A stretch of 64,000 nucleotides of DNA from Streptacidiphilus melanogenes (GTDB taxonomy: Bacteria; Actinomycetota; Actinomycetes; Streptomycetales; Streptomycetaceae), in contig NZ_BBPP01000009.1 in assembly GCF_000787835.1 (NCBI RefSeq), positions 151,005-215,004 on the forward strand, in the 5' to 3' direction. How positions within the stretch are numbered: the stretch's first letter is position 1; each line of letters starts with the position of its first letter. Below, one piece after another: positions 1 through 64,000 of this stretch. The notes beneath the pieces are model-generated. The model was not told where the DNA came from, searched no databases, and saw only the letters and a program-made list of their open reading frames with translations. The translations under genes and the position numbers were made by a program.

Positions 1-254
1 TGCGCGGCCGCGGTCGGCCTGCGCAGCGCCCTGATCCGCTCCGCCAGCTCGCGCTCCCCTGCGCGCTTGGCCTGGTCAGCGGCCTTGTTCCGGGCCGCGG
101 TGAACTCGCCCGGCGGCAGCGCGAACAGCGCGTCGGCGACGTCGTCGAACCCGGATACGTGCGGGTTCCCGGATGCTTGTGACGCCGCCGGCAGTCGGGT
201 TCGCCGCTGCGCGCCCACCGGAGGATGCCCGCCTTCGGCCGACCCTCGAGTCAT
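1..254 (-). CDS. Conserved actinomycete protein of unknown function (N-terminal part, cut by window edge)
   Basis: Reading leftward from an ATG at 252-254, the frame is open to the window edge. After a poorly conserved start it gives a segment reading GFDDVADALFALPPGEF, followed by a helical Ala/Arg/Glu-rich stretch (AARNKAADQAKRAGERELAE) and RIRALRRPT. I recognise this as the N-terminus of a helical protein family common in Streptomyces and of unknown function, in which this segment normally lies at the very N-terminus. The true start could therefore be closer to it than the ATG at 254; a GTG at 216-218 is another option. No function can be assigned, and the C-terminus lies outside the window. 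Confidence 0.6.
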   Translation of the reverse strand, partial: MTRGSAEGGHPPVGAQRRTRLPAASQASGNPHVSGFDDVADALFALPPGEFTAARNKAADQAKRAGERELAERIRALRRPTAAA

Positions 255-403
255 ACCTGCCGCGTCCCTGAGTCGCCTGCCCGTCCCTTCTCCCAGTTTC
301 AGCGTGGAAGCGTGAGTCGGCGAGTTCGTCGACCTGCCCTTCGAACCCGGTCGGGCGGTGCGCGGCGATGCCCCGCACCGCCCCTCGGCCTGGCCCGCAG
401 CCG

Positions 404-766
404 CTACGCGGCCGGTGGCTCCAGTGGTGGGCGGGAGTCCGAGGTGAGCTCGGGGGCGTAGAGGGTGGCCAGCGGTTCGGGGCCGGCGTAGCGACGACAG
501 GTGCACTGGGCGACCGGCGCGCCCTTGGTCTTCCCCTCGCCGTCGCTGCCGCCGACGCCCTTGCGCTTGACCTCCGCGTAGCAGCGGCCGTCGTGGAGGT
601 CGTGGTACGCAAGGTGGTGGCCGCAACCGCAGACGGGGTCGGGACCCCGCAGGGCCTTCTCCTGCCCCTCGCGGCGCTCCTTGCGCATGCGCCGGACCCG
701 GTCCAGTGTCCCGTTGACGGCGTAGCCGCCCGCCATGAGCACCACCGCGATGCTGATCGCGTCCAC
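404..766 (-). CDS. Small cysteine/histidine-rich probable zinc-binding protein
   Basis: This gene encodes a 120-residue protein of unknown function. Residues 1-25 form a short hydrophobic or amphipathic segment (ISIAVVLMAGGYAV) followed by a basic stretch. The middle carries CGCGHH and a later CTCRRY, a Cys/His arrangement that suggests one bound metal, probably zinc. The start is a GTG at 764-766 preceded by a GGGGGA-like ribosome site. A much longer frame overlaps it on the same strand, but that translation is an Arg-rich low-complexity sequence and is a shadow. Similar small proteins occur widely in Streptomyces without a known role. The gene stands alone; the next gene on this strand begins more than 500 bases away. 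Confidence 0.7.
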   Translation of the reverse strand: MDAISIAVVLMAGGYAVNGTLDRVRRMRKERREGQEKALRGPDPVCGCGHHLAYHDLHDGRCYAEVKRKGVGGSDGEGKTKGAPVAQCTCRRYAGPEPLATLYAPELTSDSRPPLEPPAA

Positions 767-911
767 GTTCCCCCGATTCCCGGCTTCCCCCCGTGGCGAG
801 CCGTCCGCACGAGGATCCTACGGAATCGGACGCGCCCGCCAGCTGTTCGGACGGAGGTCGCTGCGCACCCTCCCCCTCGTCCGCCTGATGTGGCGGGCCG
901 TCAGCCCGCGG

Positions 912-1394
912 CTAGGCAAGGATCTCCGGGCTCTGCACGTTCATGTAGTACTGCACTCCGGACCCGAAGTTCGCCCAGAAGCCCACCTGCACGTACACCG
1001 GGTGTCCGACCTTGGCGAGGTCCGTCGACGAAACGTTGAAGTAGTGGTTGCCCGAGAAACCGGGGACCCAGTTACCGGTGCCGCTGAACGTGTCGTAGCA
1101 ACCGTAGTTGTACACCCAGGCGTGGGTGACGGCATCGACGAGCTGGGCGCAGGGGTCGGACGGGTAGTCGGCGTTGATTCCGATACCCGCCTGGATCGCG
1201 TCCTTGTCGGCGGGGTTGACCCGGATGCAGGAATCGACGTTCGCGCCGCCCCAGTTGGCCCACGAGTGGTTGGTCATGTTGTCGGACCGGCACGCGTAAC
1301 CGCTCTCCTGCGCGGACGCCGAAGGGGCGGTGAACAGGACACCTGCCCCGGCGGCGCCGAACGCGGCAGCAGTAGCGACAATGCGCTTGAGCAT
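912..1394 (-). CDS. Small secreted protein, unknown function
   Basis: The product has 160 residues with a clear Sec signal peptide: MLKR, a hydrophobic alanine/glycine core, then ASAQE with likely cleavage after ASA near residue 29. The mature part has four cysteines, enough for two disulfides, and is rich in aromatic residues, Asn and Gly (NHSWANWGGANVD, VYNYGCYDTF, VQVGFWANFG). It is probably a folded exported domain, but I do not recognise the family. The start at 1394 is chosen because a strong GAGGAGA ribosome site sits just upstream and the signal peptide begins there. The frame stays open further upstream, but that part is out of register with any plausible protein. The gene appears monocistronic. 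Confidence 0.8.
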   Translation of the reverse strand: MLKRIVATAAAFGAAGAGVLFTAPSASAQESGYACRSDNMTNHSWANWGGANVDSCIRVNPADKDAIQAGIGINADYPSDPCAQLVDAVTHAWVYNYGCYDTFSGTGNWVPGFSGNHYFNVSSTDLAKVGHPVYVQVGFWANFGSGVQYYMNVQSPEILA

Positions 1395-1787
1395 GGCTTC
1401 TCCTCGAATTCTGGAAGTGTCTGAGAGCGTCGGACGGGTCCGCCGGTCCCTGTCGTGCGTGGACCGGCCGGCGGACCCTGGCGCCCCGCAGCGGGGCTTT
1501 GCGGCGTACGACCCGGCCTTCGGTCGACCGGGGCTTCGCCTCGCCCGCCGTGCGCGAAGTGGCAGGACCAGATTGCTTGGGGTGGCTTCGCGGAGTCTCG
1601 TTTCCCGCACGAATCCGCACACCCGCCCGGACGCCGACCCCGACCACCAACGCACCCACAGGTGTCCCGACCGGCGGCGGGCACACCGGAGAAGGCGGTT
1701 CCTCCCGCTGGTCTTCTCACCGGTGGGTCGGTAACGTCGTGAACTTCGCCTGGCGCAGACCGGTGGAGTCCTCGAAGGCGAACGCCG
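1395..1787. other. Intergenic region without a recognised gene
   Basis: This 393-base gap separates two divergent genes, the secreted protein at 912-1394 and the protein at 1788-2561, so it should hold both promoters. I see no convincing -10/-35 pair. A short G+C hairpin (GCCCC/GGGGC, 1483-1497) followed by TTT lies inside it but has no gene in the right position to terminate. Open frames in the gap give only Arg/Pro-rich translations. Confidence 0.6.
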
Positions 1788-2561
1788 ATGACCGACATGC
1801 AAGTTCGACGTGCGGAGCTTCGCCTCGAAGGGGCCCTCAGGGGGCTCGCCGACGCCTTCCGCGGGGCGACCGCACGCCCGGACGAGAACAACTGCGCGTG
1901 CCACTGGGGCAGCGCCGAGGAGCTCGCGCTCCTCAAGGTGCCGGACGTGACGCTCGATCCCGATCTCCTCCGACGGGCGTGGCAGGACTCGGGCTGGAGC
2001 GACCACGGCTCGGTCCTTCGGCGCATCCTGCCCCAGCTCGCGGGCGCCGTCGTCGACAGCACGTCAGAGTCGTTCCCGTACTGGGACGAGATCGGCGTCT
2101 CCCTCGCGCGCGGACACTGGCAGGAATGGCCCGCGGAGCAGGCCGCGGCGGTGCGGGAGTTCCTGCGCGCGTTCTGGGCCCACGGCCTCGTCGCCACCGA
2201 CCCCACCGCGCAGGCGCACACGCACACGCACCAGGCCCTCGTCCTGTGTGCCGAGGCCTCCGGCGAGCTGGGCCCCTGGCTCGGCATCTGGGAGGAGACG
2301 GAGCATCCGACGGCCGACCGGCACCTGGCGGAGGCCGTCGACGCGTGGGACTACGACCTGCTCGTCGACCGCCTCCCCTGGACCACGTGGCACGACGAGG
2401 AGGACATGGTGGCCGTGCTGACCGCGTGGCTCACCCGTCACGCCGCCGCCCGGCTCAGGGCGCACGACGCCCCGGACTCCCTGCTCCAGCGCCTGCGGTT
2501 GATCGGCCTCCCCGGGGACGCCCGATGGGAGGATCCGTACTGGCCGCAGTACACGTACTGA
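1788..2561 (+). CDS. Conserved hypothetical protein
   Basis: This is a soluble 257-residue protein, acidic and rich in Trp (NCACHWGSAEELALLKVPDV, WAHGLVATDPTAQAHTHTHQ, YWPQYTY at the C-terminus). It has no signal peptide or membrane segment. The sequence reads as a natural helical protein and resembles Streptomyces proteins of unknown function. The repeated HTHTHQ and the Cys-x-Cys-His near residue 38 might bind metal, but that is only a suggestion. The start is an ATG; a second in-frame ATG (MTDM) lies three codons later. A strong hairpin follows at 2596-2631, so transcription probably ends there. Confidence 0.7.
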   Translation: MTDMQVRRAELRLEGALRGLADAFRGATARPDENNCACHWGSAEELALLKVPDVTLDPDLLRRAWQDSGWSDHGSVLRRILPQLAGAVVDSTSESFPYWDEIGVSLARGHWQEWPAEQAAAVREFLRAFWAHGLVATDPTAQAHTHTHQALVLCAEASGELGPWLGIWEETEHPTADRHLAEAVDAWDYDLLVDRLPWTTWHDEEDMVAVLTAWLTRHAAARLRAHDAPDSLLQRLRLIGLPGDARWEDPYWPQYTY

Positions 2562-2595
2562 CCAGGGCCCGGACCTGCCCCGGCGTGGGCAGCAG

Positions 2596-2631
2596 AACGC
2601 CCCCGTGCACACCTTGGTGCACGGGGGCGTT
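2596..2631. terminator. Bidirectional hairpin terminator
   Basis: A perfect 15-bp stem (AACGCCCCCGTGCAC pairing with GTGCACGGGGGCGTT) with a 6-base loop lies between two convergent genes. It ends 16 bases before the stop of the minus-strand gene at 2647 and 35 bases after the stop at 2561. The placement suits termination from both sides. Confidence 0.85.
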
Positions 2632-2646
2632 GGGGGGCGTTCAGCG

Positions 2647-2910
2647 TCAGTGCGGGAGCACACCCTCAACGGCGTGCAGGGTGTGGTCGATGACGTTGCC
2701 GTTCGAGCAGTTGTTCACATGGTCGCCGACCCAGTCGCCCAGGACGGGCACGACCGCGACCTCCTGCAGGCACACGGCTGCTGCGGTGAGGTTCCAGTTG
2801 TTGGCGGCGTTGACGCCTCCGCCGAAGTTGCTGTCGTTGTCCGCCTGGGCGGGTGAGGCGACAGCCAGGGCGGTGAGGGTGATCGCGGCAAGCGCGATGA
2901 TCTTCTTCAT
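2647..2910 (-). CDS. Small secreted protein with two cysteines, unknown function
   Basis: The product has 87 residues. Residues 1-24 are a textbook Sec signal peptide (MKKIIALAAITLTALAVASPAQA). The mature protein of about 63 residues has an Asn/Gly-rich start (DNDSNFGGGVNAANN) and then a compact conserved-looking block, CLQEVAVVPVLGDWVGDH, followed by NNCSNGNVIDH. The two cysteines probably form one disulfide. Size and export recall the surface-acting chaplins and rodlins of streptomycetes, but the chaplin motif is absent, so I do not place it in that family. The start at 2910 is chosen because the signal peptide begins there; the frame could also start 11 codons upstream at a GTG. The gene ends at the shared terminator. 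Confidence 0.75.
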   Translation of the reverse strand: MKKIIALAAITLTALAVASPAQADNDSNFGGGVNAANNWNLTAAAVCLQEVAVVPVLGDWVGDHVNNCSNGNVIDHTLHAVEGVLPH

Positions 2911-2970
2911 GCCCTGGGAACGACGGCCCTGGCGTCCGGTCACCGCACGTACGTCCGACCGGCCTACGAG

Positions 2971-3810
2971 TCAGGCAGGAGTGCGGGGCGCGAACGGGAG
3001 CAGCTCCTCGCGGCCCTTGCTGACCACGCCGTAGCTGGCCTCCGGAACCTCGACCCAGGCACCGGGCAGGTTCCCGATCGGTTCGGACACCACCAGGCGC
3101 GCGTCATCGGCCACCTTGTCGCGCAGGACGGCCATGTCCGGATACATCTCCCTGAGCTGGGGGACGCTGCGGTTGAAGTACAGCGAACGGGACTGCCCCG
3201 CGCTCGAATACCGGAAGGCCCACAGGGAGTCGCCGTCGCTGGTCGCGATCGTCCCCTGGAAGGGGGACTCGTGTCCGTGTGCCCGCCCCAGCGTCTCGAC
3301 GAATCCGATCGCGCGCGCGACGGCGCCCGGAGGGTCGTCCTCGAGCCCGAAGGTGAGCGCCAGGTGGAACAGGAGCTCGGAGTCGGTCGTCCCGCTGATG
3401 TTCAGGTAGAGCGTGGGATCGACCGCGAAGGCGAGATCTCGTTTGATGTCACGGAACCCGTCGATGAAGCCGTTGTGCATCCACAGCCACCGCTGGTACC
3501 GGAACGGGTGGCAGTTGGTCTGCTGGACGGACGACCCGATGGCGGCGCGGATGTGGGCGAAGAACAGCGGTGAGGTGATGTGCACCGACAGCTCGCGCAG
3601 GTTCGTGTCGTTCCACGCCGGCTCGGTGCTGCGAAAAACGCCCGGCTCCTCCGTACCGTCGGAGTACCAGCCGATCCCGAACCCGTCACCATTGGTGGTC
3701 TCGGCTCCGAGCTTGGAATGCAGACTCTGGTCGATGAGCGAGTGGACCGGCGTGTAGAGCACGTTCGTCAGCCGGACGGGAGAGCCCCAGTAGGCAAGCC
3801 ATCGGCACAT
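2971..3810 (-). CDS. Class II glutamine amidotransferase
   Basis: The 279-residue protein begins MCRWLAYWG, so Cys2 becomes the N-terminal nucleophile after methionine removal, as in GATase type 4/YafJ-like proteins. Further family marks are the NGDGFGIGWY block, FFAHIRAA, the NCHPF motif and the WMHNGFIDGF motif that shapes the glutaminase site. The protein is the glutaminase domain alone, with no synthase partner in the same chain, so its acceptor substrate is unknown. Stand-alone members include EgtC of ergothioneine synthesis, but no other egt genes lie here. It starts 10 bases after the stop of the small membrane protein at 3821-4240 with an AGGAGGT ribosome site, so the two are co-transcribed. 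Confidence 0.9.
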   Translation of the reverse strand: MCRWLAYWGSPVRLTNVLYTPVHSLIDQSLHSKLGAETTNGDGFGIGWYSDGTEEPGVFRSTEPAWNDTNLRELSVHITSPLFFAHIRAAIGSSVQQTNCHPFRYQRWLWMHNGFIDGFRDIKRDLAFAVDPTLYLNISGTTDSELLFHLALTFGLEDDPPGAVARAIGFVETLGRAHGHESPFQGTIATSDGDSLWAFRYSSAGQSRSLYFNRSVPQLREMYPDMAVLRDKVADDARLVVSEPIGNLPGAWVEVPEASYGVVSKGREELLPFAPRTPA

Positions 3811-3820
3811 GGTCGACCTC

Positions 3821-4240
3821 CTAAGCCATGCTTTCCGGGCTGCCCGCGTAGCTCACGAGCGCCCAGACGATGAAGACGTCGATCGCGATGATCACCAGGC
3901 TCCAGACCGGAAGGTAGACCAGGAACAGGAAGCTGGCGACGATGCTCAGGCTCGCCAGCCAGATCCCCAGCGTCCGTCCCCAGGAGGCGTCCCTGAGCAC
4001 GCCCAGTCCGGCGACCACCGACAGCACCCCCAGGGCCATGTGGATCCACCCCCAGGCCGTGAGGTTGAACTTGTAGGCGTACGTCCCGACGTTGGCGTAG
4101 ATCGAGTTCCCGGCGACCGCCGCAATGCCCTGCAGGACCGCCAGGACGCCGACGACCAGCAGGAGAACCGCCGCGAACCTCATCCCGCCCTGGACCGGGG
4201 AAACCGACGCAACGCGGGCCGATCTGGAAGGCACAGCCAT
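3821..4240 (-). CDS. Small four-helix membrane protein (DUF7144-like)
   Basis: The product has 139 residues and about four transmembrane segments: residues 20-40 (FAAVLLLVVGVLAVLQGIAA), 60-82 (WIHMALGVLSVVAGLGVL), 88-108 and 112-132. The pattern matches the DUF7144 family of actinobacterial membrane proteins, which has no known function. It sits between a DUF1269 protein and a class II amidotransferase on the same strand with short gaps, so the three are probably one unit. DUF1269 and such small membrane proteins often belong to general stress regulons in actinobacteria. I see no stress promoter here, so that remains inference. Confidence 0.75.
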   Translation of the reverse strand: MAVPSRSARVASVSPVQGGMRFAAVLLLVVGVLAVLQGIAAVAGNSIYANVGTYAYKFNLTAWGWIHMALGVLSVVAGLGVLRDASWGRTLGIWLASLSIVASFLFLVYLPVWSLVIIAIDVFIVWALVSYAGSPESMA

Positions 4241-4291
4241 GACGTGCTCACTTTCGTGGCGGACGAACTCTCCGTGCGGTGACCGGCGCCC

Positions 4292-4822
4292 TCACCCGCC
4301 AGTGGACCTGGCATCGGCCTCGATCTCGGCGGCGTCTGCCTTCAACTGCCTGGTCTCGAGCTTCTGGGCCTTCCTCATCGACGCTTCGATCTTCGCGCCC
4401 ATGTCGGAGACACCGACGACGACGAGGCCCGCCTGACCCGCGTCCAGGTGCTCGCCGAGTTCCTTCAGGTCCTGCCGGCTCATTCCCGCGGCCGCGTGGC
4501 CGGCCAGGGCGCCGAGAACCGCGCCACCGCCCGCCGTGGCCGCCAGCAGACCGCCGCCGATCGCGGCGAACGGGAACAGCGCGACAACCAGCCCGGTCGC
4601 CAGACCCACGCCTGCGCCGAGAACCCCGCCGGCGCGGGTCGGCGTCTCGTGCTTCTTCTTGATCCTGACTTTGCCGCCCGCCTCCCGCTCGACCACCGCG
4701 GCGTCGTAGGCGTCGATCAGGCCCGCCTTGGCGTGCAGGTCTTTCACGAGGTCGTAGTCGGCCTCGGCGTCGGCGACCGAGTCGTACACGCCCACGTAAG
4801 CGATGAATGTGTCCGCTGCCAT
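4292..4822 (-). CDS. DUF1269 domain protein (probable membrane-associated stress protein)
   Basis: The 176-residue product begins with a ferredoxin-like alpha/beta domain (FIAYVGVYDSVADAEADYD, residues 5-60). A glycine/alanine-rich hydrophobic stretch follows at about residues 65-115 (AGGVLGAGVGLATGLVVALF and LLAATAGGGAVLGALAGHAA), long enough for two membrane passes. A C-terminal amphipathic segment (MSRQDLKELGEHLDAGQAGLVVVGVSD) and a charged helix end the protein. This is the DUF1269 layout; family members are linked to stress responses but the biochemical role is unknown. The ATG at 4822 is chosen for its GGAGGT ribosome site. A direct repeat of AGCAGGCCACA at 4842-4863 lies just upstream. 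Confidence 0.8.
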   Translation of the reverse strand: MAADTFIAYVGVYDSVADAEADYDLVKDLHAKAGLIDAYDAAVVEREAGGKVRIKKKHETPTRAGGVLGAGVGLATGLVVALFPFAAIGGGLLAATAGGGAVLGALAGHAAAGMSRQDLKELGEHLDAGQAGLVVVGVSDMGAKIEASMRKAQKLETRQLKADAAEIEADARSTGG

Positions 4823-5036
4823 CACACGACCTCCGTTGGACGAGCAGGCCACAAGCAGGCCACAACAGCTTCAACGAGGCACCGTCTCCCAGCGTAGACG
4901 CGGCCCTGCTCCACGGCACCGGGACGCATCACCGGCCTCGGGACGCACGGCCGCCGGCCGCCGTCCGGGCCGCCGGGTCGGCCGACCCGCCCGCGGTGAC
5001 GGGCGCGGGCGGGCGACCCGGCCGCAGCGGTGTGGG

Positions 5037-5699
5037 TCAGCCGCCCTGGCCGGCGCTGCCGATCGGGCCGACCTTGACCGGGGTGCCGGCGCCGTCCGTG
5101 ACCGGCAGCGTGCCGGCGCCGGGCCAGCGCAGGGTGACCGACCTCGTCTCGTCCGGCGGGGTCACCACCAGGCCCGTGACCCGGACGCCGGAGCCACCCG
5201 AGCTGTTCACCGGGTAACTGATCCCGAAGAACGTCGACGCCCCGCTCTTGAGAACCGCCCGGACGACCGGTTCACCCGACCGCTGCGCGGACAGCGCTCC
5301 CGCGCTGGTCTGCAGGTCGACGCCCGCGTACCCGGCTATCACGCAGTCCTTGCCGCCGCGGTTCTTCAGCTCCACCACGACGGTGCCACCGGAGTCTCCC
5401 CCGATCGTGCGGTCCACGGCCGTGATGCCCAGTTCGTCGGTCCTGCACTCGGCGACCTTGCTCTTCTGGGTGGAGCCGGTCCCGGCAGCCGTGCCCTGTG
5501 CACCGCCCGAGGCCGTCCCCCCGCTCTGACCCGAGGTGCCCGCAACCGAACCACCGGCCGGGGCCGAAGCGGTGGACACGGACGGCGCGGACGACGGCTG
5601 GCCCTGGGCCGTGCTCCCTGCTCCGCTGCTCTGGCAGGCCGTGAGCGAGAGTCCTGCGGCAACGGCCAGGGTTGTGAAGGTCAGCTTGTGAACGCGCAT
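5037..5699 (-). CDS. DUF4232 domain lipoprotein
   Basis: The 220-residue product starts with a lipoprotein signal peptide (MRVHKL, hydrophobic core, lipobox LTAC with the lipidated Cys near residue 21). A long Ser/Thr/Ala/Gly-rich linker (residues 22-75) leads to a beta-rich C-terminal domain from about residue 80, beginning CRTDELGI, with a later DCVIAGYAGVDL. That arrangement is typical of DUF4232, an extracytoplasmic domain of unknown role common in actinobacteria. The mature protein should sit on the outer face of the membrane. The ATG at 5699 has a good GAGGAAG site upstream. The gene is isolated by more than 200 bases on each side. Confidence 0.8.
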   Translation of the reverse strand: MRVHKLTFTTLAVAAGLSLTACQSSGAGSTAQGQPSSAPSVSTASAPAGGSVAGTSGQSGGTASGGAQGTAAGTGSTQKSKVAECRTDELGITAVDRTIGGDSGGTVVVELKNRGGKDCVIAGYAGVDLQTSAGALSAQRSGEPVVRAVLKSGASTFFGISYPVNSSGGSGVRVTGLVVTPPDETRSVTLRWPGAGTLPVTDGAGTPVKVGPIGSAGQGG

Positions 5700-6043
5700 G
5701 GTGTCTTCCTCGGTGTCGGGTGGCGGTGCCGGCGCCCCGGTGCTCGTTACCGGTTCGGTCCGAGCGGGCGGCCTCTGGTGGTCACGACCGTCCGGCCGGG
5801 AGAACCGTTCCGCCCAACTGGCCGTCAATACAGTGCTGTTACAGGCGCGGTCGGCCGCGACGCGCACCATGCCCAGGCCCACCCGCCGCTGGACAGGCCG
5901 CCGGCCACCTGGGACGGCGGTTGCCGTCAGCGCCGGCATTCGTTCGCGGACGTCGTTTCTGGGACAGACCCGTGACCCAGTGGATCTTGACCACTCGACC
6001 GGCTCGGGATGCGCACTCGCGGCGGCACACCGATTGTTGAGCT
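5700..6043. other. Intergenic region without a recognised gene
   Basis: This 344-base divergent gap must carry the promoter of the lipoprotein gene and perhaps that of the small gene at 6044. A TTGACC sequence at 5987-5992 looks like a -35 element for the plus strand, but I find no matching -10 at the usual distance. No hairpin, repeat or coding signature was seen. Confidence 0.55.
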
Positions 6044-6280
6044 ATGCGAGTCGTCGTCACGTGGATGGAACAGGGCCTCGCCGCAGCCGCCGACGGTCCG
6101 GTCCGCTGGCGCGTCTTCCATGCCGCCGACACTCCTCAGTGGACCCTGTGCGACAAGAGCACCGCCGGGCTGCGCGCCGTGCCCGCCGAATCCGAGTCGT
6201 GGCCTCCGACTCCCCGGAGCAACGACAGCGTCTGCCCCACCTGTGCGGCGCGAGCCCAGGAGCCGCTGGCCTTCTACTGA
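6044..6280 (+). CDS. Small conserved protein, unknown function
   Basis: The predicted product has 78 residues (MRVVVTWMEQGLAAAADGPV... CPTCAARAQEPLAFY). It has a single Cys (WTLCDKS) and a CPTC pair near the C-terminus, a spacing that could bind zinc. The amino-acid mix is not the Arg/Pro-rich pattern of shadow frames, and short proteins of this kind occur in Streptomyces. The ribosome site is weak (TTGAGCT before ATG), so confidence is moderate. It runs convergently towards the phosphatase gene that ends at 6295. Confidence 0.5.
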   Translation: MRVVVTWMEQGLAAAADGPVRWRVFHAADTPQWTLCDKSTAGLRAVPAESESWPPTPRSNDSVCPTCAARAQEPLAFY

Positions 6281-6294
6281 CCGGCGGGCGTCGC

Positions 6295-7518
6295 TCACAG
6301 GCGCACGACGACGAGGGCGATGTCGTCACCTGCTCCGCCGGCGACACCGAGGTGGGCGAGGAGGGCGTCGGCGAGGCGTTCCGGGGCGAGGGTGGCGTTG
6401 CGGGCCAGGATGGCGGTCAGGCGGGCCAGGCCGCAGTCGATGTCTTCGTGTCGGCGCTCGACCAGCCCGTCGGTGTAGAGAACGAGGGTGTCCCCGGTGC
6501 TGTAGTTGAGACCGGCCTGGGGGCGCGGCACGTGGGCGGGGCGGGCGCCCAGCGGCGGGTCGGTGGCGGCGTCGAGCAGCTCCCAGCCGCCGTCGGGGTG
6601 CAGCAGGACGGGCGGCGGGTGACCGGCGTTGCTGTAGATGATCAGACGGCTGCGCGGATCCACCATCACCTTGACGGCGGTGGTGTTGAGGGCTCCGTCG
6701 ACGGACCGCGAGTACAAACCCAGCACCTCCAACGCCTGGGCCGGTCGCTCCAGGGCGCGGATGGCGGCGCTCAGCGCGCTGCGGAGCATCCCCATGACCG
6801 CGGCGGCCTCCAGTCCGTGCCCCACGACGTCCCCGACGGCGACGGCGAACCGGCCGTCGGCCAGGTCGACCACGTCGTACCAGTCGCCGCACACGTTCAG
6901 CGATCCGACCGCGGGCAGGTAACGCACCGCGATGTCCTCGTGCCGGGCCAGGTCCGGGGCGGTGAGCATGGCCTCCTGCAAGGTGACCGCGATCTGCCGC
7001 TCGCGGTTGTGGGCGTAGCGCAGCTCGTCGTTCAGCCGCTGCAGTTCCCTGGCCCTCGCGTACAGCTCGGCCTCGAGGGCCTCGCGTGAGGTGAGCCGGG
7101 CAGCCGCGCCGCCGGCGGGGTGGGACAGGACGTAGGCGGTGACGTCCTCCACCCGGTGGATGATCCACGCCACGCTGCCGTCCTCGGCGAGCACGGGGGT
7201 GTTGATCGGGGACCACCAGCGCTCCTCGAAGGCCCCGGGCCGGCCCATGATCGGGATGTCGTACTTCTGCAGTGCCATGGTGTCCGGCTCGCGGCTGAGC
7301 AGGACACGGTGCAGCGAGGCACCCAGATTGCGCACCCCGTCGGCGTCCGGGTCGGCCGGGTTGTCCGGGAACGCCTCGAAGACGTGCTTGCCGACCAGGT
7401 CCTCCCGGCTGCGGCGGGTCGCGTCGAGGTAGGCCTGGTTGACCTCCGCGATCACCAGGTCCGGGCCGAGGACGAGGTACGGGCTCGGCGTGGCGGCGAA
7501 CAGCGCCGCGTGGTCCAT
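6295..7518 (-). CDS. PAS domain plus PP2C-type (SpoIIE/RsbU-like) serine phosphatase
   Basis: The 407-residue protein has an N-terminal PAS domain (residues 1-125, with PYLVLGPDLVIAEVNQAYL and a C-terminal WIIHRVEDVT end). A helical linker (ALEAELYARARELQRLNDEL) leads to a PPM/PP2C phosphatase domain from about residue 190. The metal-binding blocks GDWYDVVDLADGR, VGDVVGHG, LYTDGLVE and the final GAGDDIALVVVRL are all present. Proteins of this architecture in streptomycetes usually dephosphorylate anti-anti-sigma factors and so control sigma-factor partner switching; the PAS domain probably senses a ligand or redox state. No anti-sigma partner lies next to it. The ATG at 7516-7518 is chosen because the PAS fold begins there and a GAGG site precedes it. 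Confidence 0.9.
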   Translation of the reverse strand: MDHAALFAATPSPYLVLGPDLVIAEVNQAYLDATRRSREDLVGKHVFEAFPDNPADPDADGVRNLGASLHRVLLSREPDTMALQKYDIPIMGRPGAFEERWWSPINTPVLAEDGSVAWIIHRVEDVTAYVLSHPAGGAAARLTSREALEAELYARARELQRLNDELRYAHNRERQIAVTLQEAMLTAPDLARHEDIAVRYLPAVGSLNVCGDWYDVVDLADGRFAVAVGDVVGHGLEAAAVMGMLRSALSAAIRALERPAQALEVLGLYSRSVDGALNTTAVKVMVDPRSRLIIYSNAGHPPPVLLHPDGGWELLDAATDPPLGARPAHVPRPQAGLNYSTGDTLVLYTDGLVERRHEDIDCGLARLTAILARNATLAPERLADALLAHLGVAGGAGDDIALVVVRL

Positions 7519-7622
7519 CGCGTGCCCCAACCTCGCCTCCCGACCTGCGCCGTTTCCCCCGCTTCCCACCGTAGGGGCGGCGCGGCTCCGCCGCCCGGCA
7601 GCCCGGGCCGACCGGCGCGGGC

Positions 7623-8339
7623 TCAGCGCCGGCCGCCGTAGCCGACGGGCAGTGGGGCGCGCAGACCGTCGGGCGCGGCGAGGGCGTGGGCGAGCAGGGG
7701 CGAAGGCTCTCGACCGGCGAGGGTGTCGTGGACGAACTCGGCGGTCACCGACCAGAAGTCGGCCGCGCGGCGCATCAGGAAGTGGTTGGCGCCCGCGACT
7801 TCCAGCCGGGCGACGGGGGCGACGGCGCGGGCCCGCTCGGCGTAGGCGAGGGACTTCGCCGCGGAGGCTTCGCTGTGGTCGCGATCGCCGTGAACGATCA
7901 GCACCCGGCGTGAGGCGAGCTGTTCGACGGGCTCGTCGGGCGGCAGCCAGGGCGCCACGCCGCAGACGCCGACCACCGACTCGTGGCCTGCGGCCCGGAA
8001 CGCCGCGCGGCCGCCGAGCGAGTTGCCGACGAGGCAGACGGGCACGTCCCCGTAGCGGCGTCGCAGCTCCTCCAGGGCCCACAGGGTGTCGGCAAGGGTG
8101 CTGGCTTCTTCGCCGTTCCAGCCGCGGTAGCGGTAACGGAGCGTACGGACGGCGAGGCCGGCCTCGCCGTCGGCGTCCAGCAGTCGGCTGACCAGGGGCC
8201 CCAGCGTCCACTCGACGAAGCGGAGCGGACGTCGGTGGCTGCTCACGGACCCGCCGGGGAGCAGCAGGGCGACGCCCCGGACGGGGCCGCTCGCCTCGTG
8301 GGGGCTGAGTTCGGGCCTGCGCGCCGCGTGCTTGTTCAT
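7623..8339 (-). CDS. Alpha/beta hydrolase
   Basis: The 238-residue protein has the compact alpha/beta hydrolase layout: an N-terminal strand with GVALLLPGGS as the oxyanion region, the nucleophile elbow GNSLGG (Ser about residue 108), an acid in VLIVHGDRDH and the catalytic His in ANHFLMRR. The likely triad is Ser-Asp-His. It has no signal peptide, so it acts in the cytoplasm; the substrate is unknown. The size and the RYRGWNGEE motif resemble dienelactone hydrolase-like or serine-esterase proteins of actinobacteria. The ATG at 8339 has a GGAGGT site 7 bases upstream. The phosphatase gene follows about 100 bases downstream on the same strand. Confidence 0.85.
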   Translation of the reverse strand: MNKHAARRPELSPHEASGPVRGVALLLPGGSVSSHRRPLRFVEWTLGPLVSRLLDADGEAGLAVRTLRYRYRGWNGEEASTLADTLWALEELRRRYGDVPVCLVGNSLGGRAAFRAAGHESVVGVCGVAPWLPPDEPVEQLASRRVLIVHGDRDHSEASAAKSLAYAERARAVAPVARLEVAGANHFLMRRAADFWSVTAEFVHDTLAGREPSPLLAHALAAPDGLRAPLPVGYGGRR

Positions 8340-8621
8340 CGCCACCTCCGGGTCACTCGCGCCGTTCGGCGCTGTGAGTCCACTCTCCGCCGGGTGGCCG
8401 GTCCGTCGGCAGTGTCGGGGCTCCGTTCCGGGAGGGGACATTCGTCATGACGCGGCCTGCGGTGTGTCACGTGAGCTCGCAGACAAGGGCTCTGAAAAGC
8501 CGTCACAGGAGCCAACCGGAGCCGGCAACGGCCCCCGGTGCCGCCCGCCCCACAGCCCTGACCGCCCCCTGGTGGACGCCGCCCACTCGCCCCGGGGCGG
8601 AGGTGTGCCCAGAATCGAGGC

Positions 8622-9530
8622 ATGGGTGAGAAGTGGACGGCTGCCGACCTGCCCGACATGACCGGGACCACGGTGGTGGTCACCGGGGCGACCAGCGGCC
8701 TCGGCCTGGTCACCTCGCGTGAGCTGGCCCGCGTCGGCGCCCATGTGGTGCTCGCCGTGCGCGACACCCGGCGCGGCGAGGACGCCGCGCGCTCCTGCGG
8801 CGGCAGCACCGACGTGCGGGAGCTCGACCTCGCGGACCTGGCCTCGGTACGCCGTTTCGCCGGCGCGTGGGAGGGACCGCTCGACATCCTGATCAACAAT
8901 GCCGGGGTGATGGCCATCCCGCAGCGCCGCACCGTCGACGGCTTCGAGATGCAGCTCGGCACGAACCATCTCGGACCGTTCGCGCTCACCAACCTGCTGC
9001 TGCCGCAGATCACCGGGCGGGTCGTGAGCGTCGCCTCGAACGCCCACCGCCGGCCCGGCGTCGACGTCGACTTCGACGACCTCAACTCGGAGCGTGACTA
9101 CAGCCCGTGGCGGGCCTACCAGCAGTCCAAGCTCGCCGACCTGCTGTTCGTCCGGGAACTGCAGCGTCGCCTCGCCGCTGTCGGCTCCTCCGTCACCGCC
9201 CACGCGGCCCACCCCGGCTACGCGGCCACCAATCTGCAACGCGGGACCGGGAGCGCCGTGCAACGCCTCCTGATGTCGTTCACCAACCGGTTCGTGGCCC
9301 AGTCCGAGAGCATGGGCGCACTCCCCCTCCTCTACGCCGCCACCCAGGAGCTGCCGGGCGGCAGCTACACCGGCCCCGACGGACGCGGCGAACTCAAGGG
9401 CCACCCCGCTCCGGCCGTGCTCAGCGACAACGCCCGCGACCCCGAACGGGCCCGTCGTCTGTGGGAGGTCTCGGAGAGCCTGACCGGGGTCTCCTTCCCG
9501 TTCACGACCCCGCCGGGGTCAGGGTCGTGA
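8622..9530 (+). CDS. Short-chain dehydrogenase/reductase (retinol dehydrogenase-like)
   Basis: The 302-residue protein has the NAD(P)-binding motif TGATSGLG (residues 21-28), the [13 protein letters not shown] block that contacts the cofactor, NNAGV, and the catalytic YQQSK (Tyr/Lys). Length, the extended C-terminus and the [14 protein letters not shown] block place it with the retinol dehydrogenase/WW-domain oxidoreductase-like branch. The substrate is unknown. Its 3' end overlaps that of the aldo/keto reductase on the opposite strand by 29 bases. The ATG at 8622 is preceded by GAGG. Confidence 0.9.
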
Positions 9531-10371
9531 ACTCCTCGTCCGTCAGCTGGACCGACGCGGCCGCGATGTTCTCCTCGAGGTGGGCGACCGACGAGGTCCC
9601 CGGGATCGGCAGGATCACCGGGGAGCGGCGCAGCAGCCAGGCGAGGGCGAGCTGCGCGGGCGTCGCGCCGTGGTCCGCGCTCATCTTCGCCAGCGGGCCG
9701 TCAGGGGCGGCGAGCGTGCCCGTGGCGATCGGGTACCAGGGGATGAACGCGAGGTTCTCGGCCTCGCAGTAGTCGACGACCTGCTCGGCGCTGCGGTCGG
9801 CCAGGTTGTAGCGGTTCTGGACCGAGACGATCTCGGCGCTCTCGCGGGCCCGCCGCACCTCGGCGACCGAGACCTCGGAGAGGCCGATGTGACGGATCTT
9901 CCCCTCGCTCTGGAGCTGCGTCAGCGCGCCGAGGGACTCCTCGACCGGAACCTTCGGGTCGATGCGGTGGAGCTGGTACAGGTCGATCCGCTCGACGCCG
10001 AGGTAGCGCAGACTCAGCTCGGCCTGCTGCGTCAGGTACTCCGGTCGCCCGTTGGGGACCCACCGGTCGGGGCCCTGCCGGGTGAAGCCGCCCTTGGTCG
10101 CGATCACCAGGTCGTCCGGGTACGGGTGCAGCGCCTGCTTGATCAGCGGCTCGCTGACGGCCGGACCGTAGGAGTCTGCCGTGTCGATGAACGTGACCCC
10201 GAGCTCGACCGCCCGCCGCAGCACCCGGACCGCCTCGTCCGGGTCCCGCGGCTCACCCCAGACGCCGGGCCCGGTGATGCGCATGGCCCCGAATCCGAGG
10301 CGGTGCACCGGCAGGTCGCCGCCGAGGGGGAAGGTGCCGGAGGCTGCTGCGGGTGACGACGTGCTGACCAC
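9502..10371 (-). CDS. Aldo/keto reductase
   Basis: The 289-residue protein carries the aldo/keto reductase signatures: [11 protein letters not shown] at the N-terminus, FIDTADSYG with the catalytic Asp and Tyr, the Lys of VIATKGGF, and LYQLHRID with the catalytic His. The C-terminal NADPH-binding motif [16 protein letters not shown] is also present. It reduces a carbonyl of unknown identity. The GTG at 10369-10371 is preferred because AAGGAA lies just upstream; a longer form from 10425 would add 18 residues without family support. Its last 29 bases overlap the end of the convergent SDR gene, so the two mRNAs would be complementary at their 3' ends. Confidence 0.9.
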
Positions 10372-10448
10372 GGGTATTCCTTCTTTCCAGGCGTACCGAC
10401 GACGTTCTACGGGCCAAGATCCCATGTCGCAGCGCTGCGACGCTTCCG

Positions 10449-10472
10449 GCCCTCACCCCTTCGGGTGAGGGC
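10449..10472. terminator. Hairpin with CTTC loop, likely terminator
   Basis: A perfect 10-bp stem, GCCCTCACCC with GGGTGAGGGC, encloses a CTTC loop. It lies about 100 bases beyond the stop of the SRPBCC gene on the minus strand and before the reductase start, so it most likely ends the MarR-SRPBCC transcript. No U-run follows, as is common in high-G+C bacteria. Confidence 0.65.
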
Positions 10473-10578
10473 GCCGTCGAGGTGCCCGCCAGGGGCCCGA
10501 GCCCACCATGGACTTGTCCGCGCACCTACCCGCCGGGGGAAGGAGGAACCCCCACCGTGGTCGTGAGCGGAGTCGCGG

Positions 10579-10998
10579 TCACGCGGCGGTTTCCAGGAGG
10601 CGCTTGAGAGTGGCGAGTTCGGTGTCGACGAGGGCGATCTGCTCGTCGAAGAAGGCGTCGCTGAACGCCGGGGGCTGAAAGAAGGTGATCATGAATTCGC
10701 TGCCCGTGCCGTTGGGGACGACCCGGGCGGGGACCTGCCAGGACGCCTGCTCCTCGACGTAGTCGTGGTCGAGGAGGCCGAGGTCGGCATTGCTGCGGAT
10801 GCGCAGGCGGGCGGGTCCGTGCGGGGTGGCCATCAGCCACCAGTCGGGGTCGTCGGTGGGCTCGATCGCCTTGACGTTGACCACGGCCCACGCGGGCCAG
10901 TTGGCCGGATCGGCGAGAAAGGCGAACACGTCGGCGACGGGGCGGGCGATGGTGACGGTCTTCGTGACGGAGCGGGCGGTGGCGGGGGTGGTGCTCAT
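10579..10998 (-). CDS. SRPBCC family protein
   Basis: The 139-residue protein has the START/SRPBCC pattern: an N-terminal strand (VTKTVTIARPVADVFAFLAD), the WPAW segment and a long C-terminal helix (FFDEQIALVDTELATLKRLLE). These domains bind hydrophobic ligands in a deep pocket; some act as polyketide cyclases, others as stress proteins. The start codon overlaps the stop of the upstream MarR gene in an ATGA, so the two are translationally coupled. A MarR repressor controlling one small ligand-binding protein suggests that the ligand is the inducer or its metabolite, which is inference. Confidence 0.85.
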   Translation of the reverse strand: MSTTPATARSVTKTVTIARPVADVFAFLADPANWPAWAVVNVKAIEPTDDPDWWLMATPHGPARLRIRSNADLGLLDHDYVEEQASWQVPARVVPNGTGSEFMITFFQPPAFSDAFFDEQIALVDTELATLKRLLETAA

Positions 10999-11459
10999 GA
11001 GGAGGTGCTTCCCTTTCCTGGCGGTGGGGTCGTGACGCCGACCAAGTCCCGGATCCAGTCCTCCAGTTGGCGGCGACGGTCGGGCGTGAGGGCGGCGAAG
11101 AAGTGAGCGTCGTTGCGGTCGGCGATCTCGGCGAGGCGAGGCGCGAGGTCGCGTCCCTGCTCGGTGAGGGTCAGCCGCAGGATGCGCCTGGAGTCCGGGT
11201 CGGGTTCGCGGGAGATCAGGTCTTTGGCGATCAGCCGGTCCACCAGGCGGGAGACCGCGCCGACATCGATGTCGACGTAGCGGGACACCTCGCGGGTGGT
11301 GGTCGCGTCGCCCCGGTAGACGGTGATCAGCACGGCCCACTGGGCCACGGTCACGCCGTGCTCGGCGAGTTGCTTCTCGAAGCGGCCGTGGACCTCGTCG
11401 GACAGGCGGCGAAGCCAGTAGCCGAGGTGGTCGTGCAGCCCGCTGGTCTGTGCAGTCAC
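10995..11459 (-). CDS. MarR family transcriptional regulator
   Basis: This 154-residue winged-helix protein shows the MarR core: LGYWLRRLSDEVHGRFEKQL, the recognition region TTREVSRYVDIDVGAVSRLVDRL, and the wing REPDPDSRRILRLTLTEQGR. It probably represses its own operon with the coupled SRPBCC gene and is released by a small aromatic or lipophilic ligand. The GTG at 11457-11459 is preferred over an ATG at 11516 because the longer form would place a perfect palindrome (11486-11501) inside the coding region and adds a Cys-rich tail not seen in the family. CTGGAACT precedes the GTG. Confidence 0.9.
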   Translation of the reverse strand: MTAQTSGLHDHLGYWLRRLSDEVHGRFEKQLAEHGVTVAQWAVLITVYRGDATTTREVSRYVDIDVGAVSRLVDRLIAKDLISREPDPDSRRILRLTLTEQGRDLAPRLAEIADRNDAHFFAALTPDRRRQLEDWIRDLVGVTTPPPGKGSTSS

Positions 11460-11485
11460 AGTTCCAGGGTGAACTCCGGAACAAC

Positions 11486-11501
11486 TGTTGTCAAGACAAC
11501 A
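11486..11501. promoter_or_regulatory. Perfect palindrome, probable MarR operator
   Basis: The 16-bp sequence TGTTGTCAAGACAACA is a perfect inverted repeat of 7 bp with a 2-bp centre, 27 bases upstream of the MarR start. On the minus strand it overlaps a TTGACA -35 hexamer. Length and position fit a site for the MarR dimer and autoregulation. Confidence 0.75.
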
Positions 11502-11521
11502 ATAGTCGCCCTGCACAGCAC

Positions 11522-11553
11522 GGAGCGCCCGTCGGTCGGCCGACGGGCGCTCC
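11522..11553. terminator. Hairpin terminator
   Basis: A perfect 14-bp stem (GGAGCGCCCGTCGG with its complement) around a TCGG loop lies 30 bases beyond the stop of the minus-strand secreted-protein gene at 11584. It separates that gene from the MarR promoter region. Confidence 0.8.
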
Positions 11554-11583
11554 GGAAGGGACGAGTGGGGGACGGCCGCCGGA

Positions 11584-11982
11584 TCAGGCGCCGGGAATGC
11601 GGGCGCAGATGGCCTTGGCCGTGACCTGGAAGGTGGTTCTGGTGGTGTTGCGGATGGTCCCCCGGTAGGAGGTGTCGCTGATCGGTCCGGCCTCGTAGAC
11701 GTACACGCCGCTGCTGATGTAGTTGTTCGGCGTGACGCCTCCGCCGGTGACCAGCGTCCCGTCGGGGCAGGTGGCGATGACGGTGCAGAAGGAGTCAGGG
11801 CCGCAGGTCTGGGTGTGCGACACCTGGGCGTAGTGGACCGGTGCCTTCGCCACCGCGTGACGGGCGGGCACTGCTGCCGGGGCGGGCGCGGCCGCGCTCA
11901 GCGCGAGGAGCGCGGACAGGGCCGTGAGGCCGAGAGCCGACGCGGCTCCACGACGGGTGAGCGGACGAGATCCGGTGTGCAT
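11584..11982 (-). CDS. Small secreted protein, unknown function
   Basis: The 132-residue product has a long signal peptide (residues 1-37) with two arginines before the hydrophobic core (PLTRRGAASALGL) and a likely AxA cleavage site near APAAVPA. The mature part is beta-rich, with TCGPDSFCTVIATCPDGT, which holds three cysteines close together, and a fourth near the C-terminus (AICARI). This suggests a small disulfide-stabilised extracellular domain. No family was recognised. It is a single gene ending at the hairpin 11522-11553. The ATG at 11982 begins the signal peptide. Confidence 0.7.
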   Translation of the reverse strand: MHTGSRPLTRRGAASALGLTALSALLALSAAAPAPAAVPARHAVAKAPVHYAQVSHTQTCGPDSFCTVIATCPDGTLVTGGGVTPNNYISSGVYVYEAGPISDTSYRGTIRNTTRTTFQVTAKAICARIPGA

Positions 11983-12210
11983 GGGCCGATGACCTGCTTT
12001 CTTGGGAGCTGCCCCCTGCGCGGAGGGCCACGACGGCCCCGGGCGGGGCGCCTCGTCTCATCGTGCGATGAACACACCAAGGAGCAGGCTGGACACACCC
12101 GTACCTCCACCTCATCGGCCTAGAGTTCGCCCTCCCCACTCCACATTCGGAGCGCCCTGGGCGCGACCGGGACGCCAACTCCCGCAGCACCGCCGGGTTG
12201 TCGAACTCGA

Positions 12211-12594
12211 TCAGCGGGAGGGATCCAGCTCGGCCTCGTCCGGCGCGCTCGCGGCGTAGGCGGGCGGGCGGAGGTGTTCGACGTGGCCGAGGGCCTGGTC
12301 GAGGAGGTCGGCGACGTGGTCGTCGTACAGGGAGTAGACGATCGAGCGGCCGCGCCGCTCGGCATTGACCAGACCGAGGTTGCGCAGCAGGCGCAGTTGG
12401 TGGGAACAGGCGGAGCGCTCCATGCCGACGGCGTCGGCGAGATCGGTGACCGCACAGGGGCCCTCCTGGAGCTGGGCCAGGATCAGCAGCCGTGACGGGG
12501 TGGCGAGCGCCTGCAGCGTCATGGCGACCGTGGCCGCGCCGACGGCGTCGAGGCGTTCGCGTGCGGAGACGGTGCGGTTCATCCCGTGGCCCAT
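12211..12594 (-). CDS. ArsR/SmtB family metal-sensing repressor
   Basis: The 127-residue protein is a winged-helix ArsR regulator (LATPSRLLILAQLQEGPCAVTDLADAVGMERSACSHQLRLL). The last helix carries DDHVADLLDQALGHVEH, which is the Asp-x-His-x10-His-x2-His pattern of alpha5 sensors such as CzrA and NmtR (Zn, Co or Ni). The metal probably bridges the dimer and releases DNA. Its divergent neighbour is a PIB-4 metal ATPase, its expected target. The ATG at 12594 lies 6 bases after a TATGAT -10-like sequence and lacks a clear ribosome site, which suggests a leaderless transcript. An ATG at 12582 is the alternative. Confidence 0.9.
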   Translation of the reverse strand: MGHGMNRTVSARERLDAVGAATVAMTLQALATPSRLLILAQLQEGPCAVTDLADAVGMERSACSHQLRLLRNLGLVNAERRGRSIVYSLYDDHVADLLDQALGHVEHLRPPAYAASAPDEAELDPSR

Positions 12595-12600
12595 CCCACC

Positions 12601-12647
12601 ATCATACTGAGCACACATGAAGACGCATTCACATGTTCCCGTATAGT
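12601..12647. promoter_or_regulatory. Divergent promoter/operator of the metal-efflux genes
   Basis: The 98-base gap between the ArsR gene and the ATPase gene holds an inverted repeat TGAA-N6-TTCA at 12618-12631, close to the half-sites of ArsR/SmtB operators. It lies between a TATGAT -10-like hexamer for the ArsR side (12606-12601, minus strand) and a TATAGT -10-like hexamer for the ATPase side (12642-12647). A bound repressor could block both promoters. The -35 boxes are not obvious. Confidence 0.55.
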
Positions 12648-12692
12648 TGGGTTAATCGAAGCCTTTCCCTCCGCTTGGAAGAGCACCCATCC

Positions 12693-14678
12693 ATGTCGAC
12701 CACCCTCCTCGACCGCCCCGCCGCGCCGACGGCGTCGTCCGTCGCACCGCGACGCAGGACGCGCGTCCTGGCGCTGGCCGAGGCGCGCTGGGCGCTCGCC
12801 GCTCTGGCGCTCTTCGCGATCGCGCTGCCGCTCCAGCTCGCGGGGGTCACCGCGTGGGTCTGGGGTCCGCTGTACGCGCTCTGCTACGCGGCCGGCGGCT
12901 GGGAGCCCGGCTGGGCCGGGATGACCGCGCTCAAGGAGAAGACGCTCGACGTCGACCTGCTCATGATCGTCGCAGCGCTGGGAGCGGCGGCGATCGGACA
13001 GGTACTGGACGGCGCCTTGCTCATCGTCATCTTCGCCACCTCCGGGGCCCTGGAGGCGCTGGCCACCACCCGTACCGCCGACTCGGTGCGCGGCCTGCTC
13101 GACCTCGCGCCCGCGACCGCCACCCGGTTGCTGGACGACGGGGCAGAGGAGACGGTCGCGACCGAGGCGCTCGCGGTCGGCGACGTGATCCTCGTCCGCC
13201 CCGGGGAGCGTGTCGGCGCTGACGGCCGAGTGCTGGACGGCGCGAGCGAGGTCGACCAGGCCACCATCACCGGCGAGCCGCTCCCGGTCGCCAAGCAGGA
13301 GGGCGACGAGGTCTTCTCCGGCACGCTCAACGGCACCGGCGCCCTCCGCGTGAAGGTCGAGCGCGACGCCTCCGACTCGGTCATCGCCCGCATCGTCGCC
13401 ATGGTCGAGGAGGCGTCCGAGACCAAGGCCCCCACCCAGCTGTTCATCGAGAAGGTCGAGCAGCGCTACTCGCTCGGCATGGTCGCCGCGACCCTGCTGG
13501 TCTTCGCCGTCCCGCTCGCTTTCGGTGCGGCTCTGTCCGGGTCGCTGCTGCGCGCCATGACGTTCATGATCGTCGCCTCCCCGTGCGCCGTCGTGCTCGC
13601 GACGATGCCGCCGCTGCTGTCCGCGATCGCCAACGCCGGACGACACGGCGTGCTGGTCAAGTCGGCCGTGGTGATGGAGCAGCTCGGCCAGGTCCAGGCC
13701 GTCGCCCTGGACAAGACCGGCACCCTGACCGAGGGCACGCCCCGCGTCACCGACCTGCGCCCGCTCCCCGACAGCGACCTGACCGAGGACCAGCTGCTGG
13801 CTCTCGCTGCGGCTGCGGAGCACCCGAGCGAGCACCCGCTCGCCCGCGCCGTCGTCGACGCCGCGCGTACCCGCGAGCTGCCGCTGACCGCGGCGGAGGA
13901 TTTCACCTCCGCCCCCGGCGTCGGCGTCACCGCCACCGTCGAGGGCCGCAAGGTCACCGTCGGCGCCCCCGCCCGTCTCCTGGAGGGGCACGCGGAGGCG
14001 GACGCGGGTGCCGCGGTCATCACGGGAGAGCTCGAGGACGCCGGACGCACCGCCGTGCTGGTGCTGCGCGACGGCACCCCGGTGGGCGTGCTCGGCATCG
14101 CGGACCGGCTACGCGCCGATGCCGCCGCCACCGTGGCCCGCCTCGGTGAGCTCACCGGCCAGGCGCCGATCCTGGTCACCGGTGACAACCCGCGGGCCGC
14201 CGCGCGGCTGGCCGCCGAGGTCGGCATCTCCGACGTGCGCGCCGGGCTGCTGCCGCAGGACAAGGTCACCGCGGTCACCGAGCAGGAGCGGGCCGGCCGT
14301 CGCACCATGGTCGTCGGCGACGGTGTCAACGACGCCCCGGCGCTGGCCGCCGCCCACACCGGCGTCGCCATGGGTCGCGCGGGTTCCGACCTCGCTCTGG
14401 AGACCGCCGACGCGGTCGTCGTCCGCGACGAGCTGGCCACCGTCCCGACGGTGATCGCGCTGTCCCGACGGGCCCGCAGGCTTGTCCTGCAGAACCTCGT
14501 CATCGCCTCCGTGTTCATCACCGGCCTGGTCGTCTGGGACCTCGCGGGTCGTCTGCCGCTGCCCCTGGGCGTGCTGGGCCACGAGGGCTCCACCGTCATC
14601 GTCGGCCTCAACGGCCTGCGCCTGCTGCGCGACGCCGCCTGGCGCCGCGCGGGCGACGAAGAGGCGGCGCCCCGGTGA
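12693..14678 (+). CDS. P1B-type heavy-metal transporting ATPase, PIB-4 subgroup
   Basis: The 661-residue pump lacks an N-terminal metal-binding domain. It shows the actuator motif TGEPLPV, the phosphorylation motif DKTGTLTEG (Asp at about 340), the EHPSEHPLARAVV nucleotide-domain His and GDGVNDAPAL. The transmembrane metal site has SPC (about 296-298, ASPCAVVLATMP) and a final-helix HEGST (about 630), the pair that defines PIB-4 ATPases such as CtpD/CoaT, which move Co, Fe(II) or Zn. Divergence from an ArsR sensor with a zinc/cobalt site supports metal efflux. The ATG at 12693 fits the family start and has GGAAGAG upstream; the frame also allows a start 20 codons earlier. A CDF-like transporter follows. 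Confidence 0.93.
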   Translation: MSTTLLDRPAAPTASSVAPRRRTRVLALAEARWALAALALFAIALPLQLAGVTAWVWGPLYALCYAAGGWEPGWAGMTALKEKTLDVDLLMIVAALGAAAIGQVLDGALLIVIFATSGALEALATTRTADSVRGLLDLAPATATRLLDDGAEETVATEALAVGDVILVRPGERVGADGRVLDGASEVDQATITGEPLPVAKQEGDEVFSGTLNGTGALRVKVERDASDSVIARIVAMVEEASETKAPTQLFIEKVEQRYSLGMVAATLLVFAVPLAFGAALSGSLLRAMTFMIVASPCAVVLATMPPLLSAIANAGRHGVLVKSAVVMEQLGQVQAVALDKTGTLTEGTPRVTDLRPLPDSDLTEDQLLALAAAAEHPSEHPLARAVVDAARTRELPLTAAEDFTSAPGVGVTATVEGRKVTVGAPARLLEGHAEADAGAAVITGELEDAGRTAVLVLRDGTPVGVLGIADRLRADAAATVARLGELTGQAPILVTGDNPRAAARLAAEVGISDVRAGLLPQDKVTAVTEQERAGRRTMVVGDGVNDAPALAAAHTGVAMGRAGSDLALETADAVVVRDELATVPTVIALSRRARRLVLQNLVIASVFITGLVVWDLAGRLPLPLGVLGHEGSTVIVGLNGLRLLRDAAWRRAGDEEAAPR

Positions 14679-14846
14679 GTCGCCGCGCCCCGGGCGGGCG
14701 AGGCGGTCTTCGCCCCCGCGACGGGGCGGCCCACCCCACGATCACCGTCTGCCGGGGCTGCCGCCGCAGGTGCGTGGCAACCCCCAGCCGGACCCAGAGC
14801 TCCTCAGGACGACCCGCTCGGCCAGCGATCTCCGGATGACTACTGT

Positions 14847-15464
14847 GTGCGTGTGACCGGAGCAAAGGACGACGTCGTCGAGGTGTCCAGGGCCGTACTG
14901 CTGCGGCGCGGCTTCGCCCTGGAGTACGCCACGCTGGGTTGGAACGTCGTCGGCATCGCCGTTCTGGCCGTCGCGGCGGTCACCGCACGGTCGGTGGCGC
15001 TGGCGGGATTCGGTCTGGACTCGCTCATCGAGATCGGCGCCTCCACCGTGGTGATCTGGGAACTGTCGGGCACCGGCGAGGAGCGGCAGCGGCGCGCGCT
15101 CCGGCTGATCGGGATCGGTTTCGCGCTGCTCGCGGCGTACCTGTCGGTGCAGTCCACCGTGGTGCTGGCGACGGGCTTTCGGCCACACCACTCGACGCTG
15201 GGGATCGTGTGGACGGCCATCACCGCCGCGGTGATGTTCCTGCTCGCCTTCGGCAAGGCCCGCACCGGTGAGGCGCTGGACAACCCGGTGCTCAGAACCG
15301 AGGGACGGGTCACCCTCATCGACGGTCTGCTCGCTGCCGCCGTGCTGCTGGGACTGATGCTCAACCTGACACTGGGCTGGTGGTGGGCCGATCCGGCCGC
15401 CGGGTACGTCCTGGTCTACTACGCCGTCCGGGAGGTCAGGGAGATCTTCTTCGCTGAGCAGTGA
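14847..15464 (+). CDS. Cation diffusion facilitator-like transporter (no C-terminal domain)
   Basis: The 205-residue membrane protein has five or six helices. The second carries GFGLDSLIEIGAS, the aspartate-bearing segment of CDF transmembrane helix 2. The fifth begins TLIDGLLAAAV and leads to the ADPAAGYVLVYYAV motif seen in CDF proteins. It stops after the membrane domain, about 90 residues shorter than full CDF transporters, which have a cytoplasmic metal-sensing domain. The classic HxxxD site is not complete, so the metal and direction are uncertain. Position after the ArsR/PIB-4 pair suggests the same metal stress. The start is one of two GTG codons at 14847 and 14853. Confidence 0.75.
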   Translation: MRVTGAKDDVVEVSRAVLLRRGFALEYATLGWNVVGIAVLAVAAVTARSVALAGFGLDSLIEIGASTVVIWELSGTGEERQRRALRLIGIGFALLAAYLSVQSTVVLATGFRPHHSTLGIVWTAITAAVMFLLAFGKARTGEALDNPVLRTEGRVTLIDGLLAAAVLLGLMLNLTLGWWWADPAAGYVLVYYAVREVREIFFAEQ

Positions 15465-15561
15465 CCCGCCGGTTGCCCGATCCCGCTCACCAGACGCTCC
15501 GCCAGGAGGAGGTTCCCGAACGCATCCCGCGGCGTCCGTGCCCCGCCTGTAGCATCGGCGC

Positions 15562-15936
15562 ATGTCGACACCTGACGCGCTGCTCGTTGAGATCGCCACC
15601 ACCGTCGAAGCCGAGCAGACCAATCAGATGCCCCTGACCGTGCTCGTCCACGGCGCGGTCATCACCGGCAGGCTCGTCCCGGAAGGGGTGTGGCGCGAGC
15701 ACGTCGCCGAACTCCTGCGGGACTCCGAGCGGTTGGGGCCCTTCGCGGGCATCTTCAAGGGACCGGCCGACAACGCTCCGTCCCGGACGGCCGAAGCTCC
15801 TTCGCACCTGCACTTCCACCTGGCCCGGATTCTCCAGGGCCATGTGGGCATCCCGGAGACCGGCGGCATGTACCGGATCGCCATCAAGGACGTCAGCGCC
15901 TGGACCGCAGGGGATTTCAGCTACGTCGACCTGTAG
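15562..15936 (+). CDS. GvpU-like conserved protein
   Basis: The 124-residue soluble protein has the pattern LTVLVHGAVITGRLVPEGVW followed by a helix (EHVAELLRDSERLG) and HLHFHLARILQG...GGMYRIAIKDVSAWTAGDF. This resembles GvpU, an accessory protein in gas-vesicle clusters, which also occurs alone in actinobacteria. No other gas-vesicle gene lies in this window, so a vesicle role is unsupported and the name rests on remembered similarity. The histidine-rich HLHFH segment might bind metal. The ATG at 15562 begins a good N-terminal helix. Confidence 0.6.
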   Translation: MSTPDALLVEIATTVEAEQTNQMPLTVLVHGAVITGRLVPEGVWREHVAELLRDSERLGPFAGIFKGPADNAPSRTAEAPSHLHFHLARILQGHVGIPETGGMYRIAIKDVSAWTAGDFSYVDL

Positions 15937-15949
15937 CCACGGTGCCGGG

Positions 15950-16050
15950 ACGCGGGCCGGACGGTCGCCCGGTTGGAGGCGGGGCTCGGCGTGCGCCTGT
16001 TCGACCGCGCCTCACGCGGGGTCGCCCTGACCGAGACCGGCGCATCGCGC
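15950..16050 (+). pseudogene. Relic of a LysR-type regulator gene
   Basis: Between two real genes the plus strand encodes RTVARLEAGLGVRLFDRASR followed by GVALTETG. This is the classic end of the LysR-family helix-turn-helix and the start of its linker helix. No start codon, no N-terminal helices and no effector domain remain. Just after it, in another frame, RIAHVGAVEFATIAAADDSW looks like a fragment of a second lost piece. The relic runs towards the end of the MFS gene; it may be what is left of an old regulator, which is inference. Confidence 0.7.
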
Positions 16051-16131
16051 ACGTGGGCGCGGTGGAGTTCGCCACCATCGCGGCCGCCGACGACTCCTGG
16101 CGCCGAGCGGCTCCGGCTCGTGCCGTCCTGC

Positions 16132-17454
16132 TCAGGCGGACAACGCAGCGGCCGTGGGGTCCTGGGCCACGCCCTCCTGGAGGCGGCGGGCGTCACGGTC
16201 GGGCCGCAGGAAGCAGACGGCGAGCACACCGGCGGTCACCACCAGTGCGGCGGTGAGTTCGAACGCGCTGCGGTAGCCGCTCGCGGCGTCGGGGGCCGTA
16301 TCGACGATCTGACCGGTGATCAGTGGTGACAGGGCCCCGGCCAGGGCGTAGAAGCAGGTGACGACGCCCAGGACGACGCCACGCCGTTCGGGCGGGCACA
16401 GTCGCGCGACGGCCAGCTGCGCGGCGGTGAGGACGACGTTCGCCGCGGCCATGGGGCCGAGCAGCAGCGCGATCTGGAGCCAGACGGGACCGCCGAAGGC
16501 GAAGCCGGCGGCGCCGATCCCGGCGACGCAGACCAGCAGGCCGGTCCCGGCTCCCACCGGCAGACGGCGGGTGGAGCCCGCCTGCGCGGGGGCGGTCCGG
16601 CCGGTGCGCACTCCGTGGACGAGGAGGACCGCCCCCGCCGTCAGGCCGGCGGCGAGCGTGATCAGCCCGGTGTCTCTGCTGCTGACGCCGTGGACCTGGT
16701 GCATGTAGTCGGGCATCCAGGTGAGGTTGGCGCTCAGCAGCCAGTAGGCGGCGAAAGAACCCAGGGACGCGCTGACGACGGTGGGGCTGGTGAGGATCGA
16801 CCGGTAGGAGGCGGACCCGGTTCGGCCCCCCGGGGCCGAGGAGGCAGCCTCCTGCTGCGGAGCGAGCGGTCCTTCGCGGCCCAGGCCCAGCCACAGGCCG
16901 GTCCAGGCCAGCCCCGCCGCGCCGACGAGCGCGAAGGCGGCCCGCCAGCCCCATGCGCTGTTGACGGCGGTGATGACCGGTCCGGCCAGCGCCACACCGC
17001 CGGCGGCCCCGGTGATCAGCAGGGCGGTGGGCAGGCCTCGGTCGCGGTGAGCGAACCAGCCGTGCAGGTGGTGGGCGGCCAGCGGCGCGGCCGGACCTTC
17101 GGCGGCGCCGAGCAGCAGCCGGGTGCCCACCAGCATCCCGAAGCCGGCCCCGAGCGCCAAGGGCAGCTGGGCGGCCGACCACAGCAGGGCGAAGACGGTG
17201 AGCAGCAGGCCGGTGCGGACCCGGCGGGCCAGCAGCGGCACGAGCAGCGCGGAGAGGCTGAACAACGCGAAGAACGCGGAGGCGGCGGTGCCGTACTGCT
17301 GCCGGGTCAGGTGCAGGTCGCGCATGATCGGGTCGGCGCACAGGCCGAGAACGGTCTTGTCGGCGAAGTTGACCAGCATGAAGCCGAACAACAGCCAGGC
17401 GGTCGTCCACGCCTTGCGGCGCGTGGGGGGCACGCCGGGCTCGGTGGGGCTCAC
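16132..17454 (-). CDS. Major facilitator superfamily transporter
   Basis: The 440-residue protein has about 12 transmembrane helices. The first is WLLFGFMLVNFADKTVLGL, with the FADKTV motif of the anion:cation symporter branch; GAAEGPAAPLAAHHLHGWF and LLLGPMAAANVVLTAAQLAV are further matches. Members of this branch import organic acids, sugar acids or other anions with protons. Its GTG start overlaps the stop of the upstream alkylsulfatase gene in a GTGA, so translation is coupled. A reasonable guess is that it carries a sulfonated or sulfated compound or a breakdown product of the sulfatase. The gene ends beside the LysR relic. Confidence 0.88.
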   Translation of the reverse strand: MSPTEPGVPPTRRKAWTTAWLLFGFMLVNFADKTVLGLCADPIMRDLHLTRQQYGTAASAFFALFSLSALLVPLLARRVRTGLLLTVFALLWSAAQLPLALGAGFGMLVGTRLLLGAAEGPAAPLAAHHLHGWFAHRDRGLPTALLITGAAGGVALAGPVITAVNSAWGWRAAFALVGAAGLAWTGLWLGLGREGPLAPQQEAASSAPGGRTGSASYRSILTSPTVVSASLGSFAAYWLLSANLTWMPDYMHQVHGVSSRDTGLITLAAGLTAGAVLLVHGVRTGRTAPAQAGSTRRLPVGAGTGLLVCVAGIGAAGFAFGGPVWLQIALLLGPMAAANVVLTAAQLAVARLCPPERRGVVLGVVTCFYALAGALSPLITGQIVDTAPDAASGYRSAFELTAALVVTAGVLAVCFLRPDRDARRLQEGVAQDPTAAALSA

Positions 17455-18830
17455 GCCTCGCCGCCCGTGGTCCGCACGTCGCCGGAGGCGATGACGGTGC
17501 CCAGGCTGTCGCGTTCGCCGGTACGGTTGGCGGCGAGGATCTCGAACATGTCCCGGCCCGCCGCCTGCGCGCGGGATTCGCAGGCGGCCCAGGTGAAGAC
17601 GCCCTTGGCCATGGTGGAGCGTTCCAGCTCGGCGCGGCGGCCGTAGACGTCGGCCCGCACCGCGGCGACGTCCCGATCCCCGGGCGCGGCCTGGGCGGCC
17701 CACTCGGCCAGGTGCGCGGCCAGTCGGTCCTCGCCCTCGGCCAGCAACACGGTGGCACGCGCCGCGAGTGCCCGCGGGCCGCCGGCGAGTCGGGCGACCT
17801 CGGCGGCGAGCGCCGCGTCGGGGGCGGACTTGAGATGGGCGGGGTTCTGGTCGTACCAGCCGCCGAACTGCCGCCACAGGTTCCGGACCACGAACTCGGG
17901 CTCGTCGTACAGCGGCCGCAGGTAGGGGCGGGCGAGCAGGTGCCCGGGGGCGTGGACGGTGTGGACGATCTCGTCCAGGCGGGCCCCGGCGTTCATCAGA
18001 TCCAGCGTCTGCTCGACGAGGGTCTCCAACAGCTCCGCGGTCTCCCCCAGCGCCTGCCGGACCCGGTCCGCGCCGACGATCGGCACGCCGTGGCCCGGCA
18101 GCAGGAGCTCGGGGTCGAGGTCCTGCATGGCGCGCAGGGCGCGGGCCCAGTCCTGCGGGTACCGCTGGACCTTCTGGGGGTTGCCGGCGTTGGGTGCGTT
18201 CCAGATGAAGAGGTCACCGGTGCAGAGCGCGCGCAGCTCGGGGATCCAGACCCAGGTCGCGTCGTCCGTCTCGCCGCGCGCGTGGTGGAGCTCGAAGGTC
18301 AGCTCGCCGCGGCGGTAGGTGAGCGTGTCGCGGTAGACCGTGTCCGGGCACCGGTACTCGGTCGGCCACTCCAGTGCGGGGAGCTGGAACTGACGGCGGT
18401 TGATCCAGCTGTTGTAGCCCGCCGTCGCCGTGTAGCGGTCGAAGCGCTCGGCGACCAGCTCGTGCGCGATCACTTCCGGCCGATGACCGCCGGCTGCCTC
18501 CGCCTCGGCGTCGAAGGGGCCGACACCGAAGACGTGGTCGACATGGCCGTGCGTGAAGACCACCGCCGTGACCGGCGCGTCCGACCAGGCGCGCACCTGG
18601 CGGTGCAGCTCCCCGGCGGTCCGCCACTCCCCGGAGTCGATCAGCACGAGGCCGTCCCCCGTGTCGAAGGCGGTGACGTTGGCGAAGTGGGCGAAGATCG
18701 CGGCTCCGGCCGCGACGGGAATGAGTCCGTCCTTGGACCAGACACCGCTCATGTGCTCGGCGATGGAGGCTTCGCCCTCCCAGACGCGGTCGAGATAGGC
18801 GCGGTAGTCGGCCGGGACGCGGTCGCTCAC
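17451..18830 (-). CDS. Metallo-beta-lactamase-fold alkyl sulfatase-like hydrolase
   Basis: The 459-residue protein has the MBL zinc motif HGHVDH (residues 94-99), further ligands in HHARGETDDA and the LLPGHGVPI motif. It then has an alkylsulfatase dimerisation-type helical domain (NLWRQFGGWYDQNPAHLKSA), as in SdsA1/BDS1-like alkyl sulfatases. A C-terminal helical region runs to about residue 420. There is no signal peptide, so it acts inside the cell. The likely reaction is removal of sulfate from an alkyl or aryl ester, giving alcohol and sulfate. It is the first gene of a two-gene operon with an MFS transporter and is divergent from a PucR-type regulator, its likely controller. Confidence 0.88.
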   Translation of the reverse strand: MSDRVPADYRAYLDRVWEGEASIAEHMSGVWSKDGLIPVAAGAAIFAHFANVTAFDTGDGLVLIDSGEWRTAGELHRQVRAWSDAPVTAVVFTHGHVDHVFGVGPFDAEAEAAGGHRPEVIAHELVAERFDRYTATAGYNSWINRRQFQLPALEWPTEYRCPDTVYRDTLTYRRGELTFELHHARGETDDATWVWIPELRALCTGDLFIWNAPNAGNPQKVQRYPQDWARALRAMQDLDPELLLPGHGVPIVGADRVRQALGETAELLETLVEQTLDLMNAGARLDEIVHTVHAPGHLLARPYLRPLYDEPEFVVRNLWRQFGGWYDQNPAHLKSAPDAALAAEVARLAGGPRALAARATVLLAEGEDRLAAHLAEWAAQAAPGDRDVAAVRADVYGRRAELERSTMAKGVFTWAACESRAQAAGRDMFEILAANRTGERDSLGTVIASGDVRTTGGEA

Positions 18831-18898
18831 GGGTCACTCCTCAGCGCAGGTACGAAGTTGACGCGCCCGGGGCGGCCGTCCCCGGGCTGTCTGCGAGT

Positions 18899-18954
18899 CT
18901 GTGACGGGGACCATCTGGACACAACCGGTTGGCGTCACACAGGCTCTGTGACGG
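18899..18954. promoter_or_regulatory. Repeated TGTGACG elements between divergent genes, probable operator
   Basis: The 193-base gap between the sulfatase and the PucR-type regulator carries three copies of one element: CTGTGACGG at 18899-18907, its inverse CGTCACA at 18933-18939, and CTGTGACGG again at 18946-18954. The last two form a 7-bp inverted repeat with a 7-base centre. A 10-bp palindrome, CAACCGGTTG, lies at 18922-18931. The arrangement suggests cooperative binding of the divergent regulator. Confidence 0.6.
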
Positions 18955-19023
18955 CTCACAACCCCTTGGTCCCGTGCAGGCGGCTGCATGCGGCGCCCCT
19001 GTCGAAGCCGAAGAGGAGTCCCC

Positions 19024-20271
19024 GTGGCCGACCGCTCCCCTGGCGTGGATCGCGCGGCGGCCGAGGGGCTTTCGCAAGCGGCACGTGCCCTCGCGCATCG
19101 CTGGGAGTCGCAGATCAACGAGCTCACGCGGCGCATCGCGCGACAGCGGTTCGAGGCGCTGCCCGGGTTCGTGCAACTGCCGGACGAGATGGTCGACGTC
19201 GAGATCGCCGAAGCCGTGCGCCACGGCCTGCACATGTTCGCCAGGGCTGTTCGCGGCCAGGACGCGTCCACCCAGGCGGAGGCCTACCGGCTCTTCCGCA
19301 GGCGGGCGGCGCAGCGCGCCCGGGAGGGGTTCCCGCTGCCCGTCCTGGTCCAGGCCCATCTCGCGGCACGAGCCGAGATGTGGGCGGTGCTGCGTGGCCT
19401 GGCGCGACCGGGCGAGGAGGCCGCCCTACTGGAACTGGCCGATCTGCTCTTCGCCGCCATGCCGGGCGAGCTGAGCGATGTGGTCCGCGCCTACGTCGCC
19501 GAGCAGAGCACCTCGGCGGCCGACGAGCGGGCCCGGCGACGGGCTCTGGTGCTGTCGCTCCTGAGCGGGCATCAGCCGACGGCGGAGGAGCTGGATCTTC
19601 TCGGCATGGCCCGCGGTGGATCCGTGCTGCTCGTCCGACTGCCGGCCGCCCGCCCCGGCGCCCGGCCCACGGGCGCGGTGGCCCGGCACCGCCTGGAGCG
19701 CCAGTGGCAGCAGCGGCTGGACCGCGACCTCGGCTCCGACTCCCTGGTCGCGGTCGACGCCGATCACGGCTATGTCCTGCTGCCCCACCGCGCGCCCGGG
19801 CAGGGAGGATTGGAGGACGAGGCCGCCCGGCTGCTCGCGCAGGACACGCCCATGGCGATGGCGTTCGACGCCTTCGACGATCCGGGCGCCCTGGCCGCGG
19901 CCGCGGAACGGGCCCGGGAGATTCTTCGCCTCGCGCTCGCGCTCGGCCGCGGCCCCGGTCCGCACCGGATGGCCGACGTGCTGCTGGAGTACCACCTCTC
20001 CCGACCCGGTCACAGCGGGGGCGCACTCGCGGTACTGCTGGATCCGCTGCTGGCCCACCCCGACGTGGCCGAGACCCTGCGCGGCTACATCGACCACCAG
20101 CAGGACCGCCGCGCCACGGCGGAAGCGCTGGGGCTCCACCCCAACACCGTCGACAACCGCATCCGCCGGGCCGGCCGGCTCCTGGGCGCGGACCTGACCA
20201 CACCGCGCGGCTACGCCCTGGCCCTGAGCGCCTTCGCCGCACGCGGGCTCCTCGGCCCGCCGGCCGGCTGA
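19024..20271 (+). CDS. PucR/CdaR-type transcriptional regulator
   Basis: The 415-residue protein has an N-terminal helical domain (residues 1-160), a GGDEF-like central segment (VLLVRLPAARPG and LVAVDADHGYVLLPHR) and the C-terminal PucR helix-turn-helix: LRGYIDHQQDRRATAEALGL followed by HPNTVDNRIRRAGRLLG. The family controls catabolic and transport operons in response to substrates. It is divergent from the alkylsulfatase-MFS operon with shared repeats in between, so that operon is its likely target. The GTG at 19024 has GAGGAG 8 bases upstream; a longer frame from 18988 lacks such a site. Confidence 0.88.
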   Translation: MADRSPGVDRAAAEGLSQAARALAHRWESQINELTRRIARQRFEALPGFVQLPDEMVDVEIAEAVRHGLHMFARAVRGQDASTQAEAYRLFRRRAAQRAREGFPLPVLVQAHLAARAEMWAVLRGLARPGEEAALLELADLLFAAMPGELSDVVRAYVAEQSTSAADERARRRALVLSLLSGHQPTAEELDLLGMARGGSVLLVRLPAARPGARPTGAVARHRLERQWQQRLDRDLGSDSLVAVDADHGYVLLPHRAPGQGGLEDEAARLLAQDTPMAMAFDAFDDPGALAAAAERAREILRLALALGRGPGPHRMADVLLEYHLSRPGHSGGALAVLLDPLLAHPDVAETLRGYIDHQQDRRATAEALGLHPNTVDNRIRRAGRLLGADLTTPRGYALALSAFAARGLLGPPAG

Positions 20272-20292
20272 GCCGGCCGCGCCTGTGCGAGA

Positions 20293-20469
20293 TCACGACT
20301 GCGGCCCGTCCGTCCGCCCCGGGTGCTTGACAAAGGCGTGCACGGCCCGGATCGCGGCGAGGACCGGGATGAAGGAGCGGATGAGGGCCGCCAACGCGGC
20401 GGGAATGCGGGTGGCAGCCGTGAGGACGACGGTGAGCGTGCCGATGAAAGCCAGGATCGATGCGGTCAT
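20293..20469 (-). CDS. Small hydrophobic membrane peptide (58 residues)
   Basis: A 58-codon frame with an ATG at 20467-20469 and a TGA at 20293 encodes two hydrophobic helices: residues 3-20 (ASILAFIGTLTVVLTAAT) and 23-42 (PAALAALIRSFIPVLAAIRA). A basic tail ends in HPGRTDGPQS. The composition differs from the Arg/Pro-rich shadow frames around it, and CGGAAC lies upstream. It is divergent from the NACHT gene, 124 bases away. Such peptides can be membrane effectors, toxins or helper subunits, but nothing in the sequence decides this. It lies tail to tail with the PucR gene. Confidence 0.5.
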   Translation of the reverse strand: MTASILAFIGTLTVVLTAATRIPAALAALIRSFIPVLAAIRAVHAFVKHPGRTDGPQS

Positions 20470-20593
20470 GTGCCGAGGTTCCGGCGGTGAGCGTTCGGTT
20501 GCATTCGCTTCTGCCCGAGTTGTGCAAACCCGCAGGTAAGGGAGGGGCGAAGCCCTACGCTCGGCGCCGAAACCGAATGGAGGGGCGCGTGGG

Positions 20594-23053
20594 ATGAGGA
20601 TCGACCCGAGACAGATCGAGAGCCGGGCCGAGCTGAGTGCAGCGCTCGCGGAGCTCTTTCGCCAGACTGGGCGCAGCTACCTCGACGTCGCCTCGGGGTC
20701 GGGCGTGTCGACGGCGACGTTGCACAACATGGTGTCGGGCAAGAGCCTTCCGCGTTGGAGGACGCTCGAGAGCGTGCTCGACGCCTGCGGGGTGAAGGAC
20801 GCAGCCGCGCTCTCGGCCTGGCGGGAGGCGCACGGGAGAGCGACAGCCGGGGCCGGTGACTCCCAGCTGACGATCGCCGAGGCCCGAGGCCTTGTCCCGC
20901 TGCCCTGGGCGACGCAGGACGAGGCCGACACCCCCGCCCCCGAGCGGAAAGCACACAGACGTCCGATGCGAAGCCTCGTCCGGGCCACGGCGTCGCTCGC
21001 GTCGCGTCCGTGGCGGAGCATGCGAGCCAGGCACCGCATGCGTCAGCGGGAGGTGATGCTCAAAGAGATCCGGCTGAGGATGCGAGAGCTCACCGGGCCG
21101 GCCGAGGCGCACCACTACCTCACGCCGCGCTTCCATCTCGTCGGTTCCGAGGGCAAGCCCCGCGAGGTCGGGATCCGGGAGCTGTTCGAGGGGGCCGGCG
21201 AGGAGCTGGTCCTACTCGGCGCGGCAGGGATGGGCAAGACCACCCAGCTGGCCCGGCTGGCCGAGGAGCTCGCCGCCGAGGCACTCGAGGAGCTGCACCG
21301 ACTGGGCGGCGCATCGATCCGGCCGATTCCGATGCTGGTCAGCCTGTCCTCCTACCGGGGCCAGCCGCTGACCGACTGGCTGCCGGCAGCGATCAACCGG
21401 CAGTACGAAGGCGTGCCCGAGGAGTTGGTCCGCGGCTGGCTCGCCCATGATCTCCTGCTGCCGCTGCTCGACGGCCTCGACCAGGTGCCTGACGCCTACC
21501 GTGCGGAGTGCGCGGATCAGATCCGCCGATTCCGCACCCGTCGGACCGGCATCGTGGTCGGCTGCCGCTATGACGACCTCTCGATCGCGCGGCGGGTGGG
21601 GGCCACACGGTACGTGCAGCTGTCCACTCCCACCAGGACGGACGTCGAGGAGTTCCTGCAGAAGAACATCGAGGCCCTGTCGGAGGTGCATGCGGCCCTC
21701 AAGGCGAACCCCGGCCTTGGGGCGTTACTTCGATCGCCCCTGATGCTCAACATCATCCACGGTGCCTACCGTGGGAGGCCGGCGCCGGAGCTGGAGCGGC
21801 CCGAGACGTCGGACAGACAGCGGCAGAAGATGATCTTCGATGCCTATGTGCGGCGGATGCTTCAGGAGAAACGCCCGCTCGGGCGCTCCGACCGGCCCGA
21901 GCGGACCGTCCGCTGGCTCACCTGGCTGGCCCGCGGCCTCCAGGAACGCGGCGAGGATGTCTTCTACCTGGATCGGGTGGATCTGGAGTGGCTCCCCACG
22001 GGGGTCCGGCAGGTGCTGCCGCGGGCGCTCCCGCCGTTTCTGGCGAGGTCGACGGGTGAGTTGCTCACCTTGCTCTGGCTGACGATCGCCGTCACGAGCG
22101 GAGCGCTCCAGACCCATCTGTTCGACGTTGCCCGCATCACCTTCGCCTCGGTGTTCACCGACGGAAGTCAGGCCCTGATCGCGCAGACCTGGTGGGCCAA
22201 GCACCCGGAGCGCAGACCGTCGCTGGCGATCGTGTTCAACGTCGCGTTGACCATGCCGATCTGGTACAGCCTCAGTGGGGTCCACTGGCTGGACCGAGGG
22301 GTCGTCATCATGGCGATCGCCTGGCTGTGGCTGCTGCTCACCAATCTGGAGGTCTGGTATTTCCCGGTCTTCCAGCCCGTGGAGCAGATTCGGTGGTGCT
22401 GGACGCCCCGCGAAGCGGATCCGTCCCTTCGAGGGCGCTTCCCGGTCAGGGGCTTCTTCACCGTCCAGATCACCGTGGTGATGACCGCCATGCTGATGTA
22501 TCTGTCGCACGTCCTCCTGCCGGGTCTGGGATGGGGAGCCTCCGCGGCTGCCCTCCTCCTCATGGCGGTCTACCTGCTGGGCAACAACTTCGAGCCTTCG
22601 CTCCAGGAGCAGCGCCCCGTCCCCAACGAGGGGATCCGCAGGTCCTTGCGCTTCGCGGTCCTGCATGGGATGTCCCATGCCGTCGTGGCGTCGTCCGCGG
22701 TTCTGGCCGTCCTCCTGCTGGCGCATGCGGGAGGTCACCTGCGGAACTCGCTCCTCGTCGCGGGATTCCTGGGCACCCTGTTCGGAACGGCCCGCGCCTA
22801 CCGCTACGGCGGCATCGCCCTGGTGCGTCACTGGGCGATCCGTGCCTCCCTGGCCGCAGGCGACGACACGCCGTTTCGGTACAAGCAGTTCCTGCACGAC
22901 GCCGAGCAGAGAATCCTGCTCCGTCGCCTCGGCAGCGGCTACGCCTTCCCCCATCCGCTGCTGCAGGAGCATTTCGCCACCGCGCCCGACGCTCTTCTCT
23001 CCCGCTTGGCCGTCCACCAGGAGACGGTGCCGAGCCCTCAGCCGGTGAGCTGA
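20594..23053 (+). CDS. HTH-NACHT NTPase with C-terminal transmembrane domain (bacterial NLR-like)
   Basis: This 819-residue protein has three parts. Residues 15-80 form an XRE-like helix-turn-helix (SYLDVASGSGVSTATLHNMV). Residues about 175-400 form a NACHT-type STAND NTPase with Walker A GAAGMGKTT at 209-217, Walker B LLLPLLDGLDQ at 287-297, and a sensor-like VVGCRYDDLS. Residues about 485-740 hold six or seven hydrophobic helices, followed by a GYAFPHPLLQEHFA block (782-795) common in actinobacterial NACHT proteins. STAND NTPases oligomerise on sensing a trigger; bacterial NACHT proteins include anti-phage systems. Here the membrane domain could be the effector. The ATG follows GGAGGGG. The cognate signal is unknown. 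Confidence 0.9.
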   Translation: MRIDPRQIESRAELSAALAELFRQTGRSYLDVASGSGVSTATLHNMVSGKSLPRWRTLESVLDACGVKDAAALSAWREAHGRATAGAGDSQLTIAEARGLVPLPWATQDEADTPAPERKAHRRPMRSLVRATASLASRPWRSMRARHRMRQREVMLKEIRLRMRELTGPAEAHHYLTPRFHLVGSEGKPREVGIRELFEGAGEELVLLGAAGMGKTTQLARLAEELAAEALEELHRLGGASIRPIPMLVSLSSYRGQPLTDWLPAAINRQYEGVPEELVRGWLAHDLLLPLLDGLDQVPDAYRAECADQIRRFRTRRTGIVVGCRYDDLSIARRVGATRYVQLSTPTRTDVEEFLQKNIEALSEVHAALKANPGLGALLRSPLMLNIIHGAYRGRPAPELERPETSDRQRQKMIFDAYVRRMLQEKRPLGRSDRPERTVRWLTWLARGLQERGEDVFYLDRVDLEWLPTGVRQVLPRALPPFLARSTGELLTLLWLTIAVTSGALQTHLFDVARITFASVFTDGSQALIAQTWWAKHPERRPSLAIVFNVALTMPIWYSLSGVHWLDRGVVIMAIAWLWLLLTNLEVWYFPVFQPVEQIRWCWTPREADPSLRGRFPVRGFFTVQITVVMTAMLMYLSHVLLPGLGWGASAAALLLMAVYLLGNNFEPSLQEQRPVPNEGIRRSLRFAVLHGMSHAVVASSAVLAVLLLAHAGGHLRNSLLVAGFLGTLFGTARAYRYGGIALVRHWAIRASLAAGDDTPFRYKQFLHDAEQRILLRRLGSGYAFPHPLLQEHFATAPDALLSRLAVHQETVPSPQPVS

Positions 23054-23156
23054 CGTCGGTCACCTCGCCGGGGCCCTCGCGGGGGCCGTTCGGCCCTATC
23101 GCCTCGCCGATCAGAGGCAGACCGTGAGGGGGAATCCTCCGGGAAGGCGGCGCGAC

Positions 23157-23510
23157 ATGGATGCCGACATCGATCGCGTGATGACGAGCTACTTCGCCGC
23201 TGCGCTGATCGAAGCCGGCGGCCCCGAGTCGTCCACGCCCGCAGCGGAACGCTTGCGGCAGCGCCAGGCACTGTGGCGGGAACGCGGGGTCATGGAGCCC
23301 GCCACCGCCGCGTGGGCGTTGCTGTGGGCGAACCGCCGCGCCGCCACGGCCGAAGTGGCGCAGTACCTGGAGGCATCACACGACCGCGCCGTCCTGGAGG
23401 AGTGGATGGCCGAGCGGAAGATCAACGGATTCCGCTACGTCGGACGCACCCTGCCGAGCCGAGGCTCCGTGACCGCGGGTCGCGGCCGCATGCGGACCAT
23501 CACGAGTTGA
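23157..23510 (+). CDS. Small conserved hypothetical protein
   Basis: The 117-residue product is soluble and helical (MDADIDRVMTSYFAAALIEA, AAWALLWANRRAATAEVAQY). It ends with a short basic tail (TAGRGRMRTITS). No domain was recognised. The ATG at 23157 has GGGAAGG upstream and is preferred over a start 11 codons earlier. It lies 103 bases after the NACHT gene and 12 bases before the next gene, so it heads a short operon with the two following genes. It might also be reached by read-through from the NACHT gene. Confidence 0.6.
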   Translation: MDADIDRVMTSYFAAALIEAGGPESSTPAAERLRQRQALWRERGVMEPATAAWALLWANRRAATAEVAQYLEASHDRAVLEEWMAERKINGFRYVGRTLPSRGSVTAGRGRMRTITS

Positions 23511-23522
23511 GAGGTGAACAGC

Positions 23523-23777
23523 ATGCTGATCGGCGTCACTCACACCATTAGCGACCCGGAGAAGTTCTTCGCCGGCGCCCGGGACGTTCTGGGAAACCTC
23601 CCGAAGGGCCTGGCCTGCCACCAGGTGCTGCCGGCCGTGGACGGGAGCCACGCCCACTGCCTGTGGGAGGCCGCGTCGGTCGATGAGGTCCGCGACCTGA
23701 TCGACCCGGCGACCGTCGGCATCGCCGACAACGAGTACTTCGAGATCGACACCGGAAGCGCCATCGGACTCCGGTGA
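23523..23777 (+). CDS. Small conserved hypothetical protein
   Basis: The 84-residue product (MLIGVTHTISDPEKFFAGAR... YFEIDTGSAIGLR) reads as a small alpha/beta fold. The opening strand and HAHCLWEAASVDEVRDLIDP are like a ferredoxin-fold dimeric barrel protein of the kind found with stress or detoxification enzymes. No family is certain. The ATG at 23523 has a GAGAGG site; a GTG three codons earlier is possible. The gene is 29 bases ahead of a methyltransferase and 12 bases behind the preceding gene, so it is co-transcribed with them. Confidence 0.65.
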   Translation: MLIGVTHTISDPEKFFAGARDVLGNLPKGLACHQVLPAVDGSHAHCLWEAASVDEVRDLIDPATVGIADNEYFEIDTGSAIGLR

Positions 23778-23806
23778 TCCGAGGTGCAGGAGCCACGGAG
23801 GCTGCG

Positions 23807-24433
23807 ATGGGGTTCTATGCCGAGCAGGTCGTCCCGCGGATCATCAACGTCGTTTGCGGAGTGAAGGAGGCCGAACTTCTCCGGCGCCGGGTCTGCGAAG
23901 GCCTGGAGGGCAAGGTGCTGGAGATCGGGTTCGGCTCGGGTCTGAACGTCCCCTTCTATCCGGAGGCCGTCACCTGGGTGGACGCCGTGGAGCCCTCCGA
24001 CGTGGGATGGCGACTGGCGCACAAGCGTGTGGCGGCGACGTCCGTCCACGTGGAGCGCGGAGGCCTGGACGGCCAGGCCTTGCCCTTCGCCGACGACAGT
24101 TTCGACGCCGCGCTGTCGACGTGGACGCTGTGCACCATCCCGGATGCCGACGCCGCCCTGCGTGAGGTGCGAAGAGTCCTCAAGCCCGGCGGAACCCTCC
24201 ACTTCGTCGAACACGGCCTGGCTCCGGCCGGTGACGAGAACGTGCGTCGCTGGCAGCGACGCCTCGACCACCTGGAACAGCGGCTCCTGGACGGATGCCA
24301 TCTCACCCGGCCCATCGTCGACATGCTGACCACGGCCGGCTTCGTCATCACCGACCTCGACGTCTTCTACGAGAAGGGCGCCCCGAAGCCGTTCGGCGCC
24401 GACTCTCTCGGGATCGCGGTGTCCCCCGGCTGA
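23807..24433 (+). CDS. Class I SAM-dependent methyltransferase
   Basis: The 208-residue protein has a typical class I methyltransferase fold with motif I VLEIGFGSGLNVPFY (residues 38-52), an acidic motif II (VDAVEPSD), LPFADDSFDAALSTWTLCTI and the LREVRRVLKPGGTLHFVEHG post-motif. This matches the UbiE/thiopurine-like methyltransferases common in actinobacteria. The substrate is not known. The start is the ATG at 23807, preceded by GGAGG and matching the usual N-terminus MGFYAEQVVPRIIN; a GTG at 23774 overlapping the previous stop is the alternative. It is the last gene of a three-gene unit. Confidence 0.88.
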   Translation: MGFYAEQVVPRIINVVCGVKEAELLRRRVCEGLEGKVLEIGFGSGLNVPFYPEAVTWVDAVEPSDVGWRLAHKRVAATSVHVERGGLDGQALPFADDSFDAALSTWTLCTIPDADAALREVRRVLKPGGTLHFVEHGLAPAGDENVRRWQRRLDHLEQRLLDGCHLTRPIVDMLTTAGFVITDLDVFYEKGAPKPFGADSLGIAVSPG

Positions 24434-24522
24434 CCGCCTGTAGCGCTCCGCCGAGGTCCGGCTGCGTCGGGCACAGCAGCGCCCGGGATGCAGTCCCGGG
24501 CAACGGGCCCGACGATGGGGAC

Positions 24523-25353
24523 ATGCCCGGCAAGGTCGTGTTCGTCACCGGGGCCTCGTCCGGCATCGGCGAGGCCGCCGCGGTCAGGCTCCACTCCCTC
24601 GGCTGCATCGTCTACGCGGGCGCCCGCCGGACCGCGCGCATGGCGCATCTGGCCGACCGGGGCATTCGGGTGCTGGCGCTCGACGTCACCGATCCGGCCT
24701 CGTGTCGGTCCGCCGTGGACCGGATCTCCGAGGAGGCCGGCGGCGTCGACGTGCTCGTCAACAACGCCGGGTACGGCTCCTACGGCGCCGTCGAGGACGT
24801 GCCCCTGCCGGAGGCCCGCGACCAGTTCGACGTGAACGTCTTCGGCACCGCGGAGCTGATCCGCCTGGTCCTGCCGCACATGCGGGAACGGCGCAGCGGC
24901 CGGATCGTCAACATCAGTTCGATGGGCGGCCGGATCCACACGCCGCTCGGCGGCTGGTACCACGCCACCAAGTTCGCTCTGGAGGGGCTGAGCGACTGCC
25001 TGCGGCTGGAACTGCAGCCCTTCGGGATCGACGTGGTGCTCGTCGAACCGGGCAGCATCCGCACCGAGTGGGGCGGCATCGCCGCCCGGAAGCTCCGCGA
25101 GACCTCGGGCAGCGGCCCGTACGCCGGACAGGCCGAGGCCATGGCCAGGACACTGGACGGCGAGGCCAACGCCCGCTTCAGCTCCTCGCCGACCGTGGTG
25201 GCCGACGCGGTGGCCCGTGCGGTGACGGACCGGCGGCCCCGCACCCGCTACGTCGTCGGCACGGGCGCCCGCCCTCTGATCCTGCTGCGGACGGTGCTGC
25301 CGGACCGCGCGTTCGACACCCTCATGCGCGTCGCCAACCGCCTGCCGCGCTGA
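24523..25353 (+). CDS. Short-chain dehydrogenase/reductase
   Basis: The 276-residue classical SDR has TGASSGIG (residues 8-15), the LDVTD block, NNAGYGSYG, the catalytic Ser in IVNISSMGG and the YHATK motif with Tyr and Lys. The C-terminal segment (RTRYVVGTGARPLILLRTVL) resembles the oxidoreductases annotated as ketoreductase-like or 17-beta-hydroxysteroid-like. The substrate is unknown. The ATG at 24523 begins the first strand (MPGKVVFVTG). The SDR stop is followed directly, in the same frame, by the remnant of a SUFU-family gene, which has no start codon of its own. Confidence 0.9.
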   Translation: MPGKVVFVTGASSGIGEAAAVRLHSLGCIVYAGARRTARMAHLADRGIRVLALDVTDPASCRSAVDRISEEAGGVDVLVNNAGYGSYGAVEDVPLPEARDQFDVNVFGTAELIRLVLPHMRERRSGRIVNISSMGGRIHTPLGGWYHATKFALEGLSDCLRLELQPFGIDVVLVEPGSIRTEWGGIAARKLRETSGSGPYAGQAEAMARTLDGEANARFSSSPTVVADAVARAVTDRRPRTRYVVGTGARPLILLRTVLPDRAFDTLMRVANRLPR

Positions 25354-25374
25354 GGCAACGCGGGCGCAGCGCGG

Positions 25375-25823
25375 ACCGCTCTCCTCGATCACCTCCGTGC
25401 GACGCTCCCGGGCCGCGTGATCGACGAGCTCCCCGGCGTGGACGGCCCGATCGAGGACACCGTGCCCGGATTCCGGATCCTCCGGGTCCACCCGGCCCGT
25501 CCCGGCGACCGGTGGCTGTACGTGACCTCCGGCTGCTGGGCGGCGACGCAGCATCACGGCCACGGCCTGGAGTCTTTCTCGCGGCGCTGCGCGACGAGTG
25601 GCCCAACCTCGACCACTACGTGGTGAGCCTGCCGTATCCCTTCGGGCCGGAGTTCGAGGTCTGCACCTGGGAGGGCGGCAGCCACGCCCGGATCCTGTGG
25701 CTGCTGCCGATCACCGAGGCGGAGAAGGACTTCCGCCGGGAGAGGGGGCTCGAAGCCCTCGAGGTCCGGTTCGAGGACCACGCGATCGACCCCGTCGATC
25801 CGAAGCGGGCGTCCGTGGTCTGA
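25375..25823 (+). pseudogene. Broken suppressor-of-fused (SUFU) domain gene
   Basis: The first part reads ALLDHLRATLPGRVIDELPG, then VPGFRILRVHPARPGDRWLY and VTSGCWAATQHHGHGLE, all in one frame. At about 25565-25575 the sense jumps to another frame that gives FLAALRDEWPNLDHYVVSLP, YPFGPEFEVCTWEGGSHAR, ILWLLPITEAEKDFRRERGL and ends RASVV. Both halves match the SUFU-domain proteins of actinobacteria as I remember them, but the middle block expected between GLEF and SLPYP is missing and there is no start codon. A small indel plus an internal deletion explains it. In other bacteria these proteins are immunity-like or of unknown function. Confidence 0.7.
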
Positions 25824-25902
25824 AGTCCGCGGGCGGCAGTCGCGTGGATGACGGTGGGAAACCTCGAGCAGGGGTCGCCGGCACAGCGGCTCCGGTCGGA
25901 CG

Positions 25903-26448
25903 CTAGCCGACCTTGATGTCGAAGGTGGAGACGGCGCCGTCCGCCTGCGTCAGCGTGACCGCTCCAAAGGTGATGACCACGTAGGAGGAGTTGGCTCCCG
26001 GGCCCTTGTAGAACCCGGTCGCCCGGGTGACCCGGAACGCCAGGGCCGCAAGCGTCGAAGCAGCCTGTTCGTCGGCGTCGATCTTCGGCTGGGCCAGCCC
26101 GGGATGCCCGTTGGCCTCGGCCCAGTCGCAGAAGCGCCGGGAGTCACGGCTCATCTCGGGGAGAAGGCTCCGGTTGGCCCAGGCCCACATCCACGAGCCG
26201 GCCCCCGGGGCGAAGCTGCCCAGGATCTGTGCGGGCGCGGCCGCGGTCCTGTCGGGGAAGGTCCAGGTGATAACGCCGGTCCTCTGGTCCAGATCCCAGC
26301 GGTCGGCCGAGCCCAGACCCCAGGACATGTGGGCCCGTCCCACCTGCTCGATCATGTCCTCAGCCTGCAGCAGGAGCGGGCTCAGGTCGGCTCGCTCCCC
26401 TGCCTGACCTGCGCCGTCCGTCTTGGCCCTCCGCTTGAACATTCCCAT
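25903..26448 (-). CDS. DUF6882-like conserved protein
   Basis: The 181-residue soluble protein begins with a basic tail (MGMFKRRAKTDG). It then has a helical region with LLLQAEDMIEQVGRAHMSWG, DQRTGVITWTFPDRTA, and SWMWAWANRSLLPEMSRDSR, and a beta-rich end (ATGFYKGPGANSSYVVITFG). The SWMWAWAN block is the mark of the DUF6882 family found across bacteria; its function is not known. No signal peptide is present. The start is one of two methionines (26448 or 26442) and neither has a strong ribosome site. The gene faces the remnant at 25375-25823 tail to tail. Confidence 0.75.
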   Translation of the reverse strand: MGMFKRRAKTDGAGQAGERADLSPLLLQAEDMIEQVGRAHMSWGLGSADRWDLDQRTGVITWTFPDRTAAAPAQILGSFAPGAGSWMWAWANRSLLPEMSRDSRRFCDWAEANGHPGLAQPKIDADEQAASTLAALAFRVTRATGFYKGPGANSSYVVITFGAVTLTQADGAVSTFDIKVG

Positions 26449-26655
26449 GGCGCGGAGTCTGCCAGAGGCCTTCGGGCCGGCCACGCCCGGGTCACGGCAG
26501 GTACGCGCTCGATGCCCACCGGACAGCCTAAGGCCGTGTCCTCCCAACCGGTGATCTCCGGTGGGCCGCCTGTCCGACCGGGTACCTGATGGCGGGTCGG
26601 CCCGCGGGAGCGGTGCTGCGCTCCTGTTGGCATGCAGCGGATGTGAGGTGTCCTG

Positions 26656-28173
26656 ATGAGAGCCGCGAAGCTGGCCGTCCTGGCGGGCCTGTTGGCGACG
26701 ACGTTGACGGCGGTGCCCGGCGGGGCCGTGGCCGAAGGGGCCGCGGTGAGGGCGGGCCACACGTCACGGTTCGTGCCCGGTCCGTGCCCGCCGACGCTTC
26801 CCCACGGCGTGAAGGCCGCCTGCGGCTACCTGGTCGTGCCGGAGAACCGGACCCGACCGGACGGGCGGACGCTTCGACTCGCCGTCGCGATCGTCCCCGC
26901 CCAGTCTCCGGCGTCACACGGGGACCCGATCGTGTTCCTGCCCGGAGGGCCTGGGCAGGACGCGATCAGCGACATCGCGCAGATCACCGAGACCGGCCTG
27001 AACCGCGACCGCGACCTGGTCGTCATGTCGCAGCGTGGGACGCTCTCCTCGCCGCCCGCGCTGACCTGCCCGGAGATCGACCGGTTCTACCAGCAGCGGA
27101 TCGGGCTGCGCTACGACGCACCCTCCACCGGCCGCCTGTACGTGCAGGCCGTCGCCGCGTGCCACGACCGGCTGACGGCCGAGGGTGTGGACCTCGCGGC
27201 GTACAACACCAGCGAGAGCGCGACCGACCTGGCGGACCTGCGCACGGCACTCGGCATCCGGGAATGGAACGTGTTCTCCCACTCCTACGGGACCGAGCTG
27301 GCGCTGACCTACATGCGCCGGTACCCGCAGGGAATCCGCTCGGTCACGATCGACGGGGTGGTCCCGCCGTCGGTCGCGAGCCCCGGCTGGACCTGGAGCA
27401 GTGTCAAGGAGTCGTTCGACAACATGACCGGGGCGTGCACCGCGCAGCCCGCCTGCCGCAGGCGGTACCCACAGCTGCCTGCCGAGTTCACCCACGAGGT
27501 GCAGCGGTTGGAGGCGCACCCGGTCACGACCCGGGTGACCGTGCCGGGCGCCGGGGTGGTGAAGGTGGTCCTCGACGGCGGGGCCCTGGTGAACTGGATG
27601 GTCCGGGCCAGCCACACGCCCGCCGAATTCCCGCTGGCCGTGGACGAGCTGGCCCACGGCAACCCACAACGCGTCGCCGAGCAGTGGGCCTCCACCCGCT
27701 ATCCCGGCAGCGAGGGGGTCTTCGCCCACGGGCTGTCCCTGAGCGTGTGGTTCAGCGAGTGGGTTCCTTTCGAGACCGCGCGTGAGCAGCTGACCGCCGG
27801 CCTGCGGGCCTTCCCGACCTTCCCGACCTCCGTCCTGGCCCAGGCGCCGCAGCTCGCGTTCCTGCGCCAGGCCTGCGGGGCCTGGCACGTCCCCGCGGCG
27901 AACCCGTCCATCCGCAAGGTCACCCGCAGCGCCATCCCGACCCTCGCCATCTCCGGCAGCTTCGACGCGCAGACCGGCGCGGTCTGGGGGCGCTACGCCG
28001 CGCTGACGCTGCGGAACTCGTTCGTGGTGACGCTCGCCGGCGTCGCGCACGGCGTGTTCGACAACCCCTGCGGCTCACAGGTGATCACCTCCTTCTACGA
28101 CCGCCCCGACGACCCGGACACCAGCTGCGTGGCCTCGGTGCGGCCCGTCCCGTTCGTCATCGGGCCGAGGTGA
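26656..28173 (+). CDS. Secreted alpha/beta hydrolase, tripeptidyl aminopeptidase-like
   Basis: The 505-residue protein has a Sec signal peptide (residues 1-26) and is exported. VFLPGGPGQDAISDI forms the oxyanion hole, NVFSHSYGTELAL holds the nucleophilic Ser and IDGVVPPS follows. The C-terminal TAP-like domain contains the acid (ISGSFDAQTG) and the catalytic His (GVAHGVF). Proteins of this build (SlpD/SlpE, tripeptidyl aminopeptidases) release short peptides from polypeptides outside the cell. Six or more cysteines suggest disulfides. The ATG has a GAGGTG site. Its stop overlaps the possible GTG start of the next gene, so the two are one unit. Confidence 0.88.
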   Translation: MRAAKLAVLAGLLATTLTAVPGGAVAEGAAVRAGHTSRFVPGPCPPTLPHGVKAACGYLVVPENRTRPDGRTLRLAVAIVPAQSPASHGDPIVFLPGGPGQDAISDIAQITETGLNRDRDLVVMSQRGTLSSPPALTCPEIDRFYQQRIGLRYDAPSTGRLYVQAVAACHDRLTAEGVDLAAYNTSESATDLADLRTALGIREWNVFSHSYGTELALTYMRRYPQGIRSVTIDGVVPPSVASPGWTWSSVKESFDNMTGACTAQPACRRRYPQLPAEFTHEVQRLEAHPVTTRVTVPGAGVVKVVLDGGALVNWMVRASHTPAEFPLAVDELAHGNPQRVAEQWASTRYPGSEGVFAHGLSLSVWFSEWVPFETAREQLTAGLRAFPTFPTSVLAQAPQLAFLRQACGAWHVPAANPSIRKVTRSAIPTLAISGSFDAQTGAVWGRYAALTLRNSFVVTLAGVAHGVFDNPCGSQVITSFYDRPDDPDTSCVASVRPVPFVIGPR

Positions 28174-28184
28174 GGTCGCCGACC

Positions 28185-29753
28185 ATGGACCAGCCCCACT
28201 CCTGCACCGCAGAGATGTCCCGCGGCGTCCACCCGCTCTCTCGCCGCCACCTGCTCCGCCTGGCCGCGGGCGGCGCGGGTCTCGCAGCCCTGTCGCTGTC
28301 CCCCGCACCGGCAGCGGCCCGCGCCGCCGTCCGTCGGCCCACAGGCGCCGGGGACAGCGCGTTCTCCTCGCTGCTGCGGGAGCTCGACGCCAGGATCGAG
28401 GCCGCCATGGCGGCCTACGCGATCCCGGGGGTGGCGGTCGGCGTGCTGCTGGGCGAGAGGGAGTACGTGAAGGGGTACGGCGTCACCAACGTCGACCACC
28501 CCACACCCGTCGACGCGGACACGCTGTTCCGGGTGGGCTCGACCACGAAGACCTTCACCGGCACCGCGCTGATGCGCCTGGTCGACCGGGGCGCGATCGA
28601 CCTCGACGCTCCCGTCCGCCGGTACCTCCCCGAGTTCGCCGTGGCCGACCGCACCGCCTCCCGCAGGGTGACGGTACGTCAACTGCTGAACCACAGCTCC
28701 GGCTGGCTCGGTGACGACTACCAGGACTTCGGTCGCGGCGACGACGCGGTCGCCCGCTTCGTGGACTCCATGACCCGACTGCCCCAACTCACGCCAACGG
28801 GCCGGACGTTCGCCTACAACAACGCGGGGCTCTGCGTCGCCGGGCGGATCCTGGAGGTCGTGAGCGGCCTCGGCTACGAGACCGCGGTGCGCCAACTGCT
28901 CCTGGACCCGCTCCGGCTGCGTCACAGCCACTTCTTCAGCGACGACATCATCGGCCTCAACGTCGCCGCCCCGCACGACGTCGTCGACGGGCGCGCGGTG
29001 GTGGAGCCCTCCTTCTGGCCCCAGCCGCGCAGCCTCGCCCCGACCGGCGGTCTGGTCTCGAGCGTGCGCGACCAGCTCGCCTGGGCCCGCTTCCACCTCG
29101 GTGACGGCACCACCGGGACCGGAACCCGACTGCTGAGCAGCGCGTCACTGACCGAGATGCGCACGCGCCCGGGACCGGGCGGCACGCTCGTCGTGGAACT
29201 CGACGGGATGGGCGTCACCTGGATGCTGCGGCCCACGGCCCAGGGTCCTCGGATCGTGCAGCACGGAGGCACCTGGCCGGGGCAGATCTCCGGCTTCATG
29301 ATGGTGCCCGCGCGCGGCTTCGCGCTGACCGTGCTGACCAACTCGGTCGGCGGCTCCCGCCTGCGCGACGAACTCTTCACCGACGACTGGGCGCTGCGCC
29401 GCTTCGCCGGCGTCAGCAACCTGCCGGCCGAACCCCGGCGCCTGAGCGCCGCCGAACTCGCCCCCTACGAGGGCCACTACCTGAACCGGCGCATCAACGA
29501 AGCGGGCGTGTGGGAGGAGACCCACATCGAGTTCCGTGCCCACCGGGGCCGCCTTCAGGGGACCTCGACCACCCAGGGCGAGACGAGCCAACTCGGCGTG
29601 GCCTTCTACCGACCGGACTTCGGACTCGACCTCGACCCCGTCGGCCGTCCGATCGGCACCCGCTCCGACTTCCTGCGCGGACCGGGCGGACACGTCACCT
29701 GGTGGCGTAACCACGGACGGCTCCACCAGCGCACCGACCCGCCCGCGCCCTGA
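28185..29753 (+). CDS. Exported serine hydrolase, beta-lactamase class C family
   Basis: The protein has a Tat-type signal (PLSRRHLLRLAAGGAGLAAL) and should be exported folded. The beta-lactamase class C/DD-peptidase motifs are present: STTK with the catalytic Ser at about residue 119, YNNAG as the YxN element, and HGGTWPG in place of the KTG box. The length of about 522 residues includes a C-terminal beta domain. Members act as D-aminopeptidases, esterases or lipases more often than as beta-lactamases. The ATG at 28185 has GAGGT at a good distance; a GTG at 28170 overlapping the previous stop would add five residues. The decamer repeat follows the gene. Confidence 0.88.
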   Translation: MDQPHSCTAEMSRGVHPLSRRHLLRLAAGGAGLAALSLSPAPAAARAAVRRPTGAGDSAFSSLLRELDARIEAAMAAYAIPGVAVGVLLGEREYVKGYGVTNVDHPTPVDADTLFRVGSTTKTFTGTALMRLVDRGAIDLDAPVRRYLPEFAVADRTASRRVTVRQLLNHSSGWLGDDYQDFGRGDDAVARFVDSMTRLPQLTPTGRTFAYNNAGLCVAGRILEVVSGLGYETAVRQLLLDPLRLRHSHFFSDDIIGLNVAAPHDVVDGRAVVEPSFWPQPRSLAPTGGLVSSVRDQLAWARFHLGDGTTGTGTRLLSSASLTEMRTRPGPGGTLVVELDGMGVTWMLRPTAQGPRIVQHGGTWPGQISGFMMVPARGFALTVLTNSVGGSRLRDELFTDDWALRRFAGVSNLPAEPRRLSAAELAPYEGHYLNRRINEAGVWEETHIEFRAHRGRLQGTSTTQGETSQLGVAFYRPDFGLDLDPVGRPIGTRSDFLRGPGGHVTWWRNHGRLHQRTDPPAP

Positions 29754-29790
29754 CCGAGCACCGCGGCCCCGCGGCTGCCGTGTCGGGCGC

Positions 29791-29900
29791 GGGGCCGCTG
29801 GGGGCCGCTGGGGGCCGCTGGGGGCCGCTGGGGGCCGCTGGGGGCCGCTGGGGGCCGCTGGGGGCCGCTGGGGGCCGCTGGGGGCCGCTGGGGGCCGCTG
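29791..29900. repeat. Eleven perfect tandem copies of a G-rich 10-bp unit
   Basis: GGGGCCGCTG is repeated eleven times without a mismatch, followed by a further GGG. Read across unit boundaries, the plus strand has runs of five G separated by CCGCT, a pattern that could form G-quadruplexes. The block fills the gap between two convergent genes and begins 5 bases beyond the TAG of the GH18 gene on the minus strand. All frames through it stay open because the unit has no stop. Confidence 0.95.
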
Positions 29901-29905
29901 GGGCT

Positions 29906-31300
29906 CTACCGGGTGGCGAAGTCCTGGTTGTCGCCGGTGCCGGTCTTGCAGGTCCACTGGTCGAACGCGGCGCCCGCCGTGGTGACGGCGCCGGACTGGT
30001 CCAGGCAGAGGCCGCTGTTCTGGTTCTTGAACTGCCAGGTGCCGTCCGACTGTTGGATCGGCAGCCAGAGACCGTTGGAGGTGCCGTTCTGGGTGTACTG
30101 GATCACCGCGGCGCCCTTGGCGGTGGAGGCGGACTGGACGACGACGTCCTTGCCGCTGTTCTCGTTCTGCAGTTCGCCGTAGCCACCGGAGACCGGGAGG
30201 AACTGGAACTCCTGGCCGCCCTGGCTCCCGGTCCCGCACGTGTTCTGGTCGATCACCGCCCCGTTGGCCGTGGACGCCCCCGTGACGTCGAGGCACTGGC
30301 CGCTGTGCTGGACCGTCAACTGGTGGAATCCGGACGGGAACGAGCCGGTGTCGCCGCCTCCGCCGGTGATCTTGTTGAAGGCCTTGGAGTAGGCGTAGCC
30401 GGTGCCCTTGTCGTAACCGTCGAGCTCCCAGAAGGCCAACTCCTGCACGCCGTGGGCGGCGGCGAAGGACTCCAGCGTGGCCGCGTTGGACTGGCTGAAG
30501 ACCTCGTTGTCGTCGTTCTGCCCCGCGATCGGGGTCAGGCCGAGCATTCCCCACGCCCCGCTGCTGCCCACGCCGAAGATCGACTCCAGCTGCGGAACAC
30601 TGCCGTTCGCCGCTGACTCGGCGTCGTTCAGCGCGTTCTCCCCGTCGCCGAAGTCCATCGTCATGATGTTGACGAGGTTGACCTTGACCCCGGCCTTGAC
30701 GGCGCCGGTGAGCATCGACCTGACGTCCGACGGCATGCCGGTGGGGTCGACCGGCACGGTGAAGTCGATCTGGACGGCCGGGTCGGCGGCCTGAAGCTGG
30801 GCCAGGGCCTGGTCGCGCCGCTGGTCGGAGGTCGTGTCGTCCAGCACCGAGCCTTCGATGTCGAAGTCCAGGCGGGTGACGTGGTAGGTGCTGACCACCT
30901 TGGCGTACGCGGCCTCCAGGCTGGAGACCGAGGTGCAGGTCTGGGCCAGCTCGCCGCCGGACGCCCCGCCGAAGGACGGGATCACGTTCCCCCCGGCCGC
31001 CTGGAGTGCCGAGATCTGGGAGGCGAAGGCGTTCATCGCGTCGTTGCCGTCCTCCCACATCGGGGTGCATCCCGACTGCGGGGTGAGGAACGCCAGCGAG
31101 AAGAACGCGGTCCCCGACGCCTTCGTGTCGGCCGCCATGTCGCCCGCGTCCGAGGCGCTGATCTGCAGGTACGGGGCGGAGTAGTGGGCGGGGAAGGCGG
31201 TCGCGGCGGCGTGCGCGGGGGCGGCGAGGACCGCCGCGCCGGCCACGGGCAGCAGGGCGGACACGGCGAGGACCAGGATCTTGCGGGCACCGTGGGACAT
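29906..31300 (-). CDS. Secreted GH18 chitinase-like enzyme with ricin-type lectin domain
   Basis: The 464-residue protein has a signal peptide (residues 1-31), a GH18 (beta/alpha)8 domain to about residue 330 and a C-terminal ricin B/CBM13-type domain (GQCLDVTGASTANGAVIDQN; NQDF at the end). The GH18 active-site strand reads TRLDFDIEG, matching the Asp-x-Asp-x-Glu core with the acid Glu. IMTMDFGDGENALND and LAFWELDGYDKG are further signatures. It probably cleaves chitin or chitin oligosaccharides outside the cell, with the lectin domain binding glycan. The promoter region contains a dre-like site and a GTTAG palindrome, so induction by N-acetylglucosamine or related sugars is expected. Confidence 0.92.
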   Translation of the reverse strand: MSHGARKILVLAVSALLPVAGAAVLAAPAHAAATAFPAHYSAPYLQISASDAGDMAADTKASGTAFFSLAFLTPQSGCTPMWEDGNDAMNAFASQISALQAAGGNVIPSFGGASGGELAQTCTSVSSLEAAYAKVVSTYHVTRLDFDIEGSVLDDTTSDQRRDQALAQLQAADPAVQIDFTVPVDPTGMPSDVRSMLTGAVKAGVKVNLVNIMTMDFGDGENALNDAESAANGSVPQLESIFGVGSSGAWGMLGLTPIAGQNDDNEVFSQSNAATLESFAAAHGVQELAFWELDGYDKGTGYAYSKAFNKITGGGGDTGSFPSGFHQLTVQHSGQCLDVTGASTANGAVIDQNTCGTGSQGGQEFQFLPVSGGYGELQNENSGKDVVVQSASTAKGAAVIQYTQNGTSNGLWLPIQQSDGTWQFKNQNSGLCLDQSGAVTTAGAAFDQWTCKTGTGDNQDFATR

Positions 31301-31357
31301 GCGTTGACCTCCGGCCGAGGGGCGGTGGGGGTGAGTGGAGAGGCGCAGTCGAATCTG

Positions 31358-31376
31358 GTTAGTAAGCTTTCCTAAC
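31358..31376. promoter_or_regulatory. GTTAG/CTAAC inverted repeat upstream of the GH18 gene
   Basis: On the minus strand the sequence is GTTAGGAAAGCTTACTAAC: five perfect outer base pairs around an A/T-rich centre, 57 bases upstream of the GH18 start. It resembles the palindromes (GTTAGGAAAG-type) described upstream of chitosanase and other polysaccharidase genes of streptomycetes, the sites of CsnR-like ROK repressors. The match is imperfect, so the regulator is a guess. Confidence 0.45.
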
Positions 31377-31383
31377 CCAATTC

Positions 31384-31415
31384 GGGAAGGTATAGACCTT
31401 CCCCTGAGGCGTCAA
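31384..31415 (-). promoter_or_regulatory. dre-like DasR operator and promoter of the GH18 gene
   Basis: A perfect 8-bp inverted repeat, GGGAAGGT-ATAG-ACCTTCCC (31384-31403), has the core AGGTATAGACCT, one base away from the DasR box core TGGTCTAGACCA apart from its outermost pair. On the minus strand it overlaps a TATACC -10-like hexamer (31394-31389), with TTGACG 15 bases further upstream (31415-31410). A bound repressor would cover the promoter. Confidence 0.55.
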
Positions 31416-31566
31416 GAGGTTGCACAACGCGCCGTCAGACGGCGTCTGCGACGTGGGGCTAGCCCCACCCCGAACCCGGTTACCTGCCCCATGGTTCGGG
31501 CGAAGCCCCTCCAACAGGCTGGACACACAAGGACGCAAGCCCGTGTCGAGCACTCAGGAGACCCCA

Positions 31567-32355
31567 GTGACCACGTCCGTATCGAGTCCTCCCACCCAGG
31601 GCAGCGACTCGCGCACGTCAGTCGCGGCCCGCGCGCGCGGGCTCACCAAGGCGTACGGCAGCGGCGAGACCCGGGTGGTCGCGCTCGACGCGGTCGACGT
31701 CGACATGCCCCGGGGCCGGTTCACCGCCATCATGGGCCCGTCGGGGTCCGGCAAGTCGACGCTGATGCACTGCCTGGCCGGTCTGGACACCGCCACCGGT
31801 GGCCGGATCTGGGTCGGCGAGACGGAGATCACCAAGCTGCGGGACAAGCGGCTGACCCGGCTGCGCCGCGACAGCATCGGCTTCGTCTTCCAGGCGTTCA
31901 ACCTGCTCCCCACGCTGACCGCGCTGGAGAACATCACCCTGCCGATGGACATCGCCGGCCGCACGCCCGACCGGGCGTGGCTGGATCGCGTCGTGCAAAC
32001 GGTCGGACTCGCCGGTCGCCTGAAGCACCGCCCGGCGCAGCTCTCCGGTGGCCAGCAGCAACGCGTCGCCGTGGCCCGCGCCCTCGCCGCCCGGCCCGAG
32101 ATCATCTTCGGGGACGAGCCGACCGGAAACCTCGACTCCCGCGCCGGGGCGGAGATCCTCGGCTTCCTGCGCCAGTCGGTCGACGAACTCGGGCAGACCA
32201 TCGTGATGGTGACCCACGACCCGGTGGCCGCCTCCTACGCCGACCGGGTGCTCTACCTCGCCGACGGCCGCATCGTCGACGAGATGCAGGCCCCGACGGC
32301 GGACGCCGTGCTGGAGCGGATGAAGTCCTTCGACTCGCGGGGACGGACGTCATGA
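31567..32355 (+). CDS. ABC transporter ATP-binding protein (MacB/LolD type)
   Basis: The 262-residue ATPase shows Walker A GPSGSGKST, the Q-loop QAFNLLPTLTALENITLP, the ABC signature LSGGQQQR, Walker B EIIFGDEPTG and the H-loop VTHD. It belongs to the MacB/LolD subgroup that pairs with FtsX-like permeases. An N-terminal Ser/Thr-rich extension of about 25 residues precedes the ABC fold. The GTG at 31567 is favoured by a CAGGAG site 7 bases upstream; a GTG at 31543 is possible. The stop overlaps the permease start by an ATGA. These transporters act mechanically on lipoproteins, peptides or drugs; the substrate here is unknown. Confidence 0.92.
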   Translation: MTTSVSSPPTQGSDSRTSVAARARGLTKAYGSGETRVVALDAVDVDMPRGRFTAIMGPSGSGKSTLMHCLAGLDTATGGRIWVGETEITKLRDKRLTRLRRDSIGFVFQAFNLLPTLTALENITLPMDIAGRTPDRAWLDRVVQTVGLAGRLKHRPAQLSGGQQQRVAVARALAARPEIIFGDEPTGNLDSRAGAEILGFLRQSVDELGQTIVMVTHDPVAASYADRVLYLADGRIVDEMQAPTADAVLERMKSFDSRGRTS

Positions 32356-34916
32356 CCGTGCTGCGGACCTCCCTGCGCAACTTCCTCGCGCACAAAGGCC
32401 GGATGGCCCTCTCCGCGATCGCGGTGCTGCTGTCGGTGGCGTTCGTGTGCGGCACGCTGGTCTTCACCGACACCATGAACGCGACCTTCGACAAGCTCTT
32501 CGCGACGACCGCCTCGGACGTCACCGTCAGCCCCGCGAAGGTGGACAACGCACAGCAGACCGGGACGCCGGACACCCTGCCCGCCTCGCTGCAGGCCCGG
32601 CTCGCGCGGGTCCCGGGCGTGTCCGCGGTCGTGCCCGAGGTCAGCAGCCAGCAGGCCACCGTCGCCGACAGCCGCAACCAGGACATCGGTTCCACCACCG
32701 GCGCACCGACCATCGTCGCCAACTGGAACCCGACCCAGACCAGGACCGTCGGCATCACCTCCGGCCGCACCCCGCTCTCGCCGGGCGAGGCCGTCCTGGA
32801 CGCCGACACCGCGGCCAAGCACCACCTGGGCATCGGCGACACCCTGCGCGTCATCGCCGGTCCCGGCGACTTCAAGGTGACCATCAGCGGCATCGCCACC
32901 TTCAGGACCACCAACCCCGGCGCGGCCGTCGTCTACCTCGACACCCCGACCGCGCAGCAGGGGCTGCTCGGCTCGCGCACCGCGTACACCGACTTCGCCC
33001 TCACCGCCGCGCCCGGCGTCAGCGACGACCAGCTCAAGGCCCGGGTGGACGCGACCATCGGCCACGGCTACCAGGTGCAGACCGCCGCCGAGATGCAGGC
33101 CCAGAACCAGAAGGACATCGGCTCCTTCCTGGGCCCGATGAAGTCCGTGCTGCTGGGCTTCGCCGGGATCGCGGTCCTCGTCGGCGTCCTCCTGATCGTC
33201 AACACCTTCTCCATGCTGGTGGCTCAGCGCACCCGGGAGATCGGGCTGATGCGCGCGATCGGCGCGAGCCGACGCCAGGTCAACCGCTCGGTGCTGGTCG
33301 AGGCGGTGCTGCTCGGCGTCGTCGGCTCGGTCGCCGGGATCGGCGCCGGCATCGGACTGGCCGTCGGCCTGATCAAGATCATGGGCGCGATGGGGATGCA
33401 CCTGAGCACCGCGGATCTGACGGTCAAGGCGGCGACGCCGCTGATCGGCCTGACCGTCGGCGTCGTGGTGACCGTGGTGTCCGCGATGCTGCCCGCCCGC
33501 CGCGCCGGCGCCATCTCCCCGATGGCGGCCATGCGCGACGCCGGCACTCCCGCCGACGCCCGCGCCGGACGCGTCCGCGCGGCGTTCGGGGTGCTGCTGA
33601 CGGCGGCGGGCGGGACCGCCCTCGCCCTGGCCGCGACCGCCTCCTCCGCCTCGGCCGGGTCCGGGCTGCTCGCGATCGGCGTGCTGCTGACCCTGGTCGG
33701 CTTCGTCGTGGTCGGCCCGCTGCTCGCCGGGCTCGTCGTGCGGGTCCTGGGCGCGGTGACGCTGCGATGGTTCGGCCCGGTGGGCCGGCTGGCCGAGCGC
33801 AACGCGCTGCGCAACCCGCGGCGCACCGGAGCCACCGCCGCCGCGCTGATGATCGGCCTGGCGCTGGTCGCGGGCCTGTCGGTGGTCGGCGACTCCCTGG
33901 TCGCCTCGGCGACCGCGCAGATGGACAAGTCCGTGGGCGCCGACTTCATCATCCAGGCCGGCAACGGCAACCCGATCAGCCCGGCCGCCGCCAGGGCCGT
34001 CCACGCGGCCGGACACCTGGCCCACGTCACCGACCGCACGGACGTCGCCGCGACGGTCACCGCGCCCGACGGCTCGAAGGACAGGACGGAGATCGCGGCG
34101 GCCACGCCGTCCTACACCGACGACCTCCAGGCCAAGACCGTGCAGGGCAGGCTGATCGACGCCTACGCGCCCGGCGCGATGTCGGTGCCGGCGGGCTGGG
34201 CCACGTCCCACAAGGTCACCCTCGGCACCCGGCTCGACGTCGCCTTCACCAGCGGCAGGACGACGCGGCTGACGGTGGAGGCGATCACCTCCGACGACAC
34301 GGTCTTCGACCGGGGCGCGATGTACATGAACATCGCCGACGCGCGGAAGTACCTCCCCGCCGACAGGTTCCCCGCGAACGACATGATGTTCGCCGCGGCG
34401 ATCCCCGGCCAGCAGAGCCAGGCGGCGGCCTCGCTCAAGGCCGCCACCGCGGACTACCCGCAGCTCAAGGTCCGCGACCAGGCCGACTACAAGAACATGA
34501 TCCAGCAGCAGCTCGACCAGCTGCTGAACATGATCTACGCCCTGCTCGCCCTCGCCATCGTGGTCGCCGTCCTCGGCGTGGTGAACACCCTCGCCCTCTC
34601 GGTCGTCGAGCGCACCCGCGAGATCGGACTGATGCGCGCGATCGGACTCTCCCGACGCCAGTTGCGCCGTATGGTCCGGCTGGAGTCGGTCGTCATCGCC
34701 CTGTTCGGCGCGGTCCTCGGCGTCGGCCTCGGCATGGGCTGGGGCGTCGCGGCCCAGAAGCTGCTGGCCCTGTCGGGGTTGGGCGTGCTCAGCATCCCGT
34801 GGACCACGATCGGCGTCGTCTTCCTCGGCTCCGCACTGGTCGGCCTGCTGGCGGCGCTCTTCCCCGCCTTCCGCGCCGGCCGGATGAACGTCCTAAGGGC
34901 CATCGCCACGGACTGA
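32352..34916 (+). CDS. FtsX-domain ABC transporter permease (large, two FtsX modules)
   Basis: The 854-residue permease has an N-terminal helix (LRTSLRNFLAHKGRMALSAI), a MacB-like extracytoplasmic domain, then FtsX modules near residues 250-410 (AQRTREIGLMRAIGASRRQV) and 715-854 (ERTREIGLMRAIGLSRRQLR). A second periplasmic-type domain separates them, and four helices lie in the middle. This two-FtsX build is the usual actinobacterial form and works with a single ATPase, here the overlapping upstream gene. No lipoprotein or peptide substrate gene is adjacent, so what it exports or remodels is open. Confidence 0.92.
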   Translation: MTVLRTSLRNFLAHKGRMALSAIAVLLSVAFVCGTLVFTDTMNATFDKLFATTASDVTVSPAKVDNAQQTGTPDTLPASLQARLARVPGVSAVVPEVSSQQATVADSRNQDIGSTTGAPTIVANWNPTQTRTVGITSGRTPLSPGEAVLDADTAAKHHLGIGDTLRVIAGPGDFKVTISGIATFRTTNPGAAVVYLDTPTAQQGLLGSRTAYTDFALTAAPGVSDDQLKARVDATIGHGYQVQTAAEMQAQNQKDIGSFLGPMKSVLLGFAGIAVLVGVLLIVNTFSMLVAQRTREIGLMRAIGASRRQVNRSVLVEAVLLGVVGSVAGIGAGIGLAVGLIKIMGAMGMHLSTADLTVKAATPLIGLTVGVVVTVVSAMLPARRAGAISPMAAMRDAGTPADARAGRVRAAFGVLLTAAGGTALALAATASSASAGSGLLAIGVLLTLVGFVVVGPLLAGLVVRVLGAVTLRWFGPVGRLAERNALRNPRRTGATAAALMIGLALVAGLSVVGDSLVASATAQMDKSVGADFIIQAGNGNPISPAAARAVHAAGHLAHVTDRTDVAATVTAPDGSKDRTEIAAATPSYTDDLQAKTVQGRLIDAYAPGAMSVPAGWATSHKVTLGTRLDVAFTSGRTTRLTVEAITSDDTVFDRGAMYMNIADARKYLPADRFPANDMMFAAAIPGQQSQAAASLKAATADYPQLKVRDQADYKNMIQQQLDQLLNMIYALLALAIVVAVLGVVNTLALSVVERTREIGLMRAIGLSRRQLRRMVRLESVVIALFGAVLGVGLGMGWGVAAQKLLALSGLGVLSIPWTTIGVVFLGSALVGLLAALFPAFRAGRMNVLRAIATD

Positions 34917-35041
34917 GCGGAAGGGAGCCGGCGCAGGTGGGCTCGCAGGGACGGCCGGTTGGTCGTCGAGGTCTCCCGTGAAAGCATTCCTCGAACCCGT
35001 CTGAGCACGCCAGGCGCACCTCCACTCGCAGAAGGACGTTC

Positions 35042-35794
35042 ATGAGCACTGTTGACCACCGGGCGGCCGTAGCCGCCGAGACCGCCCGGTTCGTCGGCGT
35101 CGTGGAGCGGGCCGACCTGTCCGCTCCCGTCCCGACCTGCCCCGGGTGGACGCTGACCGACCTGGTCCGGCACGCCGGCAGCGTCCAGCGCTGGTTCGCC
35201 GTGCTGCTGCGCGGACGCATCCAGCAGCCGCCGACCAGTCGCGACGTCGAGCTCAAACTGCCCGAGGAGGCAGCCGGTTACCCGCAGTGGCTGGCCGACA
35301 GCCTGGTCGAGGCCACCGGCGCCATCGACGCAGGCGACCTCGACGATCCGATGTGGGCCTGGGGCGTCGACCAGCACGCCCGCTTCTGGGTGCGGCGGAT
35401 GCTGTTCGAGACCCTCGTGCACCGCAGCGACGCCGAACTCGCCCTGGGCCTGCGCCCGGAGATCGAGCCCACGCTGGCGCTGGACGGCGTGGACGAGTTC
35501 CTGGTCAACCTGCCGAACGCCGTCATGTTCGCCCCGGGGACCGCCGAACTGCGGGCCGAGAACCGCACCATCCGGTTCGGCTGCCCCGAGGGCCACCGGG
35601 TGGTCCGGCTCCGTCCGGACGGCTTCGGGGTGGAGCCGGACAGCGACGGCCCCGTCGACGCCTCCGTCGACGCGGCCACCGCGGCCGACCTGCTGCTGCT
35701 GCTCTACGGCCGCTACGACCGCACCGCCGACGCCTTCGAGCGCTCCGGCGACCAGGGCCTACTCGACCACTGGTTCGCCCACTCGCAGTTCTGA
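35042..35794 (+). CDS. Maleylpyruvate isomerase-family mycothiol-dependent enzyme
   Basis: The 250-residue protein has the DinB-like MDMPI N-terminal fold: VPTCPGWTLTDLVRHAGSVQ, then WVRRMLFETLVHRSDAELAL with the family histidines, and a C-terminal MDMPI_C-like domain (ADLLLLLYGRYDRTADAF). Such proteins use mycothiol, the actinobacterial thiol, or are related proteins of unknown reaction. AAGGA precedes the ATG. It stands alone and ends at a hairpin shared with the convergent chitinase. Confidence 0.85.
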   Translation: MSTVDHRAAVAAETARFVGVVERADLSAPVPTCPGWTLTDLVRHAGSVQRWFAVLLRGRIQQPPTSRDVELKLPEEAAGYPQWLADSLVEATGAIDAGDLDDPMWAWGVDQHARFWVRRMLFETLVHRSDAELALGLRPEIEPTLALDGVDEFLVNLPNAVMFAPGTAELRAENRTIRFGCPEGHRVVRLRPDGFGVEPDSDGPVDASVDAATAADLLLLLYGRYDRTADAFERSGDQGLLDHWFAHSQF

Positions 35795-35822
35795 CCGGCC
35801 GCCCCCGGGCGCAGGACACCGC

Positions 35823-35851
35823 GGACGGCGGCCCCGGGAGGGCCGCCGTCC
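35823..35851. terminator. Bidirectional hairpin terminator
   Basis: The stem GGACGGCGGCC with GGCCGCCGTCC (11 bp, perfect) and a 7-base loop lies between the convergent isomerase-family gene (ends 35794) and the GH19 chitinase gene (ends 35867). TTG follows on the plus strand. Confidence 0.8.
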
Positions 35852-35866
35852 TTGCCGTCCGTGTCG

Positions 35867-36970
35867 TCAGCAGGTGAGGTTGGAGCCTGCCGGGACGCCG
35901 AGGATGGAGGTGAAGGACACGTAGTCGTTGACGCGGTCCTGCATCTCGGCGGTGTTGGCGCCGTTGCACTCGACGCTGCCGTTGATGCTGCGGATGGTCT
36001 CGCCGAAGCCCGCGCCGTTGACCATGGCGTTGTGGGCCGTCATCGTGCCGGGGCCGGTCTGGGTGTTCCAGTACCACAGACCGGTCTTCCAGGAGGTCGC
36101 CGGATCGGACGCGACCAGACCGGGGTTGTCCAGCAGGTCGATGCCGAGGGCGTCACCGGCGGCCTTGTAGTTGAAGTTCCAGCTGAGCTGCATCGGACCG
36201 CGACCGTAGTAGGCGTAGGTGCCGGCAGGGCAGCCGTAGGGCTCACTCGCGCAGTAGTTCCCGGACTGGTCGACCTCGTTGATGTAGACGAGGCCGCCGG
36301 TCTCGTGGTCCACATTGGCCAGGAAGGCCGCGGCCTCCTGCTTCTGCACGGTGGCGCTGCCGGTGGTGGCGAAGCCGGGGTACGCGCTCAGCGCGGCCAC
36401 CAGGCCGCTGTAGGTGTAGAAGGAGTTCCGGTTCGGGAACATCTGGTCGAACTGGGCCTCGCTGACCACGAATCCGCCGGAGCCGCCGGTACCTCCCCCG
36501 GAACCGCCGGAGCCGCCGGTGCAGCTGTAGGGGGACCAGTACCAGGTGCTGATGGTGGGGTCGTATCCCGGGTTGTCATGGGTGGCGATGTAGTACTGGC
36601 CGTTGGGGGTGTACTGCACGATGGCACCGGTCGCGTAGGACTGCCCGGCCACCCAGGCCGGGTAGGTGCAGCCGCCGCCGGTGCTCCCGCCGCCGCCCGA
36701 GCCGCCGCAGGCGCCCTGGTCGGCCCAGACGTCGGCGACGCCGGGCGTCTCGCCCTGCGTCCACCACTTCGCCTGCCAGTTGTCGCCGTTGTAGGAGGCG
36801 GTCATCCCGCCGGTGTAGACCGCGCTGGAACTCCAGGGCGCTGCGCAGTCCGCCGCCATCGCGGGGCTTGCCGCGCCGAGGACGGTGAGCGTGCCGAGGA
36901 TGCCGACCAGGACGGCCAGCAGCGCCGCGACGCGCCTGCCACGATGGCGCGTTGAGGACATGGGTCGCAT
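35867..36970 (-). CDS. Secreted GH19 chitinase with two chitin-binding modules
   Basis: The 367-residue protein has a signal peptide (to about residue 38) and two tandem CBM5/12-type chitin-binding modules: residues about 40-85 (WSSSAVYTGGMTASYNGDNW) and 97-147 (YPAWVAGQSYATGAIVQYTP). Gly-rich linkers separate them from a C-terminal GH19 catalytic domain. The catalytic block HETGG (after FLANVDH) and YYGRGPMQLSWN are both present. It degrades chitin outside the cell, most often at N-acetylglucosamine linkages with inversion. The ATG at 36970 has GGAG 6 bases upstream. A DasR box lies just upstream at 37021. Confidence 0.94.
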   Translation of the reverse strand: MRPMSSTRHRGRRVAALLAVLVGILGTLTVLGAASPAMAADCAAPWSSSAVYTGGMTASYNGDNWQAKWWTQGETPGVADVWADQGACGGSGGGGSTGGGCTYPAWVAGQSYATGAIVQYTPNGQYYIATHDNPGYDPTISTWYWSPYSCTGGSGGSGGGTGGSGGFVVSEAQFDQMFPNRNSFYTYSGLVAALSAYPGFATTGSATVQKQEAAAFLANVDHETGGLVYINEVDQSGNYCASEPYGCPAGTYAYYGRGPMQLSWNFNYKAAGDALGIDLLDNPGLVASDPATSWKTGLWYWNTQTGPGTMTAHNAMVNGAGFGETIRSINGSVECNGANTAEMQDRVNDYVSFTSILGVPAGSNLTC

Positions 36971-37020
36971 GTGCCACTCCAGAGGTGGGGGTGAGTGGGG
37001 ACCCACAGCAGCAAAGCGTC

Positions 37021-37036
37021 ATTGGTCCAGACCAGT
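37021..37036 (-). promoter_or_regulatory. DasR-responsive element (dre) upstream of the GH19 chitinase
   Basis: ATTGGTCCAGACCAGT (minus strand ACTGGTCTGGACCAAT) matches the dre consensus with TGGTC and GACCA half-sites. It is 51 bases upstream of the GH19 start, and on the minus strand TTGACT, a -35-like hexamer, overlaps it. DasR represses chitin and N-acetylglucosamine genes and is released by glucosamine-6-phosphate. Confidence 0.8.
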
Positions 37037-37077
37037 CAAGAGCCGGGAGGCATTTTCTGGCAGAACATGACCAACAA

Positions 37078-38070
37078 TCAGTTCCCGACTCCGGCAGGCA
37101 GGTCGTCGAGCCAGTCGACGAGGATGCGGTTGACCTCGGCGGGGCGCTCCTGCTGGATCCAGTGACCGCAGTCGTCGAGGAGATGCGAGGAGACCAGCCC
37201 GGGCAGCGTGGCGGGGAAGGCGTCGATCGCGTCGGCCAGCCACACGGTGGAGGCGTCGAGCCGGCCGCCGACGAACAGCGACGGCTGCGTCACGGGCGCG
37301 CCGTCGTACGCGGCGAGGTCCTCCCAGTCGCGGTCCATGCTGCGGTACCGGTTCAACGCGCCGGTGAAGCCGGTCCGTTCGAACTCTCCCGCACAGACGT
37401 CGAGGTCGCCCTCGCCGAGCCAGGCCGGAAGCCGCCCGGCGGGGAACCGGTCGCGCAGGGTGCCGCCCCGGCCGACGAAGTGCGGGTCCGGAGCCTGCGG
37501 CCCGGGCATGGTGTCGCCGGACAGGGCCGCGTAGAAGCCCGCGAGCCAGCCGCGCACGTCGGGCTCGATCTCCCCCTCGGCCCGGCCCGGCTGCTGGAAG
37601 TAGGAGACGTAGAACTCCTCGTCGCCGCCCATCCGCGCGAAGACCTCGCTGGGCCGCGGTCCGCCACGAGGCGTGTAGGGGACGCTGAGCAGCCCGACCG
37701 CACGGAAGACGTCCGGTCGCAACAGAGCCGAGTCGGCCGCGATCGTCGCACCCCAGTCGTGGCCGACGACCACGGCGGTCTCCTCACCCAGGGCGTGCAC
37801 CACCTGGACGTTGTCCTCCACCAGGTCGACCATCCCGTACGCGGCAGGGTCGGCGGGCTTCGAGGAGCGGCCGTAGCCGCGGACATCCACCGCGACCGCG
37901 CGGTATCCCGCCGCGGCGAGCACCGGAAGCTGGTTGCGCCAGGAGTACCAGGACTCCGGGAACCCGTGCACGAGCAGCACGAGCGGCCCGCTTCCCTGCT
38001 CCACCAGGTGGATCCGCCCCGCCGGCGAGGGGACGAGGCGGTGGGTGACGCTCTTGGTGTGCGCGGGCAT
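37078..38070 (-). CDS. Epoxide hydrolase-like alpha/beta hydrolase
   Basis: The 330-residue protein has the epoxide-hydrolase marks: HGFPESWYSW (oxyanion hole), GRSSKP, the nucleophile elbow VVVGHDWGA with Asp as nucleophile, and the catalytic His in DDCGHWIQQE. The lid-domain tyrosines that position the epoxide are plausible (FYVSYFQQP). Expected reaction: opening of an epoxide to a diol, or hydrolysis of a haloalkane. There is no signal peptide. GGAGAG lies before the ATG at 38070. The gene stands alone. Confidence 0.9.
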   Translation of the reverse strand: MPAHTKSVTHRLVPSPAGRIHLVEQGSGPLVLLVHGFPESWYSWRNQLPVLAAAGYRAVAVDVRGYGRSSKPADPAAYGMVDLVEDNVQVVHALGEETAVVVGHDWGATIAADSALLRPDVFRAVGLLSVPYTPRGGPRPSEVFARMGGDEEFYVSYFQQPGRAEGEIEPDVRGWLAGFYAALSGDTMPGPQAPDPHFVGRGGTLRDRFPAGRLPAWLGEGDLDVCAGEFERTGFTGALNRYRSMDRDWEDLAAYDGAPVTQPSLFVGGRLDASTVWLADAIDAFPATLPGLVSSHLLDDCGHWIQQERPAEVNRILVDWLDDLPAGVGN

Positions 38071-38213
38071 GAGCTCTCCGAATCCGTGGGCGTGCGGGCG
38101 CCGCGACGACCGTCGACCGGCCCGCGGCTCGGCGCCCAGCATGACCTCGACACCGGCGCGGCAACGACTCCTGTTGCCGTTTCAGCAAACCACGCCCCTG
38201 CGGGGACCCCTCG

Positions 38214-38892
38214 TCAGCTCCCCGTCCGGCCGCCCAACTCCGCCCAGCTGTCGCTGTCCATGCGGTCGCGGGGGCCGACTCGGGCGAGTTCCGAACCGTC
38301 GCGTCCCACGGCCACGATGAGAGGCCGCCCCCCCTGTGTGGTCTCCGGACGGGGACCTCCAGACCACGACGAGCCTGCCGTGCGCGGGCACCTCGATCCG
38401 TCGGGCGCCGAGAAGCAGGTGATCCACTTCGGCCGCCACCTGGAGTTGCTGGGACCCGACCCACGGAACCGGCCCGGTGCGGCCACGATGACGATGCTGC
38501 AGGCGGTAGGCACAGCTCTGGCTGCCTGAACTCCCCAGAAGTTCGATCATGCCGATCTGCCCCGTCCGGCCCGCTGCCAGTCTCTCCCAGGGCTGGTGAT
38601 CGTTCGACACGCTGCCGCCGCCCATGTCCTGCCATGTCTCGCCGCAGCGCTCGAACAGCGTGGTGTACGTCTCCGCCTTCGCGGACCCGGGACGCCAGAC
38701 GAGCCAGACCACGCCGACCCCGGCATCCCGGTCGACATCGGCCGACATCAGGGCCAGCCACCGTCGAGGCAGCCAACCTGGCTGCGTTACCTTGCCGTTG
38801 ACCACCTGGCGGATCACCCTCGGCAGAATGATCCCCATCCAGCGGTCCATACGGCGCATCCGTCGCAGCTCCGTGCGAGTGAGCATGTCCAC
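38214..38892 (-). pseudogene. Hypothetical protein gene interrupted at a G7 homopolymer
   Basis: From a GTG at 38892 (or the ATG at 38886) one frame gives a protein-like sequence (MLTRTELRRMRRMDRWMG, PGWLPRRWLALMSADVDRDA, IEVPAHGRLVVVWRSPSGDH). At a run of seven G (C7 on the plus strand, 38328-38334) the sense moves: the original frame degenerates into His/Arg-rich sequence, while the next frame reads RPLIVAVGRDGSELARVGPR and ends RTGS. Removing one G would join them into a single protein of about 225 residues. The cause may be a real mutation, slippage or a sequencing error. The family is not recognised; an N-terminal helix and a basic face are visible. Confidence 0.6.
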
Positions 38893-38946
38893 ACGGTACC
38901 CAACGGGGAGGCCCGGATGTGGCCGGGCGGTAGCGTACTGCGGGTG

Positions 38947-39678
38947 ATGGTTGGGGAGTGCGAGCGCGTCCAGACCTCCTGGTTCCGGGCGCAGGCAGAG
39001 GTGCTCGGCGGCCGGTCGTGGGAGGACGGTGCGTTGAGCTGGACGGACGGTCCCGAGGGCCTGAACCTGATGTTCCCCGGCGAGCTCGACGCAGCGGCGG
39101 TGCGGCGCGGGGTCCAGCAGGCGCTGAGCCGCGGGCGGGCGTCCGTCGGGGCCTGGCTCAGTACTGACGTCGATCCGTCAGCACTGCGGGAGTGCGGTTT
39201 CGATCGCGGCTGGACGATCCGGTGGATGGCGGCGCCGCTGTCCGCGGTCGCAGCCGGCGGAGACGACGGGGACGGCCGCATCGAGCTCCAGGCCGACAGC
39301 CTCGACTACGACGGTGAACACGCCGACTACCGCGACCGGCTGACGATGACCCGGCAGGAGCCGCAGACGGCCTGGTATGCAGCCGCCTATACCGGTCCGG
39401 CATCGCCGGACGGGCCGCGGCGGTTCGCCGGGCGTGCGTGGTCGTACTACGACGGCGGCCCGCAGGGCACCGCTGGGGTGTTCGACATGGAGGTCTGGCC
39501 CCGGTTCCGCCGTCGGGGACTGGGAACCGGCCTGCTGCGGACCGTGTGTTCCGCCGCGCGGGACGCCGGCGCGTCGCAGGTCGTGCTGAACGCGACGGAC
39601 GAGGGCAGCCTGCTCTACCGCACGTGCGGGTTCACCACCATCGGCGAAGGCATCACCTGGTGGCTCCACCTGCGGTGA
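38947..39678 (+). CDS. GNAT family N-acetyltransferase
   Basis: The 243-residue protein ends in a GNAT domain. The acetyl-CoA-binding motif A reads WPRFRRRGLGTGLLRTVCSA, motif B is QVVLNATDEGSLLYRTCGF, and the substrate-side strand is GVFDMEVWP. The N-terminal half (residues 1-110) looks like a degenerate second GNAT-like domain (SVGAWLSTDVDPSALRECGF), as in double-GNAT proteins. It moves acetyl from acetyl-CoA to an unknown amine. The ATG at 38947 follows a GTG in another position; no strong ribosome site is seen. The gene is divergent from the broken gene to its left. Confidence 0.82.
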   Translation: MVGECERVQTSWFRAQAEVLGGRSWEDGALSWTDGPEGLNLMFPGELDAAAVRRGVQQALSRGRASVGAWLSTDVDPSALRECGFDRGWTIRWMAAPLSAVAAGGDDGDGRIELQADSLDYDGEHADYRDRLTMTRQEPQTAWYAAAYTGPASPDGPRRFAGRAWSYYDGGPQGTAGVFDMEVWPRFRRRGLGTGLLRTVCSAARDAGASQVVLNATDEGSLLYRTCGFTTIGEGITWWLHLR

Positions 39679-39679
39679 C

Positions 39680-40210
39680 TCAGCTGATACCGGTCCGGCC
39701 GAGGGTGCGGATCGCATCGGCGAGCTCCGCCGGAGGGCGGGTGCCGTCGAGGACGGTCGCGCCGAAGCGTCGGTAGGTGGACTCCGTGCCCGCGTTCCAT
39801 CCCAGTGCTGCCGCCAGCTCCTCCGGATGCTTGCCGTAGGCGTTCGTGGCGCGGGTCAGCAGACGGTGTCGGAGCGTCAGGTCGTCGACCACCAGGCAGA
39901 CGACGACGTCGAACAGATCCCAGACCTCCGCCTCGTTCTCGACGGAGCCGAAAAGGAACGTGGCCTTCTCCTCCGATCCTGCCGCGAGTGCCTCGACCCG
40001 GGTGCGGCTGATCTTCCACGCGAAGCGATCGGACCAGCCGGCCGGCACCGGATACGGAGGATCGACGACGATCCGTCCGCTCGTCCGGTCCACCCAGTGG
40101 TTGCAGCCCTCCCAGTCGGCGTCGACCGCGTGTTCCCCTCTGCTCTTCAGCACCTCGCAGACCGTCGACTTGCCGACCCCGGCGTTGCCGGTCACCCACA
40201 CCAACGGCAT
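39680..40210 (-). CDS. P-loop kinase-like ATPase
   Basis: The 176-residue protein begins MPLVWVTGNAGVGKSTVCEV, a strong Walker A with the small-kinase arrangement. A DADWEGCNHWVD block may be the substrate-side region; LFDVVVCLVVDDLTLRHRLL is typical of nucleotide and small-molecule kinases of the AAA_33/shikimate-kinase-like group. The substrate is unknown. The start lies 1 base after the stop of the DNA ligase gene, so it is translated right behind it on one mRNA. Possible roles are metabolic or tied to nucleic-acid repair; there is nothing to decide. Confidence 0.82.
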   Translation of the reverse strand: MPLVWVTGNAGVGKSTVCEVLKSRGEHAVDADWEGCNHWVDRTSGRIVVDPPYPVPAGWSDRFAWKISRTRVEALAAGSEEKATFLFGSVENEAEVWDLFDVVVCLVVDDLTLRHRLLTRATNAYGKHPEELAAALGWNAGTESTYRRFGATVLDGTRPPAELADAIRTLGRTGIS

Positions 40211-40211
40211 G

Positions 40212-42374
<2,163 letters not shown>

Positions 42375-42540
42375 TCACCCGAAGGGCCCCGATTCACGCG
42401 GGCATCCGAGTGGCGACCTGCTGCGCCCGCATGCCTGTTCCCCCGGCCTGCGCAAGGCTGGACAGGCCCGGCACCCCGGCCCGGCCGCTCGATCTGCTCC
42501 CCAACCGACCCGGAGCACAAGCAACCCCGGAGAGCCTCCC

Positions 42541-42717
42541 TTGTTGATCGTCGTCGTTCTGGCCGTCCTGCTCGTCCCGCTGTTCCTCCTGCTCGGGTGG
42601 ATGACCGTCGAAAGCTGGGCGACCCGCAGACGCGCGCGGCTCGCCGCGCAGCCGGTCCCCGTGGCGGGCGAGCCGCCGCACGTGCAGGAGCGCCCGGCCC
42701 CCTCCTCCGCGGCGTGA
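42541..42717 (+). CDS. Small single-helix membrane protein
   Basis: A TTG at 42541, with GGAGAG upstream, opens a 58-residue frame. Residues 2-20 form one hydrophobic helix (LIVVVLAVLLVPLFLLLGW) and the rest is a basic then Pro-rich tail (RRRARLAAQPVPVAGEPP). The composition differs from the shadow frames, and a strong hairpin follows at 42734-42761. The frame is open upstream but that part is low-complexity. Function unknown; it may be a small helper of a membrane complex. Confidence 0.5.
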   Translation: MLIVVVLAVLLVPLFLLLGWMTVESWATRRRARLAAQPVPVAGEPPHVQERPAPSSAA

Positions 42718-42733
42718 CTCCCCCGGCCGACTC

Positions 42734-42761
42734 GAGCGGGCCCGCCCGGCCGGGCCCGCTC
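42734..42761. terminator. Hairpin terminator
   Basis: A perfect 11-bp stem (GAGCGGGCCCG with CGGGCCCGCTC) and a CCCGGC loop starts 17 bases after the stop of the small membrane protein gene at 42717 and ends 125 bases before the DUF2252 gene. Confidence 0.8.
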
Positions 42762-42885
42762 GCTCTGTCCGCTGATCGGACGACATGCGGGATCGGCGGC
42801 ATGCGTCCGCCCTCCGGGCCGGGTCTAATGACGGGAACAGCGGCGAGGAGCGGAGGCAGGCGATGGGTGACAGAGGCGTGACGTC

Positions 42886-44382
42886 ATGAGCGGGACCTCC
42901 GCCAGGAAGACGGCGGCGGCCGCCCGCAAGCGGACCACCCCCGTCAAGCGGGCCGCCTCCGCCAAGAAGACCGCGTCGCCCCAGCCGCGGCCGCACCTGA
43001 CTCCGGCTCAGCGCGCCGAGCTGGGCCTGCGGGCGCGGGCCAAGGCGCCGCTCACGGAACACGAGCAGTTCGGCGTCGGCTCCGGCCGGGAGGATCCGGT
43101 GGCGATCCTGGAGCGCCAGGCCGAGTCGCGTGTGCAGGAGCTCGTGCCGGTGCGCTACGGCCGGATGCTGGTGTCCCCGTTCACCTTCTACCGCGGCGCC
43201 GCCGCGGTCATGGCCGCGGACCTCGCCGGAACGCCGGACTCAGGCCTCACCGCCCAGCTGTGCGGCGACGCCCATCTGTCGAACTTCGGGCTCTTCGCCT
43301 CCCCGGAGCGGCGCCTGATGTTCGACGTCAACGACTTCGACGAGACCTACCCGGGGCCGTGGGAGTGGGACGTCAAGCGGCTGGCGGCCAGTCTGGAGAT
43401 CGCCGGGCGGGAGAACTCCTTCTCCCGCAAGGAGCGCCGGAAGATCGTGGTGGCGGCGGTCCGCGGCTACCAGAAGGCCATGGCCGGTTTCGCCGGCCTG
43501 GGCAACCTCGACGTCTGGTATGCGAGCGCCGATCTCGAGGAGGTACGCGGCATGCTCGCCGCGCACCTGAACAAGACCCGCAAGAGCATGCTCAAGAAGG
43601 GCGTGGCCAAGGCACGCGCGCACGACAGCCTGCGCGCCTTCCGCAAGCTCACCGAGACGGTCGACGGGCGTCCGCGGATCATCGCCGACCCGCCGCTGAT
43701 CGTGCCGGTCGCCGACCTGCTGTCCGGGCAACAGCGGGGCGCCTTCCACGAGATCATGGAGTCGCTGGTCGGGCGGTACCGGTCCACCCTGCAGTCGGAC
43801 CGCCGAGTGCTGATGGAGTCCTTCCAGCTGGTCGACGTGGCGCGCAAGGTGGTCGGGGTCGGCAGCGTGGGGACGCGCTGCTGGATCATCCTGTTCACCG
43901 GGCGCGACTCGGACGACCCGTTGTTCCTGCAGGTCAAGGAGGCCCAGCGCTCTGTGCTGGCGGACTTCGTCGCCAAGGGCCCCGGCTACGCGAACGAAGG
44001 CGAACGGGTCGTCAGCGGCCAGCGGCTGATGCAGGCCGCGAGCGACATCTTCCTCGGATGGGAGTCGGCGGACGGGATCGACGGTCGGCGCCGGGACTTC
44101 TACGTCCGCCAACTCGCCGACTGGAAGGGCTCCGTGGCCATCGAGCAGTTGGTGCCGAGCGGGCTGGCCATCTACGGGCGGCTGTGCGGCTGGACTCTGG
44201 CCCGCGCGCACGCCCGCTCCGGCGACCCGATCGCCATCGCCTCGTACCTGGGCGACGACAAGGTCTTCGCCCAGGCGATCGCCGAGTTCTCGACCCTGTA
44301 CGCCGACCAGAACGAGCTGGACTTCGCGGCGCTCCAGCAGGCCGACCGCGAGAACCGGATCACCGTCGAGTTCGGGCTCTAG
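42886..44382 (+). CDS. DUF2252 domain protein
   Basis: The 498-residue protein starts with a Lys/Ala-rich basic tail (residues 5-35) and then has the DUF2252 core: PFTFYRGAAAVMAADLAGTP, CGDAHLSNFGLFASPERRLM, FDVNDFDETYPGPWEWDVKR. The GDAH..N and NDFDE segments resemble the catalytic loop and metal-binding motif of aminoglycoside phosphotransferase-like kinases, so a kinase-like reaction is possible but unproven. The family is common in actinobacteria and has no known function. The aquaporin gene begins 30 bases after the stop, so the two are likely co-transcribed. Confidence 0.85.
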   Translation: MSGTSARKTAAAARKRTTPVKRAASAKKTASPQPRPHLTPAQRAELGLRARAKAPLTEHEQFGVGSGREDPVAILERQAESRVQELVPVRYGRMLVSPFTFYRGAAAVMAADLAGTPDSGLTAQLCGDAHLSNFGLFASPERRLMFDVNDFDETYPGPWEWDVKRLAASLEIAGRENSFSRKERRKIVVAAVRGYQKAMAGFAGLGNLDVWYASADLEEVRGMLAAHLNKTRKSMLKKGVAKARAHDSLRAFRKLTETVDGRPRIIADPPLIVPVADLLSGQQRGAFHEIMESLVGRYRSTLQSDRRVLMESFQLVDVARKVVGVGSVGTRCWIILFTGRDSDDPLFLQVKEAQRSVLADFVAKGPGYANEGERVVSGQRLMQAASDIFLGWESADGIDGRRRDFYVRQLADWKGSVAIEQLVPSGLAIYGRLCGWTLARAHARSGDPIAIASYLGDDKVFAQAIAEFSTLYADQNELDFAALQQADRENRITVEFGL

Positions 44383-44412
44383 CCTCCCCCGTCCCAGCCA
44401 AGAGGGGGCACC

Positions 44413-45261
44413 ATGACCGAGCAACCACCGCCGCCACGACCGGAGCCGGAGCCGCAGGCCGCCCGCGTGCTGGGCCCGATCGCGCGCTACGAGCAGAGCG
44501 TCCTGACGCGCATCCAGGACTTCCAGGATCCGCACCAGGAGTGGCGACGGCTCTTCGCCGAGCTGTTCGGCACCTTTCTGCTGGTGCTGGTGGCCGCCGG
44601 CGGCGGGATGATGGGCCGGGCCTTCCCCGGCGCGATCAGCAACTCCGCAGCGGTCGCCTCCCCCGGCCTCATGGTCATGGCGATCATCCTGGCCATGGGC
44701 AAGGTCTCCGGCGCCCATCTGAACCCGGCGGTGAGCGTCGCCTTCGCCCTGCGTCAGGACTTCCCGTGGCGGCGCGTGCCCGGCTATGTGGCGGTGCAGC
44801 TCGTCGGCGCCACGCTCGCGGCGCTGTTCCTGCGCGCGGTGGTCGACGTGTCGGCCCGCTACGGGGCCAACCATCCCGCGCACGGCTACTCCGCCGTGGC
44901 CGCCTTCTGGATGGAGCTGGCGCTGACCACGGGCCTGGTGAGCGTCATCCTGGGCACCGCCTCCGGAGCGCAGAACGTGGGCATCGTCGGCGCCTTCGGC
45001 GTCGGCGGGTACATCGCGCTGGCGGGGCTGTGGGGCTTCCCGCTCTCGGGCGCGTCCATGAACCCCGCCCGCACCTTCGGCCCCGACCTGGTCGCGACCA
45101 CCTTCACCGACTACTGGGTCTACGTGGCCGGGCCGCTGGCCGGCGCCGCCCTCGCCGTTGTCCTGGCCTACGTGCTGCGCGGCGGGGGCGGCGGCGCCTC
45201 AGGCGCCGCCGCCGCCCAGGGAGACCTCTTCACCGACGTGCACGACCCCGGCAAGCCGTGA
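44413..45261 (+). CDS. Aquaporin-family channel (MIP)
   Basis: The 282-residue protein has six helices and two half-helices with the NPA motifs (HLNPAVS at 102-108 and SMNPARTFGPD at 215-225). An unusual N-terminal cytoplasmic extension of about 45 Pro/Glu-rich residues precedes the first helix (WRRLFAELFGTFLLVL). The selectivity-filter Arg after the second NPA is present (NPAR). It should pass water, glycerol or another small neutral solute. AGAGGGGGCACC precedes the ATG. It follows a DUF2252 gene and ends in a hairpin shared with the convergent gene at 45271. Confidence 0.92.
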   Translation: MTEQPPPPRPEPEPQAARVLGPIARYEQSVLTRIQDFQDPHQEWRRLFAELFGTFLLVLVAAGGGMMGRAFPGAISNSAAVASPGLMVMAIILAMGKVSGAHLNPAVSVAFALRQDFPWRRVPGYVAVQLVGATLAALFLRAVVDVSARYGANHPAHGYSAVAAFWMELALTTGLVSVILGTASGAQNVGIVGAFGVGGYIALAGLWGFPLSGASMNPARTFGPDLVATTFTDYWVYVAGPLAGAALAVVLAYVLRGGGGGASGAAAAQGDLFTDVHDPGKP

Positions 45262-45276
45262 GGTCCTGCCTCACGG
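45256..45276. terminator. Hairpin spanning the ends of two convergent genes
   Basis: CCGTGAGG-TCCTG-CCTCACGG is a perfect 8-bp stem with a 5-base loop. It begins within the last codons of the aquaporin gene and ends within those of the SUMF1-like gene, only 9 bases apart. A shared terminator in such a short gap is economical. Confidence 0.6.
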
Positions 45277-46569
45277 CGAACACGGTGTCAGGTCGCCGAC
45301 GACCCCGATCCGCATGCCCAGCCACGGGTAGGTGTGGCTGAAGAACACGTTGTCCTGGGGTTGGAGTCCGACCGCCGAGGGCCACATCTGGTAGGCCGAC
45401 GCGTTGGAGATCCCGCCGTGCAGCCTCCGCCACACCCGCACCGAGCTGCTTCCGAGCGGGGGCGGCGTGATCGTGTCGGTCCACTCGACGGCGTTGCCGC
45501 CCTGGTCGAAGGTGCCCCACGGCGAGGTTGAGCGCGCCTGGCCGACCGTGCTGAGGCTGCCCTGGTAGAGCGCGGCGTACGCGATCGGGTCCAGCCCCAG
45601 CGGGTTGACCGTCGCGCAGTCCGCGCGCGAGACCTCGCCGGGGCACCAGCTCGGCGCCGGCTGGCCGTCGGCGTGGTAGGAGGCCAGCGGCTGGGTCGAC
45701 CCGTTGGTGACGTGGCCCGTCAGCGGGTTGAGGACCGTGGAGTGGGGCGCGGTCGCGTCCCCGTCGCCGAAGACGCCGGGATTCGTCGGGTACTTCCAGT
45801 AGTCGTAGGTGCCGCCCCCGCGGGGGTCGTAGTAGGCCGCCTTGATCCACTCGTCCTGGCTCGGCACCACGAACCCGGTGTTGTGCGCCCGGACGGCCTT
45901 CGGGTCGGCCATGTCGTACATGCCGGTCTCGGTACGCGGCGAGAGCTGGACGCGGTAGCTGACGTACCGGAAGTCGCCGCTCTGGCTGGTGCTCTTGGAG
46001 ATCACGCGCCCGTTGTAGAGGGAGTTGACGAAGCGCGCGGCCCGCAGGAACGTCGCGAAGCCGTAAGGCTTGTCGGCCCACTCGGGAAAGGCCACCGAGT
46101 AGTGCCGGCCGGGCCGGGCGCCCGCGGAGAAGTTGATCTGCCCGTACTTCGGCCACGCGGACGAGCTCTCCGTGTCGTCGTAGAGCCCGTGCGGATCGCT
46201 GCCGGTCGGGTCGGCGGTGTTCAGGAACGCCACCCACTGGTCGACCGTGACCTCGTACTCGCCGATCTGATAGGGCTTGGCGACACCGCCGACCATCAGA
46301 CAGCCCCGCGCGCCCGACGGTGCGTCAGCGCACGAGCGGTAGACCGCGTCCGTGAACGGGACGACGCCGACCGCCCGGTTCCCCGGCGCCCCGACCTCGG
46401 CGGTCGTCACGGTGATGACCGCGCCCGCGCCGCCTGCCACGTCCGGCGAGGAGGGCGCGGCGGCGGCGAACGAACCGCCCGCGAGGCAGGGAGCGAGTAC
46501 GGCGGCCGTGCCGCACGCCGCCGCCATCAGGGCCCTGGTACGAGAGAGACGTCCGGAAACGAACCGCAT
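45271..46569 (-). CDS. Exported SUMF1/FGE-sulfatase-like protein
   Basis: The 432-residue protein has a long signal peptide (residues 1-40; SRTRALMAAACGTAAVLAP) and an FGE-sulfatase/SUMF1 fold. Its marks are YQIGEYEVTVDQWVAFLN, FRYVSYRV, VVPSQDEWIKAAYYDPRGGG, WGTFDQGGNAVEWTD and RRLHGGISNASAY. The C-terminal part lacks the paired cysteines that catalyse formylglycine formation in FGE, so it is probably a carbohydrate- or substrate-binding relative. AAGGGTG lies before the ATG at 46569. It is a lone gene, convergent with aquaporin and separated by 150 bases from the GH16 gene. Confidence 0.85.
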   Translation of the reverse strand: MRFVSGRLSRTRALMAAACGTAAVLAPCLAGGSFAAAAPSSPDVAGGAGAVITVTTAEVGAPGNRAVGVVPFTDAVYRSCADAPSGARGCLMVGGVAKPYQIGEYEVTVDQWVAFLNTADPTGSDPHGLYDDTESSSAWPKYGQINFSAGARPGRHYSVAFPEWADKPYGFATFLRAARFVNSLYNGRVISKSTSQSGDFRYVSYRVQLSPRTETGMYDMADPKAVRAHNTGFVVPSQDEWIKAAYYDPRGGGTYDYWKYPTNPGVFGDGDATAPHSTVLNPLTGHVTNGSTQPLASYHADGQPAPSWCPGEVSRADCATVNPLGLDPIAYAALYQGSLSTVGQARSTSPWGTFDQGGNAVEWTDTITPPPLGSSSVRVWRRLHGGISNASAYQMWPSAVGLQPQDNVFFSHTYPWLGMRIGVVGDLTPCSP

Positions 46570-46722
46570 GAGCACACCCTTGGGATCGACCATCACCATT
46601 CGTGTGCACAACGTAAACGGGGCCGATCCTTCCGCAGTCACCGGCACGCGCGAGGGTCAGCCGGGTGGCGGCAGCCTGCGGCGGACGCGGCACAAGCCGG
46701 ACACGCCGTCGGTGTCGGTGCG

Positions 46723-47595
46723 TCAGTGCTGCCAGACCCGCACCCAGTTCACGACCATCTGTCCCGAGTCGACGTCGGCCGGGGGTGCCTGGGGGTAGCC
46801 GACGGCGAGGGTCAGCAGCACCTCCATCGGCGTGTCGGGGATCACCTTGGGGTTGGTGATCCGGAAGCGCTGGACGCCGTCGATGTACCAGGTCAGCGAG
46901 GACGGTTCCCAGTCGACGGCGTAGGTGTGGAAGCCGCTGGTGAAGTCCCGCGGTCCGAACTGCGTGTACTGGGCCAGGTCGGTCTGGTTGGGGCCGGGGT
47001 AGTGCAGCGTCATCCGGACCGTGCGCGCGTCGCCGAACTGTTCGGCGATGTCGATCTCGGGTGGGACGAACCGGGTCTGCGGCATCATCCAGAACGCGGG
47101 GAACATGCCCGGCTCCGCGGGGAACCGGATCGAGGCCTCGACGTAACCGTACGTCAGCGTGAAGCGCGGGGTCGCGTACCAGTTGCTGCGGCCCGTGGAG
47201 ACCATGCCGGACGTCCAGGGGTAGGTGTGTCCGTCGGTGCCCTTGACGGTCTTCCGCCCGGCGGTCAGGGTCAGCGAGCCGTCGGCGACGGTGGCCTGGC
47301 CGGGCTGGTACCACTCGAGTTCGTGGTTGGCCTCGTTGGTGCAGCCGTTCTGGTTCCAGTCGTAGCAGGTGGTCCAGCGTGAGGTGTCCAGCGACGAGCC
47401 CTGGAACTCGTCGGAGAAGGCCAGATGCCAGTTCCCGGGGGCGGCCGGGGGCGTGGCGGGCGCCGGGTCGGTGAGCCCGGCCGTGGTGCGGGACGGCGAC
47501 GAGGTGCACGCGGCCAGGAGCAGGGCCGCGGCGAGCGCGAGGGCCGAGGCCCCCTTCCAGGTCGGCGCCCTGCGGGAGCCGGCCTTCCAGGGCAC
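46723..47595 (-). CDS. GH16 endo-glycanase lipoprotein
   Basis: The 290-residue protein has a basic N-terminus, a hydrophobic core and the lipobox LLAACTS (Cys about 30), so it is a membrane-anchored exported lipoprotein. The GH16 fold follows (FSDEFQGSSLDTSRWTT) with the catalytic block EIDIAE at 180-185, the two Glu and Asp of the family. WHLAFSDEF and FWMMPQTR are further matches. It probably cleaves a beta-glucan or galactan. The GTG at 47595 begins 2 bases after the stop of the upstream flavoprotein gene, so both are in one operon, and the pair is divergent from the glycan genes starting at 49091. It may trim or release that glycan. Confidence 0.92.
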   Translation of the reverse strand: MPWKAGSRRAPTWKGASALALAAALLLAACTSSPSRTTAGLTDPAPATPPAAPGNWHLAFSDEFQGSSLDTSRWTTCYDWNQNGCTNEANHELEWYQPGQATVADGSLTLTAGRKTVKGTDGHTYPWTSGMVSTGRSNWYATPRFTLTYGYVEASIRFPAEPGMFPAFWMMPQTRFVPPEIDIAEQFGDARTVRMTLHYPGPNQTDLAQYTQFGPRDFTSGFHTYAVDWEPSSLTWYIDGVQRFRITNPKVIPDTPMEVLLTLAVGYPQAPPADVDSGQMVVNWVRVWQH

Positions 47596-47597
47596 GG

Positions 47598-48803
47598 TCA
47601 GGCCCCGTTCCCGGCCGCGATGGCGCTGCTGATCCGCCGGGCGGTGAAGCCGGTTCCGGCGACGAAGCGCATCAGCGGTCCGAAGCTGTCGGCGGCCGAG
47701 AGCCCCGTGAAGTACAGGTCGGGAACCGAGGACTGGAAGTTCCGGTCCAGCCGGGGCGACCCCGAGGGGCTGCGGCGCAGCGCACCGCGCACCGCGCCGT
47801 CGAGCTCCGGGATGCGGTCCACGTCCACCCGGTAGCCGGTCGCGGTCAGGACGTGATCGGCTTCCAGCACCTCCGGCGCACCGTTCAGGCGCAGCCGGAG
47901 GACGCCGTCGGCGGACTCCACGGCTTGCACGGACTGCCCGAGCAGCACCGGGAACCGGCCTTCGACGCGGTCGCGCAGCCACCACGCGCCCGACGGCCCG
48001 AGAACGGTGCGCACCAGGTGCTCCCTGGTCGGGTCGGGCAGGTGCCGGAAGGCCGCGGGGACGCGGCTGAAGGCCAGGTGGGACCAGCCGGGGCCGAGGA
48101 CCGTGCCCGGCTTGGCCGCGCGGACCGGCAGCGGCCGGTCCTGGCAGCGGTCGCTGGTGGGGGGAACGGCGAACAGCAGGCTCGCGCACCGGGCGATCAC
48201 GGTCGGGTGCGCACGGCTCTCGTGGAGCAGGGCGGCGCTCTCCAGCGCCGACTGCCCGGCTCCGATCACCGCGACACGCCGGTCGGCGAAGCAGGACAGG
48301 TCGGCGTGGGCGGAGGGATGCGAGGCGAGCCCCTGGCCCACCAGGTCGGCGAGCTCCGGTGGCACGCGGGCGAAGGGCTGCAAGCCGGTCGCCACGACCA
48401 CGGCACGGGCCTCCAGCTCCTCCCCGGTGTCCAGGGTGACCGAGAACCCGCCGCCGCCGTCGGCGGCGGCGACCCGGGTCACCCGCGAGGTCTCGAGCTC
48501 GGGAACGAGGTTCTGCTGGAACCACTCGCCGTACTCGATGAACTCGGCGATGTCGATCGGATGCAGGTCCCCGCCCGGCGGTACTCCGCGCGCCCTGCGG
48601 AAGGCCCACAGGCTGCCGCGGCCCGCAGGGTCGGAGATGGAGGACGCGGAGGGCGTGGACTTGAGGAACATTCCCTTCGGCATCCGCAGCCGCCAGCTGT
48701 CCATCGGCTGGCCGAAGACCCGCAGGGGCACCTCTCGGGCGCTCAGGTGAGCCGCCGCCGCCAGGCCGTAGGGCCCCGCGCCAATGATGACTACTGGTCT
48801 CAT
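47598..48803 (-). CDS. Flavin-dependent NAD(P)-binding oxidoreductase (monooxygenase-like)
   Basis: The 401-residue protein has an FAD motif at the start (VVIIGAGPYGLAAAAHLSA), a second nucleotide motif in the middle (RRVAVIGAGQSALESAALLH) and the ATG-like loop VVATGLQPFARVP. MFLKSTPSASSISDPAGRGS and the C-terminal LYFTGLSAADSFGPLMRF also occur in FMO-like lysine/ornithine hydroxylase relatives. It oxidises an unknown substrate with NAD(P)H and oxygen. GGAGGAG lies just before the ATG. Being co-transcribed with a GH16 lipoprotein and divergent from a glycosyltransferase cluster, it may modify the glycan or a precursor; this is inference. Confidence 0.88.
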   Translation of the reverse strand: MRPVVIIGAGPYGLAAAAHLSAREVPLRVFGQPMDSWRLRMPKGMFLKSTPSASSISDPAGRGSLWAFRRARGVPPGGDLHPIDIAEFIEYGEWFQQNLVPELETSRVTRVAAADGGGGFSVTLDTGEELEARAVVVATGLQPFARVPPELADLVGQGLASHPSAHADLSCFADRRVAVIGAGQSALESAALLHESRAHPTVIARCASLLFAVPPTSDRCQDRPLPVRAAKPGTVLGPGWSHLAFSRVPAAFRHLPDPTREHLVRTVLGPSGAWWLRDRVEGRFPVLLGQSVQAVESADGVLRLRLNGAPEVLEADHVLTATGYRVDVDRIPELDGAVRGALRRSPSGSPRLDRNFQSSVPDLYFTGLSAADSFGPLMRFVAGTGFTARRISSAIAAGNGA

Positions 48804-49090
48804 AGCGCTCCTCCGGCCCGTGTTCGCGCTCACGCCGACGCCTGCGGCCGGTCGCGCCCGGCAGCGGGTGCCGGCGCCTTCGCCACGGATCCGCCCGCCT
48901 GCGGGTGAGGGGACGGTCGCAGCCGTCCAGACATCCAGAATGCGTCGCAATCCCGGCCGCGGCATCCGGTCACCGTCACCCCATGTCCCGGATGGGTGTT
49001 TCATTGGTATATGTCCGCTCCGAGCTTCGTGCTGTGCGCCGGGACCAGAGGCCCGTGCGCCGGGAGTCACCGCCCAGGGGGAGGTCGGAC

Positions 49091-50392
49091 ATGACGCCGC
49101 CCACCCAGCCCACGGCCACGACCGGGTCAGTCGACGGCGAGGAAGAGCCTGCGGGGGCGCCGGTTCACGTCCTCGAACTGGATCTCGCCGTCCCCGGATC
49201 CCTGCGCTTCCCCGGGGAGACCGAACCGCGCTCCCCCCAGGGACGCCTCCAGGTGCTCGTGCGCCTGCACGGGCATCCGGTCGGCTGGGTCCGCGCAACG
49301 GCGAACGGGGACGATCCGGACACGCTGTACGAGTCGCTGGCCGAGTCCGCCCGCAAGGTCCTGTCCGTCCCCGCGCGGCCTCCGCGGGCACCCGAGACCC
49401 GGCCCTCGGAGCAGGGGCCCCTGGTCAGCGTCATCGTCTGCACCCGGGACCGGACCGCGATGCTTCCCGCCTGCCTGGACTCCCTGCTGCGCCTCTCCTA
49501 CCCCCGGCTCGAGATCCTGCTCGTCGACAACGCGCCCTCGGACGACACCACACGGGAGTTGGTCCTGACGCGCTACGGCGACCGGATCCGGTACCTGCGC
49601 GAGCCTGCGCCGGGTCTCTCCTGGGCGCGCAACTGCGGGCTCGCGGAGGCGCGGGGGGAGATCTGCGCGTTCACCGACGACGACGTCATCGTGGACGACG
49701 AGTGGATCAGCGCCCTGACGGACGTCTTCGAGGCCGACCACCGCGTCGCCTGCGTGACCGGGTTCATCGCCCCGGCCGAGCTGGACACCGAGGCGCAGCT
49801 GGTGATCGAGGCGTACGCGCCCGCGGGGCGCGGATTCGCCCCGCAGACGTGGTCGCTGCGCGGCGCGCAGGAGGACCCGATGGTCCAGTTCTCGGCGGGC
49901 CGCTTCGGCTGCGGGGCCAACATGGCGTTCCGGACCGAGGTGCTCCGCGGGTTCCGCGGCTTCGACCGCGCGACCGGCACCGGCAGCCCCGCCCGCGGTG
50001 GTGAGGACCTGCTGGCCTTCCAGCAGGTCCTCACCGCGGGCCACACGATCGCCTACCAGCCCGACGCCGTCGTCTGGCACCGCCACCGGCGCAGCATGGA
50101 CGCGCTCGTGCGGCAGGTCGGGGGTTTCGGCATCGGCTTCAGCGCCTACCTGACCGCCGCGGTGGTCCGCCGGCCCCGGCTGCTGCTGGTGCTGCTGCGC
50201 CGGCTCCCCACCGGCGCGTGGCGCTGGCACCAGGCCAGCCAGGGGCGGGCGCAGGCGGCCGCCTCCGGCTACCAGGAGATCTTCCGTCTGCTCAAGCGGC
50301 GCGAGCGGCGCGGCTTCCTGCTGGGACCGATCTGCTACCTGGAGAGCGTCCGCAGGCAGCGCAGCGTCGCCCGGGCGGGAGGCCGCGAGTGA
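49091..50392 (+). CDS. Family 2 glycosyltransferase
   Basis: The 433-residue protein has an N-terminal extension of about 105 residues (VHVLELDLAVPGSLRFPGET and LQVLVRLHGHPVGWVRATAN). A GT2 (GT-A) domain follows: LVSVIVCTRDRTAMLPACLD, VDNAPSDDTTRE, and ICAFTDDDVIVDDEW with the DDD metal/UDP-sugar motif at 196-198. RGGEDLLAFQQVLTAGH holds the catalytic ED. It transfers a sugar onto a lipid- or protein-linked glycan, probably from the cytoplasmic side. GGGAGGTC precedes the ATG. It is the first of four plus-strand genes. Confidence 0.9.
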   Translation: MTPPTQPTATTGSVDGEEEPAGAPVHVLELDLAVPGSLRFPGETEPRSPQGRLQVLVRLHGHPVGWVRATANGDDPDTLYESLAESARKVLSVPARPPRAPETRPSEQGPLVSVIVCTRDRTAMLPACLDSLLRLSYPRLEILLVDNAPSDDTTRELVLTRYGDRIRYLREPAPGLSWARNCGLAEARGEICAFTDDDVIVDDEWISALTDVFEADHRVACVTGFIAPAELDTEAQLVIEAYAPAGRGFAPQTWSLRGAQEDPMVQFSAGRFGCGANMAFRTEVLRGFRGFDRATGTGSPARGGEDLLAFQQVLTAGHTIAYQPDAVVWHRHRRSMDALVRQVGGFGIGFSAYLTAAVVRRPRLLLVLLRRLPTGAWRWHQASQGRAQAAASGYQEIFRLLKRRERRGFLLGPICYLESVRRQRSVARAGGRE

Positions 50393-50476
50393 TGCGCAGG
50401 GCCGGGCCACCGGTGCCCCAGACCGCCCGCCGCAAGGCCGGGGCCGCACCACGGCCCGGGCCGGAGCGCTGATGCC

Positions 50477-51976
50477 ATGGCTCCGGACCGCGACCCCCGA
50501 CCCCCGACACCCCCGAACGACGGGGGAACGGGGTCGTCTCCGCTGGGGGCCGCGGACGCGAGGACCGGAGCCCGTGCGCCCACCCACCGAGCCCGGCTCC
50601 GCCACCGGCTCGGAGCCTCCCGAAAGCGCTCGCGCGGCGAGCAACTGCTGCGCAACGGACACATCCTGGCGGCCAGCGCGGTGGTCTCCGCGGGTCTCGG
50701 ATCGCTGTTCTGGATGCTGGCGACCCGTCACTACGACGCGGCGACGGTCGGACGCTACTCGGCGGTGCTGGCGGCGGCCACGTTCCTGTCCACGCTCGGC
50801 AGTCTGAACCTCGGCGACGCCCTGATCCGCTTCGTGCCCACCGCGGGCGCCGGGACCAGGCGCCTGGTGGTCCGCTGGTACGCCATCAGCGCGGTGTGCA
50901 GCGCGCTGGCGGCCGTGCTGTTCCTGCTGCTGATCCCCGTCGTCAGTCCCAAGCTGGACTTCCTGCGCACACCCGGTCTGGCGGCCTCCTTCATCGCCGC
51001 CACCGCCGGGTACTCCATCTTCGTCCTCCAGGACGGCGCGCTGACCGGGGTGCGCCGGACCGGATGGGTCCTCGGCGAGAACACCGTCTTCGCCGTGGCC
51101 AAGGCCGCGTTCCTCGCCGTGTGCATCGCGCTGGACCTGGCGACCGGCATCCTGGTCTCCTGGGCCGCCGCGATGGTGGTGTCGATCGTCCTGACCAACG
51201 TCGTCCTGTTCCGCTGGGCCGTGCCCGCGGCCCCGCGCGAGGCGCCCGCCCGCACCCCGCCACGGGAGCGCAGGACCCGCTGGGCGGCGGCCGACTACGT
51301 GGGCAACCTGTTCAGCTTCGCCACCTCCGCCGTGCTGCCGCTGATGGTCCTCAACCGCGTCGGCGCACAGGACAACGCGTACTACTCTCTGGCCTACGTG
51401 ATCGCCTCGACGCTCTACGTCGCGGCGTTCAGCATGGGCTCCTCCCTGGTGGTCGAGGGCGCGCGGGCCCCCGAACGGCTGGCCGAGCACGCCTACCGGC
51501 TGCTGCGCCACTCCGGCATGCTGCTGGCGGCCGCGGCGGGGGTCATCGTGATCGTCGCTCCCTGGGCGCTGCGACTGTTCGGACCTGAGTACGCCGCGCA
51601 CGGCACCACCGTGCTGCGCCTGATGGCGCTGTCCGCCGTCCCCAACGTCGTGGTCAACGTCGCGATCCAGGTGGCACGCGTGCGGCAGTCACTGCTGTGG
51701 ATGATCCTGGTCAGGGCGGCTGTCGCGGTCCTCGTCATCGGACTGACGGCCGCGCTGCTGCCGCCCTTCGGCCTCGTGGGGGTCGGGGTCGCCTGGCTGG
51801 CGACCGAATGCGCCCTGGCACTCCCCCTGCTGGCGCTGCTGCGGGCCTGGCTCTCGCCACGCCACGCGCAGGCGGGCGCGGCGGGCGGCACCAGCCCTTC
51901 GGCCGTGCCGACCGGCATGAAGCACAGATCTGCTCGCCTGCTCGCCAGGCGGGCGGGCGACGGGCCTTCGACCTAG
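50477..51976 (+). CDS. Oligosaccharide flippase (MOP/Wzx-like)
   Basis: The 499-residue protein has an N-terminal cytosolic tail of about 55 residues and about 12 membrane helices. The first contains HILAASAVVSAGLGSLFWML and later ones ALPLLALLRAW. The VGRYSAVLAAATFLSTLGSL and VLPLMVLNRVGAQDNAYYSL motifs are the pattern of the MATE/Wzx flippase superfamily. It should flip a lipid-linked sugar across the membrane. GGAGCG lies upstream of the ATG at 50477. A 27-residue frame in the 84 bases before it has no protein features. It is likely co-transcribed with the GT2 gene. Confidence 0.9.
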   Translation: MAPDRDPRPPTPPNDGGTGSSPLGAADARTGARAPTHRARLRHRLGASRKRSRGEQLLRNGHILAASAVVSAGLGSLFWMLATRHYDAATVGRYSAVLAAATFLSTLGSLNLGDALIRFVPTAGAGTRRLVVRWYAISAVCSALAAVLFLLLIPVVSPKLDFLRTPGLAASFIAATAGYSIFVLQDGALTGVRRTGWVLGENTVFAVAKAAFLAVCIALDLATGILVSWAAAMVVSIVLTNVVLFRWAVPAAPREAPARTPPRERRTRWAAADYVGNLFSFATSAVLPLMVLNRVGAQDNAYYSLAYVIASTLYVAAFSMGSSLVVEGARAPERLAEHAYRLLRHSGMLLAAAAGVIVIVAPWALRLFGPEYAAHGTTVLRLMALSAVPNVVVNVAIQVARVRQSLLWMILVRAAVAVLVIGLTAALLPPFGLVGVGVAWLATECALALPLLALLRAWLSPRHAQAGAAGGTSPSAVPTGMKHRSARLLARRAGDGPST

Positions 51977-52008
51977 GGTGGCCATGACGCTTCCGGAGGG
52001 TTTTGTCC

Positions 52009-53982
52009 ATGCACGGCGTTGAGCAGCCGGAGCCCCGGGCGTCGGACCGCCGACGCCGGCCCGCAGGAGGTGGCCGGGGCGACCTTCCCCCCGCTCGCCG
52101 TGCCTCCCTTCGGCCCGACGCGGCCCTGGTCGCACGCGCCGCGCCGGTGCTGGCCGTGGTCCTGTGGCTGCTCTCGCTCCGTCACGTCGACCTCGCGGGC
52201 ATGAGGGACCTCGGACTGCTGCAGGTGCTCCCCTGGACCTACTGGGCGGCTGCGGCCGTCCTGACGATCGGCTTCGTGTGCGCCGTCCGCGACCGGCGGA
52301 TCACCCAGCGATGGCTCGCCGGATACGTCATCGTCCTCATCGCGATCATCCATGCGACCCCCACCCTGCTGTACCCGACGCTGCGCTACTCGTGGGCCTG
52401 GAAGCACGTCGCCATCATCGACGCCCTGCTGCGCTACGGCTGGCCCGTGCCCCGCGCCGGGGACCTGAGCATCTACAACCAGTGGCCGGGGTTCTTCGCG
52501 GCCAACGCCGCGTTCCTGCGGGTCACCGGGATCCATTCGGCGCTGTCCTACGCCTCCTGGGCCCCGCCGGTGTTCAACGCGCTGCTGCTGATCCCGCTGC
52601 TGCTGCTCTACCGCAGCGTCACCACCGACCGCACCCTGGTCTGGGGCGGGGTGTGGATCTACTACTGCGCGTCCTGGGTCGGCCAGGACTACTTCGCCCC
52701 GCAGGCCACGGCCTTCGTGCTGTACGTCGCGGTGCTGGCGCTGGTCTTCCGCCGCCTGCCGTTCCACGGCACGCACCGAGCCCGCGTGCGCCACCGGTGG
52801 TGGCACGCGCTCGTGGCCGGGGAGAGCCCTGTGCCGGCACCCGGGAGCCGGTCGGAGCGGCGCGGGCGCAGGGCGACGGTGCTCTGGTTCGTGCTCGTGG
52901 TGGCGGCCGAGGCCGCGATCATCGTGGTGCACCCGCTCACCCCGCTCATGCTCATCAGCGCCCTGCTGCTGCTCTGCCTTCCGCGCAGGAACCGCAGGGT
53001 CGTCCTGCCGGTGTTCCTGGCCGCAGTCGCCCTCACGCTGCTCTGGGACGCGACCGTGGCCCGCCCGTACATCTCGGCGAACCTGGGCAGCTTCATCCAG
53101 GCGCTCACCACGCCCGACGCGAACGCCACCTCGGGCCTGGCCAACACCGGCACGGCGGCGGCCGGGCAGGTCCTGGTGGACTGGGTGGACCGGCTGCTGA
53201 CGGCCGGAGTCCTGCTGTTGGCCGTCCTCGGCACGGCACGCCGCCCCTGGGCGCGCCGCAGCGGCATGCCGCTGCTCCTGCTCTCGCCCTTCCTGCTGGT
53301 GCTCGTCAACAGCTACGGCGGGGAGATCCTCTTCCGCGTCTACCTGTTCGCGCTGCCCGCCGCCGCGTTCCTCGCCTCGGCCCTGCTGTTCGGTCCCCGG
53401 CCCGAGCGGGCGGGCCGGGCCCCGGCCCCGGGCGCAGCCCCGGACGCGGTCCCGGCTCCGAGCGCGGTCCCGAGAGGTCGCACCCGGGAGCGGCTGCACA
53501 CGCTCACGGTCGGCGTGATCCTGCTCGGCCTGCTCGGCGGGCTGTTCTTCGCCTACGACAGCAAGGAGGCGATGAACTACTTCACCCCCCAGGAGGTCGC
53601 CGCCTCCCAGTTCCTCACCAGCCGACCGGCCGGGTCGACCCTGGTGGCGGTGACGGGATCGGTGCCCGGCATCGAGGAGAACTACCCCGACCACACCGAG
53701 ATCGTCATGGCCAACACGAACCCCAGCATCAAGAAGCTCTTCACCCTCGATCCCGTCGCCGGAGTGAACGAGGCGGTCGCCGAGGCCGCCCCGAACACCC
53801 CCGCGTATCTGATCGTCAGCCGCGCCCAGGCAGCCGAGTGCCTGCTGACCGGCGTGTTCCCGGTGGACACGATCTCCAGGCTGCGGGCGGACGCGACACA
53901 GGCGTCCGGGTACACGCTCGTGTACCAGAACGCCGACGCGGAGGTGTTCCGGTTCACCGTGATCACCGGCGCCCGCCCCTGA
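52009..53982 (+). CDS. Large multi-span membrane protein, GT-C glycosyltransferase-like
   Basis: The 657-residue protein has about 11-12 helices from residue 40 on and a C-terminal extracytoplasmic domain from about 505 (YFTPQEVAASQFLTSRPAGS; TVITGARP at the end). The region at about residues 115-175 (YSWAWKHVAIIDALLRYGWP, IYNQWPGFFAANAAFLRVTG) resembles the outer loop of GT-C enzymes such as GT39/GT83. These use lipid-linked sugars outside the membrane. Which sugar is not visible. GGAGGG precedes the ATG. It follows the flippase by 32 bases, so it probably acts after the flip. Confidence 0.82.
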   Translation: MHGVEQPEPRASDRRRRPAGGGRGDLPPARRASLRPDAALVARAAPVLAVVLWLLSLRHVDLAGMRDLGLLQVLPWTYWAAAAVLTIGFVCAVRDRRITQRWLAGYVIVLIAIIHATPTLLYPTLRYSWAWKHVAIIDALLRYGWPVPRAGDLSIYNQWPGFFAANAAFLRVTGIHSALSYASWAPPVFNALLLIPLLLLYRSVTTDRTLVWGGVWIYYCASWVGQDYFAPQATAFVLYVAVLALVFRRLPFHGTHRARVRHRWWHALVAGESPVPAPGSRSERRGRRATVLWFVLVVAAEAAIIVVHPLTPLMLISALLLLCLPRRNRRVVLPVFLAAVALTLLWDATVARPYISANLGSFIQALTTPDANATSGLANTGTAAAGQVLVDWVDRLLTAGVLLLAVLGTARRPWARRSGMPLLLLSPFLLVLVNSYGGEILFRVYLFALPAAAFLASALLFGPRPERAGRAPAPGAAPDAVPAPSAVPRGRTRERLHTLTVGVILLGLLGGLFFAYDSKEAMNYFTPQEVAASQFLTSRPAGSTLVAVTGSVPGIEENYPDHTEIVMANTNPSIKKLFTLDPVAGVNEAVAEAAPNTPAYLIVSRAQAAECLLTGVFPVDTISRLRADATQASGYTLVYQNADAEVFRFTVITGARP

Positions 53983-54081
53983 CGGCCGTGAGCCGGGCGC
54001 CTCACACCCCCGGGCGGTCCGGGAAGCCCCTCGGCGGGGCCGCACCCATACTGGGACCAGGAGCGGAAGGAGGCCGCAGCC

Positions 54082-55371
54082 ATGTACGTCAGGCCCGCCC
54101 CCGCCGGCACCGGCCGCCGCGGATCCTCCGCCCAGCCCGCGCTGGACCGCCGGACCCCCGCTCTGTTGGTGAAGATCGGCCACTACCCCGAACACCACGG
54201 CGGACTCGGCGTGGTGCGCACCCTCGGACGGGCCGGCGTGCCCGTCCACGCGGTGGTGGAACACCCCCTGACGCCGACGTCGCTCTCCCGCTACCTGACC
54301 CGGCGCTTCGTGTGGCCCACCAGCGGTCTGGAGAGCCCCGACGCGCTGGTGGAGAGCCTGCGTGCCATCGGTCGGGCGATCGGCAGGCCGTGCGTCCCGG
54401 TCCCCACCGACGACGAGGCCGCGGTGCTGCTGGCCGAGCACGCGGACGAGCTCGCGGAGTACTTCGTCCTCCCGCCCGTCCCTGCGGGCCTGCCACGCCA
54501 ACTGGCCAGCAAGGCGGATCTGTACACGCTCTGCCGCCGGCACGGCGTCTCCACGCCGCGCGCCTGCTCGCCCACGAGCCTGGAGGAACTCCTGGACTGC
54601 GGCCGACGCTGGGGCTTCCCCCTGGTCCTCAAGAACCGCGAGGCATGGAGCAGGCTCTCCCGGCCCGCGGTCGGCGGCACCACCGTCGTGCCCGACCAGG
54701 CCGCCCTGCGAGCCCTGATGGGGTCGCGCGCGGAACGGCCCGTCTTCGCACAGGAGTACCTCCCGCCGCAGTACTGCGAGGACTGGATCACCCACCTCTG
54801 CTGCGGGCCGGGGGGCGAACCCCTGGTGGTCTTCACGGGGCTCAAGCTCCGCTCCTGGCCTCCCGAGGCCGGTGTGACCACCCGGGCCTGCTCGCTGCCC
54901 AACCCCGAACTCGCCACCATGGCCACCGACCTGTGCCGCAAGATCGGCTTCAGCGGCGTGGCCGACCTGGACTGGCGACTGGACCGGCGCGACCGCCAGT
55001 ACAAGCTCGTCGACTTCAACCCCAGGACCGGGGCGCAGTTCCGCCTGTTCGAGACCGAGTCCGGCCTCGACGTCGTCCGCGCCCTGCACATGTCGCTCAC
55101 CGGGCGGACCCCGCCGGACGGTCGGCAACTCGTCCGGGACTACGCGGTCGGCAACCTGGACTCCGCCTCCGTGGCCGCCTGGATCTGGCAGCACCGGAAG
55201 CTGCCGCGCAACGTCCGCCCGAGCGCGTCCACCGAGCGCGCCTGGATCGCCCCGGACGACCCGGCCCCTGCGCTCGTCGAACTGGGCTGGTTCGCGGGGA
55301 CGGTGACCCGGCGTCTGAAGACCGCCGCCGGCAGCCGGGTGGGACGGGGCGGGCCCCGCTCCGTGTCGTAG
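54082..55371 (+). CDS. ATP-grasp family ligase
   Basis: The 429-residue protein has the ATP-grasp fold: RQLASKADLYTLCRRHGVST (start of the ATP-grasp domain), FPLVLKNREAW with the ATP-binding lysine, VFAQEYLPPQ, and the metal/ATP site VDFNPRTGAQFRLFETESG. Such ligases join an acid to an amine through an acyl phosphate. Relatives include carboxylate-amine ligases of peptide and polysaccharide-modification pathways. Being the last gene of a glycosyltransferase, flippase and GT-C run, it might attach an amino acid or amine to the glycan. AGGAGG lies upstream. Substrate unknown. Confidence 0.88.
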   Translation: MYVRPAPAGTGRRGSSAQPALDRRTPALLVKIGHYPEHHGGLGVVRTLGRAGVPVHAVVEHPLTPTSLSRYLTRRFVWPTSGLESPDALVESLRAIGRAIGRPCVPVPTDDEAAVLLAEHADELAEYFVLPPVPAGLPRQLASKADLYTLCRRHGVSTPRACSPTSLEELLDCGRRWGFPLVLKNREAWSRLSRPAVGGTTVVPDQAALRALMGSRAERPVFAQEYLPPQYCEDWITHLCCGPGGEPLVVFTGLKLRSWPPEAGVTTRACSLPNPELATMATDLCRKIGFSGVADLDWRLDRRDRQYKLVDFNPRTGAQFRLFETESGLDVVRALHMSLTGRTPPDGRQLVRDYAVGNLDSASVAAWIWQHRKLPRNVRPSASTERAWIAPDDPAPALVELGWFAGTVTRRLKTAAGSRVGRGGPRSVS

Positions 55372-55454
55372 ACACGAGAGAAGGAGAACGCGGGAGCGGC
55401 ACGCTTCTGGCGTCGCGTCGTTGCCGAGCACGTCCGGGACCTCCGGACGCCGGG

Positions 55455-55673
55455 CTAGCAGGCCAGCATCTTCTGGATGGCCTGGCGGGAGACGCCCAGT
55501 TCACGTGCGATGTCGGCCTGCGTGACGCCCTGGTCGAGCAGGCTCTGCATCAGGTCACGTCGCTCGAGGGCGAACTGGCGGGCCAGGCGGGTGTGGTGGA
55601 TGGCCTGGGCGCGCGCCTCCTTGATCTGCTCGATGGTCGACCGATGCCTGGAGAGATCACTCGTGTCTGCCAT
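55455..55673 (-). CDS. Small helix-turn-helix regulator (72 residues)
   Basis: The 72-residue protein has an N-terminal helical region (SRHRSTIEQIKEARAQAIHH) and a C-terminal helix-turn-helix (LLDQGVTQADIARELGVSRQ, then AIQKMLAC). It is a bare DNA-binding unit of the type that binds as a dimer. Two copies of an inverted repeat lie 12 and 32 bases upstream of the ATG at 55673, which suggests self-control. It is divergent from the CopD-like gene, whose iron box also lies in the shared gap, so it might co-regulate that gene. The ribosome site is weak (GGGGGT directly before ATG). Confidence 0.82.
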   Translation of the reverse strand: MADTSDLSRHRSTIEQIKEARAQAIHHTRLARQFALERRDLMQSLLDQGVTQADIARELGVSRQAIQKMLAC

Positions 55674-55684
55674 ACCCCCAGGAT

Positions 55685-55721
55685 GACAACCCCTGGTTGT
55701 CGCCGTCAACCCCTGGTTGTC
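55685..55721. promoter_or_regulatory. Two inverted repeats spaced 20 bp, probable operator pair
   Basis: GACAACCCCTGGTTGTC (55685-55701) is a perfect inverted repeat (7-bp arms, 3-bp centre). The same sequence with one mismatch (GTCAACCCCTGGTTGTC) recurs at 55705-55721, starting exactly 20 bp later, two helical turns. Two dimers of the adjacent 72-residue HTH protein could bind on one face of the DNA. Confidence 0.75.
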
Positions 55722-55749
55722 AGTGGGGCGACCTGGTCGCACAGGCCAG

Positions 55750-55768
55750 TTAGGTAAGGCTAACCTAA
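55750..55768. promoter_or_regulatory. Iron box (DtxR/DmdR-type) upstream of CopD-like gene
   Basis: TTAGGTAAGGCTAACCTAA has 18 of 19 matches to the DtxR/IdeR/DmdR consensus (TTAGGTTAGGCTAACCTAA). It lies 43 bases upstream of the CopD-like start at 55812. It should bind an iron-loaded repressor, so the gene would be switched on in low iron. Confidence 0.85.
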
Positions 55769-55811
55769 TGAAGCTTTCGTGACCGCACCCGCCTCCGAAG
55801 GATGGTTCCCC

Positions 55812-57047
55812 ATGCCCTTTTCCGCCCTGCCCGCACCGTCGGTCCCGCTGGCCGCGGCGCCGCCCTCGACTCCCCTCGGGCCGTTCGGGGACAGTGCACT
55901 GGCGTGGGCGGGGTGGACGGCTGCGATGGCCTTCGCCGGTCTGGTCGCGCTCGCCCTGCTGGTCGCCGCCCCGGCGCGAAGGGGCGAAGCCGGGACGCAT
56001 GCCCGCGTCCGCACCAGGCTCTCGGCCGCAGCCGTGGTGTTCGGGCTGCTGGCAGGCCCCGCCGCGCTGGCGGGTCTGGCCCATGACGCCGCAGGCGGCC
56101 CGGGCGCGGGCTACGACTACGCCGCCGCATGGGCGGGGCTCTTCGACGGCAGCGCCGAAGGGACGCTGTCCGGACTGCAGGTGGCGCTGCCGGTGCTCGG
56201 GGCCTTCCTGCTCGCGCCGATGGCGCTGCGGCGCACCCTCGCCGACCGCACCGGCACGGCACTGCTGTGGACCGGCCTGACGGCCGGTCTGGTGGCCCTC
56301 GGCAGCGCGAGGTTCCCCACCCAGGTCCGCAACGGCCTGGGGCGCACCGTCTTCGAGACGGGCGTCTGGATGCTGCACCTCTTCGGCGCCGCGGTGTGGC
56401 TGGGCGGACTGGTCGGACTCGTGCTGCTCGCCCTGCCCGGTGCGGTGGCACCGGCCGCGCGCGGCGCCTTCTGGGCGCCGGCCGTCCGGCGCTTCTCCGT
56501 CGCGGCGATGGCCTGCGTCGCGGCGATCACCCTGTCCGGGCTGTTCCTGTACTGGGAGCACGTCGACGGTCCGGGCCAGCTGGTCAGCACCATGTACGGG
56601 CGCGTGCTCGGCGTGAAGATCCTGATATTCGGATCGGTCCTGGTGCTGGGTGCGTTCAACCAGTTCTGGCTGCACCCGCGGATCGAGGCGCTGCGCGCGG
56701 ACGGTGAGGCCGGCCGTCGCGGCGGCATCGCCCTGCGCCGCTTCCCGGTGGTCGTGGCAGCCGAGGTCGCCCTGGTCCTGCTCGTGCTGTTCGTCGCGCC
56801 GTTCCTACACGGTTCGGCCCGCAACCAGGCTTTCCAGGCCGAGGCGGCCCGGCACGCGACGGTCGTCGGCGCCCCGCTGCCGAAGCTGCCGCCCAAGCAG
56901 GCGACGGCCTCGACCTGGGCCTGGGGTGCCGCCGAGACCGCGGCGGTCATCGGCGTCATGGTGATCGGCCACCGCTGCTCCGGCCGCCTCGCCCGCCGTC
57001 GGGTCCGGCTCGCCGCGGCGACCGCACCGGCCGCCGCGGCGAGCTGA
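55812..57047 (+). CDS. CopD-like membrane protein, iron-box controlled
   Basis: The 411-residue protein has about nine helices. The C-terminal CopD domain has TVFETGVWMLHLFGAAVWLG, MYGRVLGVKILIFGSVLVLG, AFNQFWLHPRIEAL and FPVVVAAEVALVLLVLF. The His/Met residues on helices (MLHLFG, FWLHP) could carry copper or heme. CopD proteins are linked to copper uptake or resistance, but the upstream iron box suggests iron-responsive expression, so transport of a metal or chelate, or electron supply for iron reduction, is possible. An N-terminal segment before the CopD domain has four further helices. The ATG at 55812 has AAGGAT; a GTG at 55779 would add 11 residues. Confidence 0.82.
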   Translation: MPFSALPAPSVPLAAAPPSTPLGPFGDSALAWAGWTAAMAFAGLVALALLVAAPARRGEAGTHARVRTRLSAAAVVFGLLAGPAALAGLAHDAAGGPGAGYDYAAAWAGLFDGSAEGTLSGLQVALPVLGAFLLAPMALRRTLADRTGTALLWTGLTAGLVALGSARFPTQVRNGLGRTVFETGVWMLHLFGAAVWLGGLVGLVLLALPGAVAPAARGAFWAPAVRRFSVAAMACVAAITLSGLFLYWEHVDGPGQLVSTMYGRVLGVKILIFGSVLVLGAFNQFWLHPRIEALRADGEAGRRGGIALRRFPVVVAAEVALVLLVLFVAPFLHGSARNQAFQAEAARHATVVGAPLPKLPPKQATASTWAWGAAETAAVIGVMVIGHRCSGRLARRRVRLAAATAPAAAAS

Positions 57048-57175
57048 CCCACGGCCAGGTGCCGGTCCGGCCGCGGGACCTATCCGGGCTCTTCGAACCT
57101 GACCGCGCTTCAGCACGTCGATCGCCCTCGGGGTCGAGCGCGGTCGGCGGCCTCAGCCGGCGGGTGCGCCCTGCA

Positions 57176-57907
57176 TCACCAGGGCACGATGCCGGCGTCA
57201 TCGAAGAACCGGCCGGTCGGGCCGTCGTCGGGCAGAGTCGCCAGCTTGACGGCGATCGCCGCGCCCTGTTCGGGGCTGCGCACGCCGCGGAAGCCGTTGA
57301 GGTCGGTCGCCACATAGCCGGGGCAGCCGGCGTTGATCAGGATGTTCGTGCCGCTCAGCTCCCGGGCGTACTGGAGGGTGACGGCGTTCAGGAACGTCTT
57401 CGACGGCGCGTAGGCCACGGCCACGGGGCCCGTCGTCTGCTCCGCTCCGGGTTCTGACTGCCGGGTGAGTGAGCCGACACTGCTGGACACGTTCACGATC
57501 CGTGGTGAGGCAGAGCGCCGCAGCAGCGGCAGCATCGCGTTGGTGACGCGGATGACGCCGATCACGTTGGTCTCCACGACCGCTCGGACGGTGGCGGGGT
57601 CGACGCTGCTGGGCTCCTGCGGCATGCCGCCGGCGATGGCGGCGTTGTTGACGAGCACGTCGAGGCGCCCGGCCTGATCCTCGATCAGCCGGGCGGCAGC
57701 GGTCGCGCTTGCGTCGTCGGTCACGTCCAGCGGTACGCCGAAGGCGTCGACGCCGGCCGCGCGCAGTCGCTCCACCGCGGCCTCGCGGCGCTGGTCGTCG
57801 CGAGCGCCGACGCCGACGCTCCAGCCGAGGGCGCCCAGGCCCGCGGCGATCTCGTAGCCGATTCCCTTGTTCGCGCCGGTGACCAGCGCAGTCGTTCGTT
57901 CACGCAT
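57176..57907 (-). CDS. Short-chain dehydrogenase/reductase
   Basis: The 243-residue classical SDR has ALVTGANKGIGYEIAAGLG, LDVTDDAS, VNNAAIAGG, the Ser of IVNVSSSVGS and the YAPSKTFLNAV motif with Tyr/Lys. It matches NAD(P)-dependent reductases of the carbonyl reductase type. The substrate is unknown. It is divergent from a LysR-type gene starting at 58003; the 95-base gap has inverted repeats, so it is the likely target of that regulator. The start is the ATG at 57907; the ATG at 57916 (MVPMRER) has GAGGGC upstream and would add three residues. Confidence 0.9.
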   Translation of the reverse strand: MRERTTALVTGANKGIGYEIAAGLGALGWSVGVGARDDQRREAAVERLRAAGVDAFGVPLDVTDDASATAAARLIEDQAGRLDVLVNNAAIAGGMPQEPSSVDPATVRAVVETNVIGVIRVTNAMLPLLRRSASPRIVNVSSSVGSLTRQSEPGAEQTTGPVAVAYAPSKTFLNAVTLQYARELSGTNILINAGCPGYVATDLNGFRGVRSPEQGAAIAVKLATLPDDGPTGRFFDDAGIVPW

Positions 57908-57963
57908 AGGGACCATGCTGCCCTCGGACGCCATGGGGCGTCCAAGACCGATCGGGTGGGCAA

Positions 57964-57982
57964 CGATACCGTCGGGGTATCG
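57964..57982. promoter_or_regulatory. Inverted repeat with T-N11-A, probable LysR binding site
   Basis: CGATACC-GTCGG-GGTATCG (57964-57982) is a perfect 7-bp inverted repeat. The T and A at 57967 and 57979 form the T-N11-A pattern of LysR sites. It lies between the SDR and LysR genes. A second inverted repeat, GGACGCC-ATGG-GGCGTCC, lies at 57926-57943. Confidence 0.65.
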
Positions 57983-58002
57983 GTTCGAAGTACCGTGGCC
58001 GG

Positions 58003-58854
58003 ATGGAGACCCGGGAGCTGCGCTACTTCGTCGCCGTCGCTGAGGAGCTGCACTTCGGGCGGGCCGCACAGCGGCTCGGGATCGCGCAGCCGCCTCTGTC
58101 ACGGGCGATCCGGCAGCTCGAACGCCGCCTCGGGGCAGCACTGCTGGACCGGACCAGCCGCGTCGTCACGCTGACCGAGGCCGGCTCGGTGCTGCTGGTC
58201 GAGGGCCGGGCGGCCCTCGACGCGGTCGACGCCGCCGAGCGCCGGACCCGCCGGGCCGCCCTTTCCGCGACCGGCCGTCCCGGCCTGGTCCTGGTCACCA
58301 AGGCCAGCGCGTCCAGCGAACTGCTGGCGAGACTGCTCGACGCGTACGCCGCCGAACCCGCCGCAGTCCCCGTCGACGTCATCCTGTGCGGCCCGGCCGA
58401 GCAGGAACGACTCCTGCGCGAGGGCCGGGCCGACGTGGCGCTGCTGCACCGGCCGTTCGACTCGACGGCCGGGCTCCACACCGAAGAGCTCAGCACGGAG
58501 GGCCAGGTGGCGGTCCTCCCCGCCGGGCATCCGCTGACCGCCCGGGCCCAGGTGCGCATGGCCGACATCACCGGGCTCCCGGGCCTGCCCCTGCCACGCT
58601 GGCCCAGGCCCGACGGCAGCTACCCACCCGGCCCCGGCCCGCAGGTCCGCGACCACGCGCAGTTGCTGCAGCTCGTCGCACTCGGCCGGGCGTGCGCGGT
58701 CTCACCGGAGTCGTGCCGAGCCCAGCTGCACGGCGACCTCGCCGCCGTGCCCGTGCTGGACGCGCCGAACGTCACCACCGTGATCGCCTGGCCACCGCAC
58801 AGCCGGTCCAGAGCCGTCGCCGACCTCGTCCGGACTGCGACACGTCTCCAGTAG
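58003..58854 (+). CDS. LysR-type transcriptional regulator
   Basis: The 283-residue protein has the classical LysR N-terminus (RELRYFVAVAEELHFGRAAQ; PLSRAIRQLERRLGAALLDR, then TSRVVTLTEAG) and a periplasmic-binding-like effector domain (residues about 90-283). It probably activates or represses the divergent SDR gene and its own transcription, through the palindromes at 57926-57982. The ligand is unknown. The gene ends in a tandem 15-bp duplication that contains its own stop codon. Confidence 0.92.
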   Translation: METRELRYFVAVAEELHFGRAAQRLGIAQPPLSRAIRQLERRLGAALLDRTSRVVTLTEAGSVLLVEGRAALDAVDAAERRTRRAALSATGRPGLVLVTKASASSELLARLLDAYAAEPAAVPVDVILCGPAEQERLLREGRADVALLHRPFDSTAGLHTEELSTEGQVAVLPAGHPLTARAQVRMADITGLPGLPLPRWPRPDGSYPPGPGPQVRDHAQLLQLVALGRACAVSPESCRAQLHGDLAAVPVLDAPNVTTVIAWPPHSRSRAVADLVRTATRLQ

Positions 58855-58879
58855 GTCCACCGTGAGTAGGTCCACCGTG
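58850..58879. repeat. Tandem duplication of a 15-bp unit at the end of the LysR gene
   Basis: AGTAGGTCCACCGTG occurs twice in direct tandem, 58850-58864 and 58865-58879. The first copy contains the TAG stop of the LysR gene (58852-58854). It looks like a recent slippage duplication in the gap before the convergent peptidase gene. Confidence 0.85.
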
Positions 58880-58923
58880 CCCGGCCAGGTCGACGTGCCG
58901 ACTGTCCGGGCGCGGCACACGGG

Positions 58924-60786
58924 TCATGAAGCACGGTCGACTTCGAACAGCCCGGATCCGCCGACCAGGGGCAGCGTCAGCGACGACCGGGCCAGGTCGA
59001 CGGTCAGCTTCGGGCGCGTGCTCGGCGGGTTGATCAGGCCGTCGTCCGTGCCGGCCACGATCAGGGCCAGTCGGTGTCCGGCCGGGATCACGTGGTCGCT
59101 CGGCGCGAGCTGCAGGGTCATCGTGTACGGCCGGTTCGGGGTGAGCCTCACCGTGTGGTCCAGCCCCGCGTAGTGTCCGAGATCGGCCCAACCGCGGCTG
59201 AAGACGGTCGCGTTGACCTTCATGGTGTCAGCGGCCGTGTCCAGGAAGCAGGCGCTGTCCCCGGCCGTGCTGTCGCCCCAGCAGGAGCGGGTGGTGAGCG
59301 TGGTGATGCCCTCACCGTCGGCCAGGTAGTCGCGGACGGTGGCCGGGCCGAGGTCGACGAGTACCGCGCTGAGGTGGGCACTGCTGGTGCTGGAGCTGAC
59401 CGTCAGGGTCAGCGAGCCGCTGCCGGACAGGTGCAGGTCCCGGCTGAGCGGACCGGTGGTGAAGGCGGTCTTCTCCGCGGTGGCCTGACCGGCCTCGGCG
59501 GCCCAGGCGTTCTCGTCCTTGCTCGGGTCGTCGGTGAAGGAGACCTTCCCGCTGTTCGAACTGCCGCCCAGCACACCGGGGCTGAGGTGCACGGCAGTCC
59601 TCGCGGTGCCGGGGGCCGGCCAGCTGGCCTCGGTGGTCCAGTGGTCGGGGGCACGCTCGATGTCGGCGACCGGCTGCTTCTGGATGCCGTTGTCCACGCC
59701 CATGAGGTAGTGGTCGAACCACTGGTGCAGGGTGTCGACCCAGGGGCCGCGCCGGTAGTCGAAGGGGTCGACGTGCCCGGTCTGGGAGAGCCAGATCTTG
59801 CGGTCCACACGGGTGCCCGCCAGCGCGTTCCACCACTGCCCGAAGTTGATGTCGCGCACGTTGAGGTCCTGCATCCCGTGCACGACGAAGACACTGGCCT
59901 TCACCTTGGCGGCGGACAGGACGTAGTCGCGCTGCTGCCAGAGCGCGGACCAGTCCCCGTCGGCCGGCGAACCGGCCGCCAGCGCCTTCTGCTCGGCGCC
60001 GCAGGTCGCCGCGTCGCCGGGATCCTCGACCTCGGCAGCCAGGTCGGCAGGGGTGCCGCTGTAGAGCGGGGCGCCCTGCGAGCGGTAGTAGTCGTACCAG
60101 GAGCTGATCGCGGAAATCGGCACGATGGTCTTCAGGCCCGCGACGCCGGTGGCGGCCACGCCGTTGGCGACGGTCCCGTCCCAGGACTTGCCGATCATGC
60201 CGACCGAGCCGTTGCTCCAGGTCGGGCTGACCTTGCCGGACCCGCTCCGGGTGCTGTAGCCGGTGGCCCGCCCGTTCAGCCAGTCGATCACGGCCTTGGC
60301 GCTGGTCACGTCGGAGGGGCCGCCGACGTCCACGCAACCGTCGGAGCGGTTGGTGCCGGCCAGGTCCACCAGGACCACGGCGTAGCCGCGCGGGACGAAG
60401 TAGTTGTCGTAGAAGAGCGGGAACTGGACCGGGTGACCCTGTGCGTCGTAGGTCTTGACCTGGCTCTCGTTGCCGCGCCCGCAGCAGGCGTAGTACGGGC
60501 TGGCGTCCATGATCGCCGGGATCCTCGTCCCCGCCTTGGCGGGCTCGCTGGGACGGATGATGTCGGCGGCGACCCGGTCGTGCCGGCCGTCGCGGTTGCC
60601 GTCGAGACCGGTGTCGACCCAGACGGTCTCGCGGATCGCGTCGGCGTAGGAGTAGACGGGCTGGCTGGCGCCGTTCCGGACGGGACCGGCTGCGGCCGCG
60701 CCGGCGGGGGTGGCCGGCAGCACGGCGACGAGGGCGAGCAGCAGGATGGCGATCGTCGCCACCGGGCGTATGCGGTGAGGTTTCAC
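58924..60786 (-). CDS. Secreted Xaa-Pro dipeptidyl-peptidase family protein
   Basis: The 620-residue protein has a signal peptide (residues 1-28; ILLLALVAVLPATPAGAAAA) and the S15 peptidase/CocE alpha/beta hydrolase fold. The nucleophile motif is GMIGKSWDGTVANG, with FVVHGMQDLNVRD as the acid region and QTGHVDPFD as the His region. A C-terminal jelly-roll domain follows (VRLTPNRPYTMTLQLAPSDH). It removes X-Pro dipeptides or hydrolyses acyl esters outside the cell. The GTG at 60786 is preferred to ATGs near 60831 because the signal peptide begins there and AAGG lies upstream. It is convergent with the LysR gene. Confidence 0.88.
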   Translation of the reverse strand: MKPHRIRPVATIAILLLALVAVLPATPAGAAAAGPVRNGASQPVYSYADAIRETVWVDTGLDGNRDGRHDRVAADIIRPSEPAKAGTRIPAIMDASPYYACCGRGNESQVKTYDAQGHPVQFPLFYDNYFVPRGYAVVLVDLAGTNRSDGCVDVGGPSDVTSAKAVIDWLNGRATGYSTRSGSGKVSPTWSNGSVGMIGKSWDGTVANGVAATGVAGLKTIVPISAISSWYDYYRSQGAPLYSGTPADLAAEVEDPGDAATCGAEQKALAAGSPADGDWSALWQQRDYVLSAAKVKASVFVVHGMQDLNVRDINFGQWWNALAGTRVDRKIWLSQTGHVDPFDYRRGPWVDTLHQWFDHYLMGVDNGIQKQPVADIERAPDHWTTEASWPAPGTARTAVHLSPGVLGGSSNSGKVSFTDDPSKDENAWAAEAGQATAEKTAFTTGPLSRDLHLSGSGSLTLTVSSSTSSAHLSAVLVDLGPATVRDYLADGEGITTLTTRSCWGDSTAGDSACFLDTAADTMKVNATVFSRGWADLGHYAGLDHTVRLTPNRPYTMTLQLAPSDHVIPAGHRLALIVAGTDDGLINPPSTRPKLTVDLARSSLTLPLVGGSGLFEVDRAS

Positions 60787-60868
60787 GAACGGGGACCTTA
60801 CCCAACCATGCCCATGACAACGCATCATCATCGACGAAGTCCGGCCGACCTGGTCAGGTCGGGACTCG

Positions 60869-62308
60869 TCAAGGGGCCAGCGGCGGATGCCCTTGGCTCC
60901 GCAGGGCGTGCGCCGCGGCCTGGATCCGCACCTGCAGGTCGCTGGGCGGCCTGGCGCCGTTCGCCCGCCTGGTCGTGGGCTCCTCCGCGGCTCGCGCCTC
61001 GGCCCGACGCACCAGGGTGTCGCGGGCGGGGGCCGGTCTGGGCGTGGTGCGGGTCAGCAACTCCCCGAGATGACTCGCGCGGGCGACGCGCGTGCCTGGA
61101 TACTGCGGTCCCAGCCTGGCTCCGGTGACCTTCGCGGACGGGCTCCCGCTCAGGGCGGTCGGACAGAACCGCTGCAGGATCGTCTTGATGATCGACGTGT
61201 GGTCGAAGACCGTGTGCGACACGGCGCGCGGCTCGACCCACGGCGAGACGACGATCGCCGGCACGCGCACCCCCAGCCTGCCGAACATCTCCGGATCGTC
61301 GTCGACGACCGTGGGCGGTGGCACATGGTCGTAGAAGCCGCCGTGTTCGTCGTACACGACGAGCAGCAGCGTCCGCTCCCACAACGGACCCGAGGCGAGC
61401 GCGTCGTAGGCGGCCAGGACCAGGTCCTGGCCGTCCTTGACGTCGGCCGTCGGGTGGTCGTCGTTGAGAGGAAGGCCGAGCGGGTTGAAGCTGGTGAACG
61501 ACGGGTCGATCCACGAGACCGACCGCAGCCCTCCCGCGGCGGCGTCCTCGAGGAAGCTCGGCGTCTTCGAGTCGACCCCGAGGTCGAGAGCGCTCTTCCA
61601 GGGCAGTCCGGACTTGCTGAAGTAGCCGAACTGCTGGTGGTGTCCCATCCGGTAGCGGGGGTCGGCCAGACGCAGCGTCCCCGGGTCGAAGGAGTACCAG
61701 CGCCAGCTCACCTCGTGCGCGTCCAGGTGCCGGACGAAGGAGGGCAGCCGGTACAGCGGCGGCACGTGCGGCGGGAGCTCGTCCCGGCTTCCGGCCGCCG
61801 ACCCGCACAGCGCGTACAGCCGGTTGGGCCAGGTCGACCCGGGCACCGAGGCGAACCACCGGTCGCAGACCGCGAAGTGCTCCGCCAGGTGGTCGTGGAC
61901 GGGCAGATCGGCGCCGTCGTAGTAGCCCATGACCGCGGCCACCGTGCCGTCCGCGACCGCGCGCGGGGGCCGGCCGGCGGCCGCGGCGGCGACGAAGCCG
62001 CTCATCTCCCCGCCCGCGATCTGGACGTCGACCGCCGCCGCGGTGTGGTCCGGATCGATCCCGAGGGCCGTCACGTCGAGATGGTGGACCGGGTAGCCGC
62101 GCCCCTGGTACTCGTTGGCCAGCCCCGGGTGCAGACCGTCGATCTCCGGGCGGCCGCCGCCGAGGCTCAGGTGACCGAGCATGTGGTCGAACGAACGGTT
62201 CTCCAGCATCAGGACGACCACGTGGTCGATCTTGTCCAGGTTGGCCACGTCCGTGGGAGCGCCCTCGTCGAGAGCCGCCTGGTCCCTCCGTCGGCCGGGG
62301 TCCGTCAT
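60869..62308 (-). CDS. Phosphoesterase of the phospholipase C/acid phosphatase (AcpA) family
   Basis: The 479-residue protein has the family mark HVVVLMLENRSFDHMLGHLS near residue 30, with Asn-Arg-Ser-Phe-Asp and the Glu that bind the metal. Further blocks are RWFASVPGSTWPNRLYALCG, WIDPSFTSFN, LLLVVYDEHGGFYDHVPPPT and FDHTSIIKTIL. It hydrolyses phosphate diesters or monoesters, possibly phospholipids. There is no signal peptide or Tat motif at the start I choose, which is unusual for the secreted phospholipase C enzymes. GGAACG lies before the ATG at 62308. The peptidase gene follows 82 bases downstream. Confidence 0.9.
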   Translation of the reverse strand: MTDPGRRRDQAALDEGAPTDVANLDKIDHVVVLMLENRSFDHMLGHLSLGGGRPEIDGLHPGLANEYQGRGYPVHHLDVTALGIDPDHTAAAVDVQIAGGEMSGFVAAAAAGRPPRAVADGTVAAVMGYYDGADLPVHDHLAEHFAVCDRWFASVPGSTWPNRLYALCGSAAGSRDELPPHVPPLYRLPSFVRHLDAHEVSWRWYSFDPGTLRLADPRYRMGHHQQFGYFSKSGLPWKSALDLGVDSKTPSFLEDAAAGGLRSVSWIDPSFTSFNPLGLPLNDDHPTADVKDGQDLVLAAYDALASGPLWERTLLLVVYDEHGGFYDHVPPPTVVDDDPEMFGRLGVRVPAIVVSPWVEPRAVSHTVFDHTSIIKTILQRFCPTALSGSPSAKVTGARLGPQYPGTRVARASHLGELLTRTTPRPAPARDTLVRRAEARAAEEPTTRRANGARPPSDLQVRIQAAAHALRSQGHPPLAP

Positions 62309-62576
62309 CGTTCCATTCTTGGCGAGCACGGCACGCCCTGCCATCCGTGGGTGTCGCGGGGCGAGGCGACCGGAGGGGCCGACGGCCCGGCAGGGGGCGG
62401 CGCTCGGCCCGGTCGGCGTTTGACGACAGTTCACCGCCCGGAGGCCGCCAGATGTTTGTGCGTTTCGCCGGTGCGGTGCTTCGCCGACGAGAGGAAGACT
62501 CCCCAGTCAGTGGCCGCGGCCGTCCAGAAGGCCGACGCCGAAGGCGGAAACGCCGGCACACGAGGGGGACAGCACG

Positions 62577-63317
62577 ATGGGCGGTCAGCTGTACGACGGG
62601 ATCGGCGAGGCCTTCGAGGGCTTCAAGGACCTGCCCCTGGCACGCTACGGGGAGGTCCCCGGCTTCCTCTCCCTCGTCGGCGACGTGACCGGCAGGTCCG
62701 TCCTCGACCTGGCCTCCGGGACGGGCTTCTACAGCCGGGAGTTCAAACGCCGCGGGGCCTCGCGCGTCCTCGGCGTCGACATCTCCGGCGCGATGGTCGA
62801 CGTGGCACGGGCCCTGGAGGGCAGCGACCCGCTGGGCGTCGAGTACGAGGTCGGCGACGTCGCCGAGCTGCGCGCCTTCGAGCGGCGCTTCGACCTCGCG
62901 GTCGCGGTCCAGCTGTTCAACTACGCCGAAGACGTCGCCACGATCGAGCGGATGTGCCGCACCATCCACCGCAGCCTCGTCGACGGGGCCGAGTTCTTCG
63001 TCTTCGCACAGCACCCGGACTTCCGCTTCGGCGGTCCCTCCCTGGCCAAGTACGGCTTCCTGTGCGAACGGGCGGGCGAGGACACCGAGATCGGGCCCCG
63101 CACCCGGATCACCGCGCTGCTCGACCCGCCGGTCTCCTTCGTCGCGACGCCGCCGAGCCGCGCGGTCTACGAGAACTCCCTGCGCGCCGCCGGGTTCGCG
63201 GACCTCACCTGGGTCCCCCTGGAGATCTCCGCCGCGGGCGTGCACCAGTACGGCGAGGAGTTCTGGGCCGACTACCTCGCCAACCCCGCCCTGGTGATGC
63301 TCCGCTGCCGCACCTGA
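62577..63317 (+). CDS. Class I SAM-dependent methyltransferase
   Basis: The 246-residue protein has SAM motif I VLDLASGTGFYSREFKRRGA (residues 43-62), VLGVDISGAMVDVARALEG and the FDLAVAVQLFNYAEDVATIE region. The fold is the ToxA/UbiE-like class I methyltransferase. C-terminal segments (VSFVATPPSRAVYENSLRAA and FADLTWVPLEISAAGV) are typical of small-molecule methyltransferases in secondary metabolism and resistance. The substrate is unknown. It is divergent from the phosphoesterase, with a 268-base gap in which I see no clear promoter. Confidence 0.9.
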   Translation: MGGQLYDGIGEAFEGFKDLPLARYGEVPGFLSLVGDVTGRSVLDLASGTGFYSREFKRRGASRVLGVDISGAMVDVARALEGSDPLGVEYEVGDVAELRAFERRFDLAVAVQLFNYAEDVATIERMCRTIHRSLVDGAEFFVFAQHPDFRFGGPSLAKYGFLCERAGEDTEIGPRTRITALLDPPVSFVATPPSRAVYENSLRAAGFADLTWVPLEISAAGVHQYGEEFWADYLANPALVMLRCRT

Positions 63318-63410
63318 TCCGCCCACCGCGTCGGACCTGACATGCCGGGCGACCGACGCCGCCCTATGCTCGCGGGGAGGAGTGCCCGGGCGTCAGGAGG
63401 CCAGGAGCCG

Positions 63411-63791
63411 ATGACCACCGTCAGCGTGCGCTACATCGTCGACGACGTGGAGGCCGCCATCGGCTTCTACCGCGACCTGCTGGGCTTCGATGTCGCGATG
63501 CACCCCGCACCGTCGTTCGCGGCGCTGGTCCTGGGCGACCTCCGGCTGCTGCTCAACGCACCGGGCGGCCCGGGCGGGGGCGGGCAGGTCCTGGCCGACG
63601 GGCGCCGCCCCGAACCGGGGGGCTGGAACCGGATCTCTCTGCAGGTCGCGGATCTGGAAGCCGAGGCGGAGCGCCTGCGAATGGCGGGCGCCCGCTTCCG
63701 TACCGGGGTCCTGAAGGGCATGGGCGGCGACCAGGTGCTGATCGAGGACCCCTCGGGCAATCCGGTGGAACTGTTCGAACCTCACGCCTGA
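63411..63791 (+). CDS. VOC (glyoxalase/bleomycin resistance) family protein
   Basis: The 126-residue protein has the two beta-alpha-beta-beta-beta modules of the VOC superfamily: VSVRYIVDDVEAAIGFYRDL then ALVLGDLRLLLN, and ISLQVADLEAEAERLRMAGA then EDPSGNPVELFEP. Members bind metal or hydrophobic ligands and act as glyoxalases, dioxygenases or drug-binding resistance proteins. The first metal-ligand His is replaced by Arg/Tyr (VRYIV), so it may be a binding protein. The ATG at 63411 has AGGAGG upstream. Confidence 0.88.
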   Translation: MTTVSVRYIVDDVEAAIGFYRDLLGFDVAMHPAPSFAALVLGDLRLLLNAPGGPGGGGQVLADGRRPEPGGWNRISLQVADLEAEAERLRMAGARFRTGVLKGMGGDQVLIEDPSGNPVELFEPHA

Positions 63792-63837
63792 CCCACGACG
63801 GGCCTTCCGGTCGCGGGGCCCGCCCACGGCCGCCGGA

Positions 63838-64000
63838 TCAGCGCTGCCGATCGGTTCGGCCCACCGCGGCGAAGCCGTACGACGGGGCCGTGGACGGGCG
63901 CGCACCGGCGTCGGGACGCCAGTCGGGGATGGGGACGAGGCCGGGAGCGAGCAGGTCGAGGCCGGCGAGCATGGCCGCGATCTCGGTGCGGGTGCGCAGG
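63838..64000 (-). CDS. C-terminal part of a SAM-dependent methyltransferase-like protein (cut by window edge)
   Basis: On the minus strand the frame from the window edge to the TGA at 63838 reads RTRTEIAAMLAGLDLLAPGL, then VPIPDWRPD, and ends YGFAAVGRTDRQR. This is the C-terminus of the actinobacterial S-adenosyl methyltransferase family (PF04672, formerly DUF574), where RSREEI...GLDLVEPGLV is typical and FAAVGR closes the chain. The N-terminal part with the SAM site lies outside the window. Confidence 0.7.
   Translation of the reverse strand, partial: LRTRTEIAAMLAGLDLLAPGLVPIPDWRPDAGARPSTAPSYGFAAVGRTDRQR

What the first reader, a model, noticed from the sequence alone, without database searches (positions are those of the whole stretch)
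38214..38892. Gene broken at a run of seven G, possible phase-variable switch or sequencing error
The two parts of a plausible protein are in different frames, joined exactly at a G7 run (38328-38334). A one-base loss would restore a single reading frame. Homopolymer slippage can act as an on/off switch, but homopolymers are also the commonest error site.
Basis: seen in the sequence. Interest (0 to 1): 0.5.

Follow-up and report, generated by a model that had tools for sequence, protein, structure and literature searches.

The report
Inherited frameshift breaks an uncharacterised gene
A small gene of unknown function in a Streptomyces-type bacterium is split by a reading-frame break that a sister species also carries at the same place, so it is most likely an ordinary decaying gene and neither an on/off switch nor a sequencing mistake.

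Summary
In detail: on the minus strand, 186 codons (38335-38892) and a conserved C-terminal stretch (38217-38327) lie in different frames with a G7 run (38328-38334) between them, the only G/C run of seven or more in the window. Relatives form an unnamed actinobacterial family of about 204-234 residues with no significant Pfam, NCBIfam, PHROG or PADLOC match; 31 of 38 places read it in one frame (labels corrected by hand). Six distinct close intact relatives have 39 bases between the Trp and Leu codons flanking the linker; the window has 40, and so does the sister-species copy (G007) from another assembly, although its run is G6. That argues against a sequencing error and a simple G-run switch. 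The G007 copy also lacks 78 internal codons and the promoter-like box. Best reading: a fixed frameshift, probably inherited from the common ancestor of the two species, leaving a pseudogene or truncated product. Selection tests are inconclusive: the N part still shows second-position constraint, so a retained truncated protein, or less likely a recoded one, is not excluded. Ordinary; low interest.

The parts
38893..38898 (-). TACCGT, a -10-like box (TANNNT) six bases before the ATG at 38886; suggests a leaderless transcript (inference)
   Evidence: TACCGT at this place in the window and in intact G496, G392, G164 and TSRI0281; TACCAT in Ag109, TAACCT in G120; the G007 copy lacks it
38335..38892 (-). 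N-terminal 186 codons of the family gene (GTG 38892 or, more likely, ATG 38886)
   Evidence: 74% identity to G496, 66% to G392, 63% to G164; no stops inside
38322..38361 (-). variable linker, 40 bases from the Trp codon to the base before the Leu codon; 39 in six of six distinct close intact relatives
38328..38334 (-). G7 run
   Evidence: only G/C run of seven or more in the window
38217..38327 (-). conserved C-terminal stretch (37 residues beginning RPLIVAVGRDGSEL) in the second frame; TGA at 38216-38214
38182..38328 (-). tail of the first frame beyond the run; does not resemble the C-terminus of relatives

Best explanation
The locus is a fixed frameshift in a member of an uncharacterised, patchily distributed actinobacterial protein family. 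Shown: the break, its match to intact relatives, and the same frame offset in the same linker in a sister species. Inferred: the offset arose once, in the common ancestor of the two species, probably as a small insertion/deletion or slippage event in a G-rich, poorly conserved linker. The ribosome would now read the first 186 codons and then an unrelated tail, losing the last conserved segment. The product is probably non-functional and the gene is decaying in both species, further advanced in G007.
For: Same 40-base spacing in window and G007 against 39 in six of six distinct close intact relatives. The G007 copy also lacks 78 internal codons (alignment) and the promoter-like box. Window and G007 group as sisters (SH-aLRT/UFBoot 94/82 on DNA, 91/77 on protein; RELL 0.83), on DNA branches of 0.125 and 0.131 against 0.034, 0.047 and 0.034 for G496, G392 and G164 (G120: 0.223). 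The neighbouring hydrolase also pairs G000 with G007 (89% identity; at most 82% in the other genomes). Private nonsynonymous:synonymous changes are 32:15 (window) and 19:7 (G007), near the simulated neutral 2.6:1, against 56:46 in five intact lineages. Broken copies are common: 7 of 38 places, the window included, plus one with two TAG. Two frame-broken copies in one genus, supported by homology, fit the hypothetical-pseudogene class of GeneTack (PMC3711429 Table 1, passages read).
Against: The excess of nonsynonymous change is not significant (Fisher P 0.15 and 0.12), and an intact lineage, G120, has 47:26. Between window and G007 the N part shows constraint: differences at codon positions 1, 2, 3 are 22, 7, 24 (binomial P 0.0008). 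The C part gives 7, 6, 8 between those two, but 6, 2, 11 (P 0.024) between window and intact G496, so the window's C part was under selection for part of its history; intact pairs have too few C differences to compare. Both frames are free of stops, though a neutral simulation gives about 45% chance of that after 40 changes. The window copy keeps its promoter-like box. The sister grouping is not secure: 4 of 7 alternatives survive the AU test, and long branches could attract. The G007 copy is not at the same spot, though near shared DNA. The linkers differ enough that two independent events are possible.
Confidence: 0.7

Rival explanations
1. Sequencing or assembly error at the homopolymer; the gene is really intact.
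For: Homopolymers are error-prone (general knowledge) and this is the longest G/C run of the window; most places carry an intact copy (31 of 38); the promoter-like box is kept; the window's C part against G496 still shows second-position constraint (6, 2, 11; P 0.024).
Against: The sister species' separate assembly shows the same offset in the same linker with a G6 run. At positions invariant in six intact relatives the window has changed 4 of 23 in the C core and 12 of 88 in the N part (P 0.74), so its C-terminus is not better kept than the rest.
Confidence: 0.08
2. Phase-variable switch: slippage in the G run turns the C-terminus on and off.
For: G7 run at the junction; G6 in the linker of intact G496, G392 and Ag109.
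Against: Seven G is short. G6 occurs in intact and in broken copies, so run length does not track frame. In 24 of 30 linker stretches found by pattern (32 places scanned) the longest G run is only 2-4. The window linker differs from relatives by more than run length. No function typical of phase variation is indicated by the family searches.
Confidence: 0.05
3. Truncated but functional protein: the N part of 186 codons is kept under selection and the C-terminus was dispensable.
For: Second-position constraint in the N part between window and G007 (22, 7, 24) but not in the C part (7, 6, 8); promoter-like box kept in the window.
Against: The C-terminus is among the most conserved parts of the family: 7 of 15 invariant columns of a 14-sequence alignment lie from P188 on. 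The G007 copy lacks the central region too.
Confidence: 0.1
4. Programmed +1 frameshift or transcriptional slippage on the glycine codons joins the two frames.
For: Same offset in two species, both frames open up to the junction, GGG GGG codons at the junction in both; C part of the window still constrained against G496.
Against: Apart from GGG GGG no shared slip motif; only two sequences; the other 31 one-frame places need no recoding; intact G496, G392 and Ag109 have the same GGG GGG in frame; the C part shows no second-position constraint between the two broken copies; the G007 copy lacks its centre and promoter box.
Confidence: 0.05

Closest known systems
Intact members of the same unnamed family (Streptomyces natalensis ATCC 27448, Streptomyces sp. 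Ag109_O5-1, Streptomyces sp. TSRI0281, Actinacidiphila oryziradicis, A. yanglinensis)
   Same: Same N part and C-terminal motif; a TANNNT box six bases before the ATG in all five (TACCGT in three, TACCAT and TAACCT in the others)
   Different: One reading frame, 39 bases in the linker instead of 40
Hypothetical pseudogene clusters of GeneTack (PMC3711429; passages read)
   Same: Few frame-broken copies, at most two genera, break supported by homology to intact proteins
   Different: Only two copies here; the N part still shows constraint
Homopolymer phase-variable genes (poly-C/poly-G methyltransferases named in PMC3711429, passages)
   Same: Break next to a G run of seven, the minimum repeat length used in that paper
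   Different: Run length does not track frame; linker otherwise diverged; no alternative state seen

Membership tests
Unnamed actinobacterial family of about 204-234 residues (this work) | Homology over the N part | tested here: met
   74% identity to G496, E 5.3e-87
Unnamed actinobacterial family of about 204-234 residues (this work) | C-terminal motif (RPLIVA..GRDG.ELSRIGP.DS.DS.TW) in the same frame as the N part | tested here: not met
   Motif present but in another frame
Phase-variable homopolymer gene | Repeat of seven or more at the break | tested here: met
   G7 at 38328-38334
Phase-variable homopolymer gene | Run length follows frame among relatives | tested here: not met
   G6 in intact G496, G392, Ag109 and in broken G007
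Phase-variable homopolymer gene | Mixed run lengths within a culture | not testable with these tools
   No reads available
Programmed frameshift gene | Five or more frame-broken homologues with a conserved frameshift site (PMC3711429 Table 1) | tested here: not met
   Two copies with the break in this linker; beyond GGG GGG, which intact copies share, no conserved site
Pseudogene by frameshift | Intact homologues elsewhere, this break in few related genomes | tested here: met
   31 of 38 places in one frame; this break in 2 of 14 genomes of the genus, 3 of which have the family at all
Pseudogene by frameshift | Loss of selective constraint | tested here: inconclusive
   N:S ratios near neutral but not significantly different from intact lineages; second-position constraint in the N part

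The most novel reading that the evidence does not exclude
The shared offset is a conserved +1 recoding site on GGG GGG codons (or RNA polymerase slippage on the G run) in two sister actinobacteria, yielding both a truncated and a full-length form of a protein made from a leaderless transcript.
Probability: 0.04. Interest if true: 0.6.

Novelty: new member of a known kind. Interest (0 to 1): 0.14.

Why it matters
Mostly as a caution: a frame break at a homopolymer is readily called a switch or an error, but comparison with one sister genome points to an inherited break. It also brings out a small, unnamed, often-broken actinobacterial family with a promoter-like box directly before the start codon.

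Tried and rejected
Function: the family searches gave no significant match for the window piece or the intact relatives tried. The best were Pfam E 0.016 for L002, below that model's cut-off; PADLOC E 0.047 for the window piece; PHROGs E 0.26 for L002. NCBIfam gave none for the window piece and two relatives, and Pfam none for the two window pieces. A profile search of PDB sequences gave one chance-level match (E 0.2). AlphaFold2 on six sequences gave mean pLDDT 39, too low for a fold search, so none was run.

Neighbourhood as a clue to function: no conserved partner was seen in the loci looked at. The GNAT gene next door is in 1 of 14 genus genomes, its own (E 1e-20 or better). The hydrolase neighbour is widespread (12 of 14 at E 1e-60). 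The sister copy sits next to other genes. Two of the five named loci were read for neighbours. Relatives on plasmids: 3 Streptomyces records at about 43%.

Selection tests were inconclusive because numbers are small. In one search I left G120 (47:26) out of the pooled intact lineages; its ratio is close to the window's, so the contrast is weaker with it. In one search the test of excess C-terminal change gave P 0.21 (window) and 0.09 (window plus G007), G120 included.

Literature: two full-text searches (Streptomyces, phase variation, homopolymer: 12 of 16 papers listed; Streptomyces, programmed frameshift, slippery: 4 of 4 listed). By title and start of abstract, none of those listed is about this family or such a switch in Streptomyces. 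PMC3711429 and PMC5009743 were seen as passages only.

Counting note: one search labelled L001 (window) intact and L011 and L012 broken. I reversed these, because L001 needs two frames and L011 and L012 stop at their natural end. 'Intact' there means one frame without a stop from residue 60 or before to within 25 of the end. The three plasmid records, G724 and G803 (distant partial matches), and G829 and G832 are not among the 38.

Full report
What was claimed and what is there. The claim is a protein split between two frames at a G7 run. Searches confirm it on the minus strand: the first frame runs from 38892 to a stop at 38184-38182, the second ends at 38216-38214, and the G7 lies at 38328-38334. 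It is the only G/C run of seven or more in the window, where a first-order Markov model gives about 31 (14 runs of six or more against about 100). Such runs are thus rare here, and the coincidence with a break is worth explaining.

The protein family. The N part (186 codons) has relatives in 5 of 61 genomes of the first survey, 3 of 14 of the genus, 10 of 35 of genus g6 and 15 of 392 of genus g9; the first two counts include the window's own genome. With intact relatives as query, 18 of 394 of the family, 12 of 296 relatives of G496 and 14 of 391 of the order match. Two genes of named Actinacidiphila records are found, over their first 660 bases, in loci of g6, and the S. natalensis copy equals that of G392 in g9 over the parts compared. 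I infer that g6 is Actinacidiphila, g9 Streptomyces, and the window's family Streptomycetaceae (taxonomy recalled); no call named the window's genus. The first scan of genome contigs, with the window piece, found nothing; the second, with a close alignment, found five one-frame copies. No significant Pfam, NCBIfam, PHROG or PADLOC match was found. The longest and shortest proteins read out are 234 and 204 residues.

Intact against broken. Among 38 distinct places, 31 carry the N part and the C-terminal motif in one frame and 7 do not: window, G007, G215, G207, G120 contig 8, G117 and G488 (labels corrected as told in Tried and rejected). In G120 contig 8, G117 and G488 the frame changes near residues 70-90; G215 and G207 match over one part only. 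Only the window and G007 break in the linker before the C-terminal motif. One search adds a match without stops (G829) and one with two TAG (G832).

The shared offset. From the Trp codon of the W-x-S-P motif (W-K-S-Q in Ag109) to the Leu codon of RPLIV, six of six distinct close intact relatives (G496, G392/S. natalensis, G164/A. oryziradicis, G120/A. yanglinensis, TSRI0281, Ag109_O5-1) have 39 bases; the window and G007 both have 40. The G007 run is G6, as in intact G496, G392 and Ag109. Two assemblies of two species agree on the offset, which makes an error in either unlikely, and G-run length does not predict frame. The window linker also differs from relatives at several other positions, so the exact event cannot be told.

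One event or two. Trees place window and G007 together (94/82 on DNA, 91/77 on protein; RELL 0.83), but of seven alternatives tested four survive the AU test (P 0.11-0.20) and three do not. The species pair is supported by the hydrolase neighbour: 89% in G007, at most 82% in the rest. The G007 copy is on another contig, which begins with the homologue of window 35030-35795 at 92%, about 1.2 kb before the gene copy, so part of the neighbourhood is shared but the order is changed. I judge a single ancestral event more likely than two, not proven.

Decay. The G007 copy lacks 78 central codons, in frame, and the TACCGT box that precedes the start in the window and in intact G496, G392, G164 and TSRI0281. 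Private changes are 32:15 nonsynonymous to synonymous in the window and 19:7 in G007, against about 2.6:1 in a neutral simulation, 56:46 in five intact lineages and 47:26 in a sixth, G120; neither broken copy differs significantly from the five. Against simple neutrality, second codon positions of the N part are constrained between window and G007 (22, 7, 24; P 0.0008). The C part gives 7, 6, 8 between those two, but 6, 2, 11 (P 0.024) between window and G496; intact pairs have too few C differences to compare. All-site divergence of the two parts taken together is 0.211, with dS 0.37 and dN 0.16, against dS 0.28 and dN 0.06 for the hydrolase. The pattern fits a gene selected for part of the time since the split, or an N part selected without its C-terminus.

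Mechanism. Most likely the ribosome reads 186 codons plus a tail of about 50 unrelated residues, and the last conserved segment is lost. A low-confidence model (mean pLDDT 39) puts two strands in that segment, a hint only. The promoter-like box suggests that the gene may still be transcribed, probably without a leader (inference; the TANNNT box and leaderless habit of actinobacteria are recalled knowledge).

Comparison with known kinds. By the criteria of GeneTack (PMC3711429 Table 1, passages seen), programmed frameshift and phase variation need five or more frame-broken homologues, with a conserved site or a repeat respectively; pseudogene clusters are confined to at most two genera. Two copies in one genus fit the last. 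The review PMC5009743 (passages) mentions low-level frameshifting on a run of seven G in a viral gene, so leaky read-through cannot be excluded here.

Verdict. Observation confirmed; switch and error disfavoured but not tested on reads; most likely an ordinary inherited frameshift in an undescribed family. Interest 0.14.

Noticed in passing
window 1-64000: G/C homopolymers are scarce: 14 runs of six or more against about 100 expected from a first-order Markov model, one of seven or more against about 31. Codon structure alone may explain part of this.
   Followed up: partly
window 40215-42353 (-): A 713-residue protein that reads as an NAD-dependent DNA ligase (name recalled, no family search run) matches 5 of 14 genus genomes, its own included, at E 1e-100 or better, one of them at 50% identity; it may not be the housekeeping copy.
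   Followed up: no
window 38947-39678 (+): GNAT-type acetyltransferase (longer reading frame) beside and divergent from the broken gene, matched in 1 of 14 genus genomes (its own) at E 1e-20.
   Followed up: no
L077 10-2350 and window 35030-38887: In the sister species the homologue of window 35030-35795 lies near the broken family gene, with a lipoprotein-like gene between (kind recalled from its sequence); the order differs from the window, so this neighbourhood has been rearranged.
   Followed up: partly
upstream of the start in L007, L008, L011, L012, L013, L015, L024, L038, L042, L044, L051, L054, L057: Family members carry a TANNNT box, or TATCGC or TACCGA in place of it, six or seven bases before the ATG, consistent with leaderless transcription across the family.
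   Followed up: partly

Follow-up and report, generated by a model that had tools for sequence, protein, structure and literature searches.

Six neighbouring genes of a Streptacidiphilus genome probably form part of a surface-polysaccharide assembly system conserved in the Streptomycetaceae, in which a flavoprotein and an ATP-grasp ligase would tailor the glycan. We put the probability of this reading, with the steps proposed below, at roughly 0.6. It is our best explanation of the gene content, the folds, the conserved active-site residues, the co-conservation of the genes and the pairing of flavoprotein and ligase. The window analysed here is a stretch of 64,000 nt from this high-GC actinomycete host, and its features are as follows.

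46723..47595, minus strand: GH16 glycanase lipoprotein (Pfam Glyco_hydro_16, 3.7e-24; lipobox LLAAC, catalytic EIDIAE)
47598..48803, minus strand: FAD/NAD(P) oxidoreductase of the N-hydroxylating/flavin-monooxygenase type (Pfam Pyr_redox_2, 6e-19; Lys_Orn_oxgnase, 3.9e-13)
48804..49090, no strand: putative shared regulatory region, the 287-bp divergent intergenic stretch between flavoprotein and GT2 (gene coordinates)
49091..50392, plus strand: GT2 glycosyltransferase (Pfam Glycos_transf_2, 2.7e-27) with an N-terminal extension of ~100 residues
50477..51976, plus strand: MOP/PST-type flippase (Pfam Polysacc_synt PF01943, 1.7e-9)
52009..53982, plus strand: GT-C membrane transferase (AlphaFold model and Foldseek; signature of invariant residues, QDYF[SA]PQ and YGGE...R)
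54082..55371, plus strand: ATP-grasp ligase (alignment of 31 relatives, model and Foldseek; PRK12767-like, with a weak Pfam match to CPSase_L_D2, 0.0014)

The six genes and their predicted products

The ORFs and their translations placed all six genes at these coordinates, in this order and on these strands, and the span 46723-55371 is bounded exactly by the stop codons of the GH16 and ATP-grasp genes. The layout described in the initial annotation, with GT2, flippase, GT-C protein and ligase on the plus strand and divergent from the flavoprotein/GH16 pair, was confirmed by coordinates, Pfam matches and predicted structures. The two minus-strand genes are separated by 2 bp, and the plus-strand gaps are 84 bp (GT2/flippase), 32 bp (flippase/GT-C) and 99 bp (GT-C/ATP-grasp). 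The flavoprotein begins with an ATG at 48803, with GGAGGAG before it, and the GT2 with an ATG at 49091, preceded by GGGGGAGG. Judged by sequence conservation, these ORFs are not chance, because they are kept in relatives at ~45-63% identity in the nearest locus type. With regard to a mobile-element explanation, no tRNA was present in the window and no GC shift was found. A DUF2252-aquaporin block just upstream is kept in the sister genomes G002 and G007, and similarity to them ends at 45265; the cluster region therefore lies past a breakpoint. A SUMF1-like gene at 45271-46599 was rejected as a seventh member, having no relative in the clusters.

The product of 54082-55371 is, by its structural model, an ATP-grasp enzyme. 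The model has a pLDDT of 90.5, and Foldseek matched it to biotin carboxylase, PylC and RizA. The features that define the ATP-grasp superfamily, namely the fold, two ATP-site lysines and an acidic/Asn metal site, were all found, and the ATP/Mg site is intact, with K144, K184, D311, N313 and R315 invariant among the 31 aligned relatives. The product of 52009-53982 is likewise modelled as a GT-C fold transferase (pLDDT 86.5), with Foldseek matches to OST, ArnT, AftA and AftB at E values of 2e-6 to 2e-3. Neither the window copy nor its 24 relatives gave a convincing Pfam match, Wzy_C was matched in none of the 24, and a sequence search of solved structures gave no relative. The loop aspartate typical of GT-C enzymes varies, with D67 present in 16/24. 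The lack of a Pfam model means that the locus also defines an unnamed transferase family.

The flavoprotein carries the motifs GAGPYGL, GAGQSALES and ATGY, conserved in an alignment of relatives (L047 was omitted for an internal stop in its reading), and no invariant Cys. It thus has the FAD, NADPH and ATGY motifs of N-hydroxylating monooxygenases and no redox CxxC. Its best phmmer match among solved structures was KtzI (2.9e-8), an ornithine N-hydroxylase. The FAD motif, the GxGQSA NADPH motif and ATGY are common to the window protein and to enzymes of the KtzI and MbtG type; however, FMO and FNR/TrxR-type enzymes ranked first in the profile search and are no more distant from it by that measure. 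The GH16 lipoprotein combines the domain match with the catalytic ExDxxE motif, and its closest solved relatives are endo-beta-1,3-glucanases/laminarinases. The GT2 gave a partial match to MftF, below cutoff. The PF01943 match of the flippase supplies the Wzx component of a Wzx/Wzy pathway. On the other hand, no other candidate for a Wzy polymerase (Wzy_C/O-antigen ligase family) was present in the window block, and no initiating phosphoglycosyltransferase or Wzz was found by Pfam among the six genes.

Co-conservation of the gene set and of the flavoprotein-ligase pair

Searches with the ATP-grasp protein retrieved relatives from the same genus, Streptomyces, Kitasatospora, actinomycete MAGs, Bradyrhizobium and a Thermoleophilia MAG. 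One query for DPM-like genes was a hybrid, ~50 residues from L070 and the remainder from G019, and served solely to locate such genes. The relatives in Streptomyces and Streptacidiphilus have a set of nine genes, which comprises the six of the window, a DPM-like GT2, a second GT2 (GT2b) and a polysaccharide deacetylase and is linked in one locus in, for example, S. aureus NRRL B-1941 (L024); a Kitasatospora locus of this type had no match for flippase or GH16. Within 10 kb of the ligase in 34 ATP-grasp loci, a deacetylase was found in 29, the flavoprotein in 28, the GT-C protein in 27, the flippase in 25 and GH16 in 12. Moreover, the window ligase falls within a fully supported clade of 15 rows, the other 14 members of which are all in loci of the nine-gene type.

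The pairing was also examined across 121 Streptomycetaceae genomes, in which the ligase was found in 58, the flavoprotein in 57 and both in 55 (genome-level Fisher p ~4e-28, a value that is overstated since it is uncorrected for relatedness). The flavoprotein lay within 8 kb at 61 of the 71 ligase places in these genomes and within 1.5 kb at 59, leaving 10 without it within 8 kb, and the GT-C protein lay within 15 kb at 32. The GT-C protein was a neighbour within 15 kb for 17 of the 18 best ligase matches, and the flavoprotein within 8 kb for 16. Pairwise distances correlated with those of the ligase for the flavoprotein (r 0.94), GT-C (0.93), flippase and GT2 (0.92 each) and GH16 (0.76). Shared species history contributes to these correlations. 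At E<=1e-10 the window genome itself yields two flavoprotein matches and no more, each of which shares its locus with one of the genome's two ATP-grasp genes.

The same pair recurs in polysaccharide loci of other designs. Bradyrhizobium has it with Wzy, Wzz and WecG, and Bradyrhizobium barranii with a sugar transferase and AsnB. On a Mesorhizobium plasmid, relatives of GH16, GT2b (46%), the DPM-like protein (47%) and the flavoprotein (41%) occur together with a distant ligase (26% in pairwise alignment; E 6e-20 in profile comparison). A 659-aa protein adjoining this pair was rejected as a GT-C relative, the match being not significant (probability 2%). The pair in Streptomyces G019 lies with Wzy, MurJ, a deacetylase, GT4 and GNAT, adjoined by chaplin and rodlin-like genes, the latter recognised by eye. 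The ligase relative of the Thermoleophilia MAG abuts phosphosulfolactate synthase and phosphatase genes in a Wzx/Wzy-type locus with a deacetylase, and a distant one in Priestia megaterium accompanies a PIG-L deacetylase and GT4 among spore-coat/exosporium genes. The initial annotation had called the ligase and the oxidase unusual; they instead recur as a two-gene module, which also occurs in polysaccharide loci of other designs and in a second phylum. Its suggestion that they decorate the polymer fared better, as the two are a genuinely linked pair that fits such a role, and the co-conservation on which it had asked to be judged was found in the 121 genomes and the 34 ATP-grasp loci. Flavoprotein and ligase are likely to be a tailoring pair of surface polysaccharides.

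Proposed pathway and alternative explanations

We hypothesize that the DPM-like GT2 and further GT2s attach sugars to undecaprenyl phosphate in the cell and elongate the chain. The deacetylase would free an amine on an N-acetyl sugar, the flavoprotein may oxidise this sugar amine or an incoming acid, and the ATP-grasp enzyme would form an amide there. The flippase would then turn the lipid-linked glycan outward, the GT-C enzyme would transfer it to a growing polymer or a wall acceptor, and the GH16 lipoprotein may trim the polymer. We infer the carrier, the order of the steps, the site of deacetylase action, the substrates, and the amide and oxidation chemistry. The likely reactions are an oxidation and the formation of an amide on an amino sugar that has been deacetylated. 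Taken together, the deacetylase, phosphosulfolactate and Priestia contexts suggest that a small carboxylic acid acylates the freed sugar amine. The DPM-like GT2, the second GT2 and the deacetylase of the pathway are encoded outside the window in the same genome.

The main rival places the carboxylate on the glycan: the ligase would join that of a uronic acid to an amine made or activated by the flavoprotein. A precedent exists in the capsule of Campylobacter jejuni HS:2, where the ATP-grasp domain Cj1438C, encoded in the capsule locus, amidates the carboxylate of glucuronic acid (PMC11800379). The two genes right after the ligase in Streptomyces G019, on a look at their sequences, resemble a nucleotide-sugar 6-dehydrogenase and an NAD-dependent epimerase. 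However, no uronic-acid dehydrogenase is present in the window gene set, and deacetylases recur next to the ligase in most loci. Furthermore, Cj1438C is described there as TupA-like, whereas the window family is of the carboxylase/CPSase type by fold and sequence. We regard the uronic-acid route as rather unlikely.

The surface polymer route put forward in the initial annotation is supported by gene content and co-conservation, yet the window holds it incompletely, since the DPM-like GT2, GT2b and the deacetylase lie elsewhere. These three are at ~23.5-28 kb of C99, the contig that also carries the window. This C99 block is ~175 kb from the window cluster, has a GT2 within it and a GH16 gene after it, and gave no match for flippase, GT-C, flavoprotein or ligase. 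Judged by gene content, the two blocks appear to complement each other, and the C99 block seems to be an ancestral block that lost its flippase and GT-C gene, which could come from the window block. The presence of GT2 and GH16 in both means that a simple split of one locus does not explain them. In the sister genomes G002 and G007 a single locus unites DPM-like GT2, GT2, GT2b, deacetylase, GH16, GT-C and flippase and has neither flavoprotein nor ligase; next to it in G002 are two acyltransferase genes of the GNAT type (FemAB-like).

A second cluster of the window genome, on C107 and adjoined by cobalamin-type genes, carries the DPM-like GT2, GT2b, deacetylase, flippase, GT-C, flavoprotein and ligase. 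Rearrangement could have reduced the window copy to a remnant, because its arrangement is shown by no other locus among the retrieved relatives and its flavoprotein and ligase are 5.3 kb apart, against 1.5 kb or less at 59 of the 71 ligase places. It would follow, in the stronger form of this argument, that the window cluster is a relic and no functional unit any longer, while the C107 cluster does the work. Three of the nine genes are missing from the window, and decay is seen in relatives, one ligase (G013) being broken into pieces. On the other hand, all six window ORFs are full length with motifs that appear intact, and the missing three stand in a block that lacks the flippase and GT-C gene present in the window. 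A non-functional relic is therefore unlikely in our judgement.

It may also be asked whether flavoprotein and ligase belong to a small-molecule pathway merely parked in glycan loci. Stand-alone pairs away from polysaccharide genes were found at L063, with antiporter, RecQ and FAA hydrolase genes as neighbours, and at L083, and the flavoprotein resembles siderophore-type N-hydroxylases. Most of the places examined are nevertheless polysaccharide loci, of several designs and in two phyla, which makes such parking quite improbable. Least probable of all, and only a slight chance in our estimate, is that the glycan amine which the deacetylase frees is N-hydroxylated by the flavoprotein and then acylated by the ATP-grasp enzyme, to give a hydroxamate-bearing polysaccharide; if true, this would be an iron-binding, siderophore-like surface polymer and the module making it one common to Actinomycetota and rhizobia.

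Relation to known systems

A surface polysaccharide with ATP-grasp decoration is, as a kind of system, already known. The present locus is a variant of it in its combination with a flavoprotein, its GT-C family without a Pfam model and its split organisation. The C. jejuni HS:2 locus is alike in having an ATP-grasp enzyme with GT2s in a surface-polysaccharide locus and an amide on a sugar, but its TupA-like enzyme is fused to a GT2, and the available part of that report mentions no flavoprotein partner (PMC11800379). The imp and wps clusters of Actinoplanes missouriensis direct a sporangium-matrix polysaccharide and are required for sporangium formation (PMC12691653, PMC13390465). They share with the window actinomycete glycosyltransferases, a polysaccharide flippase and a membrane protein, there Alg6/Alg8-like or O-antigen-ligase-like. 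However, no ATP-grasp enzyme, NMO-type flavoprotein or GH16 protein is reported for them, and imp has mainly GT4 (PMC12691653, PMC13390465); they were rejected as the same system because their gene content differs. The GT-A/flippase/GT-C scheme of extracellular glycosylation also uses a DPM-like GT2, a flippase and a GT-C enzyme. The set described here differs in its flippase, which is of the MOP type and not GtrA, in its extra GT2s, deacetylase and tailoring pair, and in the position of the DPM-like gene, which is absent from the window block and lies at ~24 kb of C99, on C107 and in the loci of relatives.

The gene set was not described in the literature searched on ATP-grasp/exopolysaccharide loci, cell wall glycopolymers, chaplin/rodlin and sulfolactate. 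Should the pair modify a glycan of the spore or hypha coat, this would represent an actinomycete surface modification absent from that literature. Roughly half of the Streptomycetaceae genomes sampled encode the ATP-grasp family, and surface-polysaccharide loci of several kinds contain it together with its flavoprotein partner.

The upstream edge of the glycan cluster

The block of the window that carries the DUF2252 and aquaporin genes (42877-45265) was about 88% identical to the sister genomes G002 and G007, and this similarity stopped abruptly at 45265. Such a sharp end in the sequence comparison suggests that the glycan cluster is located beyond a breakpoint. One further gene lies next to the GH16 lipoprotein gene:

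45271-46599, minus strand (that of GH16), directly after GH16: SUMF1-like secreted protein, weak FGE-sulfatase domain match

No relative of this gene was found in the homologous clusters.

Fused and fragmented genes in relatives

GT2b, the second GT2 of the relatives' nine-gene set, and GT-C appear within a single open frame of about 980-1020 aa in several genomes (L039/L054, L045/L056, L041/L059), apparently encoding a fused protein. At locus L049 (genome G013), the ligase, flippase and GT2 matches were fragmented, the locus being either decaying or misassembled.

Surroundings of ligase relatives

In a Thermoleophilia MAG (L033, 6785-10354), an ATP-grasp relative and a methyltransferase are abutted by ComA- and ComB-like genes of sulfolactate synthesis, the group being situated within a Wzx/Wzy locus. 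A Priestia megaterium plasmid (L095, 1503-11860) carries ATP-grasp, PIG-L deacetylase, GT4 and kinase genes amid spore-coat and exosporium genes. In Streptomyces (L064, 4652-11020), a distant ligase-flavoprotein pair adjoins chaplin and three rodlin-like genes, the rodlins recognised by eye, as well as an EPS locus with Wzy, MurJ and deacetylase.
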